Assembly: GCA_015295905.1 (NCBI GenBank)
Contig: DVEB01000158.1
Span: 1 to 32,227, forward strand
DNA: 32,227 nt
Direction: 5' to 3'
Origin: Synechococcales cyanobacterium M55_K2018_004
GTDB lineage: Bacteria > Cyanobacteriota > Cyanobacteriia > Elainellales > Elainellaceae
The notes under the pieces were generated by a model. That model did no database searches. It was given only the letters and a program-made list of their open reading frames with translations, and had not been told where the DNA came from. A program made the position numbers and the translations under genes. Position 1 is the stretch's first letter; every line of letters begins with the position of its first letter. Of this stretch, positions 1 to 32,227 are shown piece by piece.

Positions 1-193
1 CTGGTCTGGGAATCTGACCGGTCTCAATTAGGTGGGCAATCAGGGTGACGGTGGCAGAGGAATCTTTGCCGCCCGAAAAGGCGATCGCCCAGTGCTTGTA
101 GAAGGAGCCATAGTGTTGGAGCGATTCCGTTGATAGGGCGATCGCTCTAGGCAATGATAGCCGCGCGTCGTCAAATAGACTGAGTGTTTTCAT
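1..193 (-). CDS. PP-loop (PAPS reductase/DndC-like) family protein, N-terminal part
   Basis: Only the first 64 codons are in the window; the gene continues past base 1. The reading frame starts with ATG (193-191, minus strand) and contains the PP-loop ATP-binding motif SGGKDSS at residues 40-46, preceded by a hydrophobic strand (HWAIAF). This motif is typical of the adenine-nucleotide alpha-hydrolase superfamily: PAPS reductases, and the DndC sulfurtransferase-like proteins of DNA phosphorothioation systems. The leader MKTLSLFDDARLSL and the run into GGKDSSATVTL resemble the stand-alone cyanobacterial PAPS-reductase-domain proteins more than assimilatory CysH, but with 64 residues I cannot choose between DNA modification, sulfate reduction or another role. 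The family and frame are well supported; the substrate is not. Confidence 0.75.
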   Translation of the reverse strand, partial: MKTLSLFDDARLSLPRAIALSTESLQHYGSFYKHWAIAFSGGKDSSATVTLIAHLIETGQIPRP

Positions 194-487
194 CTATATC
201 TAGTGGAGAGTCTGGTAGAGAGTGACTCGAAATTAAAATGTTGGCTGTAAACGATGACTCTAGCGTGCCAAACCCGATTTAGCCAACAAGTCTGGGTGTA
301 TGTCACGGTTGCCCTCGGCCTAAATTCCTCTCTCCACTTGGGAGAGAGACTTGGAGAAGCTCGGTGAGGATAATTTTTTCTGGAATTGGGGCTTCACAGC
401 GTGGATCTGCTTGATTAGAGTTCCGGTGTTGTGAGGAAAGAATTGATGACAAGCATGCCCCCCTTTGCAACGAAAAGAGCTTGGTAG
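194..487. other. Gene-free stretch with one dispersed repeat
   Basis: No credible coding frame is seen on either strand. The only recognisable content is a copy of the CTCTCCC/GGGAGAG dispersed repeat (about 301-366). The promoter of the minus-strand PP-loop gene should lie just right of 193, but no convincing -10/-35 pair was identified. Confidence 0.5.
301..366 (+). repeat. Dispersed repeat, CTCTCCC/GGGAGAG family, partial copy
   Basis: The sequence around TTGGGAGAGAGACTT aligns with two other places in the window: 19275-19379 in the same orientation and 1830-1925 inverted. It contains a short palindrome (CTCTCTCC...GGGAGAGAG). This copy stops before the second half of the unit. It is non-coding by appearance. 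Confidence 0.65.
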
Positions 488-640
488 GCGATCGCCTTCA
501 AATCGACAGGGCTGTATGAGTTCGAGCATATAGCAGTTGTGAACCCGGCTGGCGATCGCATCATTGTTGTCAGTTGGGCCAAGGAAGCCGACTATGAGCC
601 CGCGTTTCGGCAGATTGTCTCGACATTGCAGTTTGATTAG
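488..640 (+). pseudogene. C-terminal remnant of a decayed gene
   Basis: The frame from 488 to the TAG at 638-640 reads like the end of a real soluble protein (50 residues ending YEPAFRQIVSTLQFD), with hydrophobic strand IIVVSWA and a HIP1 site. It is preceded in frame by a TAG at 485-487 and has no plausible start with a ribosome-binding site. An upstream in-frame piece with an ATG near 446 is short and unconvincing. The most economical reading is a gene whose 5' part has been deleted or degraded. The C-terminus is reminiscent of PsbP-like or lipoprotein domains, but that is a weak resemblance and I do not assign a family. Confidence 0.5.
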
Positions 641-676
641 TAGCCCAGCCAGCTAGTGGTTTGGGAGAGGCAGAAC

Positions 677-901
677 ATGAACTGGGTACTCATGATTGCA
701 TCGCTAGTTGTGGCGTTTCTCGTCTTCACTTTTCTTGTCAAGGTAGTGAGGGCGGCTATTGGTACGGCGATCGCCCTTGCCCTCGTCGTTTTGGTCTTGC
801 AACTGGTGTTTGGCATTGGCCCTGGAGAATTGTGGCGACAACTAGGGCCAACTCTATTAAGCCTCTGGGATTGGTTGAGAGGACTGATTGCCGGTGCGTA
901 A
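677..901 (+). CDS. Small hydrophobic membrane protein of unknown function
   Basis: A 74-residue protein starting at ATG 677, chosen because GGGAGAGG (662-669) lies at a good distance upstream; a GTG at 656 is in frame but would place that site inside the gene. Two membrane segments are likely: residues about 3-22 (rich in V, L, F) and 27-48 (ALALVVLVLQLVF). A more polar tail with three Trp residues follows (WRQLGP, SLWDWLRG). I do not recognise a named family. It precedes, convergently, the thioesterase gene on the other strand, with 11 bases between the stop codons. The coding call rests on the ribosome-binding site, membrane topology and a clean frame. Confidence 0.6.
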   Translation: MNWVLMIASLVVAFLVFTFLVKVVRAAIGTAIALALVVLVLQLVFGIGPGELWRQLGPTLLSLWDWLRGLIAGA

Positions 902-912
902 TGCCAGTTTGC

Positions 913-1386
913 CTACTGGCCTCTGAGCCGTTGCAACACATCCTGCACTTGGGCAGGGAGTTGGCGGACAATTTTTTTCTTATCCAGGTCAACCGTCACC
1001 AACGTGACCTGAGCCGTCACGTACAACTCCTGCTCATCAGCCGACTCAATCCGATATTCCCAGTTCATTCGCACGCCTTGGAGACTGCTTAGGCGGGTTT
1101 TGACAATGGCCTCTGCCCCCATCTGCACAGACCGGTGATAGCGGATATTGAGTTCCACAACAGGCATTTCGTAGCCCAGATTTACAAGGTCAGAATAGTT
1201 CACACCAAGCGATCGCAAATACTCAACTCGCGCTTCCTCCATCCAAGCAATGTAGGTGCCGTGCCACGCGATGCCGCTGTAGTCAGTCTGGTGGGGATAG
1301 AGCCTAACAACGTGGTGAAACCAGGGTTCGTGAGTGGCTCGCAGGGACGTTTCAATCGCATGGGTGGATTCGAGTTGGGGCTGCAT
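913..1386 (-). CDS. Acyl-CoA thioesterase, YbgC/4HBT hotdog family
   Basis: A single hotdog-fold domain protein of 157 residues if it starts at ATG 1386 (MQPQLES). An in-frame ATG at 1482 would add 32 residues of low similarity to the family and is less likely. The signature is HQTDYSGIAWHGTYIAWME, in which the Asp of TDYSG sits where the catalytic Asp of 4-hydroxybenzoyl-CoA thioesterases and YbgC lies; the long central helix (EEARVEYLRSLG) follows. The family hydrolyses acyl- or aroyl-CoA thioesters. In cyanobacteria one member removes CoA from 1,4-dihydroxy-2-naphthoyl-CoA in phylloquinone synthesis, but that role cannot be assigned from sequence alone here. It is a monocistronic minus-strand gene. 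Confidence 0.85.
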   Translation of the reverse strand: MQPQLESTHAIETSLRATHEPWFHHVVRLYPHQTDYSGIAWHGTYIAWMEEARVEYLRSLGVNYSDLVNLGYEMPVVELNIRYHRSVQMGAEAIVKTRLSSLQGVRMNWEYRIESADEQELYVTAQVTLVTVDLDKKKIVRQLPAQVQDVLQRLRGQ

Positions 1387-1536
1387 AAGCAATCGCGTTC
1401 CTGAAATCTTCGCTATCTCAGTGTGAATATATCTCAGTGTGAAGGGGGTGATGGGCGATCGCGCACCACCATCTATCCTCACCCTAACAAAACTGAGGCT
1501 GTTCTTCCGAGTCTTGAGTCATAAATGTCTTGAGTC

Positions 1537-1765
1537 GTATGGCACCATACGCATAGGCTAGGACAAAGCGTTTGGTGGAAAACCCTGCTGCACGAGCGTT
1601 CCCACCAAACGCTTTTAACGTGAATTCGGGATAAGCTGAAACCCTTGCTGTTTCGTGCGCGTCGCGCACGAAACAGCAAGGGTTTTGGGGCACCGCGCCC
1701 GGCGCGGTGCCCCACCCTCTTAACCCGAACTGACGTTTTTTACATCATGAGTGCGTAGCGTCATA
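1537..1765 (-). repeat. Family-2 palindromic element, interrupted by a family-1 element
   Basis: Read on the minus strand, the outer pieces are those of family 2. One end at 1738-1765 reads CTACGCACTCATGATGTAAA, the other at 1537-1565 contains CCTATGCGTATGG, and the hairpin is at 1566-1614 with arms based on AAGCGTTTGGTGG and CCACCAAACGCTT. Between the first end and the hairpin lies a complete family-1 element (1617-1737). Uninterrupted family-2 copies are at 7987-8092 and 11986-12090. Confidence 0.7.
1617..1737 (+). mobile_element. Family-1 palindromic element, copy 1 (MITE-like)
   Basis: A 121-bp unit with ends AACGTGAATTCGGG (1617) and, inverted, AACCCGAACTGACGTT (to 1737). Hairpin A has arms of about 20 bp around CGTGCGCG/CGCGCACG. 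Hairpin B is built on GGGGCACCGCGC/GCGCGGTGCCCC. No protein is encoded. This copy lies inside a family-2 element. Confidence 0.8.
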
Positions 1766-1829
1766 AACAACGCTTATCGCTAGTAATTCATGGCCTGGCA
1801 GTGCGGTTGTGGAGAGCATGTCGTCTTCG

Positions 1830-1925
1830 CAAGCCCTCATGCCCCAGCCCCTGTTCCCAACCCAGGAGCAGGAGAGCCGAGCATCTTAAAGTCTTGCTCT
1901 CCCACGTTGGCAGGGGGATTAAAGT
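1830..1925 (-). repeat. Dispersed repeat, CTCTCCC/GGGAGAG family, inverted copy
   Basis: The reverse complement aligns with 19275-19379. Shared parts include GCCCTCAT with CCCCAGCCC, a GAGCAGGAGAGCC core and GCATCTTAAAGTCTTGCTC. It is about full length but more diverged than the copy at 19275. Confidence 0.6.
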
Positions 1926-1989
1926 GCCATGCACCCGATCGCTCCTGCCTTGTAGCCTGAATCCAAAGTCAGTCTTGAAATTCCATGGC

Positions 1990-2115
1990 ATGCTGCGATT
2001 CGGACGTATGATTCGGTTGAGAGACGCCTATAAACTTTTGTTTTTAAGCGCGGCTTTTGGCGTTTCAAGTGTCATTATTTACTACGGTTATTTCGGCTTG
2101 AAGACGTTCAGGTAG
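1990..2115 (+). CDS. Possible small membrane peptide upstream of the stress protein gene
   Basis: A frame of 41 codons from ATG 1990, or 35 from ATG 2008, ends at TAG 2113-2115, eight bases before the universal stress protein start. The product has a basic N-terminus (MIRLRDAYK) followed by one hydrophobic segment (LLFLSAAFGVSSVIIYYGYF) and a short basic tail, the layout of a single-pass small protein with a positive-inside start. There is no strong ribosome-binding site and I recognise no family. The tight spacing to the next gene suggests translational coupling if it is real. It could also be leader sequence that is open by chance. Confidence 0.4.
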   Translation: MLRFGRMIRLRDAYKLLFLSAAFGVSSVIIYYGYFGLKTFR

Positions 2116-2123
2116 AGGCAACT

Positions 2124-2975
2124 ATGATAGAAAAAATTTTGCTGGCAGAGTCAGGCACCGGTAAGGCGGCTGAGATGTTGAAGACTTTGATGGAGATTCC
2201 CACGTTTAAGGCGGCAAACGTGACAGTTCTGCACGTTGTCACGCCGCAGACGACCACCGAAGCCATGACAGAAAAGTGGGAGGAGGGCGGCAAAATTCTT
2301 GCTAACACGATTCAAACCCTCGGGCTCGACCCCGCCAAGTCAAACTCTGTGATGCGAGCAGGAGACCCGAAAGATATTGTGCTGCGAGTTGCCGATGAAA
2401 TTGATGCCGACCTGATCATCATGGGGTCTCGTGGCCTGAAGCGCATCCAGTCCATCCTTGAAAACTCTGTGAGCCAATACGTCTTTCAGTTGGCCTCTCG
2501 CACGATGTTGCTGGTCAAAGATGAGATTTACATCAAGAAAATTAATCGCATCATGGTGGCCATGGATAAGTCTGAGGCCGCTCAAGAAACCTTGCGGATG
2601 GCGCTCAACATCCTGCGCGATATCAAAGGTGGACAGCTCATTCTGGTCCACACCAATCCAGATATGAAGTTGAAGCCTGATGAAATTGCCAAGAATGCGG
2701 AGGAAGACCCAATCCTGATTCCAGCGATCGCCGAAGCTAAGCGGATGGGGATTCCCTACAAAGCAGTCTCGCCCGTTGGCAAACCAGGCGAACGGATCTG
2801 CCAAGCTGCCGAAGAACTGAACGTTGACCTGCTGATGCTTGGTTCACCCGATCGCCGCCCCTCCATCGCCAAAGGGTTGCCTGACCTCGATCGGCTGCTG
2901 GGACAATCTCTATCAGACTATGTGCGGGTATATGCCAACTGCCCAGTCATGCTGGTTCGCACCGCTGCGGCGTAG
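2124..2975 (+). CDS. Universal stress protein, tandem UspA domains
   Basis: A 283-residue cytoplasmic protein made of two UspA domains, roughly residues 1-133 and 138-283. The first ends with IIMGSRGLKRIQSILENSVS, which follows the UspA nucleotide-binding pattern G-X2-G-X9-(G)-S, with Asn in the third glycine position. The second repeats the layout less strictly (LLMLGSPDRR ... GQSLSDYV) and has lost the glycine spacing, so nucleotide binding there is doubtful. The start ATG 2124 follows AGAGGCAACT. Proteins of this family respond to stress and sometimes bind ATP; no specific role can be read here. The MADPF-like frame on the opposite strand is only its shadow. Upstream is a possible coupled small peptide, downstream a remnant of a family-2 element. 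Confidence 0.9.
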   Translation: MIEKILLAESGTGKAAEMLKTLMEIPTFKAANVTVLHVVTPQTTTEAMTEKWEEGGKILANTIQTLGLDPAKSNSVMRAGDPKDIVLRVADEIDADLIIMGSRGLKRIQSILENSVSQYVFQLASRTMLLVKDEIYIKKINRIMVAMDKSEAAQETLRMALNILRDIKGGQLILVHTNPDMKLKPDEIAKNAEEDPILIPAIAEAKRMGIPYKAVSPVGKPGERICQAAEELNVDLLMLGSPDRRPSIAKGLPDLDRLLGQSLSDYVRVYANCPVMLVRTAAA

Positions 2976-2980
2976 TCGTT

Positions 2981-3029
2981 AGCATGATGTAAAAAGCGTT
3001 GTTCTAACCTATGCGTGTAGCGCTATAGT
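2981..3029 (+). repeat. Family-2 element lacking its hairpin
   Basis: The left inner part GCATGATGTAAAA and the right end CTAACCTATGCGTGTAGCGC match the intact copies at 7987-8092 and 11986-12090. The long hairpin that separates them there is missing, leaving GCGTTGTT between. It lies just after the stress protein stop codon. Confidence 0.65.
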
Positions 3030-3059
3030 AGTCATGAAGAAATAAGAGCTATACCATGG

Positions 3060-4085
3060 GTGGCTCTCTCTCTAGGTCTAGGGTCTAAGCATCTGACTGT
3101 TGTTCTACTCACCCCTTGCTTGCCAAAAAATTTCCTTGCCCCCCGCAACCGCACAATTCAATTGACGGAAGCAGAGCGATCGCTCTATAGGAGTCGCTTG
3201 CTTCGTATTTCTCGTTCTGTAACACCTGCTGACATCCTCAACCACACCATTCACCAGGACTTATTCGATCTCCTAGACTGGCTCCCTGTAAACTTCGTTG
3301 ACTTGTTGTTTGTTGACCCCCCCTACAACCTCAACAAACGCTTCAACGGCATGACCACTCGACGGCGATCGCCCCTGGAGTACATCGATTGGCTCGACTC
3401 CTGGATGGCACGCTTAGTCCGCATCCTCAAGCCCACAGCATCGGTGTACCTCTGTGGCGATTGGCAGTCTTCCCTCGCCCTACAGACCATTGCTGAACGC
3501 TACTTCATCCTGCGTAACCGCATCACCTGGGAACGAGAAAAAGGCCGGGGTGCTCGCTATAACTGGAAAAACTGCTCTGAAGACATTTGGTTCTGCACGG
3601 TGTCAAACCAATATTACTTCTCCGCCGAGTCTGTTCGTCTGAAGCGCCGGGTCATCGCTCCCTACACAACCAATGGCACACCCAAAGACTGGGAACGGAC
3701 CAGCGCCGGTAACTTTCGCCTCACGGCAGCTTCAAACCTTTGGACTGATCTGACCGTCCCTTTCTGGTCAATGCCCGAAAACACCGATCATCCCACGCAA
3801 AAGCCAGAGAAGCTCCTAGCCAAAATCATCCTGGCCAGCACCCCGCCTGGAGCAGTTGTCTTTGACCCATTCCTGGGATCGGGCACAACGTCTGTCGTAG
3901 CCAAGAAACTCGATCGGCAATACATCGGCATCGAGATTGACGAGTACTATGCCTGCTTAGCAGAAAAGCGATTAGACCTAGCTAAGCGCGATCGCCGCAT
4001 TCAAGGCTACGACGACCACGTGTTCTGGGAACGCAACTCTTTCCCCTACCTAAAAAATTCTTCCTCCAGTGAGGTTTCCCCCTGA
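3060..4085 (+). CDS. Solitary beta-class DNA methyltransferase (N4-cytosine or N6-adenine)
   Basis: A 341-residue SAM-dependent DNA methyltransferase. Catalytic motif IV is DPPYN at residues 86-90 and the SAM-binding motif I is DPFLGSGTT at about 269-277, followed by IGIEIDEYY. Motif IV preceding motif I is the beta-class order, with the target-recognition region in between (residues about 130-250, including TWEREKGRGARYNWKN). No restriction endonuclease gene is next to it, so it looks like an orphan enzyme. From memory it resembles the widespread cyanobacterial enzyme whose Synechocystis member modifies GGCC, but this needs an alignment. The start GTG 3060 is the first available; the N-terminal 55 residues are poorly recognisable and the true start may be later. 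Confidence 0.88.
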   Translation: MALSLGLGSKHLTVVLLTPCLPKNFLAPRNRTIQLTEAERSLYRSRLLRISRSVTPADILNHTIHQDLFDLLDWLPVNFVDLLFVDPPYNLNKRFNGMTTRRRSPLEYIDWLDSWMARLVRILKPTASVYLCGDWQSSLALQTIAERYFILRNRITWEREKGRGARYNWKNCSEDIWFCTVSNQYYFSAESVRLKRRVIAPYTTNGTPKDWERTSAGNFRLTAASNLWTDLTVPFWSMPENTDHPTQKPEKLLAKIILASTPPGAVVFDPFLGSGTTSVVAKKLDRQYIGIEIDEYYACLAEKRLDLAKRDRRIQGYDDHVFWERNSFPYLKNSSSSEVSP

Positions 4086-4106
4086 AGGAAGTAGACTGCT
4101 ATATCA

Positions 4107-4229
4107 AATGTGAATTCGGGATAAGCTGAAATCCTCGCTGGTTCGTGCGCGACGCACACGGACCAGCAAAGGTTTTAGGGCACCGCGCACGGCGCGGTGC
4201 CCTAAAACCCTCTTAACCCGAACTGACAA
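4107..4229 (+). mobile_element. Family-1 palindromic element, copy 2
   Basis: The left end is AATGTGAATTCGGGATAAG and the right end TTAACCCGAACTGACAA. Hairpin A pairs GCTGGTTCGTGCG with CGCACACGGACCAGC using wobble or near-matched bases. Hairpin B is AGGGCACCGCGC/GCGCGGTGCCCT, extended by AAAACCCT. It sits between two convergent genes (methyltransferase and psbM) and could act as a two-way terminator. Confidence 0.8.
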
Positions 4230-4338
4230 TAATCAGGCCTTGAACCGTAATGGAAGACTCCCCACTATCGGCTCAAGAAGTATTTCTGAATGAAGTGATA
4301 CTCAGAAGCTAGGACGAACCAAAAACTACGACGAAACC

Positions 4339-4455
4339 CTACTTTGATTCCTTGCTCTCACGGCTCGCCGTCTGGATGTAGAGAATTAGCAGAAATACAG
4401 TTGGAACCAACACAAACAAAATGCTTGCAATAAACCCTAGCTCATTGACCTGCAT
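4339..4455 (-). CDS. psbM: Photosystem II reaction center protein M
   Basis: A 38-residue single-pass thylakoid protein on the minus strand, read from ATG 4455 to TAG 4339. The sequence begins [17 protein letters not shown] and continues with [11 protein letters not shown], the family hallmark: short lumenal N-terminus, one membrane helix, and a polar tail ([10 protein letters not shown]). PsbM sits at the dimer interface of photosystem II near the Q_B side and helps dimer stability. Its usual length is 33-38 residues, so it is complete. It is followed on the same strand side by a family-1 element and lies in the same direction as the ferredoxin gene 180 bases upstream. It is too short for simple length-filtered gene finding. 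Confidence 0.95.
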
Positions 4456-4635
4456 AAAACCCAACCTCTCAACTTAGCGTTAAACACAGCATTTCTTAGA
4501 GATAAGGATATCACCAGACGGGTAGCAATTCGGGTGATTTGAACGACGTGCAAGAAATCCCTCACGCCTCAATGGTTCCAGCCTCACCGGAGAATGGCTG
4601 CAATCCCTAGACATCCTGCTTCAGTCCTGCCCATT

Positions 4636-5058
4636 TCAACCCTTCTGCGGTTTCGTCCGCACACTCACAGGGCCATGCACAAGCGTCTGGCAGGCCAAAC
4701 GATAGGTTGCTGGCTTCTTCTTCAACTTAACGTTCTCTACGGGGGTGCGCGGCGACAAGTTTTCCATCCCCTCAACCACTTCCACTAGGCAGGTGCCACA
4801 CTGCCCATAGCCACCGCAGTTCATCAACTTACCTGCAAAGGTATAGAGGTCCACTCCGTTTTCCATGGCCTTAAATCGCAGGTTCGCCCCATCTGTTGCA
4901 AAGACAACCTTGTCTTCCTTAACAAAAGTTATTGTTACCGACTGAAATGCCTTAGGCGGTTCAGACGCCTCCGTTTCAGTTTGGTCGGGCACATTCTCCT
5001 GGGGTTCTCGCTCTTGAGAAGAAGTGGATGCCTGCTCAATTTCGCTGCTATTCACCAT
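4636..5058 (-). CDS. 2Fe-2S ferredoxin with acidic N-terminal extension
   Basis: A 140-residue protein with a ferredoxin fold from about residue 39 ([14 protein letters not shown]). Cysteine ligands are C81, C87, C90 and C123, so spacing is C-X5-C-X2-C, one residue longer than the C-X4-C-X2-C of photosynthetic plant-type PetF. It is therefore closer to the adrenodoxin/bacterial-type arrangement and probably not the main electron acceptor of photosystem I. Residues 1-37 are rich in Glu, Gln, Ser and Pro, look disordered and lack a transit or signal peptide. The gene is divergent from psbB across a 268-base spacer, suggesting shared regulation and possibly a role in photosystem II assembly or repair; that role is inference. 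Start ATG 5058. Confidence 0.88.
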
Positions 5059-5326
5059 TCAATACCTCTCACTGAAACAATTCCAGCACGGCTGTAGCCC
5101 TCTCAAATCCTACTTGCATTCACTACAGGTGCCCGATACACTTCTTTATACACGTTCATTTTTACAATCGCATAGTCTCACGATTGAAAATCTTAAACCT
5201 GATCGCCGGGATACAAGGATTTCCAGTCGTTAAGGCTTTGGGTGATGCTTGATCTGGTAGTCTTACTAGTATCCGGCACCTTAATAAACCGCTAAAGCGT
5301 TGAAAAGATTAGGAGGAGCGTAGTCG

Positions 5327-6859
5327 ATGGGACTACCTTGGTACCGCGTACACACTGTCGTTCTGAATGACCCAGGGCGATTGATTGCTGTACACCTGAT
5401 GCACACTGCCCTAGTCGCTGGCTGGGCTGGCTCTATGGCTCTCTACGAGCTAGCTATCTATGATCCGAGTGACCCTGTGCTTAACCCCATGTGGCGGCAA
5501 GGCATGTTTGTGATGCCCTTCATGGCTCGCTTAGGGGTGACCCAGTCCTGGGGAGGGTGGAGCATTACGGGTGAAACTGCTGTCAATCCCGGTTTCTGGT
5601 CATTTGAAGGCGTTGCTGCTGCTCATATTATTCTCTCTGGTTTGTTGTTCCTAGCTGCCTGCTGGCACTGGGTCTATTGGGATCTGGAACTGTTTAGAGA
5701 TCCTCGCACCGGCGAACCAGCACTGGATCTGCCTAAGATGTTTGGCATCCATCTGTTTCTCTCCGGTCTTCTCTGTTTTGGATTTGGCGCCTTCCATCTG
5801 ACTGGTCTCTTCGGCCCCGGTATGTGGGTTTCTGATCCCTACGGCCTGACTGGAAGTGTCCAGCCCGTTGCGCCAGCTTGGGGGCCAGAAGGGTTCAACC
5901 CCTTCAACCCGGGCGGCATTGTTGCCCACCATATTGCTGCTGGCATTGTTGGTATCATTGCAGGTCTATTTCACTTGACGGTTCGTCCTCCTGAGCGTTT
6001 ATACAAAGCCCTCAGGATGGGCAATATTGAGACTGTCCTTTCCAGTAGTATTGCTGCTGTGTTCTTTGCAGCATTTGTTGTGGCTGGAACAATGTGGTAC
6101 GGCAGTGCAGCAACCCCTATTGAGCTGTTTGGCCCCACCCGCTATCAGTGGGATAATGGCTATTTTCAGCAAGAGATCAATCGTCGTGTCCAGGCTAGCG
6201 TAGCGGATGGTGCAACCTTCTCTGAAGCTTGGTCGAAGATCCCTGAGAAGCTTGCTTTCTACGATTACGTGGGCAATAACCCTGCCAAGGGTGGCTTGTT
6301 CCGTACTGGCCCTATGAATAAGGGTGATGGCTTGGCGCAGGCATGGCAAGGGCACGCGGTTTTCAAGGATGGTGAGGGTCGTGAACTCTTTGTGCGGCGC
6401 ATCCCCAACTTCTTTGAGAACTTCCCTGTAGTTCTGACCGATGCCGATGGCATCGTTCGGGCTGACATTCCCTTCCGTCGGGCTGAGTCTAAGTACAGCT
6501 TTGAGCAGACTGGTGTGACGGTTAGCTTCTATGGTGGTGCGCTCGATGGCCAGACCTTCAAGGATCCTGCGCAGGTGAAAGCGTTCGCTCGTAAGGCTCA
6601 GTTAGGTGAGATCTTCACCTTCGACCGTGAAACCCTCAAGTCTGACGGGGTGTTCCGCACCAGTCCTCGTGGTTGGTTTACCTTTGGTCACGCCGTATTT
6701 GCGCTGCTCTTCTTCTTTGGTCACATCTGGCATGGTTCTCGAACCCTGTTCCGCGATGTGTTCGCTGGGATTGATCCTGATCTCTCTGAAGAGCAAGTTG
6801 AGTGGGGCTTCTTCCAGAAAGTGGGTGATAAGACGACCCGACGTAAGGAAGCGGTCTAG
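5327..6859 (+). CDS. psbB: Photosystem II chlorophyll a core antenna CP47
   Basis: A 510-residue integral thylakoid protein starting [19 protein letters not shown], the invariant CP47 beginning. It binds chlorophyll a as the inner antenna and passes excitation to the D1/D2 core. Six membrane helices alternate with His-containing segments (for example [63 protein letters not shown]). The large lumenal loop lies between helices five and six, at about residues 260-445. Length is normal. AGGAGG (5311-5316) precedes ATG 5327 by ten bases. psbT follows 162 bases downstream, the classical order. A 13-bp stem at 6873-6903 lies between them and may cause partial termination or processing. Confidence 0.98.
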
Positions 6860-6872
6860 TCCGACGTTCTCT

Positions 6873-6908
6873 CTGGAAGCGATGGATCAGCCATTGCTTC
6901 CAGCATCT
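6873..6908 (+). terminator. Stem-loop between psbB and psbT
   Basis: Arms CTGGAAGCGATGG (6873-6885) and CCATTGCTTCCAG (6891-6903) pair over 13 positions with one G-T wobble and a five-base loop; the following CATCTTT is a weak T tract. Attenuation or an RNA-processing site is as likely as full termination, because psbT lies downstream on the same strand. Confidence 0.55.
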
Positions 6909-7021
6909 TTATCAGTTCAGATTGATCGAAGTTTGAAACAGGTGACAGAGGCTTGAACTCTTGGCGCTGTTTCAGTTGCTTTTTCTCTTTTGACGACATC
7001 GCTTGTTGGGAGTCAAAAATT

Positions 7022-7123
7022 ATGGAAGCTCTGGTTTACGTCTTTATTCTCATCTGCACCCTTGGATTGCTGTTCTTTGCGATCGCCTTCCGTGAACCGC
7101 CTCGGATTCAGAAAAAAGACTAA
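7022..7123 (+). CDS. psbT: Photosystem II reaction center protein T
   Basis: A 33-residue single-pass thylakoid protein from ATG 7022 to TAA 7121-7123. The sequence is [15 protein letters not shown] followed by [14 protein letters not shown], the strongly conserved PsbT ending, with tail QKKD. PsbT is located near the photosystem II dimer interface and helps D1/D2 stability and repair. It is complete and of normal length (31-35). It lies 162 bases after psbB in the same direction, the order also found in chloroplast genomes. It is too short for length-filtered ORF lists. Confidence 0.96.
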
Positions 7124-7191
7124 TCCTGTTGTATTTTTCAATTATTGAGATAGGATTAAATCGATTTCGGGTTGGTCACTGACCTGAGCTT

Positions 7192-7252
7192 TCCTCAGAT
7201 TTTGGGTAGACTTTTCCTATCTACCTTGACTGAGGCTCCAGCTCAGGTTTTC
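7192..7252 (+). terminator. Terminator of the psbB-psbT unit
   Basis: A long imperfect stem pairs ACCTGAGCT (7193-7201) with AGCTCAGGT near 7240-7248, with inner pairs CTCAG/CTGAG and a top helix GGTAGA/TCTACC. TTTTCG follows. It lies 69 bases after psbT and 120 bases before nrdR, where a transcription end is expected. Confidence 0.65.
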
Positions 7253-7373
7253 GTTGTATAAATGCGAAAAAGCGAGAAGCGCCTAAAATCGTGTTAGCTC
7301 CGTTTCGTGTTTACCCGTACCAAACTCCCCGCAACCACCATCCTTCCTTAGTGCGCCCATAGGGCTTATTGTT

Positions 7374-7943
7374 ATGCGTTGTCCGTTTTGCCAATTCCCC
7401 GACAACCGGGTACTTGAGTCTCGATCCGCTGAGTCAGGTCAAAGCGTCCGCCGAAGACGAGAGTGCCTCCAGTGCAACCGTCGGTTTACCACCTACGAGC
7501 GAATCGAGTTCGTCCCCATTGTTGTGGTCAAGCGCAATGGCGATCGCGAGTCCTTTGACCGTTCTAAGCTTTTGCGGGGAATTATGCGGGCTTGTGAGAA
7601 GACTGGCGTGCCCCAGCTAGAGATTGAGAACTTGGTAGATGAGATTGAGGCAGACCTGCAACAGCGATCGCTACGGGAAGTTTCGACTCAGGAAATCGGA
7701 GAACTCGTCCTGGAAAGACTGCAGCACCTTAACGAAGTCGCCTATGTACGGTTTGCTTCAGTTTATCGGCAATTTCAGGGTATTCGAGACTTTATCGACG
7801 CGCTCGAACATTTGCAAGATGTGATTCAACAGCGAGGTGGTCAGGCCACGTCCTTACACCGAACCGCCGCTGCCCAGCCAGACTCAGGGGTGCTGATGAC
7901 CCAGCGCAGCTTACAAGAAGATTCCTCCCCGGCTCATTCCTAG
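7374..7943 (+). CDS. nrdR: Transcriptional repressor NrdR
   Basis: A 189-residue regulator of ribonucleotide reductase genes. The N-terminal zinc ribbon uses C3, C6, C31 and C34 (MRCPFC ... ECLQC) and is followed by the conserved [10 protein letters not shown] segment. An ATP-cone domain extends from about residue 49 ([21 protein letters not shown]) to about 140. NrdR senses ATP/dATP through the cone and binds NrdR boxes upstream of nrd operons. Compared with the usual 150 or so residues, this protein has an extra low-complexity tail (about residues 155-189), common in cyanobacterial members. ATG 7374 is fixed by the invariant first residues. No nrd gene is nearby; the neighbourhood psbB-psbT-nrdR-rpsA is a recurrent cyanobacterial order to my knowledge. 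Confidence 0.96.
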
Positions 7944-7986
7944 GCAGGGACGTTTCTTATTTCTCTCTGTCTCATCCCAAATGAGT

Positions 7987-8092
7987 GTTACGGCGCTATG
8001 CGCTCATGATGTAAACAGTTTTTTGTAGGAAACCCCGCTGCGCGGGGTTTCCTACAAAAAACTGTGTCTTAACCTATGCGTGTAGCGCTATA
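7987..8092 (+). repeat. Family-2 palindromic element, intact
   Basis: The left end TTACGGCGCTATGCGCTCAT is followed by GATGTAA. A perfect hairpin has arms of about 24 bp (about 8015-8038 and 8041-8064; core GTAGGAAACCCCGC/GCGGGGTTTCCTAC). The right end is TCTTAACCTATGCGTGTAGC to about 8092. The outer ends are imperfect inverted repeats (GCGCTAYGCG versus the complement of CGTGTAGCGC). It lies in the nrdR-rpsA spacer. Confidence 0.8.
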
Positions 8093-8325
8093 TGCTCTGC
8101 TGAGAATACTGAATTCTATAAAGTTTGCTCAGAGGCTATGCTGCTTCTCTGAGATTGCGTTATCATAGTTTTTCCAGGGTTCAACAGACTTTGACGCGGT
8201 TACGCGGTCGATTAGTTAGAATTAGATCCGCTGTCCCCCAAAAGGCTGACAGATGTCATTCGCGTTGTGCATTGACAAGGAGTACCCACCTATCTTACGG
8301 AGACAACCACTAGGAAACGATTAGC
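8093..8325 (+). promoter_or_regulatory. Leader region of rpsA, no clear element
   Basis: This 233-base spacer separates the family-2 element from the rpsA start and must carry the rpsA promoter and 5' leader. I see no certain -10/-35 pair or conserved leader structure. An open frame at 8125-8313 has unlikely composition and is not called. A CACTAGGAAACG ahead of ATG 8326 provides AGGA as a modest ribosome-binding site. Confidence 0.35.
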
Positions 8326-9282
8326 ATGGTCAATCAGGAAAAAACAGATATCGGCTTTACTCACGAAGACTTTGCCGCCCTTCTAGACAAGTACGACTAT
8401 CACTTCAGCCCTGGCGACATTGTTGCGGGGACAGTTTTTAGTCTGGAACCCAGGGGGGCTCTGATTGACATTGGTGCTAAGACGGCGGCTTATATTCCCA
8501 TTCAGGAAATGTCAATCAACCGGATTGATACTCCTGAAGAAGTGTTGCAATCCAACGAAACTCGAGAGTTTTACATTCTCACTGATGAAAACGAAGAGGG
8601 GCAACTGACTCTCTCGATTCGTCGGATTGAGTATATGCGTGCCTGGGAACGAGTGCGACAGCTACAGGCAGAAGATGCAACGGTTCGTTCTGCGGTGTTT
8701 GCGACTAACCGGGGTGGCGCTTTAGTTCGGATTGAAGGACTGCGCGGTTTCATCCCTGGTTCTCACATCAGCACTCGTAAGCCCAAGGAAGAACTAGTAG
8801 GTGAAGAGTTGCCTCTGAAGTTCCTGGAGGTGGATGAAGATCGGAATCGGCTTGTGCTTAGCCACCGTCGTGCGCTGGTCGAGCGGAAGATGAACCGTTT
8901 GGAACTCTACGAGGTGGTGGTTGGTACTGTGCGTGGTCTCAAACCCTACGGTGCATTCATCGACATCGGCGGGGTCAGTGGTCTGCTGCACATCTCTGAG
9001 ATCTCCCACGACCATATTGATACGCCCCACAGCGTCTTCAATGTGAACGATGAGGTCAAGGTGATGATCATCGATCTTGATGCTGAGCGTGGACGCATTT
9101 CTCTCACAACGAAGCATCTGGAGCCAGAACCCGGCGACATGGTGAAAAATCCTCAACTGGTGTACGAGAAGGCTGAGGAGATGGCAGCCAAGTATCGGGA
9201 GAAGATGACCCAGGCCCAACAGCCTGCCGTTGATCCTGAGCTTGCCTACGAAGAAGCAGAACCAGTGTTAGCAGCCGAGTAG
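8326..9282 (+). CDS. rpsA: 30S ribosomal protein S1, three S1 domains
   Basis: A 318-residue S1 protein, typical of the short cyanobacterial/plastid type rather than the six-domain E. coli form. S1 domain 1 is at about residues 28-100 (GDIVAGTVFSLEPRGALIDI), the degenerate second at about 113-180 (RSAVFATNRGGALVRIEG), and the third at about 195-265 (GTVRGLKPYGAFIDIGGVSG). An acidic tail (residues about 270-318) follows. It binds mRNA on the 30S subunit and assists initiation, which matters in cyanobacteria where many genes lack a Shine-Dalgarno sequence. The gene is followed by a strong terminator at 9434-9470. Confidence 0.96.
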   Translation: MVNQEKTDIGFTHEDFAALLDKYDYHFSPGDIVAGTVFSLEPRGALIDIGAKTAAYIPIQEMSINRIDTPEEVLQSNETREFYILTDENEEGQLTLSIRRIEYMRAWERVRQLQAEDATVRSAVFATNRGGALVRIEGLRGFIPGSHISTRKPKEELVGEELPLKFLEVDEDRNRLVLSHRRALVERKMNRLELYEVVVGTVRGLKPYGAFIDIGGVSGLLHISEISHDHIDTPHSVFNVNDEVKVMIIDLDAERGRISLTTKHLEPEPGDMVKNPQLVYEKAEEMAAKYREKMTQAQQPAVDPELAYEEAEPVLAAE

Positions 9283-9433
9283 TTGGCTGAGATAGTTCTT
9301 TTCGGTTCTTAGGCTTCTTACAAAAATAGCTTGACCAACTTTTATGTGAGTGGGTGGCAGAGCCGTTTGTTCATATAAGGGTGAATCGTCTTAATCTTGT
9401 AAGAATCCTTAGTTTCCTGGATAGGGTTCTTTT

Positions 9434-9470
9434 AGGGTATTAAGGAGTTTCCTTGATACCCTCTCTTTTG
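9434..9470 (+). terminator. Intrinsic terminator of rpsA
   Basis: Arms AGGGTATTAAGGA (9434-9446) and TCCTTGATACCCT (9450-9462) pair along 13 bp with one wobble and a three-base loop; CTCTTTTGC follows. Stem, short loop and T-rich tail are all present. Confidence 0.85.
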
Positions 9471-9513
9471 CCTCTTTTGCAGCCATGACCATACTTGATG
9501 GCGCTACGCGCTA

Positions 9514-9598
9514 TATAGCTGCTTGCAGGGGTGTGGTCTGTGGCCACTCCACTCAACCCCTTAACCACCGAGATCTTGTGCCATGTGACTGTCTCTCA
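9514..9598 (+). repeat. Family-3 repeat, left member of an inverted pair
   Basis: From TATAGCTGCTTGCAG to GTGACTGTCTCTCA, this 85-bp unit is the reverse complement of 12193-12278 with about ten differences. It contains the small palindrome GTGGTCTGTGGCCAC. A fragment resembling a family-2 end (GGCGCTACGCGCTATATA, about 9499-9516) abuts it on the left, and family-1 copy 3 lies 19 bases to the right. Confidence 0.8.
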
Positions 9599-9617
9599 TC
9601 AATATGAAAATCGCTAT

Positions 9618-9741
9618 AACGTGAATGCGGGATAAGATAAAATTCTCCCTTTTCCATGCACGTCGCGCATGGAAAAGGGAGGGTTTTGGGGCACCGCGCA
9701 CGGCTCGGTGCCCCAAAACCCTCGCAATCTAAATTCACGTT
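9618..9741 (+). mobile_element. Family-1 palindromic element, copy 3
   Basis: Both ends are preceded by TA: TAACGTGAATGCGGG at the left and TAAATTCACGTTA at the right. Hairpin A has arms CTCCCTTTTCCATGC/GCATGGAAAAGGGAG, different in sequence from other copies but fully complementary. Hairpin B is GGGGCACCG/CGGTGCCCC, extended by AAAACCCTC. It lies between rpsA and the HAD gene. Confidence 0.82.
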
Positions 9742-9780
9742 ACTTGAGAATCGCAAATCTACACTCTCAAACGGGATTAG

Positions 9781-10539
9781 GTGTCTACGATTCATTGCCG
9801 TAATGTCAAATTTACAGGAGTCAAGGCCGTTGTCTTTGATAAAGACGGTACCCTGGCAAACTCTGAACTGTTTTTGAAGCAACTAGGACAGCAGCGATCG
9901 CTCTTTATTGGTCAGCAGGTTCCAGCCATCCAGCCATCCCTGCTGATGGCATTTGGGTTGCACAAAGACACCCTCGATCCATCGGGCCTACTCGCGGTCG
10001 GCAGTCGCCGTGAAAATGAAATTGCAGCGGCAGCTTACATCGCCGAAACGGGTCAACCCTGGCTGACAGCGCTGGCGATCGCCCAAAATGCATTTCAGGC
10101 AGCCGATTGCACCCTACCATGCAAGGCTGAGCAGACTCCTCCATTTACTGGCCTGATGGGTTTGCTCGACAAACTTCAGGCGGTAGGGATCAAGATCGGT
10201 ATTCTTTCTTCCGACACGACCAAGCATGTCCTGGATTTTGTGAAGTTTTATCAACTCGAATCCTATGTTGCAGCCTACTTAGGAGGTGATGGACCTATTG
10301 CCAAACCCGACCCCCGCCTGCTACACCAAATTTGTGAATCATTACAGGCAAGACCAGAAGAAACAGTGATGATTGGAGATGCCCTGGTAGATATTGAGAT
10401 GTCAAAGGCAGCAGGGGCGATGGGCTGCATTGGCGTTACTTGGGGATGGGCCATGATGCCTGTGCTGACGGGGGCAGATGCGATCGCCAGAACAATTGAT
10501 GAAATTCAGGTCTGGCCCACTTCATCGCCCCAGTTTTGA
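9781..10539 (+). CDS. HAD-superfamily phosphatase, phosphoglycolate phosphatase-like
   Basis: A 252-residue soluble hydrolase. Motif I is VVFDKDGTLANS with the nucleophile D20 and acid D22. A helical cap lies at about residues 26-110, motif II is ILSSDTT (about 141-147), motif III contains KPDP, and motif IV is GDALVDIEMS. This is subclass I with a cap between motifs I and II, like phosphoglycolate phosphatase and related enzymes; phosphoglycolate salvage in photorespiration is a possible role but specificity cannot be read from the sequence. The start is GTG 9781, with the segment MSTIHCRNVKF before the fold. There is no good ribosome-binding site, so the start is somewhat uncertain. It lies 40 bases after a family-1 element. 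Confidence 0.88.
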   Translation: MSTIHCRNVKFTGVKAVVFDKDGTLANSELFLKQLGQQRSLFIGQQVPAIQPSLLMAFGLHKDTLDPSGLLAVGSRRENEIAAAAYIAETGQPWLTALAIAQNAFQAADCTLPCKAEQTPPFTGLMGLLDKLQAVGIKIGILSSDTTKHVLDFVKFYQLESYVAAYLGGDGPIAKPDPRLLHQICESLQARPEETVMIGDALVDIEMSKAAGAMGCIGVTWGWAMMPVLTGADAIARTIDEIQVWPTSSPQF

Positions 10540-10541
10540 GC

Positions 10542-10561
10542 GAGAGATGGATCTTTCTCTC
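10542..10561 (+). terminator. Small stem-loop after the HAD gene
   Basis: GAGAGA (10542) pairs with TCTCTC (to 10561) across an eight-base loop, right after the HAD stop. The stem is short and lacks a T tract, so termination is only possible. Confidence 0.3.
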
Positions 10562-10719
10562 ATCACTGGCTTATCAAAAATTGTTAGTTTCTTTACAGAG
10601 ATTAGTTGTCCCATAGAACTGTGGTCACTAAAATTGCTATACCAGATCAGAATCTGTTAAGGTTCTCCTCAGTTTTCGCTCTTATTCCCTAACCTAACTC
10701 GCAAATGGGAGGTTTACCC

Positions 10720-11982
10720 TTGTCTCGTCGCTACCTCTTTACCTCCGAATCCGTTACTGAAGGTCATCCAGATAAAATCTGCGATCAAATTTCTGACACA
10801 ATCCTCGACGCTCTATTAAGTCAAGACCCCACGAGCCGAGTTGCTGCTGAAGTAGTTGTGAACACGGGGCTTGTCTTGATCACAGGTGAAATTACCTCCT
10901 CTGCCACTATCAATTACGTTGATCTGGTGCGCCAGAAGATTACTGAAATTGGTTATACTGATGCTGTCAATGGATTCTCTGCCAATAGCTGCGCAGTGCT
11001 AGTGGCCCTAGATGCTCAATCCCCCGATATTGCCCAAGGGGTTGACAAGGCTCACGAGCAACGGGAGCTCTCCAGCGACGAAATTTGGGACTCCATTGGT
11101 GCGGGTGACCAGGGGATCATGTTTGGCTTTGCTTGCAATGAAACGCCTGAACTGATGCCCTTGCCCATCAGTCTCGCCCACCGCATTTCTCGCAGACTAG
11201 CCGTTGTCCGGAAGACTGGCCAACTCCCCTACCTGCGTCCTGATGGCAAAACTCAGGTGACGGTTGCCTATGAAGATGGCCGTCCAGTGGGTATCGACAC
11301 CATTCTGGTCTCTACGCAGCACACGCCGACCATCGGTGAGATTACCGACCCTGCGGCAGTCCAAGCCAAGATTAAGGAAGATCTCTGGACAATGGTGGTG
11401 TTGCCCATCTTTTCAGACCTCAGCGTGCAACCTGATGAGAATACTCGCTTTCTGGTCAACCCAACTGGCAAGTTTGTGATCGGCGGGCCTCAGGGTGACT
11501 CCGGTCTCACAGGTCGCAAGATTATCGTAGACACCTACGGCGGCTATTCTCGTCATGGTGGTGGTGCCTTCTCGGGTAAAGATCCTACAAAGGTAGACCG
11601 GAGTGCGGCTTATGCGGCTCGCTATGTGGCGAAAAATATCGTTGCTGCAGGACTAGCAGAAAAGTGTGAAGTTCAACTGAGCTATGCGATCGGTGTTGCA
11701 CGTCCTGTTAGCGTATTGGTTGAGACCTTTGGCACCGGCAAGGTGGACGACAGCCGTTTGCTGGAGTTGGTGAAGCAGCATTTTGAACTACGTCCGGCTG
11801 GCATTATTCACACGTTTGGCTTGGATAAGATTGCGGCAGAACGTAATGGACGCTTCTATCAAGATGTCGCGGCCTATGGACACTTTGGTCGGTCTGACCT
11901 TGACTTGCCCTGGGAGCAAACAGACAAAGCAGCGTTGCTAAAGGAAGCAGCCAGCCGGACGCTCTCCAGTGTCGCTAATTAG
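10720..11982 (+). CDS. metK: S-adenosylmethionine synthetase
   Basis: A 420-residue cytosolic enzyme that makes S-adenosylmethionine from methionine and ATP. Signature motifs are TEGHPDK near the N-terminus (His and Asp of the triphosphate and metal site), [10 protein letters not shown] in the middle, and [19 protein letters not shown] (P-loop-like). The TTG at 10720 ([11 protein letters not shown]) is chosen as start because GGGAGG (10707-10712) is at the ideal seven-base distance; the in-frame ATG 10705 overlaps this site and would add MGGLP. The product supplies SAM for, among others, the DNA methyltransferase and LipA encoded in this window. No SAM riboswitch is evident in the 180-base spacer. 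Two repeat elements follow the stop codon. Confidence 0.96.
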
Positions 11983-11985
11983 CAT

Positions 11986-12090
11986 AACGTGGCGCTACGT
12001 GCTCATGCTGTAAAACGCTTTTAGTGGGGAACCCTGCTCAGCAGGGTTCCCCACTAAACGTGTTGTCTTAACCTATGCGTGTAACGCAAT
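11986..12090 (+). repeat. Family-2 palindromic element, intact
   Basis: The left end is GTGGCGCTACGTGCTCATGC. The hairpin is TTAGTGGGGAACCCTGCT/AGCAGGGTTCCCCACTAA (about 12021-12057). The right end TCTTAACCTATGCGTGTAAC is at about 12066-12085. Compared with the copy at 7987, several stem pairs are changed on both sides. It is joined directly to family-1 copy 4. Confidence 0.8.
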
Positions 12091-12209
12091 AACGTGAATT
12101 CGGAATACACTGAAGCCCCTACTTTTTCGGGCGCGTCGCGCCCGAAAAAGTAGGGGCTTCAGGTTATCGCGTAGTGCTCCAAAACCCTCTTGCTGAGAGA
12201 CAGTCACGT
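12091..12209 (+). mobile_element. Family-1 palindromic element, copy 4
   Basis: It starts AACGTGAATTCGG directly after the family-2 element. Hairpin A is the longest seen: GAAGCCCCTACTTTTTCGGG and its perfect complement around CGCGTCGCG. The hairpin-B part is decayed (TTATCGCGTAGTGCTCC, CAAAACCCTC). The right end overlaps the family-3 repeat, so its boundary is uncertain. Confidence 0.75.
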
Positions 12210-12278
12210 AGCACAGGATCCCGCTGGTTAAGGGGTTGAGTGGTGTGGTCACAGACCACACTACTGCAAGCAGCTATA
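12193..12278 (-). repeat. Family-3 repeat, right member of an inverted pair
   Basis: The reverse complement of 9514-9598. Shared blocks include GCTGCTTGCAG, GTGTGGTCTGTG, ACTCAACCCCTTAACCA and GTGACTGTCTCTCA. With its partner it brackets the HAD and metK genes. The internal palindrome is GTGGTCACAGACCAC. Confidence 0.8.
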
Positions 12279-12315
12279 GGCAAGCTCTCTAGGATTTTTT
12301 CGCTTGCAATCAGCA

Positions 12316-12353
12316 GCGCCACAAAAGTGCTCTGAGCGGGCATTTTGTGGCGC
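12316..12353 (-). terminator. Hairpin after the RTX gene, likely terminator (family-5 hairpin)
   Basis: On the minus strand the arms are GCGCCACAAAATGC and GCACTTTTGTGGCGC with loop CCGCTCAGA, 30 bases after the RTX gene stop. A T tract follows only later (AAAAAATCC on the minus strand, i.e. not a T run), so termination strength is unclear. The hairpin matches 24601-24639 in layout and loop. Confidence 0.5.
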
Positions 12354-12382
12354 AAGTAGCAAAATTAGTCCAAAGTAGAGTA

Positions 12383-15300
12383 TCAGGAGGTTACAAAGTA
12401 GTTACTGACTGTCAAAGCACCTGCATTAGCATCGTTGCCTCGGAAGGTAATGCCCGTGACATTGATGACCAAGTCATCCGAGGCATCGAATGCAGCAGTG
12501 TTGCCGTTGACTGACAGGTAAGTGCCACCTTGCCAGCGGAAAAATACCGCTTCATCAACCCGGAGCGCTTGTGCACCAGGATTCACCTGGTTTTTATCGG
12601 CATAGGCGGCGATCGCGGCCTCGGTCAATGTGTTGCCAACCACTAGACCAGCATTAAAGAGACCCCGAATCAAAACCGGAACATTCTGTATCCTCACATT
12701 AAAACGATCTCCCTGCTGAGCATTGAAGTCAGTCACCCGATCCGGAGCGTTGACAGAAGAACCACTCACGAGCGCTGTCCTGCTTGCACCAGTAAAGTCA
12801 AATCGGTCAGCACCCGCTCCACCGGTTAGTTCATCGCGACCCGCACCACCATTGAGGATGTCATCCCCAGTACCACCAAACAATCGGTCGTTGCCACTCC
12901 CACCGAAGAGGCGATCTGCATCTTCCAAGCCTTGAATGAGGTCGTCTCCAGCACCGCCTTGAATGACATCGTTGCCTCGTCCTCCACGAATGTCGTCATC
13001 CCCGTCATCCCCGAATATCTGGTCGTTGCCGATTCCGCCTCGCAAAACATCGTTGCCATCCCCACCGCGGAGCACGTCGTTGCTAGCTGCCCCGTCGAGT
13101 AGGTCATTACCCCCATTACCCTCTAAGGTATCGTTGCCATCTCCACCCAGAAGCGTATCATTGCCATCGCCACCGAAGAGGCTATCTGCATCTTCAAAGC
13201 CTTGAATGAGGTCGTTTCCGGCGCCGCCTTGAATGATATCGTCACCTTGTCCGCCGCGAATGTCGTCATCCCCGGCATCCCCAAATATCCGGTCGTTGCC
13301 GATTCCGCCTCGCAAGATATCGTTGCCATCGCCACCGCGGAGCACGTCGTTGCCAACTGACCCGTCGAGTAGGTCATTACCCGCGTTACCCTCTAAGGTA
13401 TCGTTGCCATCCCCGCCCAGGAGCGTATCATTGCCATCGCCACCGAAGAGGCGATCTGCATCTTCAAAGCCTTGAATGAGGTCGTTTCCGGTGCCGCCTT
13501 GAATGACGTCATCGCCTTGCCCGCCACGAATATTGTCATCCCCGGCATCCCCGAATATCTGGTCGTTACCGATTCCGCCTCGCAAAACATCGTTGCCATC
13601 GCCACCGCGGATCACATCGTTGCCGACTCCGCCAAAGATCCGATCTCGACCTCCCTCTCCGAAGAGGGTGTCGTTGCCGGCATCCCCAAGTATGAGATCC
13701 CCGCAGTTTCCACCCCGGATCGTGTCGTTTCCACCAAGGCCACGAATTGTATCAATATCGGGAGTCCCAACTAGGTTATCGGCATTCGGAGTTCCAATGA
13801 TGGTTCGTCCTGGCTTACAACCTGAGTCATCCGAACCTTCGGCTACAACGGTTACTGTCGCAGCGGCACTGAACGCTCCACGCCCATCTGTAGCCGTGTA
13901 GTTAAAGCTAGCGCCTGTAAACCCAGGTCTAGCCCTGAAGAAAAGCCGACTCAGTTCGGTAGGGGTCAAACGTTCGCCTTGAAGCACTAGGCGGGTGATT
14001 CCGGCTTCCTCAATCAGCAACACGCCCTGATTGGGGTTGGGCAAACTGACGATCGTAAAAAAGGCGATCGCATCTCCAACGTCCGGATCGGTGGCAGCAA
14101 TTCCGGTCACCTGAACGGTCTGCCGCTCTTGGGCTTGGATGGTGCTGGGCTGAGCAACTGGGGGATTGTTGTTTGGTAAAACAAACGCCACAATGCCGTT
14201 GGTTGGATCAGTCGCGCCCTCTTCATCGGTTGCGGTGTACTCAAAACGTGCGCCCGTAAATCCAGAATTGGGGGGTTGGTAGAAGAGTTGGGCGGCCAGT
14301 GCTGGGGTCAACACACGCCCACCAGGGGGCAAGGACGTGATTGGAGATCCCCCAGCACTGGGGTCTCCTAGGAAGAGTTGCCCCTGACTAGGGAGTGTTT
14401 TAATAATGAAGTTAACGATGGGTTCGCCATCTGGGTCAATGGCGCTGAGGGCGTTGTTTCCAGTTAGGGCGATCGCCGTAGTAGCAGAAACCGTCACTGC
14501 TACATCCTGTGCAATAGGAGGCCGCGCTGCCTGGCGAATCTCCAGCGTATTAATTTCATGGATGTTGGTGAAGCTTCCTGTGGCACCAGCAAAACCAAAC
14601 TTAAACGTAGTTGGGATGCTTTGCCCCAAACGCTCGGCAATGTTGGGGATGTTGATGACCTCAAACTCTTGTCCAGGATTCTCCCGACCGTTAAAGTCGA
14701 TCGTAACAGTGAGCCGACCATTAGGCAGGAGTCGGATGCGGGCTGTGCGGAGGGCTGCATCGCGAGTCTGAGCTGAAGCATTGTCGATGGATAGGTCGGG
14801 GCCGAGCTGGCTCAAGGAGGTGTGAGTAATATATTCATACCCGTCACGTTGAGAACCAGGTCCCCTCAGGGTCACTGAATCTGGGCGACGACCTGGCCCC
14901 CCGTTGCGTACAGTCTCTTGCCCTGCAAAATCATTCGGCGATGCAAAATTACCAAAAGCATCAAACCCAATGCCGAGGTAGCCCCCCACCAACCCATCAC
15001 CGGGGTCACTGGGATTACTCGGGTCATTGGGAAGATTCAACCGTGGTGCGTAGCCCAGTGACCCCCCAAAACTGCCGGAAGTGGTTGGACTCGCACTTCC
15101 GTCGATCAGGAAGAAGGAGATCCCATCTGCTCCCTGAAGCTGACTATTCTGGCTGGTATCACTGCCGTAGGCAAAAAAGTTGAAGGTAACATCCAAACCT
15201 GCATTTGCTGGCAGGGCAATGTTGTAGATCAGAAATGTAGACTGATTCTTATTGAGTGAAGACGTTTGATCTGCACCGCTCCGCCCCGTTAGCCGAAATG

Positions 15301-16018
15301 CACCCTCGCCGACACGGTCAATGGCACCACCAGGAGCACCTTTGACCGTATTGGGGATTGAACCGGGGGGAAAATCATTGCTGCCGTCGCGTGCGGTCAA
15401 GTAAGGATAGAGAAAAGGGTTGGTCTGATCGCCCTGGAGGGTTCCGGTGATCCAGGCCCCTTCGACGGTATCGTCTTTGAAGTCCTCCTCCAGGACGAGA
15501 TCCGCCAACACGAACGGGTAATCCTCTAGGGCAGCAGAATCAAAAATGGAAGTCGTCTCGATGGGGCCCGTACTGGCTTCGAGCACCCAATCTCCTCCTA
15601 ATGCAGCACACCCTGTCAGGTTGGTTGAGGCTGCAACATTTGCACCGGTTAGTTGGGCCAACTTTTGAATGAAGCCTGCCCCCTGCTCTCCAGCAGCCAC
15701 CTCGCAGCCATAGAGCAGAATGCTGGCGGTTTCAGTGAGGGCGTTTGACCAGCTTGCAAGTTGGTCTTGGTTCCTCTCCAGAACCTCACTAGTAACTGGA
15801 GCGTTACCCAGATGAACTGCTCCAGCAGCGCCATGGGAGAGAACGTGTAGGCTGGTGAGCGCCGTATAGTGCTGTAGGGTTTGGGTAATTTGATTGATGC
15901 CATCCTGAGCAGAGTCCAGCACAACGACGTCTGTACCTGGACGAAGATTGCGGATTAGACTCTCGTAGTGATGAACTTTTGAGTCAATAAGCAGAAGGGT
16001 AGATGGTAATGAAGTCAC
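12383..16018 (-). CDS. Large DUF4347 / lectin-like / cadherin-like / RTX calcium-binding protein
   Basis: A 1211-residue secreted-type protein. The GTG start at 16018 follows GAGGA six bases away. Residues 1-170 form a DUF4347 domain with SHG (His62) and LYGC (Cys105), spacing like the His-Cys dyads of caspase-clan (CHAT-like) peptidases. Residues about 171-505 resemble an L-type lectin or similar beta-sandwich (FLIYNIALPANAG, GISFFLIDG, YLGIGFDAFG). Two cadherin-like repeats follow (about 510-610 and 615-725). RTX nonapeptides (GGDGNDTL, GNDVIRGG) cover about 735-1070 and should form calcium-filled beta-rolls. The C-terminus (about 1075-1211) resembles the serralysin/RTX tail. No Sec signal peptide is seen, consistent with C-terminal-signal type I export. 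It stands alone, convergent with metK. A surface adhesin or a peptidase-like effector are both possible. Confidence 0.85.
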   Translation of the reverse strand: MTSLPSTLLLIDSKVHHYESLIRNLRPGTDVVVLDSAQDGINQITQTLQHYTALTSLHVLSHGAAGAVHLGNAPVTSEVLERNQDQLASWSNALTETASILLYGCEVAAGEQGAGFIQKLAQLTGANVAASTNLTGCAALGGDWVLEASTGPIETTSIFDSAALEDYPFVLADLVLEEDFKDDTVEGAWITGTLQGDQTNPFLYPYLTARDGSNDFPPGSIPNTVKGAPGGAIDRVGEGAFRLTGRSGADQTSSLNKNQSTFLIYNIALPANAGLDVTFNFFAYGSDTSQNSQLQGADGISFFLIDGSASPTTSGSFGGSLGYAPRLNLPNDPSNPSDPGDGLVGGYLGIGFDAFGNFASPNDFAGQETVRNGGPGRRPDSVTLRGPGSQRDGYEYITHTSLSQLGPDLSIDNASAQTRDAALRTARIRLLPNGRLTVTIDFNGRENPGQEFEVINIPNIAERLGQSIPTTFKFGFAGATGSFTNIHEINTLEIRQAARPPIAQDVAVTVSATTAIALTGNNALSAIDPDGEPIVNFIIKTLPSQGQLFLGDPSAGGSPITSLPPGGRVLTPALAAQLFYQPPNSGFTGARFEYTATDEEGATDPTNGIVAFVLPNNNPPVAQPSTIQAQERQTVQVTGIAATDPDVGDAIAFFTIVSLPNPNQGVLLIEEAGITRLVLQGERLTPTELSRLFFRARPGFTGASFNYTATDGRGAFSAAATVTVVAEGSDDSGCKPGRTIIGTPNADNLVGTPDIDTIRGLGGNDTIRGGNCGDLILGDAGNDTLFGEGGRDRIFGGVGNDVIRGGDGNDVLRGGIGNDQIFGDAGDDNIRGGQGDDVIQGGTGNDLIQGFEDADRLFGGDGNDTLLGGDGNDTLEGNAGNDLLDGSVGNDVLRGGDGNDILRGGIGNDRIFGDAGDDDIRGGQGDDIIQGGAGNDLIQGFEDADSLFGGDGNDTLLGGDGNDTLEGNGGNDLLDGAASNDVLRGGDGNDVLRGGIGNDQIFGDDGDDDIRGGRGNDVIQGGAGDDLIQGLEDADRLFGGSGNDRLFGGTGDDILNGGAGRDELTGGAGADRFDFTGASRTALVSGSSVNAPDRVTDFNAQQGDRFNVRIQNVPVLIRGLFNAGLVVGNTLTEAAIAAYADKNQVNPGAQALRVDEAVFFRWQGGTYLSVNGNTAAFDASDDLVINVTGITFRGNDANAGALTVSNYFVTS
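12908..13630 (-). repeat. 270-bp tandem repeat inside the RTX region
   Basis: The block beginning GAGGCGATCTGCATCTTC occurs at 12908, 13178 and 13448, exactly 270 bases apart. The unit is 90 codons, i.e. ten RTX nonapeptides. The third unit diverges after about 13625, so there are about 2.7 copies. High nucleotide identity, including silent sites, suggests recent duplication or gene conversion. Confidence 0.85.
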
Positions 16019-16742
16019 GATAAATCCTCAAATGACGAATGACGATTGACAAAGACGATAAATAAGTGGGACGACCAAAGTGAACTACCGGAAGAGCGAA
16101 ACTAGTGCGATCGCCATGGGCAGTCACCTTGACTCACGGTGTGAGGAAACACACACTAGTGGGGCGCCCAAGCTTGACCACTGATTTTGCTCTGCCTCAA
16201 AGAATGCCAACAGGGAATAGAACAAACCAAGCAACTAGTCAGAAGATGACGCAGATTGATCGAGGAAGCATCTTCTGTGCTTGCACTGAAGCTCTGCTGC
16301 AAACTGACAACAGCAGAGCAAGCAGGGAATTAATTAAGCCCATCGAAAAGAACAAACAGCCATAGAGAAGAGACAGACCATAGCAAGAGTCACACGGGCA
16401 GCAGTCCAAGGCAGCGTTTTATGAGAGGAGCCAGACAAGCAATCTAAGGGGGGCATCAAGAGTGCGACGTAGCTTACAGGTAAACTAAGTGAATTCACTG
16501 AGATTATCGCAGCTTGGTTTACAATCGCATTAAAAAAACGAAAAATTTTTTCCAAAAAGTATCAGGATTTGTTGAAGCTTTTGCGACTTGACGCTGCATT
16601 GCTCTGAGTTGACGACGTTGCACGTCTTGAAAAGCCCGGTTTTGGCACGAGTCGGATGTGCTGGCCGAGCGTTATATCCATTCTTCAAAATCTCGCGACA
16701 GAATGGCATGAAGGTGAGGCAAGGAGACTTTGCCCCGAAGGG
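16019..16742. other. 724-base gene-free stretch upstream of the RTX gene
   Basis: No credible gene is seen on either strand; short open frames (16105-16365, 16588-16770) have no family signal or ribosome-binding site. The half next to the RTX gene should hold its promoter and leader. An A/T-rich block at about 16525-16562 (AAAAAAACGAAAAATTTTTT) is the most promoter-like part. A small stem GTGTG/CACAC lies near 16139-16156. Confidence 0.4.
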
Positions 16743-16865
16743 AACGCCAGTTCGGGTTGGAAGGTTTTAGGGCATTGCGCCGTGTGCGATGCCCTAAAAC
16801 CCTTGATTTTCCGTGCACCTCACGCACGGAAAATCAAGGGTTTCAGCTTATTCAGAATTCACGTT
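16743..16865 (-). mobile_element. Family-1 palindromic element, copy 5 (reversed)
   Basis: The only complete copy in reverse orientation apart from its nested position elsewhere. On the minus strand it starts TAACGTGAATTCTG and ends at AACCCGAACTGGCGTT (16743). Hairpin A is CTTGATTTTCCGTGC/GCACGGAAAATCAAG; hairpin B AGGGCATCGC with changes in both arms. Its TAACGT end overlaps the TAA stop of the DUF3067 gene (16866-16864). Confidence 0.8.
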
Positions 16866-17175
16866 ACTCCAGGATCCATTCCGAAGCCCTTTCTCCCAAG
16901 TCAATCGGAACGCTCACGGCCTTTCCTAATCGAGGTTTTTCACTCGTCTGTTGAATGAACTGTTGCACCTGAGCCTCGCCGCCAAAGCCCGTTAGGTACT
17001 CTGCCACCTGATCTAGATGAGCAAAGTATTCTGCTTCACTCATCGGGAATGATGCCTGCTCCAGATACTTCCACATCACCTGAAAAAAGACTTTGCCCTG
17101 AACTTTGCGGAGCTGCACATCAAATGATCGCCCCCATTTGTCCATGAGCAGGCGATGTAATTCCTCTCCTGTCAT
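16864..17175 (-). CDS. DUF3067 family protein
   Basis: A 103-residue soluble protein (MTGEELHRLLMDKWGRSFDV) ending KAVSVPIDLGERASEWILE, both features of DUF3067, a family confined to cyanobacteria and photosynthetic eukaryotes as far as I know. Function is not settled. The core VFFQVMWKYLEQASFPMSEAEY is strongly family-like, and the predicted structure is mixed alpha/beta with no membrane segment. It is divergent from petC across 238 bases, a neighbourhood seen in other cyanobacteria, and may be related to cytochrome b6f maturation; that link is inference. Its stop codon TAA is shared with the end of family-1 copy 5. Confidence 0.9.
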   Translation of the reverse strand: MTGEELHRLLMDKWGRSFDVQLRKVQGKVFFQVMWKYLEQASFPMSEAEYFAHLDQVAEYLTGFGGEAQVQQFIQQTSEKPRLGKAVSVPIDLGERASEWILE

Positions 17176-17413
17176 GAGATTTTTGAACCCATTGTTTACA
17201 TATCTTTACCAAAAGACCGCTGTTTAACGCCAGAGTACGCTCCCGTTCCACAGAGGTGTAATAATACTTTTGAAAGATCTGTAACAGTCGCCGTCCACAA
17301 GCTTTGAGGTGAAGCAATTATAAAGATTTCTCCTTCTTGATTGACTTTGATCCCCATCGCTAAGGGCAGCACTCCGCTCACATCCGTCTCTTCATTTATA
17401 CCTGGTTCATATC

Positions 17414-17956
17414 ATGGCTCAAGCTTCTGGAACTCCTGATGTGCCCGATTTGGGCCGTCGCCAGTTTATGAACTTGCTCACGTTTGGAGCAGTCACTGGC
17501 ACAGCACTCGGTGCGCTTTATCCGGTCGTGAAATTTTTCCTTCCTCAGTCCGGCGGCGGCACAGGTGGCGGTGTCACTGCAAAGGATGCACTGGGCAATG
17601 ACATTGTTGCAAAGGATTTTCTTGCCAGCCACAGTGTAGGCGATCGCGTCCTGGCGCAGGGATTGAAGGGCGACCCCACCTACATCGTGGTCGAAAGTAG
17701 TGATGCGATCGCAAACTATGGCATTAACGCGGTGTGTACCCACTTGGGTTGCGTGGTGCCTTGGAACGCCAGCGAAAACAAGTTTATCTGCCCCTGTCAC
17801 GGCTCCCAGTACGATAGCACTGGGAAAGTGGTGCGTGGCCCTGCTCCCCTGTCGCTGGCTCTAGCCCACGCCGACATCAATGAAGATGGCAAAATTACCC
17901 TCTCTCCCTGGACTGAGACTGATTTTCGCACAGGCGATGCGCCTTGGTGGGCTTAA
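17414..17956 (+). CDS. petC: Cytochrome b6f Rieske iron-sulfur subunit
   Basis: A 180-residue thylakoid protein carrying the high-potential 2Fe-2S cluster that takes electrons from plastoquinol and passes them to cytochrome f. The N-terminal part has a twin-Arg-containing stretch [15 protein letters not shown] and one membrane helix (about 19-43), then a Gly-rich hinge (SGGGTGGG, 46-53). Cluster ligands are C108-T-H110-LGC113 and C126-P-C128-H129-G-S, with C113 and C128 forming the structural disulfide. ATG 17414 begins [18 protein letters not shown], standard for the family. petA follows after 46 bases in the same direction, forming the classical petCA operon. Confidence 0.98.
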
Positions 17957-18002
17957 GTCCACTCTTCTGCTTGATCTCCTTGTTATTGAAGACGTTCAAT
18001 CA

Positions 18003-18992
18003 ATGAAAGTAACTTTTTGGTCAACGCTTCTGCCGCAAGCTGCCCGTGCCCTGGTCAAGGGGGGGCTAGTGCTGGTGGCAACTGCCACACTTCTGCTAGG
18101 CAGTGATCTGGTTCTCCCCCAGTCTGCTTCTGCCTATCCCTTCTGGGCACAACAAAACTATGAAACGCCCCGAGAGCCGACGGGACGCATTGTCTGCGCG
18201 AACTGTCACTTGGCTGCCAAGCCAGTTGAAATCGAGGTCCCCCAGGCCGTTCTGCCAGACACGGTGTTCAAGGCGGTGGTGAAAATTCCCTACGACCACA
18301 GCATCCAGCAAGTCCAGGCAGACGGTTCCAAAGGGCCGCTGAATGTCGGTGCGGTGCTGATGCTCCCTGAAGGCTTCAAGATTGCTCCGGAAGACCGCAT
18401 TCCTGAAGAGATGAAGGAAGAAGTCGGTCCTAGCTACTTGTTCCAGAGCTATGCGGAGGGCAAGGATAATGTGGTACTGGTTGGTCCACTTCCTGGTGAC
18501 CAGTACGAAGAGATTGTCTTCCCAGTGCTCTCGCCTGACCCCGCTACTCAGAAGGGAATCTACTATGGCAAGTACTCAGTTCACCTAGGTGGTAACCGTG
18601 GCCGTGGTCAGGTCTATCCTACGGGTGAAAAGAGTAACAACGCGGTTTACAACGCTTCTGTGGCAGGAACAGTGACGGCGATCGCCACAGCAGACGACGG
18701 TAGTACCGAAGTCACGATCCAGACTGACTCAGGTGAAACAGTCGTCGATAAGGTTCCTGCTGGCCCCGAACTGATTGTGGCTGAAGGCGACACTGTAACT
18801 GCTGGACAAGCGATTACCAATAACCCTAACGTTGGTGGTTTTGGTCAGAAGGATACTGAGATTGTGCTCCAGAACCCTACCCGTGTTGCAGGACTGATCG
18901 CGTTCCTGGCGGCTGTCACCCTGTCGCAGATCATGCTGGTGTTGAAGAAGAAGCAAGTCGAGCGCGTTCAGGCTGCTGAAATGACTTTTTAA
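18003..18992 (+). CDS. petA: Cytochrome f
   Basis: A 329-residue c-type cytochrome of the b6f complex that reduces plastocyanin or cytochrome c6 in the lumen. The signal peptide (1-44) has a basic start and ends SASA before [10 protein letters not shown]; mature Tyr1 (residue 45) is an axial heme ligand through its amino group. The heme motif is C65-A-N-C68-H69. The large lumenal domain and its small domain (about 210-290) follow, then the C-terminal anchor [20 protein letters not shown] and stromal tail. The ATG at 18003 is chosen over upstream in-frame ATGs because it gives this signal peptide and lies 46 bases past petC. A strong terminator follows at 19018. Confidence 0.98.
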
Positions 18993-19017
18993 GCACTGCT
19001 GCTGAATTTGGCAAAAT

Positions 19018-19047
19018 GAGCAGGAACACTCGTTCCTGCTCGCTTTT
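19018..19047 (+). terminator. Intrinsic terminator of petCA
   Basis: Perfect 10-bp arms GAGCAGGAAC (19018-19027) and GTTCCTGCTC (19032-19041), loop ACTC, tail GCTTTT. It lies 26 bases after the petA stop. Confidence 0.92.
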
Positions 19048-19133
19048 ATCGTTGTTCGATCAGGTCTGGACTTTGGGGCTGACGAGGTGCCTGTCACGTT
19101 TGCCCTCACTCAAAGGCTCAGGGGGAGATTGTC

Positions 19134-19237
19134 ATACGGAATCCGTTGCTTATAGGGTTAGTTAGTTTTTGGTAGAACGCGCGCGCAGCGCGCGTTCTAC
19201 CAAAAACTAACTGCTATTTTATAGGCGGATTCCGTAT
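19134..19237 (+). mobile_element. Family-4 palindromic element (MITE-like)
   Basis: Perfect 12-bp terminal inverted repeats ATACGGAATCCG (19134-19145) and CGGATTCCGTAT (19226-19237), with an inner hairpin GTTTTTGGTAGAACGCGCG and its complement (about 19161-19211). No protein is encoded. It is flanked by a direct repeat of about 40 bp (19082-19122 and 19259-19299, core CACGTTTGCCCTCACTCAAA). Confidence 0.8.
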
Positions 19238-19274
19238 CACTAGGGATCGGAGGTGCGACTGACGGGGTACTTTT

Positions 19275-19379
19275 CACGTTTGCCCTCACTCAAAGTCTCT
19301 CTTCCAGCTTGGGAGAGAGACTTTGAGATGCTTGGCTCCCCTGCTCCCAACTAGGGAGCAAGGGCTGGGGGATGAGGGC
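19275..19379 (+). repeat. Dispersed repeat, CTCTCCC/GGGAGAG family, most complete copy
   Basis: From CACGTTTGCCCTCACTCAAA through GGGAGAGAGACTTTGAGATG and GCTCCC...GGGAGC to GATGAGGGC. The outer ends (GCCCTCA and TGAGGGC) are inverted, with two inner palindromes (CTCTCTTCC/GGGAGAGAG, GCTCCCAAC/GGGAGC). Other copies are at 301 and 1830. Similar units are known to me as common spacer sequence in cyanobacteria. Confidence 0.75.
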
Positions 19380-19405
19380 CTGCAAAGGTGACATACGTTC
19401 CATTG

Positions 19406-19467
19406 TCAGTGTGCCAGCTTCTAGCATACCTACGTTGCAGGCATTCTAGAAGCTAGCGCGGCACTGA
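19406..19467 (-). terminator. Imperfect hairpin after the Ca2+/H+ antiporter gene
   Basis: GTGCC-AGCTTCTAG pairs with CTAGAAGCT-AGC-GCGGCAC across a loop of about 20 bases, with bulges. It lies 42 bases past the antiporter stop, in terminator position, but no T tract follows on the minus strand. Confidence 0.4.
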
Positions 19468-19508
19468 GGCCAAACTTCAGTATTGGCCGGGGAGCATCCC
19501 GTCACCCC

Positions 19509-20621
19509 TTAAGCCATGCCTTCGATAACAGGATGGTAGAAGAAAGCAATGCCCAAAATGATGTAAGTTGCCAGCAGCAAGGTCCCCTCCAGCCAGTTTG
19601 ATTTGCCATCGGAACTGATAGAGTTGGCAATCAGCACAGCCACCGCAACAGCAACCAATTCAAACGGGTTAAAGTTCAGATCCATTGGTTGCCCCAAAAA
19701 CCAGCCTGCCAGCACCAGCACTGGAGCCACAAACAACGCGACCTGCATACTGGCACCTACCGCAACCGAGACAGACAGATCCATCTTGTTCTTGATGGCT
19801 ACCACCACTGCAGCAGCATTTTCGGCGGCATTGCCAATGATGGGCAGCAAAATCACCCCTGTAAAGAGCTCGGTTAGCCCCAACTGACTCGTCGCCTCTT
19901 CTAGAGAGCCAACCAGAAACTCAGACTCAATCGCAATGCTAATCGTTGCTGCTGCCAGTACTCCAGCCCACAGGAATACATTGGGCTTGTGTCCTGCATG
20001 TTCTGCCTCCCGCTGACTGTCTTCTGCTGCGGCCAATTCTGCCATGCCCACATCGTAGAGGTAGCTGTGGGTCTTCATCGAAAAGAGCAACGTCAAGGCA
20101 TATACCAGCATCAACACGATCGCCACAGCAATCGACATCTTTTGCAGCAGGGATTCTTCTACCCCCGTTGAGGTGAAATTCACGGCAGTCGGCAGCAGCA
20201 ATGCAATCACTGCTAGGTTCATGGCCGAGGCATTCACCCGTGCCAAGACTGGCTGAAAGTTCTGTTCCTTGAAGCGCACCCCACCCAGGAACATAGCTAA
20301 CCCCAGTACTAACAGCAAGTTGCCAATGATCGATCCCGTAATGCTAGCTTTGACCACGCCCACTAGACCTTCCTTAAGGGCCACAATCGCAATAATAAGC
20401 TCTGCGGCGTTGCCAAACGTAGCATTCAACAAACCACCCAGAGAAGGGCCAGCGACCACTGCTATTTCCTCCGTTGCTGTTCCCATCCAGGCAGCTAAGG
20501 GCAGGATTGCGAGGCAGGCCGTGGCAAATTGAGCTAGGGCGCTCCACTCCAACAGGTGTGCCGCGATCGAGATTGGCACAAAGATGAGCAAAATTGTGAA
20601 GACTAGATTTTTGGTGGACAT
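19509..20621 (-). CDS. cax: Calcium/proton antiporter (CaCA superfamily, CAX family)
   Basis: A 370-residue inner-membrane transporter exchanging cytoplasmic Ca2+ for H+. It has the two inverted alpha-repeats of the family: c-1 GNAAELIIA at residues 70-78 and c-2 GNAAENAAA at 263-271, each containing the essential Glu, followed by ASITGSIIGNLLL and VGASMQVALF. About eleven membrane helices are visible, with a polar acidic loop between halves (about 185-212; ELAAAEDSQREAEH) as in other CAX proteins. Length is typical. The ATG at 20621 gives MSTKNLVFTILLIF. It is monocistronic. The presence of a large calcium-binding RTX gene nearby is coincidental as far as the sequence shows. Confidence 0.95.
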   Translation of the reverse strand: MSTKNLVFTILLIFVPISIAAHLLEWSALAQFATACLAILPLAAWMGTATEEIAVVAGPSLGGLLNATFGNAAELIIAIVALKEGLVGVVKASITGSIIGNLLLVLGLAMFLGGVRFKEQNFQPVLARVNASAMNLAVIALLLPTAVNFTSTGVEESLLQKMSIAVAIVLMLVYALTLLFSMKTHSYLYDVGMAELAAAEDSQREAEHAGHKPNVFLWAGVLAAATISIAIESEFLVGSLEEATSQLGLTELFTGVILLPIIGNAAENAAAVVVAIKNKMDLSVSVAVGASMQVALFVAPVLVLAGWFLGQPMDLNFNPFELVAVAVAVLIANSISSDGKSNWLEGTLLLATYIILGIAFFYHPVIEGMA

Positions 20622-21002
20622 GGAGAGATAAGGATAAGGGGGGCACTTAATGAGTGAATGAGTTCGCGTTCAGGTGGAGGTCATGCTGTTGAGAGATAAG
20701 AATGAGCGAAGGTGCAATCGCCCAGACAAGGGTCTGGCCATAGCAAACCTGTAATGCTTAGTCTAGACCAGGAACGCGATCGCACAGATGTATTCCGCTC
20801 CCTGTGTGGTAGCAGCTAGGTCAGAATCAATTCCCTGAGATGAAACATCAGGCCTGACTATCCAAAGCCCTCATGCTGGGTAGGACTGCTTTACCCTTTG
20901 ATATTGTGCCCTCTCAAGATCGGTTTTTCCCGATTCTGGAAGTTGGGTTAGGATCAGAACATCCCTTTACAAAAATAAACATACTAACCCCAGACTGGCC
21001 TT
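20622..21002. other. 381-base gene-free divergent spacer
   Basis: It lies between the divergent antiporter and ferritin-like genes and should contain both promoters. I see a short palindrome CCAGACAAGGGTCTGG (20722-20737) and otherwise no gene, repeat or terminator. An AT-rich TACAAAAATAAACATACTAA precedes the ferritin-like gene start by about 10 bases. Confidence 0.4.
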
Positions 21003-21911
21003 ATGACTGTTGTATACCCCCGCAAGCTCCAGAGTTCCTTTGGGCCAATGAGTGCCCGTGACGTGCTCAAGCAAGTTGTGCGCGATCGCGACGTTCATCT
21101 TGTCACTCTGAACCGTTATCGCTATAGCGAGCAGCGTAGTTGTAAAGACCTGACCAACCTGGTCGAAATGCTGGATGGTCAGAAACCTGATTTAATCCGC
21201 GATCTCTCTCGCCACATTGCCGATGAAGCGCGTCACGCCATGTGGCTGACGGACTTGCTGACGGATCTGAACTACTCCGTCGGCACCCCTCCCGGTGTCT
21301 CCTACATTGAAGAATTTGAGCGACTACTAGACCACGAGCAAAACAGTGCCGAGGAAAGTCTAGATGATTTTGTGATCAACTCCCTCGCCGCCATCAACGT
21401 CACCGAGAAGCGCGGGTGTGAATACTTCGCAGCACACATCCATGCCCTCAAGGAAGCGCCCCAGACTGAGGAAAACATTAAAATCCGCAAGACCATCGAG
21501 ACGATCTTCCCTGAAGAAGCTGGCCATGTTCGCTGGGGCAACCGCTGGCTGGCAAAGATTGCCGATCAAAGCCCCGTCCATCGCCAGAAGGTCGAACACG
21601 CCAAGCGGAAATACGCCGCCATTGAACAGGCCGCCTTTGAATCTGGCATGGATATCACCCTGGGGGCAGAACTACGGCGCGTCGGCAACTTGTTTGACAT
21701 TGCTAACACGCTCCCACTGTGGCAGCGTCCCCAATATTTGATGGAACGCTTGCCCCACACGCTGCTCTCTCCCGATCTGCAACGCACCCGCATTGACGTG
21801 GTGCAGCGGGCATGGCAGCGTGACCCACAAGCATTCTTCGAGCGTTTTGTGCCAATGATGTTAAGCGGCCTGAACCAGCAACAGACGACTCAGCGCAACG
21901 TCAAAGTGTAA
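21003..21911 (+). CDS. Ferritin-like diiron protein of unknown function
   Basis: A 302-residue, mostly helical soluble protein with a four-helix-bundle diiron pattern. Likely iron ligands are E43 (YRYSEQRS), E75-X2-H78 (DEARH), a Glu in NVTEKRGCE (E135 or E140), and E172-X2-H175 (EEAGH). The two ExxH motifs about 97 residues apart are those of the ferritin-like superfamily (rubrerythrin, AurF/MiaE-like and R2-like enzymes). The C-terminal hundred residues (MDITLGAELRRVGNLFD, LPLWQRPQYLMERLP) lie outside the bundle and I cannot assign them. It could be an oxygenase or an iron/peroxide protein; the substrate is unknown. The start ATG 21003 has no Shine-Dalgarno. Confidence 0.75.
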   Translation: MTVVYPRKLQSSFGPMSARDVLKQVVRDRDVHLVTLNRYRYSEQRSCKDLTNLVEMLDGQKPDLIRDLSRHIADEARHAMWLTDLLTDLNYSVGTPPGVSYIEEFERLLDHEQNSAEESLDDFVINSLAAINVTEKRGCEYFAAHIHALKEAPQTEENIKIRKTIETIFPEEAGHVRWGNRWLAKIADQSPVHRQKVEHAKRKYAAIEQAAFESGMDITLGAELRRVGNLFDIANTLPLWQRPQYLMERLPHTLLSPDLQRTRIDVVQRAWQRDPQAFFERFVPMMLSGLNQQQTTQRNVKV

Positions 21912-21944
21912 ATTGTTGTTCTGAAGCGGTGTGTAGCTTCGTTT

Positions 21945-22068
21945 AACGTGAATTCCGGATAAGCTGAAACCCTCGATGGTCTGAGTGTGCCGCGCCCAGA
22001 ACATCGAGGGTTTTGGGGTACTGAGCACGGCACAATGCTTCAACATTCTCTTAACCAGGGCGGACGTT
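21945..22068 (+). mobile_element. Family-1 palindromic element, copy 6
   Basis: Preceded by TA at the left (TAACGTGAATTCC) and followed by TA at the right (GGACGTTA). Hairpin A keeps its outer part, CCCTCGATG/CATCGAGGG, but its inner arms (GTCTGAGTGTG, CGCGCCCAGAA) no longer pair well, and hairpin B is decayed (GGGGTACTGAGCACGG). This is the most degraded copy, lying between the ferritin-like and YbjN-like genes. Confidence 0.72.
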
Positions 22069-22156
22069 ATTACCAAATCTTGCCGACCCAAGGAGAATTT
22101 AACCTTCAGGCGTTACATTGGGGATAAGCCCAATCTTCTGCAAGAAAAGGATTGTT

Positions 22157-22609
22157 ATGGAACTGGAATCCACCCTGCCTCCTGTGAATGAGGAACTCGT
22201 CTCCGCCAGTCACCAGGTTGTCATTGAAACCGTCATCTCCAGCTTGCAGGAGGATCAGAGTGCGATGGTGAGCCACTCTGACCAAGGCCACCTGTGGAAG
22301 TTTAAGTACGGCAGTGTGGAAGTGTTTGTGCAACTTACGGGTGAGACTGATGATGATATGTTGACAGTGTGGTCGCCTGTCCTGAAGTTGCCTGCCAAGA
22401 ACGAACCTGCCTTGATGCGAAAGCTGCTGGAGTGGAACTGGTCCAGCACCTTTGAGGCACACTTTGGCATTATGGGCGATCAAGTTGTCGTCACGGCTCA
22501 ACGCACGGTGGCAGAACTCTCGCCCGCAGAGGTTTCACGCAACATTACGGTTGTTGCATCTGTGGCCGACAATTACGACGAAATCCTACAATCGGAATTT
22601 GGGCAATAG
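22157..22609 (+). CDS. YbjN domain-containing protein
   Basis: A 150-residue soluble protein matching the cyanobacterial YbjN family: VVIETVISSL at the start, then SHSDQGHLWKFKYGS, the strand VEVFVQLTGETDDD, LTVWSPVLKLPAKNE, and a C-terminal half with ELSPAEVSRNITVVASVADNY. The fold is related to type III secretion chaperones; the biochemical role in cyanobacteria is unknown to me. The start is ATG 22157, preceded by AAGGA at a normal distance; an in-frame ATG at 22118 is not supported. It overlaps nothing, and the ligase gene begins 8 bases after its stop, so the two are probably co-transcribed. Confidence 0.88.
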   Translation: MELESTLPPVNEELVSASHQVVIETVISSLQEDQSAMVSHSDQGHLWKFKYGSVEVFVQLTGETDDDMLTVWSPVLKLPAKNEPALMRKLLEWNWSSTFEAHFGIMGDQVVVTAQRTVAELSPAEVSRNITVVASVADNYDEILQSEFGQ

Positions 22610-22617
22610 GATGGAGG

Positions 22618-23355
22618 GTGGTGGGAAGTCACTGGCGGATCATTCCCCCTCTGAAAGCGCCGGGTGCTGTGCAAATGGCGCTCGATCGCTGGTTGTTTGA
22701 AGAACTCCTGGAAGGCCGGCACCCGCCTACCCTACGTTTCTATACGTGGTCGCCCGCTGCGATCTCCCTCGGCTACCATCAGCGCCGATTTCCCGATGAG
22801 TGGCGATCGCTCCATTACCAGAAGCAGCCGATTGACTTGGTGCGTCGCCCCAGCGGAGGCCGGGCAGTGTTGCACCAAGGCGACCTCACCTACGCGGTGG
22901 TTGCCGCAGGACTACCAGGCAGCCGCATGGATGCTTACCAACAGATCTGCGAATTTCTCATGCGGGGGTGGCGATCGCTTGGCTATGCGCTCCACTATGG
23001 CACTGCTGGACGGAGCTACCGCCACACGCCCAACTGTTTTGGCATTGCAACCGGAGCCGACTTGGTGCTGGCGGATGGCACGAAGTTGATTGGCAGTGCC
23101 CAACTACGGCAGGGAGATGTGGTGCTGCAACACGGCTCCATGCGCCTCACACCTGACCCAGCATTGTTTCAGGTTGTCTTCGGGCAGGCAGCAACGTTGC
23201 CAGCGATCGCCCTGCCTCTGCCCGTCGTGATTGAAACCCTGACTCACGCTGCGGTCAGTTGGTTTGGTGCTCGCTTTGGAGCTAGCTTTGAGGTGCGATC
23301 GCTCTCTAAAGAAGAATGGGACAGGATTCAGGTTATGGTTCACTCGCGGCTTTAG
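22618..23355 (+). CDS. Lipoyl/biotinyl protein ligase (LplA/LipB-type A/B ligase domain)
   Basis: A 245-residue member of the biotin/lipoate A/B protein ligase family, which attaches lipoate or octanoate to E2 subunits and GcvH through an adenylate or direct transfer. Motifs are RRPSGGRAVLHQGDLTYAVV (the RRxSGGxxVxHxxG lipoyl-ligase signature), then NCFGIATGADLVLADGTKLI with the Lys of the GTKLIGSAQLRQ segment positioned as the catalytic lysine. GTG at 22618 or 22621 are possible starts; GGAGG (22613-22617) directly precedes them, so 22621 may be the real one. It is eight bases downstream of the YbjN gene. It ends next to, and overlaps by 23 bases, the convergent protease gene. Confidence 0.85.
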   Translation: MVGSHWRIIPPLKAPGAVQMALDRWLFEELLEGRHPPTLRFYTWSPAAISLGYHQRRFPDEWRSLHYQKQPIDLVRRPSGGRAVLHQGDLTYAVVAAGLPGSRMDAYQQICEFLMRGWRSLGYALHYGTAGRSYRHTPNCFGIATGADLVLADGTKLIGSAQLRQGDVVLQHGSMRLTPDPALFQVVFGQAATLPAIALPLPVVIETLTHAAVSWFGARFGASFEVRSLSKEEWDRIQVMVHSRL

Positions 23356-24544
23356 CGATCGCCTGCAAGGGTAAGCCTGGAGGATAGGCCCCTTCTTCTT
23401 TAATGCGCTGAATCAGTGCATCGGGCACGGGCGAGCGGAGTTTGCCAGCAATTGAACGCACCACATCACCCCGGTCAATCACCCCAGCCACGGCTACGGC
23501 TGGCGACAAGACAGTCATGTGGCGCAGTTGCAATGTTTCCAGCTTGTCGATGATTTCGGTCAACGGTGTGGATTCTGTAACCGTTGGAATTTCCGTCAGG
23601 GGATGCACGATGTCTAGCAAGCGTTTGCTGTGCCAGAGGCTACGCTCAATGGTGTTCAAGTCGTTGGGGTCAACGAATCCACGATAACGTCCGTCAGACG
23701 CAGCATAGAAGGCTGGCTGCAACCCTTCCTCGCGCAACAGATAGTTGTCCATAAACTGCTGCAACGTCAGATTTGCGTCCACCACTCGGAACTCGCGCGT
23801 CATCACATCCAAGGCTTTCAGAGAACGTACTGCCTCCTGGAGGTCGGCCACTCGGGTGTAGGTGGTGGCATTGCTGACCACAAACCAACCAATCAGGCCA
23901 ATCCAAATCAGTCCCACGTCGGAACCGCGTGATTGCAAAAACAGGGACAGCGCAAAGACCAACAAACCCCATCCTAAAAACTGTCCGGCTCTCGCCGCCC
24001 AGCGGAGTCCCTTCAGACGACTGCCTGTGACTTTCCAGACTAGCGCCTTCAACACCTGTCCACCATCCAGCGGGAGTCCTGGAATCATGTTGAACAGCGC
24101 CAAGATTCCATTAATTAACGCAATCTCGGCAACCACGCCATGGAGCGGGAAATTGCTGGGGATATAGCGAATGGCAAAGGTTAGCAGGAGAAACAGGAGA
24201 AAACTGACGGCGGGGCCAGCGATCGCCACTTGAAATGCCTGCCCCGGCGTTTTAGATTCCTGGTCAATCGAGGCGATGCCACCAAACAAAAAGAGGGTGA
24301 TGGAATTGACGGTTATGCCCTGCGATCGTGCCACGAGGCTGTGACCTAGTTCGTGCAGTAAGACCGAGCCAAAGAGGGCAAGGGCAGTGCCCAGACCAAT
24401 CAGCCAGGCGAGCAGCAGATTTATGCCCTGCTGCTGCAGCCCCACACTGTAGGACAACGTAAACAGGACAACGATCACAAACCAGGAGGAATCCACCAAG
24501 AGTGGGATCCCAAAAATTCTGCCAACACGCCAACCCGATTGCAT
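23333..24544 (-). CDS. Site-2-type intramembrane zinc metalloprotease with CBS domains (M50)
   Basis: A 403-residue membrane protease. The start at ATG 24544 (MQSGWRVGRIFGIPLLVDSS) agrees with cyanobacterial homologues; the open frame extends 69 residues further upstream but that part is non-family. Zinc ligands are the HELGH motif at residues 64-68 and D160 in NMIPGLPLDGGQV. About six hydrophobic segments lie in the first 220 residues. Residues about 235-375 carry a paired CBS region (VMTREFRVVDANLTLQQFMD ... LQLRHMTVLSPAVAVAGVID), which may sense adenine nucleotides. The family cleaves membrane proteins such as anti-sigma factors; no target is visible here. It overlaps the 3' end of the ligase gene convergently. 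Confidence 0.93.
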   Translation of the reverse strand: MQSGWRVGRIFGIPLLVDSSWFVIVVLFTLSYSVGLQQQGINLLLAWLIGLGTALALFGSVLLHELGHSLVARSQGITVNSITLFLFGGIASIDQESKTPGQAFQVAIAGPAVSFLLFLLLTFAIRYIPSNFPLHGVVAEIALINGILALFNMIPGLPLDGGQVLKALVWKVTGSRLKGLRWAARAGQFLGWGLLVFALSLFLQSRGSDVGLIWIGLIGWFVVSNATTYTRVADLQEAVRSLKALDVMTREFRVVDANLTLQQFMDNYLLREEGLQPAFYAASDGRYRGFVDPNDLNTIERSLWHSKRLLDIVHPLTEIPTVTESTPLTEIIDKLETLQLRHMTVLSPAVAVAGVIDRGDVVRSIAGKLRSPVPDALIQRIKEEGAYPPGLPLQAIAKAASEP

Positions 24545-24600
24545 GGAACCTCGCTGCCCTAGTACATTTCTTCTGAACTTTAGACTAATTCCTCGACTTG

Positions 24601-24639
24601 CGCTGCAAAATGCACTCTCAGAGCACGTTTTGCAGCACT
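24601..24639 (+). repeat. Family-5 hairpin, second copy
   Basis: CGCTGCAAAATGC (24601) and GCACGTTTTGCAGC pair around the loop ACTCTCAGA. Compared with 12316-12353, the loop CTCAGA is shared, while the arm changes CCACAAAA/TTTTGTGG to CTGCAAAA/TTTTGCAG, i.e. matched changes on both sides. Confidence 0.6.
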
Positions 24640-24654
24640 GACTGGAAACGTGTG

Positions 24655-24697
24655 AACCATTCTGGAATGCTGACCTAGCAAGCATTCCAGAATGGTT
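24655..24697. terminator. Perfect 17-bp hairpin between psaK and the M50 gene
   Basis: Arms AACCATTCTGGAATGCT (24655-24671) and AGCATTCCAGAATGGTT (24681-24697) are exact complements with loop GACCTAGCA. There is no T run on either side, so it may be an mRNA 3'-end stabiliser or a protein-binding palindrome. It lies about 110 bases upstream of the M50 start. Confidence 0.5.
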
Positions 24698-24765
24698 TAC
24701 GCAGGTTAGTCCAAACGTCCATGTCTCGATTCTATCGATTTTTGGGGGCATACAGGTTCCTGCAA

Positions 24766-24822
24766 CCTCTAACGCCAGATCAGGGAGAGTTGACTTCCCC
24801 TGTTCTGGCGTTGAGAGTTGTC
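24766..24822. repeat. Long imperfect palindrome
   Basis: CCTCTAACGCCAGATCAGGG pairs with CCCCTGTTCTGGCGTTGAGAG across AGAGTTGACTT with two mismatches. It lies downstream of psaK on the minus strand and is a candidate RNA structure at the end of that transcript. No match was found elsewhere in the window. Confidence 0.45.
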
Positions 24823-24863
24823 AGGAGATTTTCTGCGCTCTAGCCGAGTAGGCAATATCCTTT

Positions 24864-24892
24864 GCGTCCGGCTTCCTTCTCTTGCGGACGCC
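24864..24892 (-). terminator. Stem-loop after psaK
   Basis: GCGTCCG (24864-24870) pairs with CGGACGC (about 24886-24892), loop of about 15 bases, 43 bases past the psaK stop. Minus-strand flank lacks a clear T tract. Confidence 0.4.
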
Positions 24893-24934
24893 AGGAAGCA
24901 GCAGAAAACCAACCTCCCTAACAAACAACGTTGC

Positions 24935-25201
24935 CTACAGCAGACCTGCGTTAGATAACCCCAGAATCATGCCTGCGCCCAGGACATGACCAAAACTCGC
25001 AGTTGCTAAGAGTTCGGGTAGGCCAAAGCCAGTAAACATTGCTGGCAATTGTATGGGTAGAGCGGGGCCAACTCCCCGGTTTTTGATGGCATAGTAGCCG
25101 ATGGCGATCGCAAACAAATTGCAAGTAATCATCACAATGCCAACACTCGGAGACCAAGTAGCCGTCTTGGCGACAGCAAACAGTAGGGTAGAGTGGATCA
25201 A
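24935..25201 (-). CDS. psaK: Photosystem I reaction center subunit PsaK
   Basis: An 88-residue thylakoid protein with two membrane helices (about 16-36 and 59-85) joined by a basic stromal loop (YAIKNRGVG), the PsaK layout. TWSPSVGIVMITCNLFAIAI and the C-terminal ELLATASFGHVLGAGMILGL are characteristic. PsaK sits at the edge of photosystem I and takes part in antenna interaction and acclimation. The start is TTG at 25201, supported by AGGAG seven bases upstream and by fit to the family N-terminus (MIHSTLL). It is divergent from trpF, with 253 bases between the starts. Expression of psaK in cyanobacteria is light-regulated; I see only one half-site-like TTACAAGA (25215), not a full HLR1 pair. 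Confidence 0.95.
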   Translation of the reverse strand: MIHSTLLFAVAKTATWSPSVGIVMITCNLFAIAIGYYAIKNRGVGPALPIQLPAMFTGFGLPELLATASFGHVLGAGMILGLSNAGLL

Positions 25202-25454
25202 GGTCGTTCTCCTATTACAAGATCAAAAATTGGGCGTTGCGGATTTGACCAGTAATTTCTTGATTGAGACGTACGCTAGGCGTGTCTCTTAATCAGAAAA
25301 TTACCTTTGAATCCAGCAACTCTAAACAATTGCATGAATGACGAAGGCTCACTAGGCTCACCAATAGAGTCGCAAGCCAAACAGGATTATAAAAAAGTTG
25401 GTTTGCAAGACTCAAAGTATTGTTTGAAGAGTTAACAGTTGGCTCAACAAAACT

Positions 25455-26150
25455 ATGCAATCTCTGTGGGTGAAAATTTGCGGGATTACTAATCCTGACC
25501 AAGGGCGGGCGATCGCCCAATTGGGAGCCACCGCCGTTGGGTTCATCTGCGTCCAACAGTCTCCGCGCTACGTCACCCCAGAGCAAATTCGGCAAATCGT
25601 TGCAGCCTTGCCGGAGAACCAATCGACAAAATGTGTTGGCGTTTTTGTTAATGCCGATCTAGAGACGCTGCAAACCGTTACCTCCGTTGCTCATCTGCAA
25701 GTGCTTCAACTTCATGGCAACGAATCACCGGAATTTTGTCAGTACGTCCGCGCTGCGCTGCCCCAGGTTGAATTGATCAAAGCCGTGCGAGTCCGTCAAC
25801 CAGCGGACTTGGCGATCGCTGAGTCCTATACCCGCGTTGTGGATGCGCTGTTACTCGATGCCTACCATCCCACCCAGTTTGGTGGCACTGGCAAAACTCT
25901 CGACTGGCAGATGTTGCGTCAGTTTCGTCCCAGTTGCCCCTGGTTTTTGGCGGGCGGGTTGACCCCCAACAACATCTGTGAGGCGTTGAGTCTGGTCAGG
26001 CCAGATGGCATTGACCTATCGAGCGGTGTGGAGCGATCGCCTGGGGATAAAGACCTCGACAAAGTGGCCCACCTGTTTCGAGAACTACAGCCGTGGTTAA
26101 AGCCTACCCCCTTTGTGGCGTCAACCTTTTTGGAGCAGCAAAGCAATTGA
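25455..26150 (+). CDS. trpF: Phosphoribosylanthranilate isomerase
   Basis: A 231-residue TIM-barrel enzyme of tryptophan synthesis that converts N-(5-phosphoribosyl)anthranilate to the carboxyphenylamino-deoxyribulose phosphate. The catalytic base C9 lies in VKICGIT, the catalytic acid is D135 in LLLDAYHP, and the phosphate-binding parts are [10 protein letters not shown] and [10 protein letters not shown] with the final [11 protein letters not shown]. Length is normal. The last four bases overlap the TTG start of the DUF429 gene (TTGA). Start ATG 25455. No other trp gene is nearby, as is common in cyanobacteria. Confidence 0.96.
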
Positions 26151-26863
26151 AATTTATTGGGATTGATTTTGGTTGGACGTCTCAACCTAGCGGACTCTGT
26201 GGCCTGGAATGGCGCGATCGCCAGCTTCATCTTGTCGAACTGACACGGCTGGGGGCGATCGCCGACATCCTTGCCTGGGTCGATCAATTTTTGCCGGCCA
26301 ATCGCCCCGGTGGCATTGCCGTGGATGCTCCTACACTAATCCCGAATGAAACAGGGATGCGCCTCCCAGACCGGCTGGCCCACAAACACTTTGGCAAATA
26401 CCACGCAGGATGCTATCCTGCCAATCGCAGCCTGCCCTTTGCTGAACGAGTCTTGCAACTGGGCAGCAATCTGGAGGCAAGAGGATTCCACCACGCCCCA
26501 GACATTCACCCACAACAGACTCAGCGGTTTCAGATCGAGGTTTTTCCCCATCCCGCCATGATCCACCTGTTCGGACTCTCCAGAATTCTGAAGTACAAAA
26601 AAGGGAGAGTGGCAGAACGGCGGTCAGAACTCATCCGCCTGCGAGATTACCTCCTCACAGTCCTGCCTAGCCTGGAACCCGCGCTCCATCTATCATCCTT
26701 GCCAGCAATCCCCACAAAAGGGACTGCCCTTAAAGTTGTTGAAGACCAGTTAGATAGCATCATTTGCGCCTATGTTGCAGCCCACTGGTGGTATTGGGGC
26801 ATTGAGAAAAATTGGGTGTTGGGCGATCGCAGCAGCGGCTACATCATCGTCCCTGCTCCATAG
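26147..26863 (+). CDS. DUF429 family protein
   Basis: A 238-residue soluble protein that starts with [20 protein letters not shown], whose IGIDFG strand resembles the phosphate-binding start of RNase H-like/ASKHA folds. Conserved parts are [51 protein letters not shown] and [17 protein letters not shown], the last with an acidic pair as in nuclease-like active sites. The family (DUF429) has no established function to my knowledge; a nuclease is possible by fold. TTG 26147 is chosen as start because it overlaps the trpF stop as TTGA and preserves the family N-terminus; GGAG lies 12 bases upstream. Probably translationally coupled to trpF. Convergent with psb29. Confidence 0.85.
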
Positions 26864-26919
26864 GTGCTTCTAGAGGCTGTTGGCAAAGTCCTGTGAGAGG
26901 TCGAGTGTTCAAACAAGCT

Positions 26920-27615
26920 CTAAGCCCCTTCAGCAGGAGGGGTTGTCACGGCATCCTTCGCCTTCTCTCGCTCTTCTTTGCGTTTTCGCTCGGCCTTCAA
27001 AATATCTTCCAACACCGCCTGAGCCTGGGCCATCTTGTCTAGGTTGCTGCGGTAGAGTTCTAGATCTTTTTGCACCTTTTCAGGTTGGAGTCGGAGCGGT
27101 TCACAAAGCTGCTTGAGGTCATCGATAAACCGTTTCTCATCCTTCAGGGCGTCACCATCCACCGTTTCCAACAGGGTGTATAGTCCGATTGCGTAAGGAC
27201 GGCTGTACTTGAAGGATGGATTTTCAGCATTGGCCCTCAATTGCCCCCAGATGCCTTCCTGGGGCAAGTTCTTCAGCGTTTGCCAGAAGTTCTCCAGCGT
27301 CATTCCAGCAACCTGGGCGAGGGCTTGTTCTGCGTCGTAGCGATACTGCTCTGGCTCACCACCATTGGCGCGACAAAGGGCAGAAAAAATCGAAGCCTTG
27401 TCCTGTTCTGGACGGTAGCCCTGCATGAATCGGTCAAACGTCGTCACGATGCCAAGGGCATAGATGGGGTCGTAACGAAAATCGACGTTGACCGACAGCA
27501 GATGCATTTCTACCATCAGTTCCTCCACTACGCGACGGTAGATGGAGTTAATGGGACGAGTATGCAGACTGTAAAACGTCCGCTTTGTATCTGAGACAGT
27601 CCGAACGTCGTTCAC
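26920..27615 (-). CDS. psb29: Photosystem II biogenesis protein Psb29 (Thf1)
   Basis: A 231-residue mostly helical protein. It begins MNDVRTVSDTKRTFYSLHTR and continues with PINSIYRRVVEELMVEMHLL and FRYDPIYALGIVTTFDRFMQGY, all strongly conserved in Psb29/Thf1. It helps photosystem II assembly and repair and interacts with FtsH proteases in Synechocystis and plants. The C-terminal 45 residues form a charged coiled-coil-like stretch (KAERKRKEEREKAKDA). The start is GTG 27615 with AAGGA upstream. It is divergent from lipA; the 133-base spacer lacks repeats. It is convergent with DUF429, with no clear terminator between them. Confidence 0.95.
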   Translation of the reverse strand: MNDVRTVSDTKRTFYSLHTRPINSIYRRVVEELMVEMHLLSVNVDFRYDPIYALGIVTTFDRFMQGYRPEQDKASIFSALCRANGGEPEQYRYDAEQALAQVAGMTLENFWQTLKNLPQEGIWGQLRANAENPSFKYSRPYAIGLYTLLETVDGDALKDEKRFIDDLKQLCEPLRLQPEKVQKDLELYRSNLDKMAQAQAVLEDILKAERKRKEEREKAKDAVTTPPAEGA

Positions 27616-27748
27616 GGGAAGTCCTTAAATCAATGTGAATATTATCCCACAGACTTGGGTGCAGCGTGGATCGCCGAAAGGGAGGGGCACTCCTGCTAAG
27701 ATCAACGGTGTAAAGTTTGGCATTAATCTTCGTAAACAGGATACCAGC

Positions 27749-28627
27749 GTGACGGTCAAAACAAATAAGCCAGAATGGTTGCGGGTTAAAGCACCCCAGT
27801 GGGAACGAGTCGGCAATGTCAAAGAAATTTTGCGTGACTTGCGCCTGAACACCGTCTGCGAAGAGGCATCCTGTCCCAATATTGGTGAATGTTTCAGCCA
27901 CGGCACGGCCACGTTTTTGATCATGGGGCCTGCCTGCACCAGGGCTTGTCCCTACTGTGATATTGATTTTGAGAAGAAACCAAGCGCCCTCGACCCCACC
28001 GAACCAGACCGGTTAGCCGAGGCGGTGCGGCGCATGAACCTCAATCATGTCGTGATTACCTCTGTTAACCGAGATGACTTGGAGGATGGCGGCGCACAGC
28101 AGTTTGTGCGCTGCATTGAGGCAGTGCGGCAGGTCTCTTCCAAAACGACGATTGAGGTGCTGATCCCTGACCTTTGCGGTAACTGGGCAGCACTGGAAGT
28201 CATCCTCGCTGCTTGTCCAGACGTTCTCAATCACAACACTGAAACTGTGCCTCGTCTCTATAAGCGGGTGCGTCCACAGGGGAGCTATGAGCGCACCTTG
28301 GAGTTACTGGAGCGATCGCACCAGCTTGCCCCCCACCTCTACACCAAGTCCGGCATCATGGTTGGCTTAGGGGAAACCGATGCCGAAGTGCAACAGGTAA
28401 TGCATGACCTGAGAGCAGTTCACTGCGACATTCTCACGATTGGTCAATACCTCCAACCAAGTCCTAAACATCTGCAAGTGCAGCAATTTGTCACACCAGA
28501 ACAGTTCGATCGCTGGCGACAACTGGGTGAGGCAATTGGTTTTCTTCAGGTCGTTGCCTCTCCCCTGACCCGCAGTTCCTATCACGCAGAACAGGTCCGC
28601 CACTTGATGGAGCAATTTCCTCGTTAG
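27749..28627 (+). CDS. lipA: Lipoyl synthase
   Basis: A 292-residue radical SAM enzyme that inserts two sulfurs into protein-bound octanoyl groups. The auxiliary cluster ligands are C37, C42 and C48 ([12 protein letters not shown]), and the radical SAM cluster ligands C63, C67 and C70 (CTRACPYC). The C-terminal RSSYHAE supplies the conserved Ser ligand of the auxiliary cluster. GTG 27749 ([20 protein letters not shown]) is chosen as start because similarity to LipA begins there; the frame is open back to 27635 but that part is non-family. A second radical-SAM paralogue is often present in cyanobacteria, so paralogue number (lipA1/lipA2) is not decided here. The lipoyl ligase-family gene lies 4.4 kb away. 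Confidence 0.95.
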
Positions 28628-28680
28628 GGAGTTCACCCATAAAAGTTCACTGACAAAAACTTATCCGTCAATTTTTTGAG

Positions 28681-28796
28681 GGCTTGATTCGGCATAATCT
28701 GAATCCCTTGATTTGCTGTGCGCGACGGGCAGGACAAATCAAGGGGGTTTTTAGGTACCGCACGGTGCCTAAAAACCCCCTTAACCCAAACTGACC
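28681..28796 (+). mobile_element. Family-1 palindromic element, copy 7
   Basis: The left end is decayed (GCTTGATTCGGCATAATC against GTGAATTCGGGATAAG) and the right end is TTAACCCAAACTGACC. Hairpin A is CCCTTGATTTG/CAAATCAAGGG around CTGTGCGCGACGGGCAGGA. Hairpin B is shortened, AGGTACCGCACGGTGCCT, flanked by TTTTT/AAAAA. It lies between lipA and the isomerase gene. Confidence 0.75.
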
Positions 28797-28878
28797 TCCA
28801 CTGGAGCGACTTGATCGACTCCTGAACGACTCTTAAACACTTTGGGCATAATGGGTGTGCTGGTTTTACCCGTGCCCC

Positions 28879-29640
28879 ATGTCTACCGAAGCGTTTATTA
28901 CTATTGATGGAGAACCCATCAGCCCCCAAAAGATGCTGCGCTACTTGCAAGCAGGGCGTAAGCTGGAAGGATTTTTGGCAGAGTTAGTCCGTCAGTTTGT
29001 GCTCGAGCGAGAGCTTCAGCACACTGACCTGCAAATCAACTCAGCCGCAATCGAACAGGCCGTGATTGACTTTCGCCTGCGGGAGCAACTCACCGATCCT
29101 CAGGTGTTTCAGGCTTGGTTAGGCAAAAACGGAATGAACTACGAAAGTTTTCATCAGCAAGTTGCCCAGGGGTTCAAACTGCAAAAACTGAAAGAAACGC
29201 TAGCCGATGGGAAATTGCAGGCATATTTTGAGGAACGCAAGCCCGCCCTCGATCGCGTCATACTGTCGCGCATTATCGTGGCAGATCAGGAATTGGCCGA
29301 TGAGTTAAGCACTCAACTCAAGGAAGGCGCCAGCTTTGAGCAACTTGCCCGCGAGTATTCCCTCACGGATGACCGCAAAATGAACGGCATGGTCGGGGCA
29401 GTGAGCCTTGCTTCACTGCCGGAGATGTTGCGGGAAGCGTTCAGTCAGGCCAAGCCGGGGGATGTGGTGGGGCCGCTGGGGATGGAAGGTCGATGGGGAC
29501 TGTTCCGCTTTGAGGAATTTTTAGCAGCATCGCTTGACCAGCCTCAGCTCAGGCAAAGCCTTCAAGATGAGTTGTTTGAGCGCTGGCTCTCCGAAAAAAT
29601 GCAAACCCTCCCTATTCAGATTCAGACGGGCGAATCATGA
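28879..29640 (+). CDS. Parvulin-like peptidylprolyl isomerase of an export operon
   Basis: A 253-residue protein with an N-terminal helical part (about 1-125) and a PpiC/parvulin domain at about 130-225 (VILSRIIVADQELADELSTQ, ASFEQLAREYSLTDDRKMNG, GDVVGPLGMEGRWGLFRFEE). It catalyses cis/trans proline isomerisation or acts as a SurA-like chaperone. No signal peptide is visible, so it presumably acts on the cytoplasmic side. The start ATG 28879 (MSTEAFITIDGE) is preferred over an in-frame ATG at 28855. Its ATGA overlap with the next gene shows translational coupling to the ABC exporter, suggesting it prepares or guides the exported substrate. This gene pair recurs in cyanobacteria to my knowledge. 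Confidence 0.88.
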   Translation: MSTEAFITIDGEPISPQKMLRYLQAGRKLEGFLAELVRQFVLERELQHTDLQINSAAIEQAVIDFRLREQLTDPQVFQAWLGKNGMNYESFHQQVAQGFKLQKLKETLADGKLQAYFEERKPALDRVILSRIIVADQELADELSTQLKEGASFEQLAREYSLTDDRKMNGMVGAVSLASLPEMLREAFSQAKPGDVVGPLGMEGRWGLFRFEEFLAASLDQPQLRQSLQDELFERWLSEKMQTLPIQIQTGES

Positions 29641-32159
29641 TCGACACCCCTCTTGCCCAGATTCCCTGGGATGAACCGCCGCTGTGCTGGTTAAATGCAG
29701 ACCAGCAATTGCAGGTGAAGGCGCAGGCCACTCCGCGTCAGTGCAAGCTGGGGGAGGTGATTTGGTCTACCGATACCCCAGGGCGAGAATTTCTGATCTT
29801 GTCGGGCAATGTACGACTGGTCCCCAATGAGGGGAGATCCACCATGCTGAAGGTGGGTGACTGGTTTGGTGACCTGCCTCATCTGACGGACGTCTGGAAA
29901 GCTCGTGCTGCCAGTAAAGAAGTTCTGCTGCTGGAATGGGATGCCACCCTCTGGCAGCGGTTCGATGCTGGGGAAGTGCAACAGTTCTGGGCAGAGGTGC
30001 GATCGCGCTACCAACCCACTATTGCCGAGACGCCCAAGCCAATCGCTGGCTATCCCTACGTTGCCAGTGTGCACACTGCCGCCGCCTGCCTGACGATGCT
30101 GTCCCAATACCTGGAGGCTCCTGCCCAACTGGACTGGGTGCAACGGCAGCTCCGCGGACAAGACCCCAAAGCTGTGATCAATGCTGCGGCAAAAGTAGGT
30201 ATACAGCTGCGGCGGCTGATGCTGACGGACTGGAGCGATTTGCGACAGACCACATTTCCTGCCCTGCTGCACTGGCAAAAATCGCACTGGGTGGTTGTTT
30301 ATGGAGTCCGGGGCGATCGCCTAGTGATTGCCGACCCGCTCAATCCCTCTCAGGCGGTGGAAGCCGTGCCGCGATCGCTGGTCGAGCCGGCCTGGGATGG
30401 ACAACTCTGGCAGGCTGAAGCGGTCCTGCAGCAAGAGAAATTTAGCCTCAAGTGGTTCCTGCCCGCCGTTTGGAAGTTCCGCGTGCTGTTGGGAGAAGTC
30501 CTGCTGGCCTCCTTCACGCTGCAACTGCTGGGCCTGACCACTCCGGTGATCACCCAGGTGATCATCGACAAGGTAATGGTGCAGGAGAGCCTGTCTACCC
30601 TCGATGTGATGGGGCTGGCGTTGCTACTGGTGGCCATTTTCGAGGCAGTGCTGGGCATCCTGCGGATGTTCATCTTCACCCACACGACAAACCGGCTAGA
30701 TATGGCCCTGTCGGCACAGTTGTTCCGGCATCTGTTGCGCTTGCCCCTGTCCTACTTCGAGTCTCGCCGGGTTGGGGACACGATCGCTCGCGTCCAAGAG
30801 CTTGAGGAAATTCGCCAGTTCCTCACAGGTACGGCACTGACCGTCGTTCTAGACAGCATTTTTTCTGTCGTCTACCTAGGGCTGATGGCCTTCTACAGCG
30901 TCAAGCTCACCCTGATTGCGCTGGCAGTCATCCCGCTGTTTGCCCTGCTGACGCTGGTCAGCACTCCCATTCTGCGCAACTGGCTGAATGAAACCTTTAA
31001 CCGCAGCGCCGACAGTCAGTCCTTTCTGGTGGAAACGGTGACGGGCATTCATTCCGTCAAAGCTCATGCGGCAGAACAGGCATCGCGCGATCGCTGGGAA
31101 GGGTTGTATGCCCGCTTCGTCCGCACTGGCTTCAAGGCCAGCACCACTGCCAACATTAGTAACCACCTAGGTGACTTCCTAACCAGCTTTTCAGCACTGC
31201 TCATCCTCTGGTTTGGTGCTCGCTTCGTGATTAACCAAGAACTGACGATCGGGCAACTGATTGCCTTCCAGATGCTAGCCGCTCGGGTGACTGGCCCTCT
31301 GTTGCGGCTCATCCAGCTCTGGCAAACACTGCAACAAGTGCTGCTGGCTGTCGATCGCATTGGCGATATCTTAAATGTGGCTCCTGAAGCAGAACCCGGT
31401 ACAGGGCTGGCCTTACCGACTCTGCGCGGAGAAGTCGTCTTCGATCAGGTCTTCTTCCGCTATCACCCTGAACAGGAACCGATCTTGAAGGGGATTTCCT
31501 TTAAGGTTGAGCCGGGTATGTTTGTAGGCATTGTCGGACGCAGTGGCTCTGGCAAAAGCACCCTTTCCAAGCTGATCCAGCGGCTTTACCAAGCAGAGAG
31601 TGGTCGCATCCTGATCGATGGGTTTGACGTCAAGAGTGCAGACCTCTCTTCTCTGCGCCCCCAGATCGCGGTTGTACTGCAAGAAGACTTTTTGTTCAAC
31701 GGCTCTGTCTTGGAGAACATTACTCTGGGCAATCCCGATGTCAGCGCAGAACAGGTGATTGAGGCCGCCCGCATGGCTGTTGCCCATGACTTTATCTGTG
31801 ACCTGCCCCACGGCTATGAGACCAACGTGGGAGAGCGGGGCACTGCACTTTCCGGGGGACAACGTCAGCGGATTACCCTGGCTCGCATGTTCCTGTCCAA
31901 TGCTCCAATTTTGATCTTGGATGAGGCCACCAGCCACCTCGACGCCGAAACCGAACAGCAGGTCCTCGAAAATCTGAAGCGCGTTTCCCAGGGACGCACG
32001 CTTTTCCTGATCGCCCACCGCTTCGCCCCCCTGAAGCGCGCAGACTTGATTTTGACGATGGAAAAGGGGGTCATCGTGGAACGCGGCAACCACAACGACT
32101 TGCTAAAACAGAAGGGGCTGTACTGGTCGCTGTATCAGCGCCAACAAATGTCGGTTTAA
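29637..32159 (+). CDS. Type I secretion ABC exporter with cNMP-like and inactive C39-like domains
   Basis: An 840-residue exporter half-transporter. Residues about 1-125 resemble a cyclic-nucleotide-binding domain (PGREFLILSGNVRLV, GDWFGDL). Residues about 138-265 form a C39-type peptidase-like domain in which the catalytic Cys of the DCGxxC box is Thr147 (SVHTAAACLTML), while H217 and D233 remain. It is therefore probably non-cleaving, as in HlyB-type RTX exporters. Six membrane helices lie at about 285-560. The ATPase has Walker A GRSGSGKS (634-641), LSGGQ (738-742), Walker B ILILDE (758-763) and H-loop H794. It overlaps the isomerase gene by four bases. The stop TAA (32157-32159) is partly formed by the end of family-1 copy 8. 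No HlyD-like partner is in the window. Confidence 0.93.
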   Translation: MIDTPLAQIPWDEPPLCWLNADQQLQVKAQATPRQCKLGEVIWSTDTPGREFLILSGNVRLVPNEGRSTMLKVGDWFGDLPHLTDVWKARAASKEVLLLEWDATLWQRFDAGEVQQFWAEVRSRYQPTIAETPKPIAGYPYVASVHTAAACLTMLSQYLEAPAQLDWVQRQLRGQDPKAVINAAAKVGIQLRRLMLTDWSDLRQTTFPALLHWQKSHWVVVYGVRGDRLVIADPLNPSQAVEAVPRSLVEPAWDGQLWQAEAVLQQEKFSLKWFLPAVWKFRVLLGEVLLASFTLQLLGLTTPVITQVIIDKVMVQESLSTLDVMGLALLLVAIFEAVLGILRMFIFTHTTNRLDMALSAQLFRHLLRLPLSYFESRRVGDTIARVQELEEIRQFLTGTALTVVLDSIFSVVYLGLMAFYSVKLTLIALAVIPLFALLTLVSTPILRNWLNETFNRSADSQSFLVETVTGIHSVKAHAAEQASRDRWEGLYARFVRTGFKASTTANISNHLGDFLTSFSALLILWFGARFVINQELTIGQLIAFQMLAARVTGPLLRLIQLWQTLQQVLLAVDRIGDILNVAPEAEPGTGLALPTLRGEVVFDQVFFRYHPEQEPILKGISFKVEPGMFVGIVGRSGSGKSTLSKLIQRLYQAESGRILIDGFDVKSADLSSLRPQIAVVLQEDFLFNGSVLENITLGNPDVSAEQVIEAARMAVAHDFICDLPHGYETNVGERGTALSGGQRQRITLARMFLSNAPILILDEATSHLDAETEQQVLENLKRVSQGRTLFLIAHRFAPLKRADLILTMEKGVIVERGNHNDLLKQKGLYWSLYQRQQMSV

Positions 32160-32227
32160 CGTAAATTTTGGATAAGCTGAAACTCTTGATGTTCCGTGCG
32201 CGACGCGCACGGAACATCAAGGGTTTT
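32158..32227 (+). mobile_element. Family-1 palindromic element, copy 8, cut by window end
   Basis: It starts TAACGTAAATTTTGGATAAG, of which the TAA is the stop codon of the exporter gene. Hairpin A is complete: CTTGATGTTCCGTGCGCG and its perfect complement CGCGCACGGAACATCAAG around GA. The GGGTTTT that follows is the start of the hairpin-B part, which lies beyond the window. Confidence 0.8.

Follow-up and report, generated by a model that had tools for sequence, protein, structure and literature searches.

MITEs derived from IS982 insertion sequences have been described in Cardinium, where they are mostly intergenic or disrupt other mobile elements; one of them, MITECca01 of Cardinium cOegib, is about 240 bp long and occurs in 169 copies, with its intact parent, ISCca4, in the same genome (PMC9769881). 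Members of the IS982 family have 5′-AC ends and variable direct repeats (PMC7335449), and IS630-type elements insert at TA dinucleotides, which they duplicate (PMC2170065). Among cyanobacteria, 147 MITE copies, of types without a matching insertion sequence, are on record for Anabaena sp. 90 (PMC3542288).

The genome considered here is that of a filamentous cyanobacterium. Two kinds of short mobile DNA without genes, called family 1 and family 2 below, crowd the gaps between its genes. The genome is a draft assembly of 5.01 Mb in 362 contigs, with photosystem II and cytochrome f proteins among its genes, and one flanking gene places it closest, among named relatives, to Leptolyngbyaceae-type and Elainella-type cyanobacteria. 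The stretch analysed, hereafter the window, is one whole contig of 32 kb (C241). Family 1 resembles MITECca01 in being short, gene-less, mostly intergenic, often located in other mobile elements, bounded by IS982-family ends and the top element by abundance, but it differs in its length (about 122 bp), its two long hairpins, its roughly 1,100 copies and a parent that was not found in the genome. With IS982 insertion sequences it shares AC ends, short variable direct repeats and a parent of about 1 kb in a relative (G035), but not the transposase gene. Family 2 resembles the IS630/Tc1-mariner family, for instance ISY100 of Synechocystis, in its TA...TA ends and TA target (PMC2170065), but it is a gene-less element of 104 bp, and the IS630 members whose ends it was seen to match are other ones, in relatives. 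By description, both families recall the MITEs of Anabaena sp. 90 (short, hairpin-forming, mostly intergenic and cyanobacterial), from which they differ by exceeding 1,000 copies and by having identifiable insertion sequence ends.

Two abundant families of MITEs

Family 1 codes for no protein and, going by its ends and direct repeats, appears to be an IS982-type MITE. Its ends (AACGTGAATTCGGGATAAG / AACGTCAGTTCTGGTTAAG) take the form AC...GT in 74 of 85 full copies, and exact duplications of 6, 7 and 8 bp flank 7, 6 and 4 of these 85 copies, where mispaired flanks lead one to expect 0.14, 0.06 and 0.01. Taken over 6-9 bp, exact duplications are present in 19 of the 85, against a null near 0.2, and the duplicated targets follow a T...A rule, mostly with TA at the start and TA at the end. 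On these counts, the borders initially drawn (AACG...CGTT with repeats of 4-7 bp) were dropped for AC...GT with repeats of 6-9 bp. Copies in the window start at 1618, 4107, 9618, 12091, 16743, 21945, 28687 and 32158.

Ends of the same ACGTGAATTC type bound an insertion sequence in the relative G035 (L091, 84-1051), where AACGTGAGTTCGGGATAAG and AACGTGAGTTCGGGTTAAG frame an IS982 transposase; the element is intact, about 0.97 kb long, and its 292-aa product belongs to the IS982 family (NF033520, E 1.4e-73, cut-off passed; also PF13612). The two family-1 hairpins have no evident link to this element, the sequences being compared unaligned. A search with the G035 transposase gave no match in the draft assembly, and the IS982 profile search of the genome returned one sub-cut-off NF033520 match only (E 8.7e-6), which is not accompanied by family-1 ends; since the assembly is a draft in 362 contigs, this absence is not final. 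Family 1 is therefore best described as an orphan member of the IS982-derived MITEs, one whose partner transposase was not found in the genome, and not as a non-member. The end pattern is abundant in relatives as well (413 sites in G003, 284 in G009 and 313 in G015), and this kind of element is therefore widespread in the group.

Family 2 is about 104 bp long, with one hairpin and no coded protein, lies between TA dinucleotides, and by sequence can be assigned to the IS630-type MITEs. All 38 full copies tested have TA...TA ends, and one copy (in L155) lies within an IS630-like remnant, which it splits, and is flanked there by TA on either side. In the relative G025 (L092), TATAGCGCTACGC... ends adjoin an IS630 C-terminus (PF13358, E 1.6e-10; NF033545, E 8.8e-12), and in G019 the same type of end adjoins a shorter IS630-like C-terminal piece, for which a profile search gave no match. 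The IS630 copies with family-2 ends that were read in relatives are partial ones, at contig ends. In the genome itself, the IS630 search yielded only sub-cut-off or frameshifted fragments, none framed by family-2 ends, and its assembly provided no partner transposase for family 2 as an IS630-derived MITE.

The genome contains the family-1 end pattern at 1,235 sites against 3 control matches and the family-2 end pattern at 197 against 0, so that the family-1 and family-2 likeness is not due to chance. A systematic sample (40 contigs plus the window, 444 kb) contained 98 family-1 and 33 family-2 matches, equivalent to about 1,100 and 370 per genome. Enlarging the sample to 1.154 Mb gave 252 and 116 matches, 65 of the latter being full length and without an insert; the family-2 figure of 504 that follows is biased upward because the added stretches are on contigs already known as carriers. 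Our estimate is about 1,100 family-1 and 370-500 family-2 copies, and by sample the two families together (about 1,500 copies) account for about 3% of total and 13-14% of intergenic DNA, the latter being itself about 21% of the sample.

A family-1 element inside a family-2 copy

The nested site occupies a spacer between a thioesterase gene and a universal stress protein gene (Table 1). Read on the minus strand, the order is family-2 left end (1766-1737), family-1 element (1736-1618), family-2 hairpin and family-2 right end (to 1538), so that a family-1 element of ~119 bp is located between the left end and the hairpin of a minus-strand family-2 element. The first-pass annotation, made from the letters of the window, had described this layout, and profiles built from copies across the genome bear it out within 1-2 bases; the span of 1617-1737 given there for family 1 includes one flanking base too many per side of an element that is otherwise as described.

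Table 1. Features of the window at and around the nested site, with the reference copies of family 2
Feature	Position	Strand	Evidence or remark
Thioesterase gene	913-1482	minus	Left neighbour of spacer
Spacer holding the nested site	1483-2123		Between thioesterase and universal stress protein genes
Family-2 right end and hairpin (hairpin 1565-1615)	1538-1617	minus	nhmmer match to family-2 model 22-104
Left copy of target duplication, CTTTTA	1612-1617		Within family-2 right-end part
Complete family-1 element, AC...GT ends	1618-1736	plus	nhmmer model 1-124, E 4e-37; no ORF of note
Two internal hairpins of the family-1 element	1639-1685 and about 1686-1714		First has perfect 23-bp arms
Family-2 left end, plus-strand reading TTTTTACATCATGAGTGCGTAGCGTCATAA	1737-1765/1766	minus	Junction-spanning match after flank joining
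Right copy of target duplication, TTTTTA	1737-1742		Start of family-2 left-end part
Universal stress protein gene	2124-2975	plus	Right neighbour of spacer
Uninterrupted family-2 copy	7989-8092	plus	nhmmer model 1-104, E 8e-32; reference for empty arrangement
Uninterrupted family-2 copy	11988-12091	plus	nhmmer model 3-103, E 3e-24; terminal TA shares A with next element
Family-1 element abutting family-2 end	12091-12192	plus	nhmmer E 2e-18; far end truncated (model 1-109)

When the family-1 element is removed and the flanks are joined, a single family-2 profile match (model 1-103, E 2e-23) bridges the two halves, and the left end alone is an inverted match (86%) to 7988-8015. Intact family-2 copies had been placed near 7987 and 11986, and both were found there as contiguous elements. 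The target duplication at the insert is 6 bp long with one mismatch (CTTTTA on the left, TTTTTA on the right); it is weak evidence alone, being T-rich and imperfect, and it conforms, one mismatch aside, to the duplication rule of family 1. Since both halves of the family-2 element are present in order and orientation, since uninterrupted copies exist and since the insert is flanked by this duplication, the nesting of family 1 within a pre-existing family-2 copy at 1538-1766 is supported as a real insertion.

A 230-bp structure of this kind might also be a composite mobile unit, with family-2 ends and a family-1 core moving as one, which the first-pass annotation had set against nesting. Some loci resemble what such a unit would leave: at L185 a family-1 piece lies, as in the window, at about position 28 of family 2 and in an unchanged relative orientation, and at L162 and L177 a family-1 copy lies on that side of the hairpin, where the left end has been lost. 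A composite transposon would require several copies of the whole unit, however, and the genome holds a single full match, no other spanning both family-2 halves and the inner element. Furthermore, L185 differs from the window in its duplication and hairpin, its family-1 copy carries an internal deletion, and most sampled family-2 copies (the 65 of 116 above) are full length and uninterrupted, so that we consider the composite very improbable. That recombination or misassembly put family 2 together around family 1 is brought to mind by the draft state of the assembly, many of whose 362 contigs end within these repeats; but the site lies in the interior of a 32-kb contig and carries a duplication, and the same arrangement arises independently elsewhere, which makes such an origin extremely improbable.

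We are thus highly confident in the insertion of an IS982-type MITE into a resident IS630-type MITE at 1538-1766 with a 6-bp target duplication. Given the nesting, ends and duplication observed here and the transposases observed in relatives, an IS982-type transposase, provided in trans at some past time, would have inserted the family-1 copy where the hairpin of the resident family-2 element has its T-rich base, and duplicated a 6-bp target there; family-2 copies would have been moved by an IS630-type transposase.

A search of relatives for an uninterrupted family-2 copy in this spacer gave none: in more than 30 of their loci with thioesterase and universal stress protein neighbours, neither element was found in between. 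A distant blastn search of the locus in plasmid records gave no match, and Rfam recognized no RNA family in the window. On the other side of the universal stress protein gene, before a DNA methylase gene, there is a solitary family-2 right end (2991-3027).

Order of events and frequency of contacts

Clear two-sided cases of family 1 in family 2 number three, namely the window, L175 (6568; duplication TCACCTA/TAACCTA) and L185 (4834; duplication TCAAAA), and in several more one family-2 end is missing. Joined-flank scoring had also proposed L167 and L162 as nested; on reading, these are adjacent or one-sided. The converse occurs at L179 (19040-19113), where a single family-1 element is split in two by a family-2 copy that lacks its right end; the two family-1 pieces, when joined, give a family-1 match (E 3e-18). 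Family 2 has therefore also entered family 1, and the active periods of the two families must have overlapped or alternated. The claim that family 2 was there first thus holds for the copy at 1538-1766, through its junction-spanning match and duplication, and not for the families as such. The nested copy gives the relative age of two insertions; together with L179, it indicates two MITE families that spread in overlapping periods.

Abutting pairs are a different matter. At L115, L176, L169 and window position 12090 the two elements have a TA in common at their border, which may reflect family 2 entering a TA made at a family-1 end, or chance through a common preference for TA, and such pairs cannot be ordered. 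The close association at 12090 was correctly noted in the first-pass annotation, as family 1 begins exactly at the family-2 end, with the A at 12091 common to both, but it shows no order, given that TA sites serve both families and that family 1 is truncated here. The second copy of an 89-nt inverted repeat (9514-9602 and 12190-12278, 89% alike) follows this truncated element and may have caused the truncation. At L194 (11247-11370), a family-1 copy next to a family-2 remnant has inverted rather than direct flanking repeats (tatctt...aagata).

The positions at which the families meet recur, at about 87 of the family-2 model (L175 twice, L193) and at about 26-28 (window, L185, L162), and target preference may be the reason, the numbers being small. 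Family 1 could accordingly be drawn to family 2, where its transposase would favour the TAACCTA stretch or the base of the hairpin, so that targeting and not chance brought the two together. Besides this reuse of positions, contacts within 25 bp, counted as nearest-neighbour gaps from family 1 to family 2, are in favour of such targeting, with 40 observed against 26.9 +/- 3.1 when family-1 copies are moved randomly within their own spacers, a null that is approximate because the underlying gene calls are simple ORFs. Within 5 bp, however, the same null gives 20.1 +/- 3.2 against 25 observed, an excess that is modest at best because some of the 25 are cross-matches between hairpins, and about 11 of 248 family-1 copies are expected inside family 2 by global chance if all family-2 copies are older. 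The hot positions agree with the T...A targets that family 1 prefers in general, the stretch at about 87 being TAACCTA, and some abutments agree with insertion of family 2 into a TA that borders a family-1 element. Targeting is therefore an unlikely explanation; random insertion into the same gene gaps would by itself bring the families into contact about as often as is observed, and the copy in the window is an ordinary case of MITE nesting, in a genome unusually rich in MITEs.

Paired changes in hairpin arms

More notable than the nesting itself are two other features of this genome, its extreme MITE load and the covariation of the hairpin arms. In both families, coordinated changes on the two arms are much more frequent in the inner hairpins (for example at 1639-1685 in the window) than in the terminal repeats. 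Across an alignment of 103 family-1 copies, the inner hairpins show 198 Watson-Crick changes paired between the arms, where shuffling leads one to expect 60, and the terminal repeats 13, where 8 are expected; in 65 family-2 copies the corresponding figures are 93 against 40 in the hairpin and 4 against 5 in the terminal repeats. Inherited subfamilies inflate these counts, and the contrast between hairpin and terminal repeat is still clear. Possible causes are correction templated by the hairpin and selection for structure. A broader reading, which we offer tentatively and think rather doubtful, is that the hairpins were kept palindromic while drifting, through hairpin-templated repair or selection for the fold, in a genome that amplified about 1,500 elements and then lost the transposases. 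No matching intact transposase was found, and the genome would be a useful case for studying how a MITE load builds up and outlives its movers.

Other repeats

A third palindromic repeat (cctgtaaagtagcagttggtt..gatgtaaaacg..cgttttacatcacaaccaac) lies beside MITEs at L003 (left of 1501) and L155 (about 1450-1520). A further intergenic repeat (CACGTTTGCCCTCACTCAAAG...GGGAGAGAGACTT) occurs in the window at 294-364, 19074-19119 and 19265-19335, its copies being 73-85% alike. Within a minus-strand ORF of 1211 aa (12383-16018), three tandem units of 270 bp, 76-84% alike, are located at 12839-13678.
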